Assembly: GCF_001654865.1 (NCBI RefSeq)
Contig: NZ_LXEO01000068.1
Coordinates: 1-64,000, forward strand
DNA: 64,000 bases
Direction: 5' to 3'
DNA from: Buttiauxella noackiae ATCC 51607
Lineage (GTDB): Bacteria > Pseudomonadota > Gammaproteobacteria > Enterobacterales > Enterobacteriaceae
The notes under the pieces were generated by a model. That model worked only from the letters and a program-made list of their open reading frames with translations, did no database searches and was not told the DNA's origin. This document shows positions 1 to 64,000 of the stretch, in pieces (the first letter of the stretch is position 1; each line of letters begins with the position of its first letter). Made by a program: the position numbers and the translations under genes.

Positions 1-679
1 AACATACCGATAATCGCCCCTCAGAGAGTGTCCAGGTTTGCTGGCATTCCGCCCCAATATGCGCCAGTGAGCGTTCAAAAAGTATGATGATGCACTGTTG
101 CTGCTGGGCGTAAGTCACCAGCCGTTGAAATAAAGTGGTAGTTGCTTGTGGTGTCAGGCGGCTAAACGCTTCATCAAGTAATAACAGCTTTGGATGCATC
201 GCCAGTGCACAGGCTATTACTACGCGCTGTGTTTCACCACCTGAAAGGGTTGCCGGATGGCGAGCCCGCAAGGCATGGCAATCGGTAAAGATCAGGGCCT
301 GATCGATGCGATCCATAATCTCAGCCTCACTTAGGCAAAGATTTTCCGGGCCGAAAGCTATCTCTTCTTCGACAGTGAAGGTACATCCTGACAATTGTAA
401 TTGCGGTGCTTGCTGAATTAATTGCACTTGTTGGGCCATTTCAACCAGCGATCGTGAGCCTATTGGTGCATCCAGTACTCGCCCTTCGCCCAGTAAATCA
501 CCGGGCAAGAAATCAGGAAAATAACCGGCTATTAACTGTGCAAGAGTGGTTTTTCCACTGCCATTACCACCGCAGATGCCATAGATTCCCGGAGTAGAAC
601 AGTGCAGATTGATCTCTTGTAGTTGCCAACCTCGGCTGCCTTGTGGAGTAAAACTCAATGCGTTCAGTGCCACAGCCAT
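1..679 (-). CDS. ECF-type ABC transporter ATPase (EcfA-like), 3' end cut by window edge
   Basis: Probable ATP-hydrolysing subunit of an energy-coupling-factor importer at the inner face of the membrane. I translated it by hand: about 226 residues are visible before the window ends. Walker A is GGNGSGKTT (residues 37-45), the signature is LSGGE (145-149) and Walker B is LLLLDEAF (165-172). Two positions are odd: the D-loop reads SRLT rather than the usual SxLD, and the H-loop region reads ILFERS where a switch histidine is expected. The start ATG at 679 overlaps the end of the ecfT-like gene by 16 nt, so the genes are translationally coupled. Whether this is a single domain or the first half of a double ATPase cannot be seen here. 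The substrate is unknown. Confidence 0.85.
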   Translation of the reverse strand, partial: MAVALNALSFTPQGSRGWQLQEINLHCSTPGIYGICGGNGSGKTTLAQLIAGYFPDFLPGDLLGEGRVLDAPIGSRSLVEMAQQVQLIQQAPQLQLSGCTFTVEEEIAFGPENLCLSEAEIMDRIDQALIFTDCHALRARHPATLSGGETQRVVIACALAMHPKLLLLDEAFSRLTPQATTTLFQRLVTYAQQQQCIIILFERSLAHIGAECQQTWTLSEGRLSVC

Positions 680-1374
680 AACCAGACTCCTGTTTCCAGC
701 ACCATAATCAACAGCAGGACGTAGCGAATAACACGTTGCAACGCGCTATCAGGTGGTGCCCATAGAGTGGTGCGCTTCGGATGCAGGCGGAACGCACGCA
801 TATCTAGCGCAGAACTCCGCGCCGTTAAATCATTTAAGGCACTGTGAGTCAGCGGCATCAGCAGTGCCGGAATATAACGCAGGCGTTGATACCAGCGGCC
901 ATCAAGCGGTACACCGCGAGCAAGTTGTGCTTCGTAAATTGCCGCGAGTTGCGCGCGTAATTGTTCGACAATCAGCAGTGGCCCGGCAAGCAAATAGGTC
1001 ATTCCAGGCGGCAATCTACTGGCAAAAAGTGCGCGAATAATGCGTTGTGCTGGCACAAACTGCAGCAAAATTTGTCCACTACTAAGCAATGCCAGCAGCC
1101 GCAACCATAAGGCTACCGCTCTCAGTAGTTGATGATTATCACGAGCTTCACCGTGTAACCACCACGCCAACCAGCCGCTGTGCACCAGCCACAGACCTCC
1201 AGCCATCGGTAGCATTACCCACACCACATAACGCCAGCGGTGACGGGTACTTTTCATCACAATGAGCGCGAGGAACATCGCCAGGCTGTAAGACAGAAGG
1301 GGATAACCCAGCGGCATCAGCAAGCTGCTGATGCCGAGTACCACCCAAATGGTCAGGGAGGTAAAAGGATGCAT
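664..1374 (-). CDS. ECF transporter transmembrane coupling protein (EcfT/CbiQ family)
   Basis: 236 residues with several hydrophobic segments. It is the probable T component that links the ATPase to the substrate-binding S component. EcfT proteins carry two short Ala-Arg-Gly-type coupling motifs. The first is visible as AQLARGVPL near residue 150; the second is degenerate, ALDMRAF near residue 190. The start overlaps the S-component stop by one base (TAATG), and its own end overlaps the ATPase start, so S-T-A form one tightly coupled operon. The family call rests on motifs, length and neighbours. Confidence 0.8.
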   Translation of the reverse strand: MHPFTSLTIWVVLGISSLLMPLGYPLLSYSLAMFLALIVMKSTRHRWRYVVWVMLPMAGGLWLVHSGWLAWWLHGEARDNHQLLRAVALWLRLLALLSSGQILLQFVPAQRIIRALFASRLPPGMTYLLAGPLLIVEQLRAQLAAIYEAQLARGVPLDGRWYQRLRYIPALLMPLTHSALNDLTARSSALDMRAFRLHPKRTTLWAPPDSALQRVIRYVLLLIMVLETGVWLWLWH

Positions 1375-1952
1375 TAGCGGACGGCTGCCATTGCAGGGAA
1401 GTTACGTAAAGTCCGTTGCGGCATATTGCGTACCAGCAACCAGACGAGAATCGCCGTGACTATTTTATCTACCAGATTGGCGCCCAGAACGGTCATTGCC
1501 ACCGACTCAATCAGGTCATTACCCATTGAATGCACATATGCGACAAAGAAGTCAGCGCCACTACCGGTGACTCCACCAAACAGATAGGTGCGGATCGGTA
1601 CGGCGATGATGGTCACAGCCAGCGTGATCACCACGCCGCTGACAATCACTTTTGGCAGTGAACGGAACCAGCCTGCGCGCGCCAGTAAACCCGCAACCAG
1701 GCCAATGACCATGGCTACTGGAGCAAATGCCGCTGCAATCGGATCGGTTAATAATCCCCAAATAATATTGGTCAGTAACCCTGCCAACATGCCGATAATC
1801 GGACCGGCGAGAACCGCACTGAGCAATGTCCCGATTGAGTCTAGAAAAATTGGCAATTTCAGCATCGACACTAACTGACCTGCAATCATGTTGATAGCGA
1901 TAGAAATAACAATCAAAACCAGTGTCTGACTGGACAACCTTTTACGTGCCAT
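1374..1952 (-). CDS. ECF transporter S component, substrate unassigned
   Basis: 192 residues, almost entirely hydrophobic, with about five or six membrane helices and a short basic N-terminus (MARKRLSSQ). Size and topology fit the substrate-binding S subunit of ECF importers, and the adjacent T and A genes support this. The segment LDSIGTLLSAVLAGPIIGML resembles the Gly/Ala-rich helices of this class. I see no motif that assigns a vitamin or metal substrate. The gene lies 32 nt downstream of the PPC-domain gene, which is probably transcribed with it. Confidence 0.75.
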   Translation of the reverse strand: MARKRLSSQTLVLIVISIAINMIAGQLVSMLKLPIFLDSIGTLLSAVLAGPIIGMLAGLLTNIIWGLLTDPIAAAFAPVAMVIGLVAGLLARAGWFRSLPKVIVSGVVITLAVTIIAVPIRTYLFGGVTGSGADFFVAYVHSMGNDLIESVAMTVLGANLVDKIVTAILVWLLVRNMPQRTLRNFPAMAAVR

Positions 1953-1984
1953 AAGTACCCCAAAGATAAAAGAAGAATGACCTA

Positions 1985-2416
1985 TTAGTTCTGGGTATGA
2001 CGTGGTGTGACACTCAGTTCGTCATATCCCGAAAGCGCACAAGGTTGTCGGTTAAATGAAAGATCGTTCAATTCCCCAATCACCAGCTCAAGAGTGGTGC
2101 GAACCAGGCAGCCGTCCATCACATGGCCACCTGTCATCTGCCCATTTTTATCGGCTACCGATAAGTGCAGATGTTCGCCACCTTCTTCAAGCGTGCCAAT
2201 AAGCGACACCACCTCAAATTTTCCGCTCAATAAGGTCGTTTCTTCGCGCCCGGCATAGCGAAAAGCCACTTCGCTCAGGCTACCGACGCAACCGCTTATC
2301 CATGCAGCATGTAACCCGTGTAAGCGAATAAAATCGCGTAACGCACTGAGCAATTCTTGTTGTGGTATGAGACGCAAAGCATAAAAACGTGCCGTTGATG
2401 GCGTAGATGTCACCAC
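1985..2416 (-). CDS. PPC-domain (DUF296) protein
   Basis: I place the start at the GTG at 2416, giving 143 residues. It has an AGAGGA ribosome site at 2424-2429, seven bases upstream, and this length fits a single PPC domain. The open frame extends upstream to 2596, but that part shows no domain and no ribosome site. PPC/DUF296 hallmarks are GEHLHLSVAD and GGHVMDG in the C-terminal half, preceded by ARFYALRLIPQQELLSALRD. Bacterial members are small, mostly uncharacterised proteins; in plants the domain accompanies AT-hook DNA-binding proteins. Its place ahead of the ECF transporter genes suggests a linked role, but that is inference. Confidence 0.78.
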   Translation of the reverse strand: MVTSTPSTARFYALRLIPQQELLSALRDFIRLHGLHAAWISGCVGSLSEVAFRYAGREETTLLSGKFEVVSLIGTLEEGGEHLHLSVADKNGQMTGGHVMDGCLVRTTLELVIGELNDLSFNRQPCALSGYDELSVTPRHTQN

Positions 2417-2800
2417 AGTGAGATCCTCTAAACCAAGATTTTGAGATACAGAAAAATAAAGCTCTACGTTCAGTAGAGAGTTTAGTGGCGTCAGACAGGC
2501 AGGATGTACTTCAGGAGGGTAATTAATTCCAGTTAACTCCGAACCTCGGACGTTAAGGCACATAATAGGGAGTGATTTAGCCAATGTATATGACATATAT
2601 CAGCTAAAACTGGCATAGGTTCGAGGCTGAATCAGTACGAGTAATCGAACCAAAGAGATAGGAATTTCAAAACTCATATGTCGTTTCTCATGGCTAAATT
2701 ACAAGCAGTAGCCTTGTACATACCAAGAGATTTTCACTGTGAATTATGCCGCTTTGCGTTGCCCCCATTTTCTGATTGCTATTCGGCGCTATTACTACGT
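2417..2800. other. Intergenic region with no gene seen
   Basis: This stretch separates the PPC/ECF operon (minus strand) from the yeaR-like gene (plus strand), so both promoters should lie here or just beyond. A plus-strand frame at 2678-2863 has no ribosome site, and the regulatory palindromes at 2801-2872 overlap its end, so I do not accept it as a gene. I looked for a TPP or cobalamin riboswitch on the minus strand ahead of the transporter and saw none of the conserved boxes. Confidence 0.5.
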
Positions 2801-2829
2801 TTGTTGATAATGAGATTTATTATCAACAA
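2801..2829. promoter_or_regulatory. Fur-like palindrome upstream of the yeaR-like gene
   Basis: A perfect inverted repeat has arms TTGTTGATAAT (2801-2811) and ATTATCAACAA (2819-2829). The inner 19 bases at 2806-2824 match the classical Fur-box consensus at 16 of 19 positions by my count. It lies just upstream of the putative -35 element at 2833. Fur binding is inferred from this similarity only. Confidence 0.5.
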
Positions 2830-2832
2830 TGC

Positions 2833-2861
2833 TTTACAGCCAAAAATTAAACATGTATTTT
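2833..2861 (+). promoter_or_regulatory. Candidate sigma-70 promoter of the yeaR-like gene
   Basis: The -35 element TTTACA (2833-2838) is separated by 17 bases from the -10 element TATTTT (2856-2861). The NsrR-like operator covers the -10 element, as expected for a site of repression. Confidence 0.45.
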
Positions 2862-2872
2862 AAATGCATGTT
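2850..2872. promoter_or_regulatory. NsrR-type operator (11-1-11 palindrome)
   Basis: The left arm AACATGTATTT (2850-2860) and right arm AAATGCATGTT (2862-2872) are separated by one base. The NsrR consensus is an 11-1-11 palindrome of AANATGCATTT and its complement; the right arm matches fully and the left arm differs at one position. NsrR is the nitric-oxide-sensing repressor, and E. coli yeaR is a known NsrR target. That the downstream gene is a YeaR homologue makes the site more credible. Confidence 0.72.
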
Positions 2873-2890
2873 TAAAGCCGGAGGTAACTT

Positions 2891-3232
2891 ATGAGCCATC
2901 ACAGAATCCCTGAAAACTGGACGATTAAACGTTCAACGCCTTTTTTTACTAAAGATAACGTCCCTGCTGCGCTCCTGAGCCATCACAACACCTCTGCCGG
3001 TATTTTTGGGCAGCTTTGTGTGATGGAAGGGACCGTTACTTACTACGGCTTTGCTAATGAAGAAGCGACAGAGCATGAAGTAAAAGTAGTGATTAATGCA
3101 GGTTGCTTCGCGACCAGCCCGCCGCAGTACTGGCACCGTATCGAGATGACCGACGACGCACAGTTTAATATCAATTTCTGGGCCGAACCGTCTTTCTCCG
3201 GTGATGAAGTTTATAGCGCTAAAAAAGCATAA
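2891..3232 (+). CDS. YeaR-like DUF1971 protein
   Basis: 113 residues; the start has a strong GGAGG site (2880-2884) six bases upstream. The protein resembles E. coli YeaR and the N-terminal domain of some TehB-like proteins: an early RSTPFF motif, CVMEGTVTYYGF in the middle, and PPQYWHRIEMTDDAQFNINF near the end. The fold is cupin-like and the biochemical role is unknown. YeaR responds to nitrate and nitric oxide in E. coli, which agrees with the NsrR-type operator here. No yoaG-like partner follows. It could be a second copy of yeaR or a relocated one, and the tRNA-proximal position suggests acquisition by transfer. Confidence 0.82.
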   Translation: MSHHRIPENWTIKRSTPFFTKDNVPAALLSHHNTSAGIFGQLCVMEGTVTYYGFANEEATEHEVKVVINAGCFATSPPQYWHRIEMTDDAQFNINFWAEPSFSGDEVYSAKKA

Positions 3233-3240
3233 ACCTGATG

Positions 3241-3264
3241 CTCCCTTATTCATTAATAGGGGAG
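3241..3264 (+). terminator. Stem-loop after the yeaR-like gene
   Basis: CTCCCTTATT (3241-3250) pairs with AATAGGGGAG (3255-3264), with one G-T pair and a 4-base loop, starting 8 bases after the stop codon. No T-run follows, so it may protect the mRNA end rather than terminate transcription. Confidence 0.4.
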
Positions 3265-3290
3265 TCGATTCCAAATAGTGTGAAACTATC

Positions 3291-3464
3291 ATGATAAATT
3301 TCTTCAGGAAGTTTTCAGCCCGTGTCGACTATGGTGAACAGGAACTCTGTGGAGAGCAACTCCTGCTGAACGTTGCTGAATATCAAGAATACCTTTTGTG
3401 CGAAGCACCATTTTACCCAACCATAAACCAGGATCTGCTAGCTGATCCCTCATCAGCAAATTAA
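3291..3464 (+). CDS. Small hypothetical ORF (57 aa), doubtful
   Basis: An open frame starts at ATG 3291 (MINFFRKFSARV...) and ends at TAA 3464. There is no clear ribosome site, and an in-frame stop lies 15 bases upstream. The translation is acidic and Tyr/Leu rich with no family I recognise. It could be the remnant of a longer gene in this tRNA-adjacent accessory region, or chance. Confidence 0.25.
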   Translation: MINFFRKFSARVDYGEQELCGEQLLLNVAEYQEYLLCEAPFYPTINQDLLADPSSAN

Positions 3465-3481
3465 TTCATAGAGATATTGTC

Positions 3482-3652
3482 ATGAAGACTGTCGCTATTG
3501 AGACGAATATTACTGCAGGAAAACCACTTTGCTGGATCCTTTGGCGACGTCGTTATCAGAATAAACAGGCATCAATTGCATGTATTGAAGGAACCCGTGG
3601 TTGTCGGCCATATATATGTACTACTTCTATCAGATTAAAGATTATTAGCTAA
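3482..3652 (+). CDS. Small hypothetical ORF (56 aa), doubtful
   Basis: The frame runs from ATG 3482 (MKTVAIETNITAGKP...) to TAA 3652, with a weak GAGATAT upstream. The product is basic and contains four cysteines spread along its length. I do not recognise it. It lies between the previous small ORF and the degenerate tRNA copy, so it may be leftover island sequence. Confidence 0.25.
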   Translation: MKTVAIETNITAGKPLCWILWRRRYQNKQASIACIEGTRGCRPYICTTSIRLKIIS

Positions 3653-3700
3653 ATCCAGGTTTAGGTGAGGCTTTACGCTGCCAGTATTCAGTTATCTAAA

Positions 3701-3752
3701 AGCAAAAACCAGCTCGTAGGCTGGTTTCTTTAAATAGTGGTGCCGGACTTGG
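3701..3752 (-). repeat. Degenerate second copy of the tRNA-Phe 3' end with terminator
   Basis: This block parallels 3865-3920. Both have AGCAAAAA, then a terminator-like hairpin (here AACCAGC and GCTGGTT arms), then AAATAGTGGTG followed by the complement of the tRNA acceptor end. Here TGCCGGACTTGGA replaces the functional TGCCCGGACTCGGA. The rest of a tRNA is absent. It is either the relic of a deleted tandem tRNA-Phe or an att-type duplication left by an integrated element. Confidence 0.65.
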
Positions 3753-3753
3753 A

Positions 3754-3864
3754 CTAAAAACGTCGGGAACGTTTTTGAACAGCGCTTGCGCTGGCCCGCA
3801 GGGCGAGTCGCAGGGAGGCGACGAGTCATCGAACGAAGTTCGATGAAGAATCCAAATCTCCAAT
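3754..3864 (-). repeat. Hairpin cluster with the CAGCGC palindrome module
   Basis: Read on the minus strand, the palindrome CAGCGCAAGCGCTG (3780-3793) is followed by a hairpin with arms AAAAACGT (3756-3763) and ACGTTTTT (3769-3776). Further stems lie at the other side: TCATCGAAC/GTTCGATGA near 3826-3846 and GTCGC/GCGAC near 3807-3822. The same palindrome-plus-hairpin unit is found inside two ERIC elements at 9335-9376 and 12994-13038. Confidence 0.7.
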
Positions 3865-3867
3865 AGC

Positions 3868-3893
3868 AAAAAACCCGCCATAGGCGGGTTCTT
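3868..3893 (-). terminator. Rho-independent terminator of tRNA-Phe
   Basis: On the minus strand AACCCGCC and GGCGGGTT form the stem, and a run of six T follows. It lies 9 bases past the tRNA 3' end. Confidence 0.85.
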
Positions 3894-3901
3894 CTAAATA
3901 G

Positions 3902-3977
3902 TGGTGCCCGGACTCGGAATCGAACCAAGGACACGGGGATTTTCAATCCCCTGCTCTACCGACTGAGCTATCCGGGC
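3902..3977 (-). tRNA. pheV: tRNA-Phe (anticodon GAA)
   Basis: A 76-nt tRNA with encoded CCA. On the minus strand it begins GCCCGGATAGCTCAG, has the anticodon loop ATTGAAAATC (GAA), the T-loop GGTTCGATTCC and the end GTCCGGGCACCA. Its place next to speC matches pheV of E. coli, a frequent integration site for genomic islands. Confidence 0.97.
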
Positions 3978-3987
3978 AACGGGGCGC

Positions 3988-4016
3988 ATTAAACCGTAAA
4001 GGCCGTTTGGCGTCAA
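3988..4016 (-). promoter_or_regulatory. Promoter of tRNA-Phe
   Basis: On the minus strand the -35 element TTGACG (4016-4011) is separated by 17 bases from the -10 element TTTAAT (3993-3988). A GC-rich stretch (GCGCCCC) follows, typical of stringently controlled stable-RNA promoters. Confidence 0.8.
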
Positions 4017-4102
4017 CGGTTTTGTGTTAATAAGCCGTGCGTTTGCACGAATAATGTGCTCCAGGTAACAGCGCTGTCTTGAACCACAGGTCAGAAGGTG
4101 CC

Positions 4103-4147
4103 ATGATTGCGCGAAATTTCACACATCTGAAACGGGACGCTTATTGA
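4103..4147 (+). CDS. Possible 14-codon leader peptide upstream of speC
   Basis: ATG at 4103 opens MIARNFTHLKRDAY and stops at 4147, with AGAAGGTG as a plausible ribosome site just upstream. It lies 266 bases before speC and ahead of the large hairpin at 4259. Short leader peptides that sense ornithine control the related speF gene in E. coli (speFL); this one is not similar in sequence that I can see. It is listed as a candidate only. Confidence 0.3.
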   Translation: MIARNFTHLKRDAY

Positions 4148-4258
4148 TGTTTATAGTCACTGTTTACCGACATCTTTCGACAGCGCTCGTTCACCTTTCT
4201 GCACTCACCCGAAGACCCTTGCACACCATGCGGTGAGGACAACGCACGCTCGCTGTAG

Positions 4259-4299
4259 GACATCAGTAAAATCAGGCGATGCCTGGTTTTACTGATGTC
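4259..4299 (+). promoter_or_regulatory. 19-bp hairpin in the speC leader
   Basis: GACATCAGTAAAATCAGGC (4259-4277) pairs along its whole length with GCCTGGTTTTACTGATGTC (4281-4299), with one G-U pair and a three-base loop. No T-run follows on either strand. It stands 114 bases before the speC start in a leader without another gene. Confidence 0.75.
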
Positions 4300-4413
4300 T
4301 GGCGGTCGGAGTGGGTATCATCCTGCAGACCATCAAGACACATTCGCCGGGGAATGCTCCCTTTGCTGTGCCACATGGCACTCACTCATCCTTGAACTCT
4401 GGGATTTGTGCAT

Positions 4414-6552
4414 ATGAAATCTTTAAAAATTGCCGCCAGCCACGATGTGGTTGCAACTGTGTCCACGCATCGTGAAGTGGTTGCGCTCGATAGTACAGAC
4501 TTCACTGATGTCGCCGCTGTTGTGCTTTCTGTCGCGGATAGTCGCAGCGGCATTCTGGCGCTGCTCAAACGCACGGGCTTTTCGATTCCTGTTTTTTTAG
4601 CGGCTGATGAATGGTCAGGCGAGCAAGAAGGGATCACGGGACTGATAACTGGCAAAGCGCAGGATTATCTGGAACTGGAAACCGCCGCTGTCGATTATGA
4701 AGAAAGCTTGCTGCCGCCATTTTTCGATACGTTAACGAAATATGTCGCGATGGAAAACAGCACTTTTGCCTGCCCGGGTCACCAGCATGGTGAGTTTTTC
4801 AAAAAACACCCGGCAGGGCGCCAGTTCTATGATTTCTTTGGCGAAAATCTATTCCGTGCTGATATGTGCAATGCGGACGTTAAACTAGGCGATTTGTTGA
4901 TCCATGAAGGATCGGCCAAACATGCGCAGAAGTTTGCTGCCAAAGTATTTAATGCCGATAAAACGTACTTCGTTTTAAACGGTACGTCGGCTGCAAACAA
5001 AGTCGTGACGAATGCGCTGCTAACCCGTGGCGATTTGGTCCTGTTCGATCGCAATAACCATAAATCAAACCACCACGGCGCATTGATTCAGGCGGGGGCG
5101 ACACCGGTTTATCTGGAGGCGTCTCGCAACCCATTTGGTTTTATCGGCGGAATTGATGCGCACTGCTTTGATGAAAAGTATCTGCGTGAATTGATTGCAG
5201 AAGTTGCACCGGAACGTGCTCAGCAAAAACGCCCATTCCGCCTTGCAATTATCCAGCTCGGTACTTATGACGGCACGGTTTATAACGCGCGTCAGGTCGT
5301 GGATAATATCGGCCATCTTTGCGATTACATTTTGTTTGATTCAGCATGGGTCGGCTATGAGCAATTCATCCCGATGATGGCTGATTGCTCGCCGCTGCTC
5401 TTGGATCTGAACGAAAACGATCCTGGCATTTTTGTTACGCAATCGGTGCATAAACAGCAGGCTGGATTCTCGCAAACGTCGCAGATCCACAAGAAAGATA
5501 ACCATCTGCGTGGGCAAGCGCGTTTTTGTCCGCATAAGCGTTTGAACAATGCTTTCATGCTGCATGCTTCAACCAGCCCTTTCTACCCGCTGTTTGCCGC
5601 TCTTGATGTGAATGCGAAAATTCACGAAGGGGAGAGTGGCCGCCGCCTGTGGGCTGAATGTGTCGATCTGGGGATTGAAGCGCGTAAAGCGATCATCGCT
5701 AACTGCAAGATGATTAAACCCTTTATTCCACCAGTGGTTGCGGGTAGGCCGTGGCAGGATCACCCAACAACAGCAATTGCTCAGGAGCGCCGTTTCTTCA
5801 GCTTTGAGCCGGGTGAAAAGTGGCACGGTTTTGAAGGGTATGCGCAGGATGAATACTTTGTTGATCCTTGCAAGCTGCTGCTGACTACGCCGGGGATCGA
5901 TCCTCAAACAGGGCAATATACGGACTTTGGTGTGCCTGCGGCGATCCTCGCAAACTACCTGCGTGAAAACGGTATTGTCCCCGAAAAAGCAGATCTCAAC
6001 TCGATTCTATTCCTGCTGACGCCTGCGGAAAGCGTGGAGAAGATGGCGAATCTGGTCGCGATGCTGGCGCAATTTGAACAGCATATTGAAGATGATACGC
6101 CGCTGGTGGACGTACTGCCGACTATCTATCAGAAGTATTCCCAACGCTATAAAGGCTACACGCTGCGTCAACTTTGTCAGGAGATGCACGATCTTTACGT
6201 CAGCTTTGAAGTGAAGGATCTGCAAAAAGCGATGTTCCGCAAAGCCAGCTTCCCTGCCGTTGCCATGAACCCGCAGGATGCAAACAGCGAGTTTATTCGC
6301 GGCAATGTGGAACTGGTGCGTCTGAGCCAGTCAGAAGGGCGCATTGCAGCGGAGGGAGCGTTGCCGTATCCACCAGGTGTGCTTTGCGTGGTGCCAGGCG
6401 AAGTCTGGGGAAGTGCTGCGCTGCGTTATTTCCTGGCGCTCGAGGAAGGCGTGAACATGCTGCCGGGCTTCTCGCCGGAGTTGCAGGGTGTTTATAGCGA
6501 AACAGATGCGGATGGGATTAAGCGCCTTTACGGATATATGGTTAAGGCGTAA
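4414..6552 (+). CDS. speC: Ornithine decarboxylase, biosynthetic
   Basis: 712 residues, matching E. coli SpeC along its length. It is a cytoplasmic PLP enzyme that makes putrescine from ornithine. The PLP-binding lysine is in SVHKQQ at about residue 347. Family blocks present include NSTFACPGHQHG, FVLNGTSAANKVV, DRNNHKSNHH and PFYPLFAALD. An in-frame GTG lies two codons upstream, but the ATG at 4414 gives the known N-terminus MKSLKIAAS. The ribosome site is weak. In this genome no yqgA lies between speC and tRNA-Phe, unlike E. coli K-12 as I recall it. nupG is convergent downstream. Confidence 0.97.
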   Translation: MKSLKIAASHDVVATVSTHREVVALDSTDFTDVAAVVLSVADSRSGILALLKRTGFSIPVFLAADEWSGEQEGITGLITGKAQDYLELETAAVDYEESLLPPFFDTLTKYVAMENSTFACPGHQHGEFFKKHPAGRQFYDFFGENLFRADMCNADVKLGDLLIHEGSAKHAQKFAAKVFNADKTYFVLNGTSAANKVVTNALLTRGDLVLFDRNNHKSNHHGALIQAGATPVYLEASRNPFGFIGGIDAHCFDEKYLRELIAEVAPERAQQKRPFRLAIIQLGTYDGTVYNARQVVDNIGHLCDYILFDSAWVGYEQFIPMMADCSPLLLDLNENDPGIFVTQSVHKQQAGFSQTSQIHKKDNHLRGQARFCPHKRLNNAFMLHASTSPFYPLFAALDVNAKIHEGESGRRLWAECVDLGIEARKAIIANCKMIKPFIPPVVAGRPWQDHPTTAIAQERRFFSFEPGEKWHGFEGYAQDEYFVDPCKLLLTTPGIDPQTGQYTDFGVPAAILANYLRENGIVPEKADLNSILFLLTPAESVEKMANLVAMLAQFEQHIEDDTPLVDVLPTIYQKYSQRYKGYTLRQLCQEMHDLYVSFEVKDLQKAMFRKASFPAVAMNPQDANSEFIRGNVELVRLSQSEGRIAAEGALPYPPGVLCVVPGEVWGSAALRYFLALEEGVNMLPGFSPELQGVYSETDADGIKRLYGYMVKA

Positions 6553-6586
6553 TAAAAAACTCCCCGTTTCAGTTTCGAAACGGGGA
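6553..6586 (-). terminator. Terminator between speC and nupG
   Basis: The stem is CCCCGTTTC (6562-6570) with GAAACGGGG (6577-6585). On the minus strand it is followed by AGTTTTTT, so it serves nupG. Read on the plus strand for speC the stem is present, but only AATGTT follows. Confidence 0.8.
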
Positions 6587-6596
6587 ATGTTCACGA

Positions 6597-7850
6597 TCAA
6601 ACCACAGGCTGGGCAGCAACTGGCGTTCTGACGTGTTTGTATTTGAACAGTGCCACAAAGGCGAAGGCCAGTACCAGTGAATAACCGGCGAAAATCAGCC
6701 ATACGGTCTGCCAATCGGTAATCCCTGCTGTAGTGAAATTCTCCACCACTTTACCGCTGACAATCCCACCCAGGATGCAACCAAAACCGTTTGTCATCAT
6801 CAGGAACATGCCCTGTGCACTGGCACGGATTTCTGGTCTCACCTCTTTTTCAACAAATACTGAACCGGAAATGTTGAAGAAGTCGAAGGCGCAACCGTAG
6901 ACGATCATCGACAGTACCAGTAACACGGTGCCCATTGGTGACGGGTCGCCAAAGGCAAACAGACCAAAGCGCAACATCCACGCTACGATACTGATAAGCA
7001 TCACGTTTTTAATGCCGTAACGAATCAGGAAGAACGGAATCGTCAGGATAAATACTGTTTCGGAAATCTGCGAAATCGACATCAGCACAGATGCGTGTTC
7101 GACAATAAAGCTGCTGGCGAACAGCGGGTTTTGGTCAAAACTGTGCAGGAAGGTGTTACCAAACATATTGGTAATTTGCAGTTCGGCACCTAACAGCATC
7201 GAGAAGATGAAGAAAATAGCCATGCGCTTGTTTTTAAATAAGGCGAAGGCATCCAGCCCAAGCATTGAAGTCCAGCTCTGGTTTTTCTGCGCGTTAGCAA
7301 CCGGGATGTGCGGTAGCGTTAGAGTGAACAGGGCTAAAACGACTGACAGCGTTGCGCCGATATAAAGCTGCATATGACTTAATTCAAAACCTGAGAAGCT
7401 CACGCCCCACATGGCGAAGATAAAGCCAATGGTTCCCCAGATACGGATTGGCGGGAAGTCCCTGACAATATCCATTCCCGCTGATTGCAGGCGATAGTAA
7501 GAGATGGTGTTCACCAGCCCAAGCGTTGGCATATAGGCCAGGGAGTTCAGCAGAATAACGATGAACATCGCGCCTGGTGTTGTGACCTGTGCGGCGAAAT
7601 ACAAGGTGATGGCGCCAACGATATGGCAAGCCGCGTAGAGCCAGCGTGCACTAATCCATTTGTCCGCAATAATGCCGAGTAACGTCGGCATGAATACCGC
7701 AGCGATACCTAACGAACTGTACACCGCGCCGATGGCTGCGCCATCAAACTTAAGGGTGACGAACATATAGGAGCCGAGCGTGGTGAGCCAACTCCCCCAC
7801 AGGCAGAACTGCAGAAACGAAAGTATTTTTAGCTGCAGCTTAAGGTTCAT
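6597..7850 (-). CDS. nupG: Nucleoside:H+ symporter NupG
   Basis: 417 residues with twelve hydrophobic segments; a major-facilitator (NHS family) importer of purine and pyrimidine nucleosides in the inner membrane. It aligns with E. coli NupG from MNLKLQLKILSFLQFCLWGS through FVEKEVRPEIRASAQGMFL. The start at 7850 has a GAGGAAA ribosome site; a longer frame to 7898 lacks one. In E. coli nupG is controlled by CRP, CytR and DeoR. The upstream sequence is AT-rich with TCATAACATA-like elements, but I cannot define operators. Confidence 0.96.
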   Translation of the reverse strand: MNLKLQLKILSFLQFCLWGSWLTTLGSYMFVTLKFDGAAIGAVYSSLGIAAVFMPTLLGIIADKWISARWLYAACHIVGAITLYFAAQVTTPGAMFIVILLNSLAYMPTLGLVNTISYYRLQSAGMDIVRDFPPIRIWGTIGFIFAMWGVSFSGFELSHMQLYIGATLSVVLALFTLTLPHIPVANAQKNQSWTSMLGLDAFALFKNKRMAIFFIFSMLLGAELQITNMFGNTFLHSFDQNPLFASSFIVEHASVLMSISQISETVFILTIPFFLIRYGIKNVMLISIVAWMLRFGLFAFGDPSPMGTVLLVLSMIVYGCAFDFFNISGSVFVEKEVRPEIRASAQGMFLMMTNGFGCILGGIVSGKVVENFTTAGITDWQTVWLIFAGYSLVLAFAFVALFKYKHVRTPVAAQPVV

Positions 7851-8055
7851 GTAAATTTCCTCACAGGATTTTGGTATTGAATGTTTCGTTTCTAACATAT
7901 GACATGAAATATGTTATGAAAGTAACATTAGCAGTGCCGTGAAGTAATTTTTGGTACATTCAGCAAATAAATGAAAACATCCTCAAATTGCATTCGAGAA
8001 TAGTGATTTCGGTTACACTTTTTGCGCGATCTGGCGATAAAACGGGGGAGGAGCG

Positions 8056-8091
8056 ATATCTCCCACCGTAGAAACGACGGGTGGGAGATAT
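8056..8091. terminator. Stem-loop after mltC
   Basis: ATATCTCCCACC (8056-8067) pairs perfectly with GGTGGGAGATAT (8080-8091) around a 12-base loop, 14 bases beyond the mltC stop. It lacks a T-run on either strand. It probably stabilises or ends the mltC mRNA. Confidence 0.5.
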
Positions 8092-8105
8092 GACAAGCAT
8101 CAGAA

Positions 8106-9182
8106 TTAGCGTCGGCGGTAACTCTTCTGCGCGGTGTTCACTTTGTAGAGATAATTACGTGATTCTGCAGAAGGGTGGCGCGTGGTCAGAGTCTGGTAGA
8201 CATCCCCAGGTTCCATGCTGTTGATAATGTTGAAGGCACGGGTTTTGTCGCTGTTGAACACGCGTAACACGCTGCCTGCACCGCCGTTGTAAGCCGTTAT
8301 CATTGCGTAACGACGCGATGTCGGATTATCAATGCCACTCAGATAGCTGTTTTGTAGAATGGCGAGATAAGCTGTGCCCGTATCGATATTGCTTTCAGGA
8401 TCAAACAAATAGCTGCGGCTTGGCTTGCCCCATTTCCCTTGTGATTTAAATACATCAACCCCGGCGCTGTGCTGTACAACCTGCATCAGCCCCAGGGCGT
8501 CTGCGTGGCTGACTGCGTACGGGTTGAAGCTTGATTCAGTCTGCATAATGGCCAGAATCAACGATTCATCGACGCCGTATTTCTTCGATGCTTTACGCAC
8601 CATGCCGATATATTTATGAGCACGTTTATCAAGGTGGTTTGGTACCAGATTGATAGTCACGCTATAAACAATTTTAAGCCCGGTACTGCGGCTTTTCAGA
8701 CGAGTTTGCAGCAGATAGTCAGCAAATTTGGCAGCGCGGCCTTCCCAGCGAATCGCCTGGCCGGTGTTATCAACCACCTGGCCATACAGGAACGGTTGTT
8801 TGGAGATCAACACATCGTTGGCATCGGAATAAAGATCGATAGAGCCAGGATCGTCACCCATCAGCAAAGTGGTGATGATCGCCTGGCGCAAGTGCGCCGC
8901 AGGATCTGTGCCAGCAATGGTTTCAATGGTAATCGTACCGTCGTCAAAGTTGATATGGCTACGGGTCAAATATTGATCGGTATATTTTACGTAGTCTTTG
9001 GGTCCTGCAATCAACACTTCCTTCATGCCCCAGATATTTTCGATGTTGTGAGCAAATTGCCCCATCAAAATATCGAAACCATTAGTGTCCTTAACAAAAG
9101 CCTCGTTATAGGAATCATCTTTTTTGCTCGAACATGAGATGAGCAACGGAACAACCAGAGCTAGCGCGAGAAATTTTTTCAT
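8106..9182 (-). CDS. mltC: Membrane-bound lytic murein transglycosylase C
   Basis: 358 residues. The signal peptide [17 protein letters not shown] ends in a lipobox with Cys17, so the product is an outer-membrane lipoprotein. The C-terminal SLT domain cleaves peptidoglycan glycan strands; the catalytic Glu lies in [12 protein letters not shown], followed by ALGLMQVV and [13 protein letters not shown]. The yggX-mutY pair lies upstream, separated by an ERIC element of about 190 bases, as part of the conserved mutY-yggX-mltC-nupG gene order. Confidence 0.97.
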
Positions 9183-9216
9183 CGTTCAGTGTATGCGTTG
9201 TGCTTGATGTGGTTTG

Positions 9217-9403
9217 TACCCGTCATATTTCAAGTTGCAGGAGTGCTGGCTGCACTCAAAAATCCCGGTCACTCACTTTAGTAAGTTCCGGGAGATTTGT
9301 ATTCTGCCGCGTTACTCGGCGTAGCCTCGCCCCAAGGGACCAGCGCAAGCGCTGCTCAAAAGGCTGAAGCCTTTTGTCCTGCAACTTAAATTATTCTGGG
9401 TAT
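9217..9403. repeat. ERIC element with internal insert, copy 1
   Basis: It begins TACCCGTCATATTTCAAGTT and ends TTATTCTGGGTA, the terminal inverted repeats of ERIC. The core CCGGTCACTCACTTTAGTAAG resembles the ERIC centre. At about 187 bases it is longer than the usual 127 because of an insert in the right half. That insert contains CAGCGCAAGCGCTG (9341-9354) and a hairpin CAAAAGGCT/AGCCTTTTG (9357-9376). It lies between mltC and yggX. Confidence 0.85.
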
Positions 9404-9427
9404 ATAAGGGTGAGTGACCCTGTATTT

Positions 9428-9700
9428 TTATTTTTCTGGCGGCGTGTAGCCTTCGATGTGGACTTCTTTGCCTTCGAACAGGAAATTGACCATTTCAGCT
9501 TCCAGCTCTTTGCGATGCTCTGGATTCATCATGCTCATTTTACGTTCGTTGATCAGCATGGTTTGCTTTGCCTGCCACAACGCCCATGCTTCTTTAGAGA
9601 TTTCGTTATAAATACGTTTGCCTAGTTCGCCTGGATAAAGTTGGAAATCCTGGCCTTCTGCGTCACGTTGTAGGTAAGTACAAAAAATAGTTCTGCTCAT
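9428..9700 (-). CDS. yggX: Fe(II) trafficking / oxidative damage protection protein YggX
   Basis: 90 residues. It begins [20 protein letters not shown], with the cysteine at position 7 conserved in the family, and contains [18 protein letters not shown]. YggX protects Fe-S clusters and limits oxidative damage in enterobacteria. Two adjacent ATG codons are possible (9703 and 9700). The second is better spaced from GAGGA; the first overlaps the mutY stop (TAATG). It is translationally coupled to mutY, itself an Fe-S enzyme. Confidence 0.96.
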
Positions 9701-9702
9701 CA

Positions 9703-10788
9703 TTATTCCTCTTCAACGGCTCGGGGCGCTTTTACGACTACCGGCTCGGCGTGCAATTGCTGTAATAATCGCTCTACAGGGGCGGCCAGTCCTACGGACG
9801 GTGGCTGCGCTAAGTTATACCAGAGAGCGGTTCCTTCATCCATGCACCCACTGAATGAAGGCACTGGGAGCCACATTGGAACAATGTCCAAATGGAAGTG
9901 GCTGAATGTATGGCGGAAGGCGGTTAATTGCGTGAGATTATCTGCTGGAAGCTGGTGTTGTGCCAGCCAGTCGCGCAGCTCCTTTTCGGTTGTGAACTGT
10001 GGGAAGCAGTACAAACCACCCCACAGACCAACCGGTGGGCGCTGGGCAAGCAGTACGCTGTCCTGGTGCTGCATCATCAGTAAATAGCCGGTGCGTTCCG
10101 GTATGGTGACTTTAGGCTTCTTACCTGGATAACTGGCCCAACTGTTATTGGCATAGGCCACGCAGATATTATTCACCGGGCAAAGTTCGCATTTTGGTTT
10201 CGAGCGGGTACAAACCATCGCTCCAAGATCCATCATTGCCTGGTTAAACTGGCTCACGCCTTGCGCTGGCGTGACCTGCTCGGCTATATCCCACAGCTTC
10301 TTCTCAACATCTTTTTTACCCGGCCAGCCTTCAATGGCATAACAACGTGCAAGCACGCGTTTTACGTTGCCATCGAGAATCGGGAAGTGTTTACCGAGTG
10401 ACAGGGAAAGAATCGCACCCGCAGTCGAGCGGCCAACGCCCGGCAATGCGGCCACTTCTTCAAAAGTTTCCGGGAACTTGCCGCTATGCTGGTTCGCCAC
10501 CATTTGCGCAGCTTTATGTAGGTTACGGGCGCGGGCGTAGTACCCCAGTCCAGTCCACAAATGCAGTACTTCATCAAGAGGCGCGTTGGCGAGATCTGTG
10601 ACAGTCGGGAAGCGCTCCATAAAACGCTCAAAGTAAGGAATGACGGTAGCAACTTGCGTTTGTTGCAACATCACCTCAGACAGCCATACTTTATAAGGCG
10701 TTTTTTCGAGTTGCCATGGCAGTGTCTTGCGCCCGTATTTTTGGTACCAGTCGAGAACCTGGTGGGAGAATTGCGGCGCTTGTGTCAT
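9703..10788 (-). CDS. mutY: Adenine DNA glycosylase MutY
   Basis: 361 residues. MutY removes adenine mispaired with 8-oxoguanine. The catalytic acid is in [13 protein letters not shown] (near residue 38), the helix-hairpin-helix is [14 protein letters not shown], and the catalytic Asp is in [12 protein letters not shown] [4Fe-4S] loop has the spacing C-x6-C-x2-C-x5-C ([17 protein letters not shown]). A NUDIX-like C-terminal domain follows. The tail (about ten residues ending APRAVEEE) is longer than in E. coli as I recall it. It is divergent from trmB across an ERIC element. Confidence 0.97.
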
Positions 10789-10821
10789 TGTTGCCAGGCC
10801 ATCCGATAAATGTGTGAATTA

Positions 10822-10945
10822 TACCCGTCACCCTTCAATATGCAGGGGTGTTGGCTGCTCTCGTTCACCCGAATCACTTACTCAAGTAAGCTTATCGGGG
10901 TTCACTCGATTGCCGCCTACCTGCATCTTGAAGTAACTTGGGTAT
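10822..10945. repeat. ERIC element, copy 2 (standard length)
   Basis: About 124 bases from TACCCGTCACCCTTCAATAT to GTAACTTGGGTA, with the ERIC core CACTTACTCAAGTAAGCTTA. It lies in the divergent mutY-trmB intergenic region, 34 bases upstream of mutY, so it should be within or next to the mutY promoter. Confidence 0.88.
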
Positions 10946-11066
10946 AGGGGGCTGATTCCAGCACAGACGACTCCGTGCTGTAAACCGGAACTTTCTGGTG
11001 CTTGCTTCTCATCATTAACTTTGGATAATGCCCGTTCCCCAAATACTAACTCTAAGCCTGAACACC

Positions 11067-11786
11067 ATGAAAAATGACGTCATCTCACCGGAATTTAATG
11101 AAGAAGGCCGCGCAATGCGCCGGATTCGTAGTTTTGTACGCCGCCAGGGCCGCCTGACTAAAGGGCAGGAGTTCGCGCTGGAAAACTACTGGCCGGTGAT
11201 GGGCGTTGAATATCAAGACGCGCCTGTTGATTTTACCGAGCTGTTTGGCCGCGAAGCGCCAGTCACCCTGGAAATTGGTTTCGGCATGGGTACGTCGTTG
11301 GTTGCAATGGCAAAGGCTAATCCACAGCAGAACTTTTTGGGTATAGAAGTGCATTCACCGGGCGTTGGTGCATGCCTCGCGACGGCTCACGAAGAAGGTG
11401 TCGAGAACCTGCGTGTGATGTGTCACGATGCGGTCGAAGTGTTGCAAAAAATGGTTCCTGACAATTCTTTATCCATGGTTCAGCTCTTTTTCCCTGATCC
11501 GTGGCACAAAGCGCGTCATAATAAGCGCCGTATCGTTCAAGTGCCGTTTGCCGAACTGGTAAAAAGCAAACTGAAACTGGGTGGTGTGTTCCATATGGCA
11601 ACCGACTGGGAACCTTATGCAGAACACATGCTCGAAGTGATGTCCTCTATTGATGGTTATAAAAACCAGTCAGAGACTAACGACTACGTACCGCGCCCGG
11701 ATTCACGTCCGGTGACCAAATTTGAACAACGTGGCCATCGTCTTGGTCACGGCGTATGGGACTTAATGTTCGAGAGGGTAAAGTAA
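11067..11786 (+). CDS. trmB: tRNA (guanine-46-N7)-methyltransferase
   Basis: 239 residues starting [10 protein letters not shown], the E. coli length. It is a SAM-dependent Rossmann-fold enzyme methylating G46 in the variable loop of tRNAs. The SAM motif is [15 protein letters not shown], followed by the family block [18 protein letters not shown]. An in-frame upstream ATG at 11028 is not supported by homology. Its stop overlaps the yggL start by one base (TAATG). Confidence 0.97.
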
Positions 11787-12112
11787 TGGCAATTAATCGT
11801 AGCCGTCGTTTGCGTAAGAAAATGCACATTGATGAGTTCCAGGAGTTGGGGTTCTCTGTTGCATGGCGTTTCCCGGAAGGCACCTCCGAAGAACAAATCG
11901 ATAAAACCGTTGATGCATTTATTGACGAAGTTATTGATAAGAATGGTTTGGCCTTTGATGGTGGTGGCCACCTATCCTGGGAAGGCTTAATCTGCCTGCA
12001 GGAAATTGGCAAATGTACCGAAGAGCATCAGGCTCTGGTGCGCAAATGGCTTGAAGATCACAAGGTAGAAGACGTTCGCACCAGCGATTTGTTTGATGTC
12101 TGGTGGGATTGA
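11786..12112 (+). CDS. yggL: YggL family protein (DUF469)
   Basis: 108 residues, nearly identical to E. coli Ygg[21 protein letters not shown] at the start, WRFPEGTSEEQIDKTVDAF in the middle and LFDVWWD at the end. It is a small conserved protein; I recall reports linking it to the 50S ribosomal subunit. It is translationally coupled to trmB, which also suggests an RNA-linked role. Confidence 0.93.
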   Translation: MAINRSRRLRKKMHIDEFQELGFSVAWRFPEGTSEEQIDKTVDAFIDEVIDKNGLAFDGGGHLSWEGLICLQEIGKCTEEHQALVRKWLEDHKVEDVRTSDLFDVWWD

Positions 12113-12128
12113 TTGAAATAGTACAAAT

Positions 12129-12155
12129 GGGCTGGTGAAAACCGGCCCTTTTTTT
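12129..12155 (+). terminator. Terminator of trmB-yggL
   Basis: GGGCTGGT and ACCGGCCC form the stem around GAAA, followed by seven T. yggN begins 12 bases later, so readthrough or a promoter within this short gap must feed it. Confidence 0.85.
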
Positions 12156-12166
12156 CAGGAGTAACT

Positions 12167-12883
12167 ATGATTCGTAAGGCTCTGATGGGCGTTCTGCTGC
12201 TAACCGCGATGCAGGCGCAGGCAGACTATAAATGTAGCGTCACGCCTCGCGATGACGTGGTTATTAATCCGCAGTCCGTTCAGGTTGTGGGTGAGAATGG
12301 CAATCTGGTTATTGCCCCCGATGGCAGCCTGAAATTTAATGGCAAGTCGCACACATTAAACGCAACTCAGCGCCAATTGGCAGTGAATTACCAGAAAGCA
12401 CTGCGTAGCGATCTCCCGTGGATCAACAACGGTGCATTGACCCGTGTTGAAAAAGGGCGTGTCGCGCTGGATAAAATCATCGCTCAGCAAGCCGGTGAGA
12501 GCAGCAGTATGCGTGGGCGTCTGACCAAACTCGACGCGCAGCTTAAAGAGCAGATGAACCGCATCATTGAAACGCGTCAGGATGGCTTAACCTTCCATTA
12601 CAAAGCGATTGATCAGGTGCGTGCCGATGGGCAACAACTGGTAAATCAGGCGATGGGCGGCATCCTTCAGGACAGTATCAATGAGATGGGGGCCAAAGCC
12701 GTTCTCAAAGGTGGCGGTAATCCGCTGCAAAACGTGCTCGGTAGCCTCGGTGGTTTGCAGACCGCAGTTCAGAATGAGTGGAAAAATCAGGAAAAAGATT
12801 TCGAGCAGTTTGGCCGCGACGTTTGTAGCAAAGTGGTGACGCTGGAAGGGCAGCGGAAGGGACTGGTTGAAACTCTTAAGTAA
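12167..12883 (+). CDS. yggN: DUF2884 periplasmic protein YggN
   Basis: 238 residues with a cleavable signal peptide (MIRKALMGVLLLTAMQAQA, mature part from DYKCSV). It matches E. coli YggN throughout, with the conserved block FHYKAIDQVRADGQQLVNQA. Function is unknown; it is probably periplasmic. A good AGGAG ribosome site lies within the tail of the preceding terminator. An ERIC element starts 2 bases after the stop codon, and beyond it synteny with E. coli breaks. Confidence 0.93.
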   Translation: MIRKALMGVLLLTAMQAQADYKCSVTPRDDVVINPQSVQVVGENGNLVIAPDGSLKFNGKSHTLNATQRQLAVNYQKALRSDLPWINNGALTRVEKGRVALDKIIAQQAGESSSMRGRLTKLDAQLKEQMNRIIETRQDGLTFHYKAIDQVRADGQQLVNQAMGGILQDSINEMGAKAVLKGGGNPLQNVLGSLGGLQTAVQNEWKNQEKDFEQFGRDVCSKVVTLEGQRKGLVETLK

Positions 12884-12885
12884 AA

Positions 12886-13082
12886 TACCCGTCATACTTC
12901 AAGCTGCAGGGGTGTTGGCTGCACTCACTCACCCCAGTCACTTACTAAAGTAAGCTCCTGGGGATTATGAGCCTCGTCCATGAGGCTCACACTTCGGGCC
13001 AGCGCAAGCGCTGTTCAAATCTGTTCCTGACAGATTTGTCCCTCCCTTGCCGCCTACCTGCAACTCGAATTATTTAGGGTAT
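12886..13082. repeat. ERIC element with internal insert, copy 3, at a synteny junction
   Basis: It runs from TACCCGTCATACTTCAAGCT to TTATTTAGGGTAT, about 197 bases. The core CCCCAGTCACTTACTAAAG is a near-consensus ERIC. The insert holds a stem TGAGCCTC/GAGGCTCA (12968-12989), the palindrome CAGCGCAAGCGCTG (13000-13013) and a hairpin CAAATCTGT/ACAGATTTG (13016-13038). It lies between convergent yggN and leuD, genes far apart in E. coli. Confidence 0.9.
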
Positions 13083-13122
13083 TAAATTGTGGGTGAAGTT
13101 TGGGCTTCACCCGCCATGATAC

Positions 13123-13728
13123 TTAACGCATAAACGCCGGTTGTTTCTGCTCGTAAGCAGAAATAGAACCTTCGTGTTGCAGCGTCAGGCCGATACTATC
13201 CAGCCCTTCTAACATGCAGTGGCGGCGGAAAGTATCGATATTAAATGAATAGCTTTTCTCACCCGCAATCACGGTTTGCGCTTCCAGATCGACTACAAAC
13301 TTAATCCCTGGATTTGCTGCAACCAGTTTGAACAGCTCATCGACTTCTTCTTCGCTCAACGTCACTGGCAGCAGCTGGTTGTTGAATGAGTTACCGTAGA
13401 AAATATCTGCAAAGCTTGGTGCGATAACCACTTTAAAACCGTAATCGGTTAAAGCCCACGGAGCGTGTTCACGTGAAGAGCCACAGCCGAAGTTTTCACG
13501 CGCCAGCAAAATAGAGGCACCTTTAAACTCCGGGAAGTTCAGCACGAACTCAGGGTTTGGCTTTTGCCCTGCATCATCCAGGAAACGCCAGTCGTTAAAC
13601 AAATGAGCGCCAAAACCGGTGCGTGTGACTTTCTGCAAAAACTGCTTAGGAATAATTGCGTCGGTATCAACGTTTGCGGCATCCAGCGGAACGACCAGGC
13701 CGGTATGTTGGATAAATTTCTCTGCCAT
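13123..13728 (-). CDS. leuD: 3-isopropylmalate dehydratase small subunit
   Basis: 201 residues. With LeuC it isomerises 2-isopropylmalate to 3-isopropylmalate in leucine synthesis. The family block [20 protein letters not shown] is present, as is [14 protein letters not shown] near the N-terminus. It is the last gene of leuABCD, 11 bases after leuC. An ERIC element lies between its end and yggN. No clear terminator is seen apart from the ERIC structure. Confidence 0.97.
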
Positions 13729-13739
13729 GGTGTTTTCCC

Positions 13740-15140
13740 TTATTTCAACGTGCGGATGTCAGCAAAGTGACCGGATACAGCGGCGGCCGCTGCCATTGCC
13801 GGGCTAACCAGGTGCGTACGGCCACCGCGGCCCTGGCGGCCTTCAAAGTTGCGGTTGCTGGTGGAGGCGCAACGTTCGCCTGGCTCCAGGCGGTCGTTGT
13901 TCATCGCAAGGCACATTGAGCAGCCAGGCAAGCGCCATTCAAAGCCGGCTTCGATGAAAATCTTATCCAGGCCTTCAGCTTCCGCCTGCGCTTTTACCGG
14001 ACCGGAACCCGGAACCACTAACGCCTGCACGCCTGGTGCCACTTTACGGCCTTTGGCAATTTGCGCCGCAGCACGTAAATCTTCAATGCGCGAGTTGGTG
14101 CATGAACCGATAAATACTTTGTCGATAGCGACTTCGGTTAACGGAATACCGGGTTTCAGGCCCATATAGGCCAATGCTTTCTCGGCAGAAGCACGTTCGA
14201 CGGGGTCAGCGAAGGATTCTGGATTCGGGATGTTTTCGGTAACGGAAATTACCTGGCCTGGATTTGTGCCCCAGGTAACTTGGGGGGCGATTTCAGCTGC
14301 ATCCAGCGTGACAATAGTGTCGAAGTGAGCGCCTTCGTCGGTGCTGAAGGTTTTCCAGTATGCCACTGCATCATCCCACTCGGCGGCTTTTGGTGCATGC
14401 AGACGGCCTTTTACGTAGTCGAAGGTGGTTTGGTCTGGCGCCACAATACCGGCTTTGGCCCCCATTTCGATTGCCATGTTGCACAGCGTCATGCGGCCTT
14501 CCATCGACAGCGCCTGAATTGCGCTACCACAGAATTCCACCACATGCCCGGTGCCGCCAGCGCTACCGGTTTTGCCAATAATCGCCAGCACAATGTCTTT
14601 GGCTGTAATACCTGGTGCGGCGGTGCCGGTCACTTCAATCTTCATGGTTTTCGCACGACCCTGTTTCAGGGTTTGCGTTGCCAGAACATGTTCAACTTCT
14701 GAAGTACCGATACCGAATGCCAGTGCGCCAAATGCGCCGTGGGTCGCGGTATGGGAGTCGCCACAAACAATGGTCATGCCAGGCAATGTAATGCCTTGCT
14801 CAGGGCCCATCACGTGGACAATACCCTGGAATGGGTGGTTAAGGTCATACAGTTCAACGCCGAACTCTTTGCAGTTCTTCATCAACTCTTGCATTTGAAT
14901 GCGGGCCATTTCGCCAGAAGCGTTGATGTCTTTAGTCTGCGTAGAAACGTTGTGGTCCATGGTGGCAAAGGTTTTGCCTGGCTGACGTACCGGGCGCTTG
15001 TGCGCACGCAGGCCATCAAACGCCTGCGGGGAGGTCACTTCGTGAACCAGATGACGGTCGATATACAGCAGTGGCGTTTCATCCACTGCTTCGTAAACGA
15101 CGTGGGCATCGTACAACTTCTGATATAACGTCTTCGCCAT
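13740..15140 (-). CDS. leuC: 3-isopropylmalate dehydratase large subunit
   Basis: 466 residues, of the aconitase family. The [4Fe-4S] ligands are visible in [12 protein letters not shown] and in [10 protein letters not shown]. Substrate-site block: [19 protein letters not shown]. It forms a heterodimer with LeuD in the cytoplasm. It is preceded by leuB with a 2-base gap and followed by leuD, within the leuABCD operon. Confidence 0.98.
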
Positions 15141-15142
15141 GA

Positions 15143-17807
<2,665 letters not shown>

Positions 17808-17850
17808 GTTGTGGTCCTTTCTCGTCTTAGGGGCCCTTGCTACGAGCATA

Positions 17851-17880
17851 AAAAAACCCGCGCAGTGGCGCGGGTTTTTT
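17851..17880 (-). terminator. leu operon attenuator
   Basis: On the minus strand AAAAAACCCGCGCCAC pairs with GCGCGGGTTTTTT, forming a GC-rich stem and a T-run. It lies between leuL and leuA. In the E. coli leu operon the same layout terminates transcription when charged tRNA-Leu is plentiful. Confidence 0.92.
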
Positions 17881-17897
17881 CTGTCTGATGGCTTGAA

Positions 17898-17981
17898 TCA
17901 ACGTTCGATTTCGCCCACCAGCCTACCGCGCAAAGAAGTTGCGTTTAGTAGTAGACCTAGTAGGCGAATGGTGCGAATCAT
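17898..17981 (-). CDS. leuL: leu operon leader peptide
   Basis: 27 residues, MIRTIRLLGLLLNATSLRGR followed by LVGEIER, found by hand because it is short. Five of its leucines are encoded by the rare codon CTA in a tight group (two, then Gly, then three). Ribosome stalling on these when Leu-tRNA is scarce would prevent the attenuator at 17851-17880 from forming. E. coli LeuL has four consecutive CTA codons as I recall it. The LNA-T/S-SLRGR part is conserved. Confidence 0.93.
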   Translation of the reverse strand: MIRTIRLLGLLLNATSLRGRLVGEIER

Positions 17982-18016
17982 GTTTTCAAGCCCCAAGTGA
18001 ATTCGTTATGCATTTA

Positions 18017-18045
18017 TTGGTACTTGATCTGCCCTGCTGTGTCAA
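18017..18045 (-). promoter_or_regulatory. leu operon promoter
   Basis: On the minus strand TTGACA (18045-18040) is followed after 17 bases by TACCAA (18022-18017). The position fits a short leader transcript beginning just before leuL. Confidence 0.65.
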
Positions 18046-18649
18046 CAATCGATTCTCTCAGGCACAGTTTTGGGGATAGTTAGGTGGGTGTGATGGTCAG
18101 TTATTTGTGCTGGTATATCAATTTTTCATAATATTTATAAAAGGTATGAAAAAGGACTGCTTACCGTTTAATGTGAAAATGAAATCATCAGAAACAATTA
18201 AAAATAATATGTTTGCTATCAGTTTCATTCATCATGATTATGATTTAAGGGGTTTATTCACGGTCATGACTCTATTTTAGGAATTTGTCTCCTTTCCTTA
18301 TCACTCGATTACCAGTAGAACTATTGTTTCCGACCAGAGATGTTATCCATGATTGATATATAATTCATTGGGTGAATCATTGTGCGTAAAGTCATTTTGT
18401 GATTTCATTAGCCTGATTCAGGAATCAATTGACTGAAAGAAGTTATTTGCATCTTTATAGTTGTACCAGACTTGTCAGTAGCTAAAGCCGTGTTGGCGTG
18501 TCAGGGAACATGAATAAAAAATTATATTTTTATTTTTAAATGATGTTTTCAATCGTATTGATCAGCATGTTCTGCTTAGCAAGTGATAATAAGGATAGCC
18601 CGCAGAATTAATCTGTGAAAAAGGACGAACCATCTTAGTGGAGTTAGCC
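18046..18649. other. AT-rich leu-leuO intergenic region
   Basis: About 600 bases between divergent leuL and leuO with no gene seen. It has many A/T tracts, for example AAAAAATTATATTTTTATTT near 18515-18535 and ATAATATTTATAAAA near 18129. In E. coli the corresponding region is bound by H-NS and LeuO, and leuO is normally silenced. The base composition here is compatible with that, but individual sites cannot be assigned. Confidence 0.6.
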
Positions 18650-19594
18650 ATGTCTGATAATTATGTAGAACAACCAACAGTTCATGATGGGTTTAAACCT
18701 CAACTACGTTCTGTTGATTTAAATTTATTAACTGTATTTGATGCTGTTATGCAAGTGCAGAATATTACCCGTGCAGCTCAAACTCTGGGGATGTCTCAGC
18801 CCGCAGTGAGTAATGCGGTAGCCCGATTGAAAATAATGTTCAATGATGAGCTATTCGTGCGGTATGGCCGAGGTATACAGCCTACGGCTCGCGCTTTCCA
18901 ACTGTTTGGCTCCATCCGCCAGGCTTTACAGTTGGTACAGAATGAGTTGCCAGGAGCAGGCTTTGATCCAGGCTGCAGTGAAAGGGTGTTTAACATTTGT
19001 GTCAGCAGTCCTTTAGACAATTTTTTAACATCAGTTATCTTTAATAATGTGAAACGCTTTGCGCCAGGAATTCAGTTACTCTTTAAGTCGTCTTTAAATA
19101 AAGATATTGAACATCAATTGCGTTATCAGGAAACAGAGTTTGTTATTAGCTATACTGAATTTCGTCGTCCTGAGTTTACATGTATTCCATTATTTGAAGA
19201 TGAAATGGTCCTGGTGGCTAGTAAGAAACATCCACGTTTAGTTAAACCATTAACTGAAGAAGATATTTATAACGAAAAACATGCGGTTGTTTCTCTGGAA
19301 CGCTTTGCATCATTCAGTGCACCATGGTATCAAACAGCAGATAGACTATCCTGTATTGCCTATCAAGGCATGGCAATGACCAGCGTTTTAAATATTGTGT
19401 CGCAGACGCAACTGGTTGCGATAGCACCACGCTGGTTAGCAGAGGAGTTTTCTGACTCACTTAATTTGCAAACATTCCCATTGCCGCTAAAGGATAATAC
19501 GGTCACTTGTTATTTATCGTGGCATGAAGCCGCCGGCCGCGATAAAGGGCACCAATGGATGGAGAAATTGCTGACCACGGTGTGTAGTAAATAG
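18650..19594 (+). CDS. leuO: LysR-type regulator LeuO
   Basis: 314 residues, the E. coli length, from the ATG at 18650 (MSDNYVEQ) with GTGGAG upstream. The winged helix-turn-helix is near residues 25-65 ([20 protein letters not shown] then [15 protein letters not shown]), followed by a LysR co-inducer domain. LeuO antagonises H-NS at many loci. The N-terminus and parts of the effector domain differ from E. coli more than in the neighbouring genes, which is usual for this regulator. It is flanked by leu and ilvIH as in E. coli. Confidence 0.95.
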
Positions 19595-19618
19595 ATTTAG
19601 AATCTTCTTCTGAGTTAT

Positions 19619-19656
19619 CCGGATGGTTAAAACCATCCGGTTATCCTTCTTTTATT
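19619..19656 (+). terminator. Terminator after leuO
   Basis: CCGGATGG (19619-19626) pairs with CCATCCGG (19633-19640), followed by a T-rich stretch (TTATCCTTCTTTT). Confidence 0.75.
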
Positions 19657-20005
19657 GGTTTTTGTAGTTTTTTCCGCTTTAGTTGATTTTGTGCTTTCTC
19701 TCCAGAACACCTGATAAATCGCGCGCTAATTAGATTTATCCTGCAAAGCCACCATTCGTAATATTTTCAGTCATCATTTCTCCTTATATTCAGAGCTTAA
19801 CTCTGCCAGTCGAGGGTTTTGTAGTGGTCGCAAGAAAATCCCTGTTTGAGGCGTGAACATTGGTAATTGATTGCCTGATTTTCAACGGTTATGTTAGGTA
19901 ACTATCAATAATAAAAAGACATATGCAGGGCGCAACAACCTGCCTCAACGACTTAGCTGAAATGATTTCGGTGGTCGGTCAAACACGTAAGCCTGGAGGC
20001 AAACC
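19657..20005. other. ilvIH upstream regulatory region
   Basis: About 350 bases before ilvI. A plus-strand frame at 19923-20210 runs into ilvI out of frame and is not credible. In E. coli the ilvIH promoter is activated by Lrp binding to several upstream sites. Here the region is AT-rich, but I cannot define Lrp sites. A small stem (GCAGG/CCTGC, 19925-19943) lies in the probable leader. Confidence 0.45.
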
Positions 20006-21730
20006 ATGGAGATGTTGTCAGGAGCCGAGATGGTCGTCCGATCGCTTATCGATCAGGGCGTTAAACATGTATTCGGTTACCCAGGAGGCGCAGTACTCGA
20101 TATCTATGATGCGCTTCATACTATTGGCGGCATTGATCACGTGCTGGTACGCCATGAACAAGCAGCAGTGCATATGGCTGATGGCCTGGCGCGTGCAACC
20201 GGCGAAGTAGGTGTCGTGCTGGTGACATCTGGTCCCGGTGCCACAAATGCGATTACAGGTATCGCCACTGCTTATATGGACTCCATTCCAATGGTGGTGC
20301 TTTCTGGTCAGGTTGCTACATCGCTGATTGGCTATGATGCATTCCAGGAGTGCGACATGGTGGGGATTTCGCGTCCGGTCGTGAAACACAGCTTTCTAGT
20401 CAAACAAGCAGAAGACATTCCTGGCATCATCAAAAAAGCCTTCTGGCTTGCTGCAAGTGGTCGCCCTGGGCCGGTTGTGGTCGATTTGCCAAAAGACATT
20501 ATGAGTCCGGCAAATAAGTTCCCTTACAGTTACCCCGAAACAGTCAGTATGCGTTCTTACAACCCCACAACTCAGGGGCACAAAGGGCAAATTAAGCGCG
20601 CATTGCAAACCTTGCTGGCGGCGAAAAAGCCGGTCATGTATGTCGGTGGTGGAGCGATCACGTCTGGCTGCCATGATGAGCTGCTTGAGTTAGCCCAGAA
20701 GCTGAATATTCCGGTGGTCTCCTCTTTAATGGGTCTTGGCGTGTTTCCAGGGACTCATCGGCAGGCATTAGGCATGTTAGGTATGCACGGAACCTACGAA
20801 GCCAACATGGTGATGCACAACTCCGATGTAATTTTCGGTGTCGGTGTGCGCTTTGATGACCGAACCACCAACAATCTCGCGAAGTACTGCCCGAATGCGA
20901 CAGTGCTGCATATTGATATCGACCCAACTTCTATTTCTAAAACTGTCGGTGCGGATATTCCTATTGTTGGCGATGCGCGTCAGGTTTTACAACAAATGCT
21001 GGAGCTGGTGGTGCAGGAAGATATGTCGCAATCCTGCGATGATATCCGTGACTGGTGGCACCAGATTGAGCAATGGCGTGCACGTCAGTGTCTGGAGTTT
21101 GATAGAACAAGCGATAAGATTAAGCCGCAGGCGGTGATTGAAACTATCTATCGTTTGACCAAAGGCGAGGCTTACGTCACCTCAGATGTCGGTCAGCACC
21201 AAATGTTTGCTGCACTTTATTACACCTTTGATAAACCTCGCCGTTGGATTAACTCTGGTGGCCTCGGCACTATGGGCTTTGGTTTGCCAGCCGCACTGGG
21301 TGTGAAGCTGGCATTGCCAGACGAAACCGTGGTTTGTGTTACAGGTGATGGCAGTATTCAAATGAATATCCAGGAACTCTCTACCGCGCTGCAATACGGT
21401 TTGCCGGTATTGGTGCTTAACCTCAACAACCGTTATCTCGGTATGGTGAAACAGTGGCAAGACATGATTTATTCTGGCCGCCATTCTCAATCCTACATGG
21501 AGTCGTTACCTGATTTTGTGCGCGTTGCGGAAGCTTATGGGCATGTTGGGATCAACATTAACGAGCCGCATGAACTAGAAAGCAAGTTGATCGAAGCGCT
21601 GGAGGCGGTAGGTAACCAGCGTCTGGTATTTGTCGACGTCGCAGTTGATGGCACTGAGCATGTGTACCCAATGCAGATCCGTGGCGGTGGTATGGATGAG
21701 ATGTGGTTAAGCAAAACGGAGAGAACCTGA
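20006..21730 (+). CDS. ilvI: Acetolactate synthase III large subunit
   Basis: 574 residues, the E. coli length. A ThDP- and FAD-dependent enzyme that condenses pyruvate with pyruvate or 2-oxobutyrate, the first shared step of valine and isoleucine synthesis. Landmarks are the catalytic Glu in [29 protein letters not shown], and the ThDP motif from [12 protein letters not shown] to LNNRYLGMV. The ribosome site GGAGG lies at 19995-19999. The gap to ilvH is 2 bases. Confidence 0.98.
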
Positions 21731-21732
21731 TT

Positions 21733-22224
21733 ATGCGCCGGATATTATCTGTATTACTCGAAAATGAGTCCGGGGCGCTGTCCCGTGTTATAGGCTTATT
21801 TGCTCAGCGCGGTTACAACATTGAAAGTCTGACCGTGGCTCCGACTGACGATCCCACCCTGTCTCGCATGACTATCCAAACGGTTGGTGATGCGAAAGTG
21901 TTGGAGCAGATTGAAAAGCAACTGCATAAACTAGTGGATGTCCTGCGTGTCAGCGAACTGGTGCAAGGGGCGCATGTCGAGCGTGAAATCATGCTGGTAA
22001 AAGTGCAGGCAAGTGGTTACGGGCGTGAAGAAGTGAAGCGCAACGCAGAAATCTTCCGTGGGCAAATCATTGATGTCACACCAACGCTCTACACGGTTCA
22101 ACTGGCAGGAACCAGCGACAAACTGGATGCGTTCCTGAATACCATTCGTGAAGTGGCTAAGATTGTGGAAGTAGCACGCTCAGGTATTGTAGGCGTATCG
22201 CGTGGCGATAAGATTATGCGCTAG
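21733..22224 (+). CDS. ilvH: Acetolactate synthase III regulatory subunit
   Basis: 163 residues from [20 protein letters not shown]. The N-terminal ACT domain binds valine and confers feedback inhibition on IlvI. The conserved C-terminal domain carries [20 protein letters not shown]. The longer frame that begins inside ilvI is not used. A strong terminator follows. Confidence 0.98.
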
Positions 22225-22247
22225 CCGGTAAAGGCGGCTAAATAATA

Positions 22248-22279
22248 AACCCGGTAAAACACGTACCGGGTTTTTTTTT
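22248..22279 (+). terminator. ilvIH terminator
   Basis: AAACCCGGTA (22248-22257) pairs with TACCGGGTTT (22264-22273), and a T-run continues to 22279. Confidence 0.92.
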
Positions 22280-22398
22280 GCAAATGGCGCAGCAACTGCC
22301 AGCAAAAGCGGTTGCCCGAGGTATTATTCTGCGCTTAGATGATAAAAATGAAACCATGACCAGGGTATGGTTATGGAAATCCTAAATAAGGGGCTACT

Positions 22399-23403
22399 GT
22401 GAAATTGGATGAAATCGCGCGCCTGGCTGGAGTTTCGCGCACCACGGCGAGCTACGTCATCAACGGTAAGGCAAAACAGTATCGCGTTAGCGATAAGACC
22501 GTTGAGAAAGTCATGGCAGTTGTACGCGAACATAACTACCACCCGAATGCTGTGGCTGCAGGATTACGTGCCGGGCGCACGCGTTCTATCGGATTAGTTA
22601 TTCCAGACCTTGAGAACACAAGTTATACCCGTATCGCCAACTATCTGGAGCGTCAGGCTCGTCAGCGCGGATATCAGTTGCTTATCGCGTGCTCTGAAGA
22701 CCAGCCAGATAATGAAATGCGTTGTATTGAGCATCTTCTACAACGCCAGGTTGATGCGATCATTGTTTCAACTTCATTGCCACCTGAACACCCTTTCTAT
22801 CAGCGTTGGGCAAATGATCCGTTTCCTATCATCGCACTTGACCGTGCACTCGATCGTGAAAATTTCATCAGCGTAGTTGGAGCAGACCAGGAAGACGCGG
22901 AGATGCTGGCCAGCGAGCTGCGTACTTTCCCTGCTGAAACGGTTCTTTATCTTGGCGCGTTGCCGGAATTGTCAGTTAGTTACTTGCGTGAACAAGGTTT
23001 CCGCAGCGCGTGGAAAGATGATCCACGTGAAGTGCACTTCTTATATGCGAATAGTTATGAGCGTGAAGCCGCCGCGCAGCTTTTTGATAAGTGGTTGGAA
23101 ACTCACCCAATGCCGCAGGCTCTGTACACCACTTCTTTTGCATTATTACAAGGTGTCATGGATGTAACATTGCGTCGTGAAGGGCATTTGCCTTCAGAGT
23201 TAGCTATTGCGACTTTCGGAGACAATGAGCTGCTTGATTTCCTGCAATGTCCAGTATTGGCTGTTGCGCAGCGCCACCGTGATGTAGCGGAACGAGTACT
23301 GGAATTAGTATTGGCAAGCCTCGATGAGCCACGTAAACCTAAGCCTGGATTAACCCGTATTCGTCGTAATCTATATCGCCGTGGCAGTTTAAGTCGCCAC
23401 TAA
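22399..23403 (+). CDS. cra: Catabolite repressor/activator Cra (FruR)
   Basis: 334 residues, the E. coli length. LacI-family regulator of carbon flow: helix-turn-helix [20 protein letters not shown], hinge, then a periplasmic-binding-protein-like effector domain that responds to fructose phosphates. The order ilvH-cra-mraZ matches E. coli. A short stem (TGGCAG/CTGCCA, 23411-23428) follows the stop and may act as a weak terminator. Confidence 0.97.
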
Positions 23404-23428
23404 CAAGAGTTGGCAGTTACGGCTGCCA

Positions 23429-23876
23429 TTCTTAATTAAGAATAATCCCGTTTTATTTCCCATGGTTATTCAGGTAATTATTTTTCATTGATAATAGACA
23501 CTTCTCTTAATTCCAGAATCGATATAATTCCTCCTTCTGAATTATTTTGTTACATAGCAGTGTGTAAAAGTGCCCGATAATTAAACAATAGTTCTTAGTG
23601 AGCATTCAAACTAACCCGCAGCCCGCGTTTCGCCTGCATCTGGCGCTGTTATCCTGCAGAGAAATACCTTAAAATGCCGACCGCGTCGCAAACTGAACAC
23701 TTCATATTTTACCTTGCAGGTTTTCAGTCGATTTAACGATATTTATGCTTATTGATCTTTTTTCTTTCAAATATTCATAACGTTAATTTTGCATCGTGGA
23801 TGTAGCGCCTTTTCACGCCAGTCAATTATCAATCGCTTAGGAGATGAAAATTATTTCCATCAGCGTTGTAGCTTGC
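23429..23876. other. cra-mraZ intergenic region with no gene seen
   Basis: About 450 AT-rich bases upstream of the dcw promoter. No ORF with a ribosome site was found. A plus-strand frame at 23789-23989 overlaps the promoter and mraZ and is judged spurious. Confidence 0.5.
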
Positions 23877-23906
23877 TTGACAAGGTTTTCCTCCGCTCCG
23901 TAAACT
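23877..23906 (+). promoter_or_regulatory. dcw cluster promoter (Pmra)
   Basis: TTGACA (23877-23882) and TAAACT (23901-23906), spaced 18 bases, about 60 bases before mraZ. This corresponds to the main promoter of the division and cell-wall cluster in E. coli. Confidence 0.8.
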
Positions 23907-23913
23907 CCTTTGG

Positions 23914-23939
23914 GTGGGAATTTGTGGGTCAAAGTGGTG
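23914..23939 (+). promoter_or_regulatory. MraZ operator (GTGG repeats)
   Basis: Three repeats, GTGGGA, GTGGGT and GTGGTG, start at 23914, 23924 and 23934, exactly one helical turn apart. MraZ binds such repeats in E. coli and represses its own cluster. They lie just downstream of the -10 element. Confidence 0.88.
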
Positions 23940-23967
23940 GAAAGGGGAATTTAAGGGTGAGGCTGGC

Positions 23968-24426
23968 ATGTTCCGTGGGGCAACATTAGTCAATCTCGAC
24001 AGCAAAGGGCGGCTTGCCGTACCTACCCGTTACCGGGATGCGCTTGTCGAAACCTCTGAAGGTCAGATGGTTTGTACCATCGACATTCATCACCCATGCC
24101 TGCTGCTTTATACCCTTCCCGAGTGGGAAATTATCGAACAAAAGCTAGCTCGTCTGTCGAGCATGAACCCGGTTGAACGTCGCGTGCAGCGACTATTACT
24201 GGGCCATGCCAGTGAATGTCAGATGGATAGCGCCGGGCGATTATTGCTGGCACCTGTTTTGCGCCAATACGCCGGGCTAACCAAAGAAGTGATGCTGGTT
24301 GGGCAGTTCAATAAGTTTGAACTGTGGGATGAAACGACCTGGCATCAACAGGTCAAGGAAGACATCGACGCTGAGCAGACTACGACGACTACCTTGTCGG
24401 ACCGTCTGCAGGACTTGTCACTATAA
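23968..24426 (+). CDS. mraZ: Transcriptional regulator MraZ
   Basis: 152 residues from [20 protein letters not shown], the E. coli length. Two AbrB-like MraZ repeats carry the DSKGR and DSAGR motifs (near residues 11 and 89). MraZ binds the GTGG repeats of its own promoter, and RsmH counteracts it. The upstream part of the frame (from 23914) is the operator and is not coding. It is the first gene of the dcw cluster. Confidence 0.97.
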
Positions 24427-24429
24427 ATA

Positions 24430-25371
24430 ATGATGGAAAATTTTAAACATACTTCAGTCCTGCTTGATGAGGCCGTGAATGGTCTCAACATTCGTCAGGA
24501 TGGCATTTACATTGATGGCACGTTTGGCCGCGGTGGTCACTCTCGCTTGATTCTTTCCCAACTGGGACCAGAAGGGCGCCTGTTGGCAATCGACCGCGAT
24601 CCTCAAGCGATTGAGGCTGCTAAGGCAATTGATGATCCGCGCTTCTCTATCATTCATGGACCTTTCTCTGAATTAGCTGAATACGCACGCGAACGCGACT
24701 TACTAGGCAAAATTGACGGCATCTTGTTGGATCTTGGCGTCTCTTCCCCACAACTTGATGATGCAGAACGCGGCTTCTCGTTTATGCGTGATGGCCCGTT
24801 GGATATGCGTATGGACCCGACTCGTGGCCAGTCAGCTGCGGAATGGTTGCTCAGTGCTGAAGAAGCAGATATCGCCTGGGTGATTAAAACCTTCGGTGAA
24901 GAAAAGTTTGGTAAACGTATTGCGCGCGCCATTATTGAGCGCAACCGCGAACAGCCAATGACACGCACTAAAGAACTTGCGACGGTTGTAGCTGCGGCAA
25001 TGCCGGTTAAAGACAAATTCAAACACCCGGCCACGCGTACTTTCCAGGCTATTCGTATCTGGATAAACAGCGAACTTGAAGAGATCGAAAAGGCACTGAA
25101 AGGCTCGATTGAAACACTGGCAACGGGTGGGCGCCTGTCAATTATCAGTTTCCATTCTCTTGAAGACCGCATTGTTAAGCGCTTTATGCGCGAAAACACC
25201 CGTGGCCCACAGGTTCCTGCCGGTATCCCAATGACTGAAGCCCAGCTCAATAAGCTCGGTGGCAGATATTTAAAATCAATCGGCAAAATGATGCCTGGTG
25301 ATGAAGAAGTGGCGGAAAACCCGCGCGCGCGTAGTTCGGTGCTGCGCATCGCTGAAAGGACGAACGCATGA
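24430..25371 (+). CDS. rsmH: 16S rRNA (cytosine-1402-N4)-methyltransferase
   Basis: 313 residues, the E. coli length. SAM-dependent methyltransferase (also called MraW) acting on C1402 in the ribosomal P site. SAM motif: [16 protein letters not shown]; further block: [20 protein letters not shown]. The first two codons are both ATG, as in E. coli. The end overlaps ftsL by 4 bases (ATGA). Confidence 0.98.
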
Positions 25372-25733
25372 TCAGCAAAGTGGCAGAAGCCCTACATAAA
25401 GTTACTGGCCAGTTGAGCAGTGGCGAGCGGCATGCACTACCAGGAGTGATTGGTGGTGATTTGTTGCGTCATGGGAAACTACCACTGATCTTGTTCACCT
25501 CCATTATCATTACTGCCATTTTTGTTGTGACAACCGCTCACCACACCCGTCTGCTCACCGCTCAGCGTGAGCAAATGGTTGTGGAACGTGATGCGCTGGA
25601 TATCGAATGGCGAAATCTGATTTTGGAAGAAAATGCACTGGGCGATCATAGCCGGGTGGAGCGGGTCGCAACGGAAAAGCTGCAATTGCAGCATGTTGAC
25701 CCATCGCAGGAAAATATTGTAGTTCAGCAATAA
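25368..25733 (+). CDS. ftsL: Cell division protein FtsL
   Basis: 121 residues, the E. coli length. Bitopic inner-membrane protein: cytoplasmic tail to about residue 37, one membrane helix ([20 protein letters not shown]), then a periplasmic leucine-zipper-like coiled coil ([20 protein letters not shown]). It forms the FtsQLB complex that activates septal synthesis by FtsWI. Confidence 0.97.
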
Positions 25734-25748
25734 GGAATCGCGTGGCAG

Positions 25749-27515
25749 ATGAGAGCAGCGGCAAAAACGCTTAAACCGAAACGCCAGGAAGAACAGGCCA
25801 ACTTTGTAAGTTGGCGTTTTGCGTTGCTTTGCGGTTGCATTTTGCTGGCGCTGGTTTTCTTGCTGGGGCGCGTTGCCTGGCTGCAAATCATTGCGCCAGA
25901 TATGCTGGTTCGCCAGGGAGACATGCGCTCTTTGCGTGTGCAGGAAGTCTCTACTTCTCGTGGCATGATTAGCGATCGCGCTGGTCGTCCATTGGCAGTA
26001 AGCGTGCCGGTGAATGCGATTTGGGCCGATCCGAAAGAGCTGCATGATGCGGGTGGTATTACGCTGGATAACCGCTGGAAAGCGCTGGCGGATGCTCTGA
26101 AAATCCCTCTTGATCAACTGGCCTCCCGCGTTAACAGCAACCCGAAAGGCCGATTTATTTATCTCGCCCGTCAGGTGAACCCTGATATTGGCGATTACAT
26201 CAAAAAACTCAAACTTCCCGGCATTCATTTACGTCAGGAATCTCGCCGTTACTACCCTTCTGGCGAAGTAACCGCTCACCTTATTGGCTTCACTAACGTT
26301 GATAGCCAGGGTATCGAGGGTGTTGAAAAAAGCTTCGACAAATGGCTAACCGGCCAACCGGGCGAGCGCATCGTGCGTAAAGACCGTTTCGGGCGTGTTA
26401 TTGAAGACATTTCATCAACTGACAGCCAGGCCGCTCATAACCTCGCGTTGAGTATCGATGAACGTTTGCAGGCGTTAGTTTATCGCGAGCTAAACAATGC
26501 TGTTGCCTTCAACAAAGCGGAATCAGGTAGTGCGGTGCTGGTCGATGTAAGCACTGGCGAAGTGTTAGCGATGGCAAACAGTCCATCCTATAACCCAAAT
26601 AATTTAAGCGGAACCCCGAAGGACATCATGCGTAATCGTACCATTACGGATGTTTTCGAGCCGGGTTCGACAGTGAAACCGATGGTGGTAATGACTGCGC
26701 TGCAACGTGGCGTGGTACGTGAAAATACCGTTCTGAATACCGTGCCGTACCGCATTAATGGTCATGAGATCAAAGATGTGGCGCGCTACAGCGAATTGAC
26801 CCTTACCGGGGTGCTACAGAAGTCGAGTAACGTCGGGGTTTCTAAACTGGCGTTAGCGATGCCCTCCTCAGCGTTGGTAGATACTTACTCACGTTTTGGA
26901 TTGGGAAAAGCGACCAACTTGGGGCTGGTCGGAGAACGCAGTGGCTTATATCCGCAAAAACAACGGTGGTCTGACATAGAGAGGGCCACCTTCTCTTTCG
27001 GCTACGGGCTAATGGTAACCCCGTTACAGTTAGCGCGAGTCTACGCAACGATTGGCAGCTACGGCGTGTATCGCCCACTGTCAATTACGAAGGTTGATCC
27101 ACCGGTTCCGGGTGAACGTATTTTCCCTGAGCAGTTGGTTCGTACCGTCGTTCATATGATGGAAAGTGTGGCATTGCCTGGTGGTGGTGGTGTTAAAGCA
27201 GCCATCAAAGGCTACCGCATTGCAATCAAGACCGGTACGGCGAAAAAAGTCGGCCCGGACGGAAAATACGTCAACAAATACATTGCTTACACCGCAGGCG
27301 TAGCGCCAGCAAGTAACCCTCGATTTGCGCTGGTTGTGGTGATTAACGACCCACAGGCAGGGAAGTATTACGGTGGTGCCGTCTCTGCACCTGTGTTCGG
27401 TGCCATTATGGGCGGCGTTCTGCGCACCATGAATATCGAACCGGATGCTCTGGCGACAGGTGAAAAAAGTGAATTTGTAATTAATCAAAATGAGGGATCA
27501 GGTGGCAGATCGTAA
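25749..27515 (+). CDS. ftsI: Septal peptidoglycan transpeptidase FtsI (PBP3)
   Basis: 588 residues, the E. coli length. An N-terminal membrane anchor (about residues 20-42) is followed by a pedestal domain and the penicillin-binding domain with STVK (SxxK nucleophile, near 307), SSN (near 359) and KTGTAKK (near 494). It cross-links septal murein together with FtsW. The C-terminal end is trimmed in E. coli. The last 14 bases overlap murE. Confidence 0.98.
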
Positions 27516-28989
27516 TTTGCGCGACCTTCTTGCTCCGTGGGTGCCACAAGCGCCGGAGAGAGCTCTGCGAGAAATGACACTCGATAGCCGCGTGGCGGCA
27601 TCGGGCGACCTTTTTGTAGCTGTAGTCGGTCATCAGGCGGACGGGCGTCGATATATCCCGCAGGCAATAGCGCAAGGCGTAGCCGCTATCGTTGCTGAAG
27701 CTGAAGGCGAAGCAGTAGATGGCGAAATCCGTGAAATGCACGGTGTGCCGGTTATTTATCTGAGTCAGTTGCATCAACGACTTTCTGCTTTGGCTGGGCG
27801 TTTTTACAACGAACCCTCAAGTGCATTACGCCTGGTTGGCGTGACGGGCACTAATGGCAAAACGACTACTGCTCAGTTACTTGCACAGTGGAGCCAGTTA
27901 TTAGGCGAAACCAGTGCCGTTATGGGTACTGTGGGCAATGGTTTACTCGGCAATGTGAAACCGACCGAAAACACCACTGGTTCTGCCGTTGACGTGCAGC
28001 ATGTGCTGGCGGCTCTGGCTGATGAAGGCGCAAGCTTTGCGGCCATGGAAGTCTCCTCACACGGGCTGATTCAGCATCGTGTTTCTGCATTGAAATTCGC
28101 CGCCAGTGTGTTCACCAATCTCAGCCGCGATCACCTTGATTACCACGGTGATATGGCAGGTTATGAAGCGGCGAAGTGGTTGTTGTTCTCCGAACATGAT
28201 TACGGTCATGCAATCATTAATGCCGATGATGAAATCGGACGCAATTGGTTAGCGCGTTTGCCTGATGCTGTTGCCGTTACGATGGAAAATAATTTGCAGC
28301 CAGGCTGTCGTGGCCGTTGGTTGAAAGCAACCAATGTGCATTATCACGATGGCGGGGCCACCATCCAGTTCAGCTCTTCATGGGGCGATGGAGAAATTGA
28401 AAGCCGCCTGATGGGGGCTTTTAACGTCAGTAACTTGTTGTTAGCGTTGGCAACCCTGTTAGTGCTGGATTACCCACTCGAAGAACTGCTGAAAACGGCT
28501 CCGAGCCTGCAACCGGTTTGTGGCCGCATGGAAGTTTTCGCAGCTCCTGGTAAGCCGACGGTTGTGGTGGATTATGCCCATACACCAGATGCGCTGGAAA
28601 AAGCCCTGCAGGCAGCTCGTCTACATTGTAGCGGCAAGCTGTGGTGTGTCTTCGGCTGTGGTGGCGACCGTGATAAAGGAAAGCGCCCAATTATGGGTGG
28701 GATCGCTGAACAGTATGCTGATGTTGTTGTTGTTACCGATGACAATCCTCGCACTGAAGAGCCAAAAGCGATCGTTGCCGATATTCTGATCGGTATGCTG
28801 GATGCGGGCCGTGTACATGTGGTTTCAGGCCGTGCTGAAGCCGTCACTAACGCGGTTATGCAAGCGCAAGAAAATGATGTGGTTCTGGTGGCAGGGAAAG
28901 GTCATGAGGACTATCAAATCGTAGGTGTACGCCGTCTGGACTACTCTGATCGTGTCACTGTCGCCCGTCTTTTGGGGGTTGTGGCATGA
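27502..28989 (+). CDS. murE: UDP-MurNAc-tripeptide synthetase (meso-DAP adding)
   Basis: 495 residues from a GTG start, [14 protein letters not shown], as in E. coli; a nearby ATG at 27490 is not preferred. It adds meso-diaminopimelate to UDP-MurNAc-L-Ala-D-Glu. The ATP site is [16 protein letters not shown] and the DAP-specificity motif is DNPRTEEP. It overlaps ftsI by 14 bases and murF by 4. Confidence 0.98.
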
Positions 28990-30344
28990 TTCGCGTTTCA
29001 TTGAGTCAACTCGCTACCATCCTGCATGGAGAGCTGCACGGTGCCGATATCGATATCATTGATGTTACTACCGACACGCGCAAATTAACGCAGGGCTGTC
29101 TGTTTGTCGCACTGAAAGGTGAGCGTTTTGATGCTCACGACTTTGCGCAAGATGCCGTTAAAGGTGGGGCAGGGGCGTTACTGGTTAGCCGCAAGTTAGC
29201 TATTGATGTCCCACAGCTTGTCGTTGCCGATACGCATCAGGCATTTGGCGAGCTCGGAGCCTGGGTGCGTCAGCAAGTTCCAACACGTATTGTCGCGCTG
29301 ACCGGCTCTTCCGGCAAAACCTCTGTAAAAGAGATGACCGCGGCTATTTTGCGTGAATGCGGTAACACCTTATATACCGCTGGCAATCTGAATAACGATA
29401 TTGGCGTGCCAATGACGTTGTTACGCCTGACGCCAGAACATGAATATGCGGTCATTGAGCTCGGTGCGAATCACCAGGGTGAAATCGCCTGGACTGTGAA
29501 TCTCACGCGTCCGGAAGCTGCATTGGTAAATAACCTGGCGGCTGCACACCTGGAAGGGTTTGGGTCGCTTGCCGGTGTTGCAAAAGCAAAAGGCGAAATA
29601 TTCGCTGGTTTGTCCGAGAACGGCATCGCTATTCTCAACGCAGATAATAATGACTGGCTGAACTGGCAGGAAGTGATTGGTGAGCGCAAAGTATGGCGTT
29701 TTTCACCGAATGCCACAGGCAGTGATTTTACTGCAACCAATGTGCACATCACCGCGCATGGCACCGATTTCACCATCAAAACACCAATGGGTGACGTTGA
29801 TGTTACGCTCCCACTTCCTGGTCGCCATAACATAGCTAATGCGCTGGCTGCGGCCTCACTTGCGATGTCGGTAGGCGCTTCTCTGGGGGCGGTTAAAACC
29901 GGTCTGGCAGGGCTTAAAGCCGTACCTGGGCGTCTGTTCCCAATTCAACTTTCTGAAAACCAACTGCTACTCGACGACAGTTACAACGCCAATGTGGGGT
30001 CGATGACCGCTGCAGCGCAGGTGCTGTCTGAAATGCCGGGTTACCGTGTGATGGTGGTCGGTGACATGGGTGAGTTGGGTGCAGAGTCTGTGGAATGCCA
30101 TCGTCAGGTGGGGGAAGCAGCAAAAGCATCAGGCATTGATTGCGTACTAAGCGTGGGCACACTGAGCGAAACAATCAGTACAGCCTCTGAAGTTGGCGAA
30201 CATTTTACCGATAAGCCTTCTTTAATTGTGCGCCTGAGGGCGCTACTCGCAGAGCATTCAATGATTACCATTTTAGTGAAGGGTTCACGTAGTGCCGCCA
30301 TGGAACAGGTCGTACACGCATTACAGGAGAATGGAACATGTTAG
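28986..30344 (+). CDS. murF: UDP-MurNAc-pentapeptide synthetase (D-Ala-D-Ala adding)
   Basis: 452 residues, the E. coli length. Cytoplasmic ATP-dependent ligase adding D-Ala-D-Ala to the UDP-MurNAc tripeptide. The ATP loop is [16 protein letters not shown], and further Mur-ligase blocks are [13 protein letters not shown] and [13 protein letters not shown]. It overlaps mraY by 7 bases. Confidence 0.98.
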
Positions 30345-31420
30345 TTTGGCTGGCCGAACACTTGGTCAAATATTATTCCGGCTTTAACGTCTTTTCCTAT
30401 TTGACGTTTCGCGCCATTGTCAGCCTGCTGACTGCTCTGTTCATCTCGTTATGGATGGGGCCACGTATGATTGCTCGTTTGCAGCAACTCTCCTTCGGCC
30501 AGGTCGTGCGTAACGACGGTCCGGAATCTCATTTCAGCAAACGCGGTACACCGACGATGGGCGGGATTATGATCCTGACTTCTATCGTTATCTCTGTGTT
30601 GATGTGGGCATATCCATCAAATCCCTATGTCTGGTGTGTGCTGTTCGTGCTGATTGGTTACGGAGTGATTGGCTTTATCGATGACTACCGCAAAGTGGTG
30701 CGTAAAGACACTAAAGGATTGATTGCACGGTGGAAATACTTCTGGATGTCTGTCATCGCGCTGGCTGTAGCCTTCACGATGTACAGCGTAGGGAAAGGAA
30801 CGCCAGCCACCGAGCTGGTTGTGCCGTTCTTTAAAGACGTAATGCCACAGCTTGGTCTTTTCTACGTACTATTGGCGTACTTCGTTATCGTCGGTACTGG
30901 CAACGCAGTAAACCTGACCGATGGCCTGGATGGCCTGGCGATTATGCCAACTGTGCTGGTGGCATCTGGGTTTGCGCTGGTAGCCTGGGCAACGGGTAAC
31001 ATCAAATTTGCTGAATATCTGCATATTCCTTATTTACGTCATGCTGGGGAACTGGTCATTGTCTGTACGGCAATTGTTGGTGCGGGGCTTGGTTTCTTGT
31101 GGTTCAACACCTACCCGGCGCAAGTATTTATGGGTGACGTTGGCTCTTTAGCGCTTGGTGGCGCACTCGGAACTATCGCTGTGCTGCTGCGTCAGGAATT
31201 CCTGTTAGTCATTATGGGCGGCGTGTTTGTGGTTGAAACGCTGTCAGTCATCTTGCAAGTTGGCTCCTTCAAATTGCGCGGGCAGCGCATTTTCCGCATG
31301 GCCCCAATTCATCACCATTATGAATTGAAAGGTTGGCCGGAGCCGCGAGTCATTGTGCGCTTCTGGATTATTTCGCTGATGCTGGTCCTGATTGGCCTGG
31401 CTACCCTGAAGGTGCGTTAA
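30338..31420 (+). CDS. mraY: Phospho-MurNAc-pentapeptide translocase (lipid I synthesis)
   Basis: 360 residues, the E. coli length, with about ten membrane helices. It transfers phospho-MurNAc-pentapeptide to undecaprenyl phosphate. Active-site motifs are FIDDYRKV (Asp pair), [10 protein letters not shown], and the cytoplasmic [13 protein letters not shown] loop. The murD start follows after 2 bases. Confidence 0.98.
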
Positions 31421-31422
31421 CT

Positions 31423-32739
31423 ATGACTGATTACCAGGGTAAAAACGTCGTCATTATCGGATTGGGCCTCACCGGCCTGTCTTGCGTGGACTTTTTCCTT
31501 GCACGTGGTGTTACGCCACGTGTGATGGACACCCGCATTTCACCACCGGGTCTTGAGAAATTGCCTGAATCGGTGGAGCGACATACTGGCTCACTCAATG
31601 AAGACTGGTTGTTAGCGGCTGACTTGATTATTGCCAGCCCTGGTATCGCTGTAGCTCATCCCGCTTTGACCCGTGCAGCAGATGCTGGCGTTGAGATTGT
31701 GGGTGATATCGAACTCTTTTGTCGTGAAGCACAAGCTCCGATTGTGGCGATTACTGGCTCTAATGGTAAAAGCACCGTCACCACGTTAGTCGGTGAAATG
31801 GCTAAAGCAGCTGGTGTGAATGTAGGTGTCGGTGGAAATATTGGCCTACCTGCGTTAATGCTGCTGGAACCAAATCGTGAGCTTTATGTGCTTGAGCTAT
31901 CCAGTTTTCAGTTGGAAACCACCTTTAGCCTGAAAGCTGCTGCGGCGACGATTCTTAACGTCACTGAAGACCACATGGACAGATATCCGTTTGGTCTGCA
32001 GCAGTATCGTGCAGCCAAATTACGTGTTTATGAAAACGCCGCTGTCTGTGTAGTCAACGCAGATGACGCGCTGACGATGCCTGTGCGCGGTGCAGACGAA
32101 CGCTGCATCAGCTTTGGCGTCGACGTAGGTGACTATCACCTTAATCACCAGCAAGGCGATATCTGGCTGCGGGTAAAAGGTGAGAAAATACTCAACACCA
32201 AAGAGATGAAAGTGGTTGGTCGCCATAACTACACCAACGCGCTTGCTGCATTGGCGCTGGCTGATGCGGTGAAACTTCCTCGCTCCAGTAGCTTGAAAGC
32301 ACTTACAACATTTACCGGCCTTGCTCATCGCTTCCAGCTCGCCTGGGAACGTAACGGCGTGCGCTGGATTAACGATTCTAAAGCGACCAATGTTGGTAGC
32401 ACTGAAGCGGCGCTAAATGGCTTGAAAGTTGAGGGTACTCTGCATCTATTGTTGGGTGGTGATGGCAAATCTGCTGATTTCTCTTCACTTGCTCAATACC
32501 TGCAAGGCTCTGCAATTCGTCTTTACTGCTTTGGTCGCGATGGTGCTGAACTTGCTGCATTGCGTCCGGATGTTGCTGAGCAAACTGAAACGATGGAACA
32601 GGCGATGAAATTAATCGCCTCTCGTGTCAAGGCGGGTGATATGGTCCTGCTTTCCCCTGCTTGTGCAAGCCTCGATCAGTTCAAAAACTTTGAGCAACGT
32701 GGTGACCAATTCACCTTACTTGCGAAGGAGCTTGGTTGA
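31423..32739 (+). CDS. murD: UDP-MurNAc-L-alanine:D-glutamate ligase
   Basis: 438 residues from [20 protein letters not shown], the E. coli length. An N-terminal Rossmann domain binds UDP; the ATP loop is [14 protein letters not shown]; family block: [18 protein letters not shown] longer frame starting within mraY is not used. Its stop shares one base with the ftsW start (TGATG). Confidence 0.98.
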
Positions 32740-33983
32740 TGCGTTTATCTCTCCCTCGCCTGCGTATGCCTCGCGTGCCTGGATTTGCCATCCTGGGCTG
32801 GTTGGGCTCGGCGCTTAAAGGCTGGGTGATGGGCACCAAAGAAGCGGACTCCAATAACATCGTGATGTATGACCGCACGTTGTTATGGCTGACTTTCGGG
32901 TTAGCTGCTGTCGGTTTCATTATGGTGACATCTGCATCTATGCCAGTAGGGCAGCGCCTGGCCAATGATCCCTTCCTGTTCGCAAAACGTGATGGGTTGT
33001 ACATCGTTCTGGCTTTTGCGCTGGCAATGGTGACATTACGCCTGCCGATGGATTTCTGGCAGCGTCACAGTACCGCAATGCTGTTGCTATCAATCGCTAT
33101 GCTTTTGATTGTACTGGTTGTTGGTAGCTCGGTTAACGGTGCATCACGTTGGATTGCTTTCGGCCCGTTGCGTATTCAGCCAGCCGAGTTCACGAAACTG
33201 TCGTTGTTCTGTTATCTCGCCAACTATCTGGTTCGTAAGGTTGATGAAGTGCGTAATAACCTGCGTGGCTTCCTCAAACCGATGGGCGTCATTCTGGTAT
33301 TAGCCGTGCTACTGCTGGCGCAGCCTGACCTTGGTACTGTGGTTGTGCTGTTTGTTACCACGCTGGCGATGCTGTTCCTGGCAGGGGCTAAACTCTGGCA
33401 GTTCCTGGCCATTATCGGTATGGGTATCTCAGCCGTTATTCTGCTGATCCTTGCCGAGCCGTATCGTATCCGCCGCGTAACATCATTCTGGAACCCATGG
33501 GATGACCCATTTGGTAGTGGCTACCAGCTAACACAGTCTCTGATGGCATTTGGTCGCGGCGAATTGTGGGGGCAGGGCTTAGGTAACTCAGTTCAAAAAC
33601 TCGAGTATTTACCAGAAGCACATACCGACTTCATCTTCTCAATTATCGCTGAAGAGCTGGGATATATCGGTGTGGTACTAGCTTTATTGATGGTATTCTT
33701 CGTGGCTTTTCGTGCGATGTCCATCGGTAAACGTGCATTAGAAATGGACCAGCGTTTTGCGGGCTTCTTAGGTTGTTCAATCGGAGTCTGGTTTAGTTTC
33801 CAGGCACTGGTCAACGTTGGTGCGGCAGCGGGGATGTTGCCAACCAAAGGCCTGACATTACCACTGATCAGTTATGGTGGTTCGAGCCTGTTAATTATGT
33901 CTACAGCAATCATGATGTTGCTGCGTATTGATCATGAAACACGTCTTGCCAAAGCGCAGGCGTTTACGAAGGGTGTGCGATGA
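32739..33983 (+). CDS. ftsW: Septal peptidoglycan polymerase FtsW (SEDS family)
   Basis: 414 residues from ATG 32739, the E. coli length; a TTG one codon upstream also exists. Ten membrane helices. SEDS glycosyltransferase that polymerises lipid II at the septum with FtsI. Family blocks: [40 protein letters not shown] and [10 protein letters not shown]. Overlaps murG by 4 bases. Confidence 0.98.
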
Positions 33984-35047
33984 GTAATCAAACCCGGCGG
34001 TTAATGGTGATGGCTGGCGGGACTGGCGGGCATGTCTTCCCGGGTCTCGCGGTGGCACATCACTTAATGGCTCAGGGCTGGCAAGTACGCTGGCTCGGAA
34101 CTGCCGATCGTATGGAAGCTGACTTAGTTCCTAAACATGGAATTGAGATCGATTTTATTCGTATTTCTGGCTTGCGTGGCAAAGGCCTGAAAGCAATGTT
34201 GCTGGCGCCGGTTCGTATTTTCAATGCCTGGCGTCAGGCGCGGGCCATTATGAAAGCCTGGCATCCGGACGTGGTTCTGGGGATGGGCGGTTATGTATCC
34301 GGCCCTGGCGGCCTGGCGGCCTGGTCGCTTGGTATTCCGGTGGTGTTGCACGAGCAAAACGGTATTGCCGGGTTAACCAACAAATGGCTTTCAAAGATCG
34401 CTAAAAAAGTGATGCAGGCATTTCCGGGCGCATTCCCAAATGCTGACGTAGTAGGCAATCCGGTACGTAACGATGTGCTGGCTTTACCATTGCCACAAGA
34501 ACGTTTTGCCGGGCGCAATGGTCCTGTGCGGGTATTAGTTGTTGGTGGTTCTCAGGGCGCAAGAGTGCTGAATCAGATCATCCCGCAGGTTGCTGGTCGA
34601 CTGGACGATGCCATCACCATTTGGCACCAGAGTGGCAAAGGTGGTGAGGAATTTGTTAAGCAAGGTTATGCCGAAGTCGGACAGTCTCAGCATAAAGTGA
34701 CCGAATTTATTGATGATATGGCCGCCGCTTATGCGTGGGCCGATGTCGTGGTTTGTCGCTCCGGTGCATTAACCGTTAGCGAAGTCGCGGCGGCAGGGTT
34801 ACCTGCACTGTTTGTACCCTTCCAGCACAAAGACCGGCAGCAATACTGGAATGCGCTGCCGTTGGAAAAAGCTGGAGCGGCAAAAATACTGGAGCAACCG
34901 CAGTTTACCGTGGATGCCGTTACCCAAACTCTCGCCGGGTGGGACAGAGCAACGTTATTGGCAATGGCTGAACGTGCGCGTGCTGTATCCATTCCTGATG
35001 CCACAGAGCGGGTAGCAAAAGAAGTGAGCGCCGCAGCACTGGCGTAA
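33980..35047 (+). CDS. murG: UDP-GlcNAc:lipid I GlcNAc transferase MurG
   Basis: 355 residues, the E. coli length. GT-B glycosyltransferase at the cytoplasmic face; it converts lipid I to lipid II. The N-terminal glycine loop is [15 protein letters not shown], and a second is [16 protein letters not shown]-GlcNAc-binding block: [18 protein letters not shown] 67-base gap precedes murC, the largest gap between mraZ and ftsA. Confidence 0.98.
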
Positions 35048-35114
35048 TCATTGTGGGTGGCTGTGTTGCCCATGAATATTTGAAGTAATGGCGTTCGACG
35101 CTGCAGGTTAGAGA

Positions 35115-36581
35115 ATGAATACACAACAACTGGCGAAACTGCGTTCTATCGTGCCCGAGATGCGTCGCGTCCGGCACATTCACTTTGTTGGCATCGGCGG
35201 CGCCGGTATGGGCGGTATTGCCGAAGTTTTAGCTAACGAAGGTTACCAGATCAGTGGGTCTGATCTGGCTCCGAACCCGGTCACTCAGCAGTTGTCGGCG
35301 CTGGGCGCCACGATTTATTTCAATCATCGCCCGGAAAACGTGCTCGATGCGAGCGTTGTAGTGGTTTCTACCGCGATCTCTATGGATAACCCGGAAATTG
35401 TTGCGGCCCATGAAGCTCGTATTCCCGTTATTCGTCGTGCCGAAATGTTGGCCGAGCTGATGCGTTTTCGTCATGGCATCGCGATTGCCGGTACGCACGG
35501 TAAAACGACCACTACAGCGATGATTTCTAGTATTTATGCAGAAGCAGGACTCGATCCTACTTTTGTGAACGGTGGCCTGGTAAAAGCGGCGGGAACACAT
35601 GCGCGTTTAGGTCACAGCCGTTACCTGATTGCAGAAGCCGATGAGAGTGATGCGTCATTCCTCCATTTGCAGCCGATGGTTTCTGTGGTGACAAATATCG
35701 AAGCTGACCACATGGATACTTACCAGGGTGACTTCGAGAATTTAAAGCAGACGTTTATTAACTTCCTGCATAACTTACCGTTCTATGGTCTTGCAGTAAT
35801 GTGTGTCGATGATCCGGTTATTCGCGAGTTGTTGCCGCGCGTAGGTCGCAAAATCACTACGTACGGTTTTAGCGAAGATGCGGATGTGCGCATTGAAAGC
35901 TATCAGCAGAAAGGGGCTCAGGGACACTTTACTATTTCGCGTCAGGATAAACCTGCGTTGCACGTTACCCTGAATGCACCTGGCCGCCACAATGCACTAA
36001 ATGCGGCTGCTGCGGTGTCTGTAGCCACAGAAGAAGGTATTGATGATGCTGACATTCTGCGTGCACTGGAAAGCTTCCAGGGAACTGGTCGCCGCTTTGA
36101 TTTCCTGGGCGAATATCCACTCGCGCAGGTGAATGGCAAAGAAGGTACTGCCATGCTGGTGGATGACTACGGTCACCATCCGACAGAGGTCGATGCAACC
36201 ATTAAGGCGGCGCGTGCGGGTTGGCCGGATAAAAATCTGGTCATGATTTTCCAGCCGCACCGTTTCACTCGTACCCGTGATTTGTACGATGATTTTGCTA
36301 ACGTGTTGTCTCAGGTAGATTCGTTGCTGATGCTGGATGTTTATTCTGCTGGCGAAGCTGCAATTCCGGGTGCTGATAGCCGTTCACTGTGTCGTACCAT
36401 TCGTGGGCGTGGAAAAGTTGACCCCATTCTGGTACCAGATGCCAGTCAGATTGCGGACATTTTAGCGCCAGTTTTGACGGGAAATGACCTGATCCTGGTG
36501 CAAGGTGCTGGGAATGTCGGGAAAGTTGCCAGAAACCTGGCTGAATTTAAATTGCAGTCCCACACTAAGGAGAGCGAATAA
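35115..36581 (+). CDS. murC: UDP-MurNAc:L-alanine ligase
   Basis: 488 residues, about three fewer than E. coli, with a shorter C-terminal tail. It catalyses the first amino acid addition to UDP-MurNAc. UDP-binding loop: [18 protein letters not shown] loop: [12 protein letters not shown]; further block [14 protein letters not shown]. The ribosome site is weak. ddlB starts one base after the stop. Confidence 0.98.
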
Positions 36582-36582
36582 A

Positions 36583-37503
36583 ATGGCTGATAAAATCGCT
36601 GTCCTGCTGGGCGGTACTTCCGCTGAACGTGAGGTTTCATTGCAATCAGGCGCTGCAGTTCTTGCAGGCCTCAGAGAGGCAGGAATTGATGCGCACGAAG
36701 TCGATCCTAAAAATACGCCAGTTACTGAACTGAAAGCGCAGGGCTTTGACAAAGTATTTATTGCCTTACATGGCCGTGGCGGAGAGGACGGAACGCTGCA
36801 GGGTTTGCTTGAACTCCTAAAGTTGCCTTACACCGGTAGCGGCGTGATGGCTTCTGCTGTCAGTATGGATAAACTGCGTACCAAATTGCTGTGGAAAGGT
36901 GCTGATTTACCGGTTGCTCCATGGGTTGCGCTAAGCCGCGGTGATGTTGAAGCTGGCATTTGTGCAGCTACAGTCGAACGCATCGCAAGCTTAGGGTTGC
37001 CAGTCATTGTTAAGCCAAGCCGTGAAGGCTCAAGCGTTGGTATGTCTAAGGTTGATAATGTTTCAGCACTGCCAGCAGCGCTTGAATTAGCCTTTGAGCA
37101 TGACGAAGAAGTGCTAATCGAAAAATGGCTAAGCGGCCCCGAATACACGGTTGCGATTGTAGGCGAAGAAATATTATCGTCAATTCGTATCCAACCCGCC
37201 GGAATTTTCTATGATTATGAGGCGAAGTATCTCTCTGATGAGACACAATATTTCTGCCCGAGCGGTTTAATTGAGCCGCGCGAGCAAGAATTGCAGGCTT
37301 TAGTGCTGCAAGCCTGGCAAGTTTTGGGTTGCAGTGGTTGGGGGCGCGTAGATGTCATGCTTGATAGCGATGGCCAGTTTTATCTACTGGAAGTAAATAC
37401 TTCTCCGGGGATGACCAGCCATAGTTTAGTGCCGATGGCGGCACGCCAGGCCGGGATGACGTTTTCTCAACTGGTAGTCCGTATTCTGGAGTTGGCAGAC
37501 TGA
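36583..37503 (+). CDS. ddlB: D-alanine:D-alanine ligase B
   Basis: 306 residues from [20 protein letters not shown], the E. coli length. ATP-grasp enzyme supplying D-Ala-D-Ala for MurF. Key blocks: [29 protein letters not shown] and [15 protein letters not shown]. The longer frame that begins inside murC is not used. ftsQ follows after one base. Confidence 0.97.
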
Positions 37504-37504
37504 T

Positions 37505-38341
37505 ATGTCGCAAGCAGCTCTGAATACGCGTAATCGCCAGGAAGAAGAGGAAACCAGTTCTCGTCGCAGTAATGGTGGGCGGCTGGCCGGGATTATTTTC
37601 CTGAGCGCAGTACTGTTTACGGTATTTATCGGCGGCTGGATCGTAGTCGGCTGGATGGAAAATGCTCAGCGTCTGCCGCTATCAAAGTTGGTGGTTACTG
37701 GTGAACGGCACTACACCCGTAATGATGATATTCGTCAGTCAATTCTGGCACTTGGGCCCCCGGGCACCTTTATGACCCAGGATGTGAATATCATCCAGCA
37801 GCAAATTGAACGTTTGCCATGGATTAAGCAGGCGAGTGTCAGAAAGCAGTGGCCGGACGAACTGAAGATTCATCTGGTCGAATACGTACCCATCGCGCGC
37901 TGGAATGATCAGCATATGATTGATGCGCAGGGAAATTCGTTTAGCGTTCCGGCGGAACGTTCTGCAAAACAGAATTTACCTATGTTATCCGGCCCAGAAG
38001 GCAGTGAAGGTGAAGTGTTGGAAGGCTTCCGTGACATGGGCGCAGTGCTGGCAAAGGATAAATTTACGTTGAAAGAAGCGGCGATGACCGCTCGTCGTTC
38101 CTGGCAATTGACGTTGAATAATGGCATTAAGCTCAACCTGGGCCGGGGCGATACGATGAAACGCTTGAGTCGCTTTGTGGAACTTTACCCTGTTCTGCAG
38201 CAGCAAGAGCAAGCCGACAATAAAAGGATTAGTTATGTCGACTTGCGTTATGACTCAGGCGCGGCAGTAGGCTGGCAGCCTGCTCCCGTAGTAGAACAAC
38301 CTAATCCTAATCAGCAACAGAATCAGGCACAGGCAGAATAA
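37505..38341 (+). CDS. ftsQ: Cell division protein FtsQ
   Basis: 278 residues, two more than E. coli. Short cytoplasmic tail, one membrane helix (about residues 28-50), then the periplasmic POTRA domain starting [20 protein letters not shown] and the beta domain. It is the scaffold of the FtsQLB complex. The Gln-rich end ([12 protein letters not shown]) resembles E. coli. In E. coli promoters for ftsA and ftsZ lie inside this gene; I cannot place them here. Confidence 0.97.
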
Positions 38342-38343
38342 CA

Positions 38344-39600
38344 ATGATCAAGGCGACGGACAGAAAACTGGTAGTAGGACTGGAGATCGGTACCGCAAAG
38401 GTTGCCGCTTTAGTAGGGGAAGTTCTGCCTGACGGTATGGTCAATATTATTGGCGTGGGCAGTTGCCCATCGCGTGGTATGGACAAGGGTGGCGTAAACG
38501 ATCTTGAGTCAGTCGTTAAATGCGTTCAACGTGCGATAGACCAAGCCGAGTTGATGGCTGATTGCCAGATATCCTCGGTCTACCTTGCGCTGTCAGGTAA
38601 GCATATTAGCTGTCAAAATGAGATTGGTATGGTGCCAATCTCTGAAGAAGAAGTGACACAGGAAGACGTTGAGAACGTTGTTCACACCGCAAAGTCGGTG
38701 CGCGTACGTGACGAACATCGTGTTTTGCATGTAATCCCGCAAGAATACGCGATTGACTACCAGGAAGGCATCAAAAATCCTGTAGGTTTATCGGGTGTAC
38801 GTATGCAGGCTAAAGTGCACTTGATTACTTGCCACAACGATATGGCTAAAAACATCGTCAAAGCTGTTGAACGATGTGGTCTCAAAGTTGACCAACTGAT
38901 TTTTGCAGGTCTTGCAGCAAGCTATGCAGTATTGACCGAAGATGAACGTGAATTAGGGGTCTGCGTAGTAGATGTCGGTGGTGGTACTATGGACATCGCG
39001 GTTTACACTGGCGGCGCACTGCGCCACACCAAAGTTATCCCTTATGCAGGGAATGTGGTGACCAGCGATATCGCATATGCTTTCGGCACCCCACCGAGTG
39101 ATGCTGAAGCCATTAAAGTGCGCCATGGGTGCGCGCTGGGTTCGATAGTTGGTAAAGACGAAAACGTTGAAGTGCCAAGCGTAGGTGGACGTCCACCGCG
39201 TAGCTTACAACGCCAGACGCTCGCTGAAGTCATCGAGCCTCGTTATACCGAGCTGTTGAACCTGGTAAACGAAGAGATTTTGCAGTTACAAGAACAACTT
39301 CGCCAGCAAGGTGTAAAGCACCACCTGGCCGCGGGGATTGTTTTGACAGGCGGTGCCGCGCAAATTGAAGGCCTGGCAGCCTGTGCGCAACGGGTGTTCC
39401 ATACTCAAGTACGTATAGGACAACCGCTAAATATTACAGGTCTGACTGATTATGCCCAGGAGTCTTATTACTCCACAGCAGTCGGCTTGCTGCACTACGG
39501 GAAAGAAACTCATCTCAGTGGTGAAGCAGAAGTGGAAAAACGAACCTCTGTCGGCTCATGGATTAAGCGAATCAACAGCTGGCTGAGAAAAGAGTTTTAA
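38344..39600 (+). CDS. ftsA: Cell division protein FtsA
   Basis: 418 residues, two fewer than E. coli. An actin-like ATPase that tethers FtsZ to the membrane. Nucleotide-binding signatures: GLEIGTAKVAALVGE and VVDVGGGTMDIAVYTGG. The C-terminal amphipathic membrane helix is SWIKRINSWLRKEF. A 63-base gap with a good ribosome site (GGAGA) precedes ftsZ. Confidence 0.98.
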   Translation: MIKATDRKLVVGLEIGTAKVAALVGEVLPDGMVNIIGVGSCPSRGMDKGGVNDLESVVKCVQRAIDQAELMADCQISSVYLALSGKHISCQNEIGMVPISEEEVTQEDVENVVHTAKSVRVRDEHRVLHVIPQEYAIDYQEGIKNPVGLSGVRMQAKVHLITCHNDMAKNIVKAVERCGLKVDQLIFAGLAASYAVLTEDERELGVCVVDVGGGTMDIAVYTGGALRHTKVIPYAGNVVTSDIAYAFGTPPSDAEAIKVRHGCALGSIVGKDENVEVPSVGGRPPRSLQRQTLAEVIEPRYTELLNLVNEEILQLQEQLRQQGVKHHLAAGIVLTGGAAQIEGLAACAQRVFHTQVRIGQPLNITGLTDYAQESYYSTAVGLLHYGKETHLSGEAEVEKRTSVGSWIKRINSWLRKEF

Positions 39601-39663
39601 TTTTTATAAGAGACCAGACAAAATTAGCGGTCTCAGGCGACAGGCACAAAACGGAGAGAAACT

Positions 39664-40815
39664 ATGTTTGAACCTATGGAACTGACCAACGACGCGGTGA
39701 TTAAAGTCATCGGCGTCGGTGGTGGCGGCGGTAATGCCGTTGAACACATGGTGCGTGAACGCATCGAAGGTGTTGAATTCTTTGCAGTGAATACTGATGC
39801 TCAAGCGTTACGTAAAACTGCTGTAGGCCAGACTATCCAGATTGGTAATGGTATTACCAAAGGTCTGGGTGCTGGAGCGAACCCTGAGGTGGGTCGTACC
39901 GCTGCGGAAGAAGATCGCGATGCGTTACGTGCGGCCCTTGAAGGCGCAGACATGGTATTTATCGCTGCAGGTATGGGTGGTGGTACAGGTACAGGTGCTG
40001 CACCTGTAGTGGCAGAAGTGGCCAAAGATCTAGGTATCCTGACCGTCGCTGTTGTGACTAAGCCTTTCAACTTTGAAGGCAAGAAGCGCATGGCATTCGC
40101 GGAGCAGGGTATTGCTGAGCTCTCTAAGCATGTCGACTCCTTGATCACCATCCCTAACGACAAATTATTGAAAGTGCTGGGTCGTGGTATTTCTTTGCTT
40201 GACGCTTTTGGCGCAGCAAACGATGTGCTTAAAGGCGCAGTGCAAGGTATCGCAGAACTGATTACTCGTCCGGGTCTGATGAACGTCGACTTTGCTGACG
40301 TGCGTACCGTAATGTCCGAAATGGGTTATGCCATGATGGGCTCTGGTGTTGCAAGTGGCGAAGACCGTGCTGAAGAAGCGGCAGAAATGGCGATTTCCAG
40401 CCCACTGTTGGAAGACATCGATCTGTCCGGCGCTCGTGGCGTTCTGGTCAACATCACCGCTGGCTTCGACCTGCGTCTGGATGAGTTCGAAACTGTGGGT
40501 AACACCATTCGTGCGTTCGCATCTGATAACGCGACTGTGGTTATCGGTACTTCTCTGGACCCAGAGATGAACGACGAACTGCGTGTAACTGTTGTTGCAA
40601 CCGGTATTGGCATGGACAAACGTCCAGAAATTACCCTTGTGACCAACAAACAGACTCAGCAGCCAGTTATGGATCGCTACCAGCAACACGGTATGGCCCC
40701 GCTTCAGCAAGAGCAGAAGCCTGCTGCCAAGGTAGTTAATGACAATACGCCACAAACGACGAAAGAGCCTGATTATCTGGATATTCCAGCGTTTTTGCGC
40801 AAGCAAGCTGATTAA
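39664..40815 (+). CDS. ftsZ: Cell division GTPase FtsZ
   Basis: 383 residues, the E. coli length. Tubulin homologue forming the Z ring. Tubulin signature GGGTGTG at residues 105-111; T7-loop block [15 protein letters not shown]. The conserved C-terminal peptide [14 protein letters not shown], which binds FtsA, ZipA and ZapD, is intact. zapD is present in this window at 46324. Confidence 0.99.
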
Positions 40816-40894
40816 GAATAAACCGGAATTTGGGGAACTGCGCTCTTTGTGCTAAACTGGCCCACCGATTGTGATATACACTTCGGTTGGATAG

Positions 40895-41833
<939 letters not shown>

Positions 41834-41841
41834 CACCAGAA

Positions 41842-42360
41842 TTATTTATTGCGACTGGTTTCATTGGTACTCTCTCCGGCCAATGATGCCAGTCGTTCTA
41901 TTATTGCCTTTAATTTTTTCGGGCTACGCTCAGCCACCATTCTTAGTGCCTCAGCACTTTGCTGACTCAGAACTCTGTTAACCCCTTCAGTTTTACCCTT
42001 CACTGTTTGAATGCTGTTTTCTTGTACTGATTCTTGCCCAATTGCAGCCAGTGATGGATTAATCCTGATGTCGATTGATGTCAATGATGGTAATATTTGT
42101 GCACGTAATGCACTCAGTAGCGTGGCTTGTTCATAGCGTAAACGCATCAGCCAGCTAGCATTTGCAGTTTCAAGTACGAGAATGCCTTGTCGGAAATTTG
42201 CTACCCGGCACCAGGGATGTAGTTGAGCGGGTAATATCCCTTTCACCGCCCTGTTAAGCCTAAGTAGTGCAGTTGCGCGTTGTTGCACGTTTTGCAACAC
42301 GCTTTCGGCTCCAGCATCATCGAACAAATGATCTAAAGATTGTGGGCGACTATCACGCAT
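41842..42360 (-). CDS. DciA-like DUF721 protein
   Basis: 172 residues. The N-terminal DUF721 domain (about residues 8-95) has the pattern [20 protein letters not shown] and then [20 protein letters not shown], with the family tryptophan residues. The C-terminal half is Ser/Lys rich and probably flexible. DciA is the ancestral loader of the replicative helicase in bacteria that lack DnaC or DnaI. In Vibrio-like genomes dciA lies at this same lpxC-sec position. E. coli K-12 has only a short gap here. It is convergent with lpxC and divergent from secM, with 22 bases between the two starts. Confidence 0.8.
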
Positions 42361-42382
42361 ACATAATGCTCCGGCGGATAAA

Positions 42383-42892
42383 GTGATTGGTATTCTAAAT
42401 TGTTGGCGACAGTTTGGCAGACGTTATTTCTGGCCGCATCTCTTATTGGGGATGGTCGCGGCAAGTTTCGGCATGCCTGCGCTCGGTCAAAATACCGAGC
42501 CAACTGCACCTGCTGAAACCGCCACCAGTAGTAGCCACGATTACCTCAACAAGGTCAGCTTCAATAGTCTGGCATTATTGCAGGAAAGTACCCGCCGACC
42601 ATCATTTAGTGTCGATTACTGGCATCAGCATGCAATTCGAACAGTAATACGCCACCTTTCTTTTGCTATGGCGCCGCAAACGCAGCCAGTAGCACAAGAG
42701 AGTTTGCCACTTCAGGCACATAAGCTCGCTTTACTGAACACGCTCAGCGCGCTGCTCACCCAGGAAAGTAAACCCCCAGTTATTGTGCGTCATACTGCAC
42801 TTTGGCAATCGCCAGCTGTCGAGACTTTTAGTCCTGCCATTTGGATAAGCCAGGTCCAGGGTATTCGCGCTGGCCCACAACGCCTCAGCTAA
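42383..42892 (+). CDS. secM: Secretion monitor SecM (translation arrest peptide)
   Basis: 169 residues from a GTG start, with a signal peptide (basic [17 protein letters not shown], then a hydrophobic stretch, cleavage near ALG). The arrest motif at the C-terminus is [17 protein letters not shown] followed by QRLS. The critical Gly-Ile-Arg-Ala-Gly-Pro end is intact, while three upstream positions differ from E. coli FSTPVWISQAQGIRAGP. Stalling during poor secretion exposes the secA ribosome site downstream. Its 5' region overlaps the promoter of the divergent DUF721 gene. Confidence 0.95.
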
Positions 42893-42960
42893 ACCCCATT
42901 TCCTTTAATTATAACGTTATTTTTAGCTCTGCCCTGACGGTAGGCGTTTGAGAATTAATT

Positions 42961-45666
42961 ATGCTAATCAAATTATTAACAAAAGTTTTCGGTAGCCGTA
43001 ACGACCGCACCCTGCGCCGTATGCGTAAAGTTGTAAACCTTATCAATGCTATGGAACCGGAAATTGAAAAACTTTCCGATGATGAACTAAAAGCAAAAAC
43101 TGGCGAATTCCGTGCGCGTCTTGAGAAAGGCGAAGTGCTGGAGAATCTGATTCCGGAAGCTTTTGCTGTTGTTCGTGAAGCGAGTAAACGTGTATTTGGC
43201 ATGCGCCACTTCGATGTACAGTTGCTCGGCGGTATGGTTCTGAATGAGCGTTGTATCGCAGAGATGCGTACTGGTGAAGGTAAAACACTGACTGCAACTC
43301 TGCCTGCATACCTGAATGCATTAAGCGGCCGTGGTGTTCACGTTGTTACAGTGAACGACTATCTGGCCCAGCGTGATGCTGAAAACAACCGTCCTTTATT
43401 CGAATACCTTGGCTTGAGTGTTGGCATCAACTTGCCAAACATGCCGGCACCTGCAAAGCGCGAAGCTTATGCAGCGGACATCACTTACGGCACCAACAAC
43501 GAATACGGCTTTGACTACCTGCGCGACAACATGGCGTTCAGTCCTGAAGAACGCGTTCAGCGCAAACTGCACTACGCATTGGTGGATGAGGTTGACTCAA
43601 TTCTTATCGATGAAGCGCGTACACCGCTTATCATCTCCGGTCCAGCTGAAGACAGCTCCGAGATGTACCGCAAAGTAAACAAAATCATCCCGAGCCTGAT
43701 CCGTCAGGAAAAAGAAGATTCTGATACTTTCCAGGGCGAAGGCCACTTCTCGGTGGATGAAAAATCTCGTCAGGTAAACATTACTGAACGTGGTCTGGTA
43801 CTGGTTGAAGAGTTGCTGGTTCAGGAAGGCATTATGGAAGAAGGCGAGTCTTTGTACTCCCCAACTAACATTATGCTGATGCACCACGTGACTGCTGCAC
43901 TGCGTGCGCATGTGCTGTTCACCCGTGACGTTGACTATATTGTTAAAGATGGTGAAGTCATCATCGTCGATGAACATACCGGTCGTACCATGCAAGGCCG
44001 CCGTTGGTCTGATGGCTTGCACCAGGCTGTCGAAGCTAAAGAAGGCGTCGATATACAGAACGAAAACCAGACGCTGGCATCCATCACCTTCCAGAACTAC
44101 TTCCGTCTGTATGAAAAACTGGCGGGTATGACGGGTACTGCGGATACCGAAGCGTTCGAATTCAGCTCTATCTACAAGCTCGATACCATCGTTGTGCCAA
44201 CTAACCGCCCAATGATTCGTAAAGACATGCCTGATCTGGTCTACATGACCGAACTGGATAAAATCGGCGCGATTATCGAAGACATCAAAGAACGTACCAC
44301 TAACGGTCAGCCAGTCCTGGTGGGTACTATCTCCATCGAGAAATCCGAAGTTGTCTCTGCTGAGTTGACTAAAGCGGGTATTAAACACAACGTTCTGAAC
44401 GCCAAGTTCCACGCTAACGAAGCGGGTATCGTTGCTCAGGCCGGTTACCCAGCCGCCGTGACCATCGCAACCAACATGGCAGGCCGTGGTACGGATATCG
44501 TATTGGGTGGTAGCTGGCAGGCAGAAGTTGCTGAGCTTGAAAACCCAACCCCTGAGCAAATCGCGCAGATTAAAGCTGACTGGCAAGTTCGTCATGATGC
44601 GGTTCTGGCATCGGGTGGCTTGCACATCATTGGTACTGAGCGTCACGAATCTCGCCGTATCGATAACCAGCTCCGTGGCCGTTCCGGTCGTCAGGGTGAT
44701 GCGGGTTCATCTCGCTTCTACCTGTCTATGGAAGACTCACTGATGCGTATTTTCGCATCGGATCGTGTTTCAGGCATGATGCGTAAACTCGGTATGAAAC
44801 CGGGCGAAGCGATTGAACACCCATGGGTTACTAAGGCAATTGCTAACGCCCAGCGTAAAGTTGAAAGCCGTAACTTCGATATTCGTAAACAGCTTCTGGA
44901 ATACGATGATGTGGCCAACGATCAGCGTCGTGCGATCTACAGCCAGCGTAACGAATTGCTGGATGTGAGCGACGTTAGCGAAACCATCAATAGCATCCGC
45001 GAAGACGTCTTTAAAGTGACTATTGACGCACACATTCCACCGCAATCACTGGAAGAAATGTGGGATGTCGAAGGTCTGGAAGAGCGTCTGAAAAACGACT
45101 TTGATCTTGAGCTGCCAATTAAAGAGTGGCTGGATAAAGAGCCGGAGCTGCATGAAGAAACACTGCGTGAGCGTATTTTGCAAAACGCTATCGAAGTGTA
45201 TCAGCGCAAAGAAGAAGTGGTTGGTGTTGAAATGATGCGTCACTTCGAAAAAGGCGTCATGTTGCAGACTCTGGATTCACTGTGGAAAGAGCACCTTGCA
45301 GCAATGGATTATCTACGCCAGGGTATCCACTTGCGTGGTTATGCGCAAAAAGATCCTAAGCAAGAATACAAGCGTGAGTCTTTCGCCATGTTTGCATCAA
45401 TGCTTGAAGCGCTGAAATATGAAGTGATCAGTACGCTGAGTAAGGTACAGGTTCGTATGCCTGAAGAAGTTGAGGCAATGGAACAGCAGCGCCGTGAAGA
45501 AGCTGAGCGCCTGGCACAGATGCAACAGCTGAGCCACCAGGATGACGAAACACTGGCTGCAGAATCATTGGCAGCAGAAACGGGTGAGCGCAAAGTGGGT
45601 CGTAACGATCCGTGCCCATGCGGTTCTGGTAAGAAATTCAAACAGTGTCATGGCCGTTTAAGCTAA
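42961..45666 (+). CDS. secA: Preprotein translocase ATPase SecA
   Basis: 901 residues, the E. coli length. Motor of the Sec pathway. Walker [12 protein letters not shown] (near residue 102), DEAD-type Walker [17 protein letters not shown] (near 205), helicase motif [14 protein letters not shown]. The C-terminal zinc/SecB-binding motif is [13 protein letters not shown]. Translation is controlled by secM 68 bases upstream. A strong terminator follows. Confidence 0.99.
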
Positions 45667-45682
45667 GAACGTAATTGTCGAT

Positions 45683-45710
45683 AAAGGCGCAGCTTGCTGC
45701 GCCTTTTTTC
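45683..45710 (+). terminator. secA terminator
   Basis: AAAGGCGCAG pairs with CTGCGCCTTT around CTTG, ending in six T. mutT starts 20 bases later. Confidence 0.9.
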
Positions 45711-45730
45711 TATGGAGCATCTGCATAAAA

Positions 45731-46120
45731 ATGAAACAACTACAAATCGCCGTCGGTATCATCCGCAATCAAACGGGTGAAATTTTCATTACTCAAAGAG
45801 CGGCTGATGCGCATATGGCCAACAAGCTTGAGTTTCCCGGAGGGAAGATTGAAGCCGATGAAACGCCTGAACAAGCATTAGTCCGTGAGCTTCAGGAAGA
45901 GACAGGTATCACAGCCACTGATTTCACGCTGTTTGATAAACTGGCTTATCAGTTTCCGGACAGGCACATCACACTGTGGTTTTTCATGGTGGAAAGCTGG
46001 GAAGGCGAGCCGTGGGGCAAAGAAGGGCAACCGGGTCAATGGATTGCGCAAAATGCGCTGGTGGCATCAGATTTTCCACCAGCCAATGAACCGGTAATTA
46101 GCAAATTACAGCAAGGTTAA
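45731..46120 (+). CDS. mutT: 8-oxo-dGTP diphosphatase MutT
   Basis: 129 residues, the E. coli length. It sanitises the nucleotide pool and complements MutY, also encoded in this window. The Nudix box is at residues 38-60: [20 protein letters not shown] then ETGI. A GGAG ribosome site is about 12 bases upstream of the ATG. Its TAA stop overlaps the convergent yacG stop; both are read from the same TTAA. Confidence 0.97.
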
Positions 46121-46314
46121 CGTAGGTCTTCTTCACTCCAGTCGTCGCTTTCTGATAAATCGCCGCTGCTAGGAATTCGTTTTTCTTCGGCGGCCCATTC
46201 ACCTAAGTCAATCAACTGGCAGCGTTTGCAGCAAAATGGGCGATAGGGGCTCGTTTCATCCCAGATGACAACTTTACCGCAGCCCGGGCAATTCACTTTT
46301 ATTGTTTCAGTCAT
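46117..46314 (-). CDS. yacG: DNA gyrase inhibitor YacG
   Basis: 65 residues. A treble-clef zinc finger is formed by CPGC (residues 9-12) and CCKRC (28-32); the C-terminal tail is acidic (DDWSEEDLR). E. coli YacG binds GyrB and inhibits gyrase. It is the last gene of coaE-zapD-yacG, 9 bases after zapD. Confidence 0.95.
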
Positions 46315-46323
46315 GTTGGCTCC

Positions 46324-47067
46324 TTAACAGCACGCCAGCTCAAAATCGAGACGTTCTGGGATGAGTCCATTTTCGCTATCTAGCGGCAGGAAACGGATCG
46401 CAAAACGGCTCTTATGGCCAGAAACTTGCGGATAAAGCTGCGACGAAAGGTCCAGCTGTAAACGCAGTAAATCGGCGTCATCCCCGTTATCCTGATAAAA
46501 ACCATTAAGGCTGGTTTGTTTACGGAATGGTGCAGAATTGCGAATAATATCTAGTACCAGATCCAGCGCTTGCTTTAATGGCTGCAACGTCGCAAGCCAG
46601 CTATTAATTTGTGCGTCACGTTGATCCTGGGGTGAATACAGCCAGATGTGTAAGGTTGGCAAATCAAAACTACAGCACCCGCCAGGAATACTCAGACGCT
46701 GGCGAACCAGGGCTATCAAACGGTCTTCACGTAATGCCTGCCCCAGTCGAGGAGCGGCCATTAAAACACCGCCGCGTTCTTTGAGTTGGCTACGCAGTGA
46801 ATCAATTCGCTGCATATCTACACCTGGAACTTCTGACCAGTTCAATAACTTACGCTGCTGGCGCTCCAGTTCTTTGAGAATATCAGTACGAATCTCACCG
46901 CGCTCAAAGACATCCAGCAGGTCGCCGATATTGCGGAAAAAATGCAGTGCTTTGGCCGTTTCGTCTACCGGTAATGAACTTTCGAGTTGTTGGATTAAGA
47001 ACTCGATACGCAACCATGTGCGCATTTTTTCATTAAGTGGGTGCTCAAAAAGAATCTGGGTGCTCAT
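46324..47067 (-). CDS. zapD: Z-ring associated protein ZapD
   Basis: 247 residues, the E. coli length. It bundles FtsZ filaments by binding the FtsZ C-terminal peptide. It begins [20 protein letters not shown] and contains the conserved [20 protein letters not shown]. Its start shares one base with the coaE stop (TAATG). Confidence 0.96.
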
Positions 47068-47687
47068 TATTCGTTATCCTGCTGTGCGGCCTGGGCTGCC
47101 AGTTCCAGATACTGGCGGTGCAGACGGTCAACATGTGCGGCCACCTGTACAGTGCCACCATCATTATTAATTACATCATCGGCGGCGCTTAAGCGTGCCT
47201 CGCGCGTCGCTTGTGCTGCAAGTATTTGCAGCACATGTTCGCGACTAACTTTATCGCGCGCAATAGTACGTGCGATTTGCACTTCTGGCGAGACATCAAC
47301 AACCAGAACACGATCTGCCTTTTGTTGTAGGTTATTCTCAATTAATAAAGGAACAACCCATAAAACGTAGGGAGAAAGAGCCTGGTTGATTTCAGCTTGG
47401 GTTCGCTGATGGATAAGTGGGTGTAGCAGAGCATTGAGCCATTTTTTCTCTTCTGCGGAAGAAAAGATCTTTGCGCGAAGAGCCCGACGGTCGAGAGTGC
47501 CATCCTGAAGGAGGATCTCACCACCAAAATGGTCAGAAATAATGCTAAGAGCGGGTTGTCCTGGCTCTACGACCTGACGCGCAATCACATCAGCATCTAC
47601 AACGGTAATACCTAAGCGGGAAAAGTGATCGGCGACAGTACTTTTGCCACTACCAATGCCACCCGTTAATGCAACCGTATAAACCAT
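47067..47687 (-). CDS. coaE: Dephospho-CoA kinase
   Basis: 206 residues from [20 protein letters not shown], the E. coli length. Last step of CoA synthesis. P-loop GGIGSGKST (residues 9-17); [13 protein letters not shown] binds the substrate. The 11-residue longer frame is not supported by homology. A terminator-like hairpin on the same strand lies about 150 bases upstream. Confidence 0.97.
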
Positions 47688-47834
47688 AAAAAACCAGACC
47701 CTAAATCTACGTTTCAACAAAGAGATAGAAAGCTTATTTGCACCTGGATTACTTCAGGAAAGTGCCACATCACGGGGAAAAACACGCCCATGTAGTGATT
47801 TCCTGTTACTCAGGTAAATTCTAACGATTGTAGC

Positions 47835-47862
47835 GCAAAAAAGACTGTTTTCGCAGTCTTGC
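47835..47862 (-). terminator. Terminator-like hairpin upstream of coaE, no gene feeding it
   Basis: On the minus strand AAGACTG (47860-47854) pairs with CAGTCTT (47847-47841), with TTTTTT following. It points toward coaE, but no minus-strand gene lies between it and guaC, which is on the other strand. It may be an attenuator in the coaE leader or the end of an unannotated small RNA. Confidence 0.6.
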
Positions 47863-47909
47863 AGAGCCATTAATAGTGCGTATGATAACGTCACTGGAAT
47901 TGGTAGTTG

Positions 47910-48032
47910 TACCCGTCATACTTCAAGCCGCAGATGCGTTGGCCGCACTCACAAACCCCAGTCACTTACTCAAGTAAGCTCCCGGGGATTTACTCCCTTG
48001 CCGCCTTTCTGCCACTCGAATTATTCAGGGTA
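47910..48032. repeat. ERIC element, copy 4 (standard length)
   Basis: About 123 bases from TACCCGTCATACTTCAAGCC to TTATTCAGGGTAT, with the near-consensus core CCCCAGTCACTTACTCAAGT then AAGCTCCCGGGGATT. It ends 55 bases before the guaC start, so it lies in or next to the guaC promoter and leader. Confidence 0.92.
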
Positions 48033-48087
48033 TAGATTGCTGATTGCGTTCACGCGTCCTTCGCCATTCGACCCAGGAATCTGCAAC

Positions 48088-49131
48088 ATGCGTATTGAAG
48101 AAGATTTGAAGTTAGGTTTTAAAGACGTTCTTATTCGCCCGAAACGTTCCACACTGAAAAGCCGCTCTGATGTAGAGCTTGAGCGCCAGTTCACTTTCAA
48201 ACACTCCGGTATTGCATGGTCAGGTGTTCCGATCATCGCTGCTAACATGGACACTGTTGGTACATTCGGCATGGCCCAGGCATTGGCCTCGTTTGATATC
48301 CTCACCGCCGTTCATAAGCACTACTCTGTTGAAGAGTGGAGCAACTTCGTTAAGTCTGTTTCAGACGACCTTCTGAAGTTCGTGATGGTTTCAACCGGTA
48401 CATCAGACGCTGATTTCCAGAAGACAAAACAGATTCTTTCTTTGAACCCAGCGCTGAAATTTATCTGTATCGATGTGGCTAATGGTTACTCCGAACACTT
48501 CACTCAGTTCGTTTCTAAAGCTCGTGAAGCATGGCCAGATAAAGTTATCTGTGCAGGTAACGTTGTTACTGGCGAGATGTGCGAAGAGCTTATCCTCTCC
48601 GGTGCGGACATTGTTAAAGTTGGTATTGGTCCAGGCTCTGTGTGTACTACACGTGTGAAAACAGGTGTTGGTTACCCGCAGCTTTCTGCTGTTATTGAAT
48701 GTGCTGATGCCGCTCATGGCCTGGGTGGCCAGATTGTTAGTGACGGTGGTTGTACTATGCCTGGCGATGTTGCTAAAGCATTTGGCGGTGGCGCAGATTT
48801 CGTGATGCTGGGCGGTATGCTGGCTGGTCATGATGAAAGTGGCGGCACAATCGTTGAAGAAAACGGCGAGAAATTCATGCTGTTCTACGGTATGAGTTCT
48901 GAATCTGCAATGACTCGCCATGTTGGTGGTGTTGCACAGTACCGTGCAGCAGAAGGCAAAACCGTTAAGCTGCCATTACGTGGCCCTGTTGAAAATACTG
49001 CCCGCGATATCATGGGTGGCTTGCGTTCCGCATGTACTTACGTGGGTGCTTCTCGCCTGAAAGAGTTGACCAAGCGTACTACGTTCATTCGTGTGAATGA
49101 GCAGGAAAACCGCGTTTTCAATAGCCTTTAA
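48088..49131 (+). CDS. guaC: GMP reductase
   Basis: 347 residues from [20 protein letters not shown], the E. coli length. NADPH-dependent deamination of GMP to IMP. The catalytic Cys is in [11 protein letters not shown] (near residue 186), with flap and phosphate-binding blocks [20 protein letters not shown] and [10 protein letters not shown]. The longer frame from 47998 would include ERIC sequence and is rejected. Confidence 0.98.
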
Positions 49132-49145
49132 GCTATCAGCGATAT

Positions 49146-49171
49146 ACGGCGTGGCATTTTCGCTACGCCGT
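49146..49171 (+). terminator. Stem-loop after guaC
   Basis: ACGGCGT (49146-49152) pairs with ACGCCGT (49165-49171), 14 bases after the stop. There is no T-run. The last base overlaps the end of the convergent hofC. Confidence 0.45.
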
Positions 49172-50376
49172 CATCCCGCGCTCATTGCATCGCCTAACTG
49201 AAAAATAGGCAGATACATCGCGATGACCAGCGTCCCAATGATAATCCCTACAACTAACATCATTACTGGCTCCAGAGCGGCGGCAAGATTGTCTGCCAGT
49301 TCCTCGGTATGGTTATGATGCCAACTTGCTAACTTCTCGAGCATTAAATCCAGCGCGCCTGATTCTTCTCCTATGCGTATCAATTGGCAACATAATGGTG
49401 TGAAGCGCTCGCTTTGTGAGAGTGTTTGCCATAGAGGTATACCTTGAGTCACCTGCTGGGTTACTTGCTGAATAACCTTCTTCCATAGTCGTTGCGGCAA
49501 CGTGGTTTCGACGGCCTTAAGTCCTTGTAGTAAGGGGATTCCTGCCTGCTGGGAAAGGGATAGAGTAGTATAGATTTGGCTGAGAATTTGCCCGCGCCAT
49601 AGCGGAGCGAGCAATGGGATTCGCAGCATCAGACGTTGTTCGTACTCTTGCCAATGAGGTTTCTTTGTTCGCAAAAAATAGCCAAGGGTCATGAATATCA
49701 AACTGGCCAACAGCCACCATATTCCCTGTGTTGTTACCCAGTTTGATACTGCCATTACCGCTACTGTAATAGCGGGTAATGGGGCATTAAATGAGTGATA
49801 AATATTGGCAAACTCGGGCAGTACAAAACTCATCATCCCGATAGTCACTAGTAGTGCTATCGCCACGATAAACAGTGGATAACGCAGGGCCTTCATGACC
49901 TTTTTACGCAGTTGGTACAGTTTTTCTTGTTGATTAGCCAGCTTTTGGCAGCACTCGTCTAGCTTTCCGGTTAGCTCACCAATATGAATCAGAGCGATGA
50001 ACAGCGGCGGAAAAATCCCTGGCCATTGTTGTAAGGCGGCAGAGAAAGATATGCCATTAGAAACACGATGCCCGATATCCTTTAGCAGCGCACGCCATTC
50101 ACCAAAAGGATGTTGCTGCGCGATGAGTAATAGCCCGTCAGACAAGGATATTCCCGCCTGTAGCAACGTCGCCAACTGGCGGAATACCTGGATTTTTTGC
50201 TGGATATGCCAGCAGCCTCGGCGGGCGCGCGGTATTTTCCGCAATTGCAAAAGCTGAAGCTCTGCGCTAATTAACTGCTCTCTGATAGATTCCGCATTAT
50301 CCCCAAGCACATCCCCATGTTGAATCTGCCCGTATTGATCGACTGCTTTCCAGTGCCAGAGTACAAACTTAGCCAT
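49171..50376 (-). CDS. hofC: Type IV pilus assembly inner-membrane protein HofC (GspF/PilC family)
   Basis: 401 residues from MAKFVLWHWKAVDQYGQ. Two GspF domains with three membrane helices; family blocks IQVFRQLATLLQAGISLSDG and IPLLQGLKAVETTLPQRL. The protein is less conserved relative to E. coli than the neighbouring housekeeping genes. The start overlaps the hofB end by 8 bases. It is part of ppdD-hofB-hofC, a pilus cluster with no known expression in E. coli under standard conditions. Confidence 0.94.
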   Translation of the reverse strand: MAKFVLWHWKAVDQYGQIQHGDVLGDNAESIREQLISAELQLLQLRKIPRARRGCWHIQQKIQVFRQLATLLQAGISLSDGLLLIAQQHPFGEWRALLKDIGHRVSNGISFSAALQQWPGIFPPLFIALIHIGELTGKLDECCQKLANQQEKLYQLRKKVMKALRYPLFIVAIALLVTIGMMSFVLPEFANIYHSFNAPLPAITVAVMAVSNWVTTQGIWWLLASLIFMTLGYFLRTKKPHWQEYEQRLMLRIPLLAPLWRGQILSQIYTTLSLSQQAGIPLLQGLKAVETTLPQRLWKKVIQQVTQQVTQGIPLWQTLSQSERFTPLCCQLIRIGEESGALDLMLEKLASWHHNHTEELADNLAAALEPVMMLVVGIIIGTLVIAMYLPIFQLGDAMSAG

Positions 50377-51748
50377 GAGGAACACCAAGCACCCGATATA
50401 GCTCTTCGAGAGTGGTTAGCCCTTGCTCAACAGCCTGGCAGCCACTTTCAAATAGCGTCATCATGCCTTGTTGCCGTGCCAGCGTTTCAATTTCATTGGC
50501 TGGCATGCCGTTAATAATTGCGGATTGAAGTTCTGTATCGATAATTAAAATTTCAAATAATGCAGTTCTCCCATAGAAGCCTCCATAACAGCGATCACAG
50601 CCATTTGCTTGCCAATGAGGCAAAGCAGCTCCCCAAAGCGATGTGGGTAGAATGATGTCTTCGGAAAGTTGTTCTTTACAGTGTGGGCAGAGTTTACGTA
50701 CCAGTCGCTGTGCAACGACCATGGTCAGTGCAGATGCTAACATCCATCGCTCAATTCCCATTTGTTCGAGGCGAACGACAGTCTCAGTTGTGGAGTTGGT
50801 ATGCAGCGTTGAAAGTACCAGATGGCCTGTTTGCGCAGCTTTAATGGCTATTTCTGCCGTATCGCCATCACGAATTTCGCCCACCATGATGATGTCCGGA
50901 TCCTGGCGTAGCAAGGCGCGTAAAACATTTTGAAAATTAAGCCCCGCTTTAGTGTTAATTTGCGTTTGATTAAGACCTTGCATAGGGATTTCTATCGGGT
51001 CTTCAACACTGCATAGATTAGCCGAGGCTTGGTTAAGTATCTTTAATGCACTGTAAAGGGTGAGTGTTTTCCCGCTACCAGTGGGGCCAGTGACGAGAAT
51101 CATGCCCTGCGGATGGGCTAACGCGCTTTGAAAGCGAGAGCTATCTTCTGGTGACATGCCTAACTCCGATAGCTCAAAGGTTTGCTCTGTTTGTGCCATC
51201 AAACGTAAGACAACTTTTTCACCGTGATACACCGGCAGTGTCGCTATGCGAAATGAACATTTACGCTCTTCTATTTCGATTTCCATTTGCCCATCTTGAG
51301 GAAGGCGGCGCTCTGCTATATCCAAATTTGCCAATACCTTAAGTCGTGCGGTTAGCGGTGCAGCCAGATGCGATGGTAGCCGTGGTTGCAGCTGCAGCAC
51401 GCCATCAATGCGAAAACGAATTTGATACCCTTGCTCTATTGGTTCGAAGTGAATGTCTGATGCCCTTAATTGCTGGGCTTTGCGGAGAGTATCTTGCAAC
51501 AGTTGAACCACTGGCGCTGTGTTCTCAAGGGATTCCTCGGAGCTAACAGACAACCGTGAGTGTCTTGCTTTTTCCAGCTGTTCAGCTGGCCAGTATTCAA
51601 CATTGGCAGGCTTATCACAGATAAAACGCAATGCTTCAAAAAACTGTACGGGTGGGTTTGGCGCAATAGCGATATGCAGCAATGGGGCTTCAGAGAGCAA
51701 TATCGCCTGATACTGGTTACACAGTGCGAGAATCTGCTGATTTGCCAT
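50369..51748 (-). CDS. hofB: Type IV pilus assembly ATPase HofB (GspE/PilB family)
   Basis: 459 residues, near E. coli length. Secretion ATPase: Walker A GPTGSGKTLTLYSAL, Asp box EDPIEIPMQGLNQTQINTK (residues to about 275), Walker B IIMVGEIRDGDTAEIAIKAA, and a zinc-binding tetracysteine formed by CPHC and CDRC. It is intact and should be capable of ATP hydrolysis. It starts 3 bases after the ppdD end. Confidence 0.95.
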   Translation of the reverse strand: MANQQILALCNQYQAILLSEAPLLHIAIAPNPPVQFFEALRFICDKPANVEYWPAEQLEKARHSRLSVSSEESLENTAPVVQLLQDTLRKAQQLRASDIHFEPIEQGYQIRFRIDGVLQLQPRLPSHLAAPLTARLKVLANLDIAERRLPQDGQMEIEIEERKCSFRIATLPVYHGEKVVLRLMAQTEQTFELSELGMSPEDSSRFQSALAHPQGMILVTGPTGSGKTLTLYSALKILNQASANLCSVEDPIEIPMQGLNQTQINTKAGLNFQNVLRALLRQDPDIIMVGEIRDGDTAEIAIKAAQTGHLVLSTLHTNSTTETVVRLEQMGIERWMLASALTMVVAQRLVRKLCPHCKEQLSEDIILPTSLWGAALPHWQANGCDRCYGGFYGRTALFEILIIDTELQSAIINGMPANEIETLARQQGMMTLFESGCQAVEQGLTTLEELYRVLGVPHG

Positions 51749-51751
51749 GGT

Positions 51752-52201
51752 TTAATTTCCCGCTTGCTTATTATCAAAACGGAAGACTTCTTCGCAGGTT
51801 TGTTGAAGAGAATTATTACTGACAGTGCTACAGGTTCGTGACCAGCCTTCGACTCCTTCTACATCGCTCCAACGTGGAGATAGGGAGATGGTGAGCCCAT
51901 TGAGACTTTCTTGCCCCGCAAGCGTAACAGCACCTTTTTCGATGCTCATGCTGCTTACATAGCGGGTGGTTTTAGGTGAAGGAATACTGTTGCTGCCCGC
52001 GTCACATTCGCTAATTCCACCCCGTTCAATCGCGCAAAGTTCAATAGCGGTACGATAGGGCAGGAAGGTTTGCAGAACGTCAGTCAGGGCCGCTTTCCGC
52101 AGGTAGTTTTGATAGGTAGGAATACCGATGGCGCTGAGAATCGCAATAATACCGATCACTACCATCAGCTCAATAAGTGTGAATCCTTGTTGTTTGTTCA
52201 T
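51752..52201 (-). CDS. ppdD: Major type IV prepilin PpdD
   Basis: 149 residues from MNKQQGFTLIELMVVIGIIA. The prepilin peptidase site is after Gly6, leaving Phe+1 and Glu+5, followed by the long hydrophobic helix. Several Cys residues in the C-terminal part fit pilin disulfides. It is similar to E. coli PpdD, with a variable C-terminal half. First gene of the pilus cluster. Confidence 0.95.
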   Translation of the reverse strand: MNKQQGFTLIELMVVIGIIAILSAIGIPTYQNYLRKAALTDVLQTFLPYRTAIELCAIERGGISECDAGSNSIPSPKTTRYVSSMSIEKGAVTLAGQESLNGLTISLSPRWSDVEGVEGWSRTCSTVSNNSLQQTCEEVFRFDNKQAGN

Positions 52202-52389
52202 ATGCCGCTCCATGTTGAGATAGCGGCACTTTGCGTCGTTTAAATTCTTCAGGCGAGGGCGAGTGTAAAGATCAGGAAGCTGTCTTCCAGGATATTTTTG
52301 CGATTTGCATAGGTGGCAATAAAAATGCGAGCGGTAACGTAACGGGAAGAAATAAGCAGATGAGTTTTAGCTCATCTGCCCGGTAGAAA

Positions 52390-53319
<930 letters not shown>

Positions 53320-53362
53320 CTACATTGATGCGACCTCAAGTACCACTCTAAGGAGACCGTGG

Positions 53363-53926
53363 ATGCAGCTAAAAGACGGCTGGCTGGTGGGTGTTAAACA
53401 TGTCCCATCCCCCCATTTCGATTGCCGACCGGAGGATGAAACACCTTCGTTGTTGGTGGTGCATAACATCAGTTTGCCACCAGGTGAATTTGGTGGGCCG
53501 TGGATTGATGCGTTGTTTACCGGAACACTTGATTCAGAAGCTCATCCGTACTTCGCGGGTATCGCACATTTACGAGTTTCAGCGCATTGCCTGATTCGCC
53601 GTGATGGCGAAATTGTTCAGTATGTTGCTTTTGATAAACGTGCCTGGCATGCAGGGGTTTCTGTATATCACGGGCGTGAACGCTGTAACGATTTTTCCAT
53701 TGGTATTGAGTTGGAAGGGATAGATACGCTGCCCTATACCGATGAGCAATATCAAAAACTTGCTGAAATTACGGATGTGCTGGGACACGCTTATCCGGCA
53801 ATTGCCGACCATATGACGGGACATTGTGATATTGCACCGGATCGTAAAACCGACCCAGGCCCTGCATTCGACTGGTCGCGTTTTCGCCATTCGGTAGAGG
53901 TAACGTCGAATAAGGAGATGGAATGA
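53363..53926 (+). CDS. ampD: 1,6-anhydro-MurNAc-L-alanine amidase AmpD
   Basis: 187 residues from [26 protein letters not shown] lies 7 bases upstream. Cytoplasmic zinc amidase in murein recycling; its loss derepresses AmpC where ampR-ampC are present. Zinc ligands are in [17 protein letters not shown] (His) and [19 protein letters not shown] (His and Asp). The longer frame from 53279 overlaps nadC and is rejected. It overlaps ampE by 4 bases. Confidence 0.97.
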
Positions 53927-54777
53927 CGCTGTTTACATTATTGCTGGTGATGATTTGGGAACGGTTATTTAAGCTGGGTGAGCACTGGCAGCTAGATCAC
54001 CGCCTTGAAGTGCTTTTCCGGCGAGTAAAAAGCTTTTCGTTATTACGCACCATTTTGATGACCGCCCTGTGTATGTTGGTGGTTTTCCTCTGTATTCGTG
54101 CGTTGCAAGGTTTGTTCTTCAACGTGCCACTGCTCGTTTTTTGGATTGCTCTCGGCGTGTTGTGTATTGGCGCAGGCCAGGTTCGTTTGCATTACCATGC
54201 GTATTTGCAGGCGGCGAGCCATGGCGATAGCCACGCGCGAGACGCGATGGCGAGTGAACTGACGCTGATTCACGGTGTTCCACCCGATTGTGACGAGCGT
54301 GAGTATCTGAAAGAACTGCAAAATGCGCTGCTGTGGATTAACTTTCGTTTTTATCTCGCCCCGCTTTTCTGGTTTATCGTCGGTGGTGTGTGGGGACCGG
54401 TAACGCTTGCGGGTTATGCTTTCTTGCGTGCATGGCAGACATGGCTTGCGCGCCATCATTCTCCGCAAGAGCGTTTGCATTCAGGTATTGATGCCATTTT
54501 ACATGTACTGGACTGGGTTCCAGTGCGTCTGTTTGGTGTGGCATATGCACTGCTGGGACATGGAGAAAGGGCGCTTCCAGCATGGTTTGCATCATTAGCC
54601 GATCGCCATACTTCGCAATATCAGGTATTGACCAGGCTGGCTCAGTATTCGCTAGCCCGAGAACCACATCTCGATAAAATCAAAACACCGAAAGCCGCAG
54701 TTTCAATGGCGAAGAAAACGTCGCTGGTGATTTTGGTGGTGGTGGCATTACTGACTATTTACGGCACTCTGGTTTAG
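53923..54777 (+). CDS. ampE: Inner-membrane protein AmpE
   Basis: 284 residues, the E. coli length. Four membrane segments: at the N-terminus, near residues 40-60 and 70-80, and near 150 and 265-283. The conserved block [20 protein letters not shown] precedes the second half. Its role is unclear; it was proposed to act in beta-lactamase signalling with AmpD. It is translationally coupled to ampD. Confidence 0.95.
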
Positions 54778-54869
54778 AGTCGCGGTGGTTGTAAGGTGGA
54801 ATGCCAAACAGTGGCATATTTCTATGCCAGGAAACATCACATAGTATTGATAACCAATTGTTAATACCA

Positions 54870-54908
54870 AAAAGCCCCGGTGAGCAAAGGCTTCACCGGG
54901 GCTTTTTG
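54870..54908. terminator. Bidirectional terminator of ampDE and aroP
   Basis: AAAAGCCCCGGTGA (54870-54883) pairs with TCACCGGGGCTTTT (54893-54906). There are T-runs on both strands, so it serves both convergent units. Confidence 0.93.
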
Positions 54909-54920
54909 CAGAAGTCATGC

Positions 54921-56279
54921 TTAAGCTTTAACGCTCTTCAAGTTCTTCTGTTTGATGAAATAACCAATACCCAGAATGACCACCCATACAGGAATCAGCC
55001 ACACGGAGATTGCCATGCCTGGCGTCATCGCCATGATAACCAGCACTGCCGCCATAAACAGCAAGCAGACGTAGTTACCCAATGGATAGAACAGAGCAGG
55101 GAAACGCGTTTTCACACCCTGTTGTTGTTTCGCACGGCGGAACTTCATATGCGCCAGGCTAATCATCGCCCAGTTGATCACCAGTGCGGATACCACCAGC
55201 GCCATCAGCAGACCAAAGGCTTCTGCTGGTGCCAGATAGTTGATCAGTACGCACAGCGCGGTGAACAGAGCAGAAACCATGATGGTATTAACCGGCACGC
55301 CACGCTTATCAACTTTCTGCAGCGCTTTAGGCGCGTTGCCTTGTTGAGCCAGGCCAAACAGCATACGGCTGTTGCAGTAAACACAGCTGTTATAAACAGA
55401 TAGTGCGGCGGTAAGAACCACAACGTTCAGTGCGTTAGCTACAAAGGTGTCACCCAGTTCGTGGAAGATCAGTACGAACGGGCTGGTATCAGCGGTAACG
55501 CGAGTCCATGGCATCAGAGACAGCAACACTGCCAGGGAACCCACATAGAAAATCAGAATACGGTAGATAACCTGGTTGGTTGCTTTCGGAATGCTAACTT
55601 GTGGGTTATCTGCTTCAGCCGCAGTAATCCCAACCAGTTCCAGCCCGCCGAACGAGAACATGATAATGGCCATCATCATGACAAGTCCGGTCCAGCCATG
55701 TGGCAAGAATCCACCTTGTTCCCAGAGGTTGCGAACTGTCGCTTGTGGACCTGCGTGGCCGCCAAACAGCAACCAGGCACCAAACACAATCATGGCGACA
55801 ACGGCGATGACTTTAATAATCGCGAACCAAAACTCCATTTCACCAAAGACTTTTACGTTAGTCAGGTTGATGGCGTTGATCACAACGAAAAAGACTGCAG
55901 CTGAGGCCCAGGTTGGGATTTCCGGATACCAGAACTGAATGTATTTACCGACTGCGGTCAGTTCTGCCATGGCTACCAGCACATACAGCACCCAGTAGTT
56001 CCAGCCAGAAGCAAAACCTGCAAACCCACCCCAGTATTTGTAAGCAAAGTGGCTAAATGAACCTGCTACCGGCTCTTCAACAACCATTTCACCCAACTGG
56101 CGCATGATCAGAAAGGCAATAAAGCCTGCGATCGCGTAACCCAGAATAATCCCCGGCCCGGCGGACTGGATGACAGATGCGCTGCCCAGAAACAGACCTG
56201 TCCCGATTGCACCACCCAGCGCGATGAGCTGGATATGGCGGTTTTTAAGGCCGCGTTTAAGCGTGTCGCCTTGTTCCAT
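54921..56279 (-). CDS. aroP: Aromatic amino acid permease AroP
   Basis: 452 residues with twelve membrane helices. APC-superfamily proton symporter for Phe, Tyr and Trp. It starts MEQGDTLKRGLKNRHIQLIA with a GAGGT ribosome site and carries the APC block GGAIGTGLFLGSASVIQSAG. The N-terminus is a few residues shorter than in E. coli. In E. coli it is repressed by TyrR; a candidate TyrR box lies upstream. Confidence 0.97.
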   Translation of the reverse strand: MEQGDTLKRGLKNRHIQLIALGGAIGTGLFLGSASVIQSAGPGIILGYAIAGFIAFLIMRQLGEMVVEEPVAGSFSHFAYKYWGGFAGFASGWNYWVLYVLVAMAELTAVGKYIQFWYPEIPTWASAAVFFVVINAINLTNVKVFGEMEFWFAIIKVIAVVAMIVFGAWLLFGGHAGPQATVRNLWEQGGFLPHGWTGLVMMMAIIMFSFGGLELVGITAAEADNPQVSIPKATNQVIYRILIFYVGSLAVLLSLMPWTRVTADTSPFVLIFHELGDTFVANALNVVVLTAALSVYNSCVYCNSRMLFGLAQQGNAPKALQKVDKRGVPVNTIMVSALFTALCVLINYLAPAEAFGLLMALVVSALVINWAMISLAHMKFRRAKQQQGVKTRFPALFYPLGNYVCLLFMAAVLVIMAMTPGMAISVWLIPVWVVILGIGYFIKQKNLKSVKA

Positions 56280-56347
56280 CTTTAACCTCGTGTGTGGTTA
56301 TTTTCAGGGCGTTCATTACGCCTCTGTAAGTTTGTAATTCCGTAATG

Positions 56348-56365
56348 TGTAGTCTTTATTTTACG
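56348..56365. promoter_or_regulatory. Candidate TyrR box upstream of aroP
   Basis: TGTAGT-N6-TTTACG approximates the TyrR consensus TGTAAA-N6-TTTACA at 9 of 12 positions. It lies about 70 bases upstream of the aroP start. This is inference from consensus only. Confidence 0.4.
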
Positions 56366-56783
56366 GTTTTTAATTCCAGTATTTTGCGCATTGGACTACC
56401 GCAGCGCAAAGAATAGTGGTAAGCGCGAGTGTTTGCACCTGCTTTCTATTCTTGTCGTGACGAGTTGAATAAAAAGAAAGCAGTTGTCAGCCAATCCGAG
56501 TTATTCGTTTCGTTTATTAATCGCCCACAATAAGCGCATTAGATGAATTAATATTCATATTTTAAACTGATGAATCGGTTCAAGTTGCCCAAAATTGCGA
56601 ATTTGGTGACTTATAAAAAGTTAAATCTACTTCTTTAGTGGTAACCGTGAGGTTTGTATGTGGTTGCATTTTTGAAACATCATTCCTTTATTGTTGTTAA
56701 AATACCCCCGGTTTAATGATTCTGATCAAAACCAATATGGACAGAAGGTGAATACTTTGTTACTTTAGCGTCAACGATGTGAA
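56366..56783. other. aroP-pdhR divergent regulatory region
   Basis: About 420 AT-rich bases that carry no gene I can support. Both promoters should lie here. No ERIC element or other repeat was seen. Confidence 0.5.
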
Positions 56784-56798
56784 ATTGGTCATACCAAT
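56784..56798 (+). promoter_or_regulatory. PdhR operator
   Basis: ATTGGT-CAT-ACCAAT is a perfect palindrome and matches the PdhR consensus ATTGGTnnnACCAAT fully. It lies 38 bases before the pdhR start and should make pdhR-aceEF responsive to pyruvate. Confidence 0.92.
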
Positions 56799-56835
56799 TG
56801 ACTACATGAAGGCTAATGGCAGAGACAGGGAATAA

Positions 56836-57600
56836 ATGGCCTACAGCAAAATCCGCCAACCAAAATTATCCGATGTGATTGAGCAGCAGTTGGAGTTTCT
56901 CATCCTCGAGGGAACCTTGCGTCCCGGCGAAAAACTCCCACCAGAACGCGAATTGGCAAAACAATTTGACGTTTCTCGTCCTTCACTACGCGAGGCCATT
57001 CAGCGTCTCGAAGCGAAAGGACTCCTGCTTCGTCGTCAGGGCGGCGGTACTTTTGTCCAGAACAGTCTTTGGCAAAGTTTAAGCGACCCGCTGGTCGAAC
57101 TGCTGTCTGACCATCCTGAATCCCAGTTTGATCTGCTCGAAACCCGCCACGCACTTGAAGGTATCGCGGCGTATTACGCGGCATTGCGTGGTACGGACGA
57201 AGATCTCAAACGTATTGGCGACTGCCATGTAGCCATTCAACAAGCGCAAGAGTCCGGCGACCTGGATGCGGAATCCGATGCTGTTATGCAGTATCAAATC
57301 GCCGTCACAGAAGCTGCCCACAACGTGGTGCTACTACACTTGTTGCGCTGTATGTCACCTATGCTCGAACAAAACGTTCGTCAGAATTTTGAATTGCTCT
57401 ATGCGCGCCGTGAAATGCTGGCGCAAGTGAGCAGCCATCGCGCCAGCATTTTTGCGGCGATTATGGCTCGCCAGCCGGAGCAGGCGCGCGAAGCGTCGCA
57501 CCGTCACCTGGCATTTATCGAAGAAATATTGCTGGATCGCAGCCGCGAACAGAGTCGTCGAGAACGTTCTCTACGGCGCTTACAGCAACGTAAGGAATGA
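56836..57600 (+). CDS. pdhR: Pyruvate-responsive repressor PdhR
   Basis: 254 residues, the E. coli length. GntR/FadR family: winged helix-turn-helix at residues 10-75 ([20 protein letters not shown] then [16 protein letters not shown]) and a C-terminal FCD domain that binds pyruvate. It represses pdhR-aceEF-lpd and further respiratory genes in E. coli. A short stem (AGAACC/GGTTCT, 57600-57621) at the stop codon is a possible weak terminator. Confidence 0.97.
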
Positions 57601-57670
57601 GAACCCGAAATTTCTGGTTCTTTTAAGCGCCACTATTTAGAGCGCGGCAACTAAACGCAGAACCTGTCTT

Positions 57671-57818
57671 ATTGTGCTTTGTGTTGCCCAAATAGTTCAG
57701 GGTGTATCGCGGCGGCAAGCGCGCGAATCCTCAGGAGCATAGCTAACTATGTGAGTGGGATGAGGAAGCGCAGCCAACAAAGAGACAACCCGAAATATGA
57801 AGGGCAAAAAGCACAATG
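57671..57818. repeat. ERIC-type element in the pdhR-aceE gap, copy 5, inverted orientation
   Basis: CGGCGGCAAGCGCGCGAATC, then CTCAGGAGCATAGCTAACTA, then GCAGCCAACAAAGAG and GAAATATGAAGGGC read as an ERIC in the opposite orientation to the other four. The flanks add an outer inverted repeat (TTGTGCTTT and AAAAAGCACAA with GCCC/GGGC), so the whole segment can fold into one long hairpin. It would be transcribed in the pdhR-aceE message. Confidence 0.75.
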
Positions 57819-57869
57819 GGACAGGTTCCAGATAATCAACGTATTAGACACAGATAAGGAATACCACCC

Positions 57870-60533
57870 ATGTCAGAACGTTTCCCAAATGACGTGGATC
57901 CGATCGAAACTCGCGACTGGCAACAGGCGATCGAATCGGTCATCCGTGAAGAAGGTGTTGAGCGCGCACAGTACCTGATCGATCAGTTACTGAGCGAAGC
58001 CCGTAAAGGCGGAGTAAAAGTTGCAGAAGGTTCTGCTGCCCGTCAGTACGTAAACTCCATCGCCGTTGAAGATGAACCGGAATACCCGGGGAATCTGGAG
58101 CTGGAACGCCGTATTCGTTCTGCTATCCGTTGGAACGCCATCATGACAGTCCTGCGAGCGTCTAAAAAAGACCTCGATCTGGGCGGCCATATGTCTTCTT
58201 TCCAGTCTTCTGCAACCGTGTATGACGTGTGTTTCAACCACTTCTTCCGCGCGCGCAATGCGAAAGATGGCGGCGATCTGGTGTACTTCCAGGGCCACAT
58301 CTCCCCAGGCGTTTACGCACGTGCTTTCCTTGAAGGCCGCCTGACTGAAGACCAGATGAACAATTTCCGTCAGGAAGTTCACGGTAATGGTCTGTCCTCT
58401 TACCCGCACCCTAAATTAATGCCTGAATTCTGGCAGTTCCCGACCGTATCTATGGGGCTGGGTCCAATCGGTGCTATCTATCAGGCTAAGTTCCAGAAAT
58501 ACCTGGAACACCGTGGTCTGAAAGACACCTCCGCACAGCGCGTTTACGCATTCCTGGGCGACGGTGAGATGGATGAGCCAGAATCCAAAGGTGCGATCAC
58601 TATCGCAACCCGTGAAAAACTGGACAACCTGTGCTTCATCATTAACTGTAACTTGCAGCGTCTTGATGGCCCGGTAACCGGTAACGGCAAAATCATTAAC
58701 GAACTGGAAGGTATCTTCGCGGGTGCTGGCTGGAACGTTATCAAAGTGATTTGGGGTTCTCGTTGGGACGAACTGCTGCGTAAAGATACCAGCGGTAAAC
58801 TGCTGCAGCTGATGGGCGAAACCGTTGATGGTGACTACCAGACCTTCAAATCCAAAAACGGCGCATATGTGCGTGAGCACTTCTTCGGCAAATATCCAGA
58901 AACTGCTGCACTGGTTAAAGATATGTCCGACGACGAGATTTGGGCTCTGAACCGTGGCGGCCACGATCCTAAGAAAATCTACGCTGCACTGCGCAATGCA
59001 CAAGAAACCAAAGGCAAAGCAACTGTTATCCTTGCTCATACCGTTAAAGGTTATGGCATGGGTGAAACTGCCGAAGGTAAAAACATCGCCCACCAGGTTA
59101 AGAAAATGAACATGGACGGCGTGCGTTATGTCCGCGACCGTTTCAATGTGCCGGTGACCGATGCTGAAATCGAAAAACTGCCTTACATTAAGTTTGAAGA
59201 AGGCAGCGAAGAGTACAAATATCTGCATGGCCAGCGTGAGAAACTGAACGGCTATCTGCCGACGCGTCTGCCAAAATTCACCGAGAAACTGGAACTGCCT
59301 ACCTTGGCTGACTTCAGTTCTCTGTTAGAAGAGCAGAACAAAGAAATCTCCACCACTATCGCTTTCGTTCGTGCTCTGAACGTAATGCTGAAGAACCCGT
59401 CTATCAAAGACCGTCTGGTTCCAATCATTGCTGATGAAGCGCGTACTTTCGGTATGGAAGGTCTGTTCCGTCAGATCGGTATTTACAGCCCGAACGGCCA
59501 GCAGTACACCCCGCAGGACCGTGAGCAGGTTGCTTATTACAAAGAAGACGAGAAAGGTCAGATCCTGCAAGAAGGTATTAACGAGCTGGGCGCAGGTTCT
59601 TCCTGGCTGGCTGCTGCAACCTCTTACAGCACCAACGATCTGCCAATGATCCCGTTCTACATCTACTACTCCATGTTCGGTTTCCAACGTATTGGCGACC
59701 TGTGCTGGGCAGCGGGTGACCAACAGGCACGTGGCTTCCTGGTCGGCGGGACTTCTGGTCGTACAACGCTTAACGGCGAAGGTCTGCAGCACGAAGATGG
59801 CCACAGCCATATTCAGTCTCTGACTATCCCGAACTGTATCTCTTACGACCCGGCTTACGCTTACGAAGTTGCTGTCATCATGCATGACGGTCTGGTGCGT
59901 ATGTACGGTGAAGCACAAGAGAACATTTACTACTACATCACTACGCTGAACGAAAACTACCACATGCCAGCCATGCCAGAAGGCGCGGAAGAAGGCATCC
60001 GTAAAGGTATCTACAAACTGGAAACAGTTGAAGGAACCAAAGGTAAAGTTCAGCTGATGGGCTCTGGCTCTATCCTGCGTCACGTACGTGAAGCGGCACA
60101 GATCCTTGCTAAAGATTACGGCGTTGGCTCTGATGTGTTCAGCGTAACGTCCTTCACCGAACTGGCTCGTGATGGTCAGGACTGTGAGCGTTGGAACATG
60201 CTGCACCCAACTGAAGAACCACGCGTACCGTACGTTGCTCAGATTCTGAGTGATGCACCTGCTGTGGCGTCTACTGACTATATGAAACTGTTCGCTGAGC
60301 AGATCCGTAACTTCATCCCGGCAAGCGATTACCGCGTACTGGGTACTGATGGCTTCGGTCGTTCAGACAGCCGCGAAAACCTGCGTCATCACTTCGAAGT
60401 GGATGCATCTTATGTGGTTGTTGCAGCACTTGGCGAACTGGCTAAACGTGGCGAAATCGATAAGAAAGTGGTGGCTGACGCTATCACCAAATTCAACATC
60501 GATGCAGATAAAGTCAACCCGCGTCTGGCATAA
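57870..60533 (+). CDS. aceE: Pyruvate dehydrogenase E1 component
   Basis: 887 residues, the E. coli length. ThDP-dependent decarboxylase of the pyruvate dehydrogenase complex. The ThDP motif runs from GDGEMDEPESKGA to CNLQRLDGP; further blocks: GHISPGVYARAFLEGRL and FLVGGTSGRTTLNGEGLQHE. An AAGGA ribosome site precedes the ATG. The aceF gene follows after 15 bases. Confidence 0.99.
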   Translation: MSERFPNDVDPIETRDWQQAIESVIREEGVERAQYLIDQLLSEARKGGVKVAEGSAARQYVNSIAVEDEPEYPGNLELERRIRSAIRWNAIMTVLRASKKDLDLGGHMSSFQSSATVYDVCFNHFFRARNAKDGGDLVYFQGHISPGVYARAFLEGRLTEDQMNNFRQEVHGNGLSSYPHPKLMPEFWQFPTVSMGLGPIGAIYQAKFQKYLEHRGLKDTSAQRVYAFLGDGEMDEPESKGAITIATREKLDNLCFIINCNLQRLDGPVTGNGKIINELEGIFAGAGWNVIKVIWGSRWDELLRKDTSGKLLQLMGETVDGDYQTFKSKNGAYVREHFFGKYPETAALVKDMSDDEIWALNRGGHDPKKIYAALRNAQETKGKATVILAHTVKGYGMGETAEGKNIAHQVKKMNMDGVRYVRDRFNVPVTDAEIEKLPYIKFEEGSEEYKYLHGQREKLNGYLPTRLPKFTEKLELPTLADFSSLLEEQNKEISTTIAFVRALNVMLKNPSIKDRLVPIIADEARTFGMEGLFRQIGIYSPNGQQYTPQDREQVAYYKEDEKGQILQEGINELGAGSSWLAAATSYSTNDLPMIPFYIYYSMFGFQRIGDLCWAAGDQQARGFLVGGTSGRTTLNGEGLQHEDGHSHIQSLTIPNCISYDPAYAYEVAVIMHDGLVRMYGEAQENIYYYITTLNENYHMPAMPEGAEEGIRKGIYKLETVEGTKGKVQLMGSGSILRHVREAAQILAKDYGVGSDVFSVTSFTELARDGQDCERWNMLHPTEEPRVPYVAQILSDAPAVASTDYMKLFAEQIRNFIPASDYRVLGTDGFGRSDSRENLRHHFEVDASYVVVAALGELAKRGEIDKKVVADAITKFNIDADKVNPRLA

Positions 60534-60548
60534 GAGGTAAAGAATAAA

Positions 60549-62438
60549 ATGGCTATCGAAATCAACGTACCGGACATTGGTGCAGACGAAGTTGAAGTCA
60601 CCGAAATCATGGTGAAAGTGGGCGATAAGGTTGAAGTTGACCAGTCCATCATCTCCGTGGAAGGTGATAAGGCTTCAATGGAAGTCCCTTCTCCGCAAGC
60701 AGGTGTGGTCAAAGAGATCAAAGTTGCGGTAGGTGACAAAGTTGAAACCGGCAAACTGGTTATGATTTTCGAATCCGCCGAAGGTGCAGCGCAAGCTGCA
60801 CCAGCTCCGGCTGAAGAGAAGAAAGAAGCAGCGCCAGCGGCCGCTCCGCAAGCTGCGGCAGCAAAAGAAGTGAACGTGCCAGATATCGGCGGTGACGAAG
60901 TAGAAGTTACCGAGATTATGGTTAAAGTTGGCGACAAAGTAGAAGCAGAGCAAAGTCTCATCACCGTTGAAGGTGACAAAGCTTCTATGGAAGTCCCGGC
61001 ACCGTTCGCAGGCGTTGTAAAAGAGATCAAAATCAACACTGGCGACAAAGTGTCTACCGGTTCTCTGATCATGGTCTTCGAAGTGGCGGGTGCTGCACCT
61101 GCTGCTACAGAAACTAAAGCTGAAGCAGCTCCGGCACAAGCCGCACCAGCCGCTTCCGGCTCTAAAGAAGTTAACGTGCCAGACATCGGCGGTGATGAAG
61201 TTGAAGTGACTGAAGTGATGGTTAAAGTGGGCGACAAAGTTGCCGCTGAACAATCACTGATCACCGTAGAAGGCGACAAAGCCTCTATGGAAGTCCCGGC
61301 TCCGTTCGCGGGTGTGGTTAAAGAAATCAAAATCAATACTGGCGACAAAGTGTCTACCGGTTCTTTGATTATGGTCTTTGAAGTGGAAGGCGCAGCACCT
61401 ACGGCTCCAGCAGCTAAGCAAGAAGCAGCGGCCCCGGCTCCTGCAGCGGCAGCTCAGAAACCAGCTGCGGCGCCAGCTAAAGCCGAAGGCAAAACTGAAT
61501 TTGCTGAAAACGACGCTTACGTTCATGCAACTCCGCTGATCCGCCGCCTGGCGCGCGAATTTGGCGTAAACCTGGCGAAAGTGAAAGGGACTGGCCGTAA
61601 AGGTCGTATCCTGCGCGAAGACGTTCAGGCTTACGTGAAAGACGCAGTTAAACGCGCTGAATCTGCCCCTGCTGCTGCAACCGGCGGCGGTCTGCCTGGC
61701 ATGCTGCCATGGCCGAAAGTTGATTTCAGCAAGTTCGGCGAAATCGAAGAAGTTGAATTGGGCCGTATCCAGAAAATCTCTGGTGCGAACCTGAGCCGTA
61801 ACTGGGTGATGATCCCGCACGTTACGCACTTCGACAAAACTGATATCACCGATCTGGAAGCGTTCCGCAAACAGCAGAACGACGAAGCTGCTAAACGCAA
61901 GCTTGACGTGAAGTTCACCCCTGTGGTGTTCATCATGAAAGCCGTTGCTGCTGCTCTTGAGCAAATGCCACGCTTCAACAGCTCTCTGTCCGAAGATGGC
62001 CAGAAGCTGACGCTGAAAAAATACATCAACATCGGTGTTGCGGTTGATACGCCAAACGGCCTGGTTGTTCCTGTCTTTAAAGACGTGAACAAGAAAAGCA
62101 TCAGCGAGCTGTCTCGCGAACTGATGGCTATCTCTAAGAAAGCTCGTGATGGCAAGCTGACTGCTGGCGAAATGCAGGGCGGTTGCTTCACCATCTCAAG
62201 CCTTGGCGGTATCGGGACGACCCACTTCGCGCCAATTGTTAACGCGCCTGAAGTGGCCATCCTGGGTGTCTCTAAGTCTGCTATTGAGCCAGTCTGGAAC
62301 GGTAAAGAGTTCACTCCGCGTCTGATGATGCCGATGTCTCTGTCCTTCGACCACCGCGTGATTGATGGTGCTGATGGGGCTCGCTTCATCACCATCATCA
62401 ACAACATGCTGGCCGATATTCGCCGCCTGGTGATGTAA
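60549..62438 (+). CDS. aceF: Pyruvate dehydrogenase E2 component (dihydrolipoyl acetyltransferase)
   Basis: 629 residues. Three N-terminal lipoyl domains (about residues 1-78, 106-182 and 207-283), each with the lipoylated lysine in [10 protein letters not shown], are joined by Ala/Pro-rich linkers. A peripheral-subunit-binding domain follows ([20 protein letters not shown], near 327), and then the acetyltransferase core ending in [10 protein letters not shown]. Domains 2 and 3 differ at only about two positions over 76 residues, while domain 1 is more distant. Confidence 0.98.
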
Positions 62439-62442
62439 GCCA

Positions 62443-62470
62443 AAAAGCCGGCCAAACGGTCGGCTTTTTT
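62443..62470 (+). terminator. aceEF terminator
   Basis: AAAAAGCCG (62443-62451) pairs with CGGCTTTTT (62462-62470), with inner pairs, and more T follow. Some readthrough into lpd is expected from the E. coli operon. Confidence 0.9.
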
Positions 62471-62544
62471 CTGGTAATCTCATGATGCTGTTTGAGATTC
62501 TCAGGTGCAAAAATACAAATCGTTTGCCGTTTGTTGTTTCAAAT

Positions 62545-62564
62545 TTGTTAACAATTTTGTAAAC
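62545..62564. promoter_or_regulatory. Candidate ArcA site in the lpd promoter region
   Basis: TTGTTAACAATTTTGTAAAC contains two GTTAA/GTAAA-type half sites, as in ArcA boxes, about 90 bases before lpd. E. coli lpd is repressed by ArcA from its own promoter here. The assignment rests on consensus similarity. Confidence 0.5.
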
Positions 62565-62652
62565 TGCGGGCGGATAGAACGTCCCGGTGGATGATGGGCG
62601 TTAAGACATAAAAATGACGTCAGACCCGCCGGAAATAAATTAAGAGGTCATG

Positions 62653-64000
62653 ATGAGTACTGAAATCAAAACTCAGGTCGTGGTACTTGGGGCAGGTCCC
62701 GCAGGTTATTCTGCTGCCTTCCGTTGCGCTGATTTAGGTCTGGAAACCATTATTGTTGAACGTTACAGCACCCTCGGTGGTGTTTGTCTGAACGTTGGCT
62801 GTATCCCTTCTAAAGCCCTGTTGCACGTTGCTAAAGTTATCGAAGAAGCGAAAGCTTTGGCTGAGCACGGTATCGTTTTCGGCGAGCCGAAAACTGACAT
62901 CGACAAAATTCGTACCTGGAAAGAAAAGGTTATCAACCAGTTGACTGGTGGCCTGTCTGGTATGGCGAAAGGTCGTAAAGTTAAAGTGGTGACTGGCCTG
63001 GGTAAATTTACCGGTGCTAACACCCTGGTTGTTGAAGGCGAAAATGGTCCAACCACCATCACCTTCGATAACGCAATCATCGCGGCGGGTTCTCGTCCGA
63101 TTCAGCTGCCATTCATTCCGCATGAAGATCCACGCGTATGGGATTCTACCGACGCACTGGAATTGAAAGCTGTACCAAAACGCATGTTGGTTATGGGCGG
63201 CGGTATCATCGGTCTGGAAATGGGTACTGTGTACCATGCGCTGGGTTCAGAGATTGACGTGGTTGAAATGTTTGACCAGGTTATCCCGGCTGCCGACAAA
63301 GACGTGGTGAAAGTCTTCACCAAGCGTATCAGCAAGCAATTCAACCTGATGCTGGAAACCAAAGTGACTGCCGTTGAAGCCAAAGAAGATGGCATCTACG
63401 TCACAATGGAAGGCAAAAAAGCCCCAGCAGAACCACAGCGTTACGACGCAGTTCTGGTTGCCATCGGCCGCGTACCTAACGGTAAGCTGCTCGATGCAGG
63501 CGCTGCTGGCGTTGAAGTTGACGATCGCGGTTTCATTCGTACCGACAAGCAGATGCGCACTAACGTGCCGCACATCTATGCTATCGGCGACATCGTTGGC
63601 CAGCCAATGCTTGCTCACAAAGGTGTTCACGAAGGCCACGTTGCCGCTGAAGTTATCGCCGGCATGAAGCACTACTTCGACCCGAAAGTGATTCCTTCAA
63701 TCGCGTATACCGAACCAGAAGTTGCATGGGTTGGTTTGACCGAGAAAGAAGCGAAAGAAAAAGGCATCAGCTACGAAACCGCCACCTTCCCGTGGGCTGC
63801 TTCTGGCCGTGCTATCGCTTCCGATTGTGCAGACGGTATGACCAAACTGATTTTCGACAAAGAAACTCACCGTGTTATCGGTGGTGCGATTGTCGGAACT
63901 AACGGCGGCGAGCTGTTGGGTGAAATCGGTCTGGCTATCGAAATGGGTTGTGACGCAGAAGACATCGCGCTCACCATCCACGCGCACCCGACTCTGCATG
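62653..64000 (+). CDS. lpd: Dihydrolipoamide dehydrogenase (E3), 3' end cut by window edge
   Basis: 449 residues are visible of about 474. FAD-binding N-terminus VVVLGAGPAGYSAAF; redox-active disulfide in GGVCLNVGCIPSKALLH (Cys pair near residues 45 and 50); NAD-binding GGGIIGLEMGTVYHALG; interface-domain HAHPTLH, containing the catalytic His, at the very edge. Shared E3 of the pyruvate and 2-oxoglutarate dehydrogenase complexes and the glycine cleavage system. GAGGT precedes the ATG. Confidence 0.98.
   Translation, partial: MSTEIKTQVVVLGAGPAGYSAAFRCADLGLETIIVERYSTLGGVCLNVGCIPSKALLHVAKVIEEAKALAEHGIVFGEPKTDIDKIRTWKEKVINQLTGGLSGMAKGRKVKVVTGLGKFTGANTLVVEGENGPTTITFDNAIIAAGSRPIQLPFIPHEDPRVWDSTDALELKAVPKRMLVMGGGIIGLEMGTVYHALGSEIDVVEMFDQVIPAADKDVVKVFTKRISKQFNLMLETKVTAVEAKEDGIYVTMEGKKAPAEPQRYDAVLVAIGRVPNGKLLDAGAAGVEVDDRGFIRTDKQMRTNVPHIYAIGDIVGQPMLAHKGVHEGHVAAEVIAGMKHYFDPKVIPSIAYTEPEVAWVGLTEKEAKEKGISYETATFPWAASGRAIASDCADGMTKLIFDKETHRVIGGAIVGTNGGELLGEIGLAIEMGCDAEDIALTIHAHPTLH

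Follow-up and report, generated by a model that had tools for sequence, protein, structure and literature searches.

A hairpin chain probably of the TLR family is shared by a tRNA-Phe flank and ERIC insertions in Buttiauxella noackiae

The 64,000-nucleotide stretch of Buttiauxella noackiae ATCC 51607 analysed in this study (contig NZ_LXEO01000068.1; hereafter the window) contains three copies of one chain of four hairpins, H1-H2-H3-H4, joined by conserved linkers. All three copies probably carry the chain of the TLR (tRNA-linked repeat) family, whose members include rrA/rrB/rrF and the tyrT RtT of E. coli, and the two copies within ERIC elements would be TLR chains that were captured by ERIC and spread with it. 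A single structural family across different contexts, its covariation, its orientation, the junction areas, one empty site and a strand bias of GGA loops were observed directly. We infer that the descent was from TLR to ERIC and not the reverse, and a role of CsrA at any window copy can be suggested on the same indirect footing.

The initial annotation had described a module made of a palindrome, a TTC or CTC linker and a hairpin, located at the following three places:

3780-3793, minus strand: palindrome of copy 1, followed by TTC and the arms AAAAACGT/ACGTTTTT
9341-9354, plus strand: palindrome of copy 2, followed by CTC and the arms AAAAGGCT/AGCCTTTT
13000-13013, plus strand: palindrome of copy 3, followed by TTC and the arms AAATCTGT/ACAGATTT

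The three positions were confirmed, as was the statement that two copies (9341 and 13000) lie in ERIC elements and one (3756-3793) lies outside them, behind tRNA-Phe. The palindrome 14-mer with up to 2 mismatches gave 9 matches, counted on both strands because it is a near-palindrome, against 1.07 expected, and none of 100 shuffles reached 9, so the 14-mer is not due to chance. Exact copies of the 14-mer number 8 in the genome (6 within ERIC and 2 behind tRNA-Phe genes), and 23 of 60 genomes, own genome included, contain it; the reversed control was found neither in this genome nor in any of the 60. The common unit of the 8 exact copies is composed of H1, a CTC-like linker, H2, the H3 palindrome, TTC or CTC, H4 and, in most cases, GTC. 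Palindrome, linker and hairpin are thus shared as proposed, but the unit is larger, with H1 and H2 preceding the palindrome and GTC usually following H4. The strand opposite to that used in the initial annotation, on which the order is H4-GAA-H3-H2-H1 as in E. coli TLRs, is termed the R-strand in the following.

Further copies were collected with the exact 21-mer CAGCGCAAGCGCTGTTCAAAA or with models grown from it, and other alleles are therefore under-sampled. The 21-mer was present in at least 117 stretches of named genomes, the matches listed including Pectobacterium, Serratia, Klebsiella, Citrobacter, Buttiauxella, Yersinia, Cedecea and others. Covariance model R1 was built from 63 copies, and R2 from a more varied alignment of 58 rows (A4), which contained no named E. 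coli record and included a locus that matches Rfam RtT (L150). In its own genome, R1 gave 16 matches at E up to 0.1, one of which (L137) showed no clear chain, and it matched at least 26 of 60 genomes of the family, own genome included, with at least 88 matches in one of them. R2 matched 33 of 99 genomes of the order, spread over 12 families, under stricter filters and with rough E-values, several of these families resting on one or few weak matches; the chain was present at all ten R2 loci that were viewed, which came from four families besides that of the window. The covariance-model search proposed in the initial annotation thus returned many further copies with compensatory changes. Several other contexts were noted. 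The chain also lies behind 5S rRNA in further families of the order, with an apparent copy of the 5S 3' end (L232 1-224; L227 1501-1563), and three chains in a row follow 5S on the rRNA strand at L228 1175-1814. In the own genome, three copies (L132-L134, about 1501-1565) occupy the tip of a long palindromic repeat in intergenic DNA, whose outer arms, judged by eye, differ by a paired change between L133 and L134. Two chains beside tRNA-Pro on a metagenome-assembled contig labelled Arenicella (L011 7678-7811) reflect either contamination or a wide range. A guess from seven equal scores that the copies of genome G035 lie near rRNA operons was not borne out at the two loci viewed, L140 and L141, which have no Rfam rRNA within about 1 kb.

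Pairing in the stems of the chain is maintained although their letters, the loops and the lengths vary. In alignment A2, 92.7% of the cells were paired and 78 were changed on both sides, against 23.6 +- 3.7 in shuffled alignments (0 of 500 shuffles); in A4, which was fitted to the structure, 95.2% were paired and 131 were changed on both sides, against 39.2 +- 5.3 (0 of 500 shuffles). Both sets of shuffles ignore kinship, and with this limit the two comparisons bear out the compensatory changes claimed in the initial annotation. The rows of A2 were picked by a regular expression that fixed the outer AAA/TTT, so those pairs are uninformative, and further pair types did not exceed the shuffles, 63 and 233 of 500 reaching the observed count in A2 and A4. 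The two-sided changes of A4 affected four of the five H3 pairs and four of the seven H4 pairs. At H4 pair 58-77, CG occurred 20 times, AU 14, UA 13 and GC 4, with one unpaired case and no wobble. The covariation score was 0.39, against at most 0.08 in slid controls. The hairpin parser failed on 1 of 197 copies and misread H1 in some ERIC copies; when duplicates were dropped, 189 and 191 copies were left, and 36 H3 and 66 H4 arm pairs were parsed in the 189. In view of the changes in H3, the palindrome was rejected as a conserved element. It is shared by the three window copies, as the initial annotation had stated, but H3 is merely the commonest allele and covaries in wider samples; its constancy in the first sets arose because it had served as the search seed.

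The copy behind tRNA-Phe has the plan of a TLR, namely a copy of the tRNA 3' end and two terminators, with the chain inverted. The features of this locus, those marked as predicted being partly derived from folding, are as follows:

3902-3977, minus strand: tRNA-Phe gene (GAA), by ARAGORN and Rfam tRNA
3866-3892, minus strand: first terminator (T1) of tRNA-Phe, a CCCGCC/GGCGGG hairpin and T run, from sequence and predicted fold
3848-3858, minus strand: 5' arm able to pair with the tRNA-end copy, outer TLR helix, predicted fold
3827-3845, minus strand: extra hairpin CATCGAAC/GTTCGATG ahead of the chain, from sequence and predicted fold
3807-3822, minus strand: H1, GTCGC ctccct GCGAC, with AGGGAG as plus-strand loop, from sequence, parsing and predicted fold
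3794-3804, minus strand: H2, GCCC tgc GGGC, from sequence, parsing and predicted fold
3780-3793, minus strand: H3, CAGCGC aa GCGCTG, the palindrome of the initial annotation, from sequence and parsing
3756-3776, minus strand: H4, AAAAACGT tcccg ACGTTTTT, from sequence and parsing
3732-3755, minus strand: degenerate duplicate of the tRNA-Phe 3' end plus the following bases, by eye
3700-3731, minus strand: second terminator (T2), beyond the tRNA-end copy, from sequence and predicted fold

R1 matched 3753-3815 on the minus strand with 65.2 bits, this copy being itself part of R1. PMC8144298, which cites Egan and Landy (1978) and Rudd (1999) for these repeats, reports 22 TLRs in E. coli, the sRNAs RrA, RrB and RrF among them, together with a copy of 18-19 bp from the 3' end of the upstream stable RNA. 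Consistent with this description, 3732-3858 lies directly downstream of tRNA-Phe, and 3732-3755 corresponds to the 18-19 nt copy in imperfect form, differing by eye from the tRNA-Phe end at few bases; an exact copy follows the second tRNA-Phe gene of the genome (L208). The two ERIC copies differ from E. coli TLRs in that they adjoin no stable RNA and no end copy. The orientation at tRNA-Phe also differs, because the window chain reads as R1 on the tRNA strand whereas the R-strand is the sense strand in rrnB and RtT; its direction is opposite to that of the rrnB chain and of the RtT repeats at the Tyr, Lys, Ser and Arg genes (the Pro repeat reaching only E 0.7). The inverted order was also found behind tRNA-Phe in B. 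izardii (L020), B. warmboldiae (L021) and Enterobacter (L112) and behind 5S in L228. Among 11 sister species, the full unit is present at the orthologous tRNA-Phe site in one (G004), its start is present and broken off within H1 in four (G002, G006, G007 and G008), and it is absent from five (G001, G003, G009, G010 and G011), the contig of G005 ending there. A search of E. coli with the 201-base Phe unit gave matches in 337 of 5426 genomes, with no place covering 80% of the query, and the best 10 of the 337 were confined to 3700-3759 (the tRNA-end copy and T2) or less. In three sisters (L199, L202 and L203), the bases behind tRNA-Phe run, by eye, into an apparent integrase gene start, so this tRNA gene may possibly also serve as an island integration site in sister species.

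The relation to the TLR family was further supported by the model searches. R2 found the spacer between rrnB T1 and T2 of E. coli K-12, which encodes the sRNA RrB and was not part of the model, with 47.6 bits and E 4.4e-11. It also found, weakly, six RtT repeats of the own genome at tRNA-Arg, -Ser (three), -Lys and -Tyr, with E 1.4e-4 to 0.007 and with the R-strand as the RtT strand each time; the tRNA-Pro repeat (L162) reached only E 0.7 and L164 was not matched. Since R2 at E 0.007 also matches L228 on the opposite strand, the weak RtT matches are unsafe when taken singly. In the other direction, Rfam RtT (RF00391) covers the chain of L150 on the R-strand with 56.6 bits (cut-off 45) and gives 8 matches in the own genome at E up to 0.1, of which 4 are above the cut-off, adjoining tRNA-Tyr, Lys, Pro, Ser and Arg genes. 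Judged by eye, the repeats at L160-L163 and L165 end in a copy of the neighbouring tRNA 3' end. Three of these loci (L160, L161 and L165) have CGAGTC or CGAGTAA behind H1, complementary to the TTACTCG found ahead of H1 in numerous ERIC inserts. At L163 (363-1160), three RtT-type repeats surround two tRNA-Ser genes, with a chain unlike the others. The structure model of RtT is not a simple chain. Moreover, Rfam RtT matched nothing in the window at its cut-off, nothing within 3400-4200 even at E 5, and nothing in L001-L005, and this failure at the tRNA-Phe copy and L001-L005 counts against the assignment to the TLR family. The Rfam family AaHKsRNA22 (RF02902, Aggregatibacter), which agrees in hairpin and linker order on the R-strand, looks like the same chain: L145 alone passes its cut-off, narrowly (40.4 against 39.8, R-strand), and three ERIC inserts of the own genome match on the R-strand below it, at E 2e-4 to 7e-4. 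Against this stands its match to M. jannaschii (14 controls) at E up to 1, E. coli being unmatched at that level. RtT RNAs of Actinobacillus were seen on Northern blots, according to PMC4986893.

ERIC elements have inverted-repeat ends, a length of about 127 bp, insertion at TA and a long stem. The two elements of the window that carry the chain, both longer than 127 bp owing to the insert, and their surroundings are as follows:

9217-9404, plus strand: ERIC with captured chain, just upstream of mltC, from sequence, sister-site comparison and predicted fold
9318-9378, plus strand: chain in the mltC ERIC, R1 match of 60.8 bits (copy included in R1), with H3 at 9341-9354 and H4 at 9358-9375
12886-13083, plus strand: chain-bearing ERIC, about 40 bases downstream of the leuD stop codon, from sequence, site comparison and predicted fold
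12968-13041, plus strand: chain in the leuD-side ERIC, R1 match of 62.6 bits (copy included in R1)
12968-12989, 13000-13013 and 13017-13037, plus strand: H1, H3 and H4 of the leuD-side chain, H1 by eye because the parser misread it
13123-13728, minus strand: leuD

The assignment to ERIC relies on the empty sister site for the first element and on sequence and predicted fold for the second. Interrupted ERICs (ERIC / IRU elements) were reportedly described by Cromie and colleagues in 1997; the two window elements are alike in having both ERIC ends, and they differ in that a TLR-type chain is recognised as the interrupting sequence. The left part of another ERIC-like element lies at 47907-47991, where R1 gave no match.

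At mltC, the sole site tested for TA, the TA junction was seen, and all 11 sister species have a clean site. The empty-site check suggested in the initial annotation thus revealed that ERIC and chain are absent together, which argues that the composite moved there as a unit. The yggN-leuD site carries a plain ERIC in 7 of the 11 sisters and none in 4. The ERIC at 12886-13083 agrees with composites elsewhere at up to 78 of 81 left and 41 of 41 right positions, against at most 73 of 81 and 35 of 38 for the plain ERICs of the same site; two composites of G010 are no nearer, at 71 and 69 of 81. Since some composites elsewhere resemble the window ERIC more closely than do the plain ERICs of its own site, insertion or conversion of a composite appears more likely here than landing of a chain in a resident ERIC. 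When copies were tabulated by their position relative to ERIC, as the initial annotation had also recommended, 139 of 191 distinct copies touched an ERIC and 52 had no ERIC match at the thresholds used. Of the ERIC-associated copies, 135 had one orientation and 4 the other. The downstream junction of the 135, rounded to 5, lay at ERIC position 100-110 in 103 copies, 80-90 in 8 and 40-45 in 20, and was unplaced in 4; the upstream ERIC match often ends at 80, and some junctions are thus blurred or deletion-bearing. Folding prediction for one plain ERIC of 125 bp placed internal loops nearby, at 97-98, 79-82 and 44-46, so the chain junctions would lie near internal loops of the ERIC hairpin. Independent movement of the module, which the initial annotation had raised, holds in part: the presence of the chain in ERIC, beside tRNA and 5S rRNA, in another intergenic repeat and at several ERIC junctions indicates that it was copied independently of ERIC at some time, but joint absence at mltC and the resemblance of the ERIC at 12886-13083 to composites elsewhere do not show such movement at the two ERIC sites.

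On the basis of these data, the history of the chain may be outlined as follows. The native chain would sit between the two terminators of a tRNA or 5S rRNA operon, would be transcribed by read-through, and would show GGA, a CsrA-type motif, in two hairpin loops of its R-strand. The tRNA-Phe copy of the window would be a TLR with an inverted chain and GGA loops antisense to the tRNA. In ERIC, TLR chains would then have come to lie close to internal loops of the hairpin, with an almost uniform orientation, after which ERIC and chain would have spread as a composite, with stems kept complementary as letters, loops and lengths changed. The inversion at tRNA-Phe and at the L228 5S speaks against the TLR assignment, since a strand-specific RNA function would not tolerate it. 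TLRs, RtT and interrupted ERICs are each known singly, and we found no paper that joins the TLR chain to ERIC insertions. Titles and abstract openings, which cover few of the subscription papers, held no link between TLR and ERIC and nothing useful on ERIC with insertions, and the word ERIC does not occur in the accessible part of PMC8144298.

GGA loops were counted in distinct copies with the closing pair included and with near-identical copies of one genus retained. Outside ERIC, the H4 loop carried GGA on the R-strand in 37 of 54 copies and on the other strand in none, and the H1 loop in 34 of 52 and in one. Within ERIC, GGA was rarer (H4 29 of 135 and H1 34 of 131 on the R-strand; 2 and 0 on the other strand). 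The one-strandedness outside ERIC suggests that the R-strand was the original RNA and that CsrA was its partner. Such binding has been measured for RrB, which is transcribed, binds Hfq and CsrA, and loses CsrA affinity when three GGA are changed (PMC8144298). In the same source, the 19 TLRs of tRNA operons score below 0.01 as CsrA binders, which counts against this interpretation, and deletion phenotypes are modest. In the window, the 13000 copy has both GGA loops on the leuD strand (H1 ATGGAC, H4 CAGGA), the 9341 copy has GGA in H1 or H4 on neither strand, and the copy at 3756-3822 carries both antisense to tRNA-Phe. It is tempting, with considerable doubt, to propose that a CsrA-binding pair of hairpins was taken up by ERIC from stable-RNA operons and brought into 3' UTRs. 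Some composites, such as that at leuD, would then act as dispersed CsrA sites or decoys, and in other copies the GGA loops would be lost and only the stems retained.

A further intergenic repeat, recognised by pattern scan, has the chain beside hairpins whose R-strand loops read AUGGAY, AGGGAY or similar (L145 981-1160, L033, L034, L064, L066, L100, L116, L140-L142, L144, L147, L149 and L156); it looks like a CsrA-type element and is multicopy in some genomes. Relative to genes chosen by crude ORF picking, the R-strand agreed at 9 of 13 loci with the 5' gene, which is not significant, and two of the 13 (L062 and L072) are tandem chains and not this repeat. The TwoAYGGAY RNA (RF01731), proposed to bind CsrA in PMC4333381, has GGA loops and directly adjoins the chain on the R-strand in L145 with a match above cut-off; the own genome gave no match, and control searches were likewise silent. 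Other Rfam matches in the window were PssrA (39580-39672), STnc40 (45642-45709), tp2 (57631-57865) and the leucine leader (17850-17996).

The pairing of the stems might also be kept by mutation and not by selection, through replication template switching in quasipalindromes, which compensates in one step and needs no RNA function in the ERIC copies. This is a possible explanation, well short of a probable one. In H3 and H4 of A4, a structure-fitted alignment, 120 two-sided cells stood against only 2 one-sided wobble pairs, the mismatches of all hairpins together showed no strand bias (GT 48, AC 46), the ERIC copies remain paired where GGA loops are rarer, and either orientation of the chain occurs behind stable RNAs. 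However, the three linkers (CTC, TTC and GTC) and a large part of the outer H4 stem are fixed across genera, partly by seed and regular expression, which correction alone does not predict, and the GGA loops outside ERIC are one-stranded. The mismatches of H3 and H4 (GT 10, AC 25; one-sided p 0.008) also fit wobble pairs on the R-strand, while those of H1, the least surely parsed hairpin, lean the opposite way (GT 31, AC 15). Two controls accompany these counts: 74 terminator-like hairpins gave GT 19 and AC 12 (one-sided p 0.14), a control that is impure because shuffled sequence yielded 16 such hairpins, and a small sample of tRNA acceptor stems gave 3 against 2.

That the chain is instead a self-moving target at the DNA level, a single-strand hairpin for a transposase or recombinase, seems unlikely. 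Its occurrence in several unrelated contexts, its inversion at tRNA-Phe and the several junction areas within ERIC would suit such an element, but no empty site lacking the chain alone was found, ERIC and chain being missing together at mltC in all 11 sisters, and the filled ERIC at yggN resembles some composites elsewhere. It is highly improbable that the hairpins are ordinary intrinsic terminators, alike by function, an outcome that the initial annotation had set against its own proposal. The A-rich and T-rich arms of H4 and the terminators adjoining the chain in TLRs recall such structures, but the T tract lies inside the H4 stem and is followed by GTC rather than by a T run, four successive hairpins with like linkers recur at loci of several families, and the chain at tRNA-Phe has a separate terminator on either side.

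To our knowledge, TLRs are without a settled function. The assignment of the window copies to this family, which we consider probable, links the rrnB T1-T2 spacer, the tyrT RtT RNA, Aggregatibacter sRNA 22 and the ERIC insertions, which have hitherto been filed apart. In addition, it would provide the TLRs with dozens of natural stem variants and with an inverted natural control, and would make it testable whether covariation is proof of RNA function or the product of hairpin-correcting mutation.
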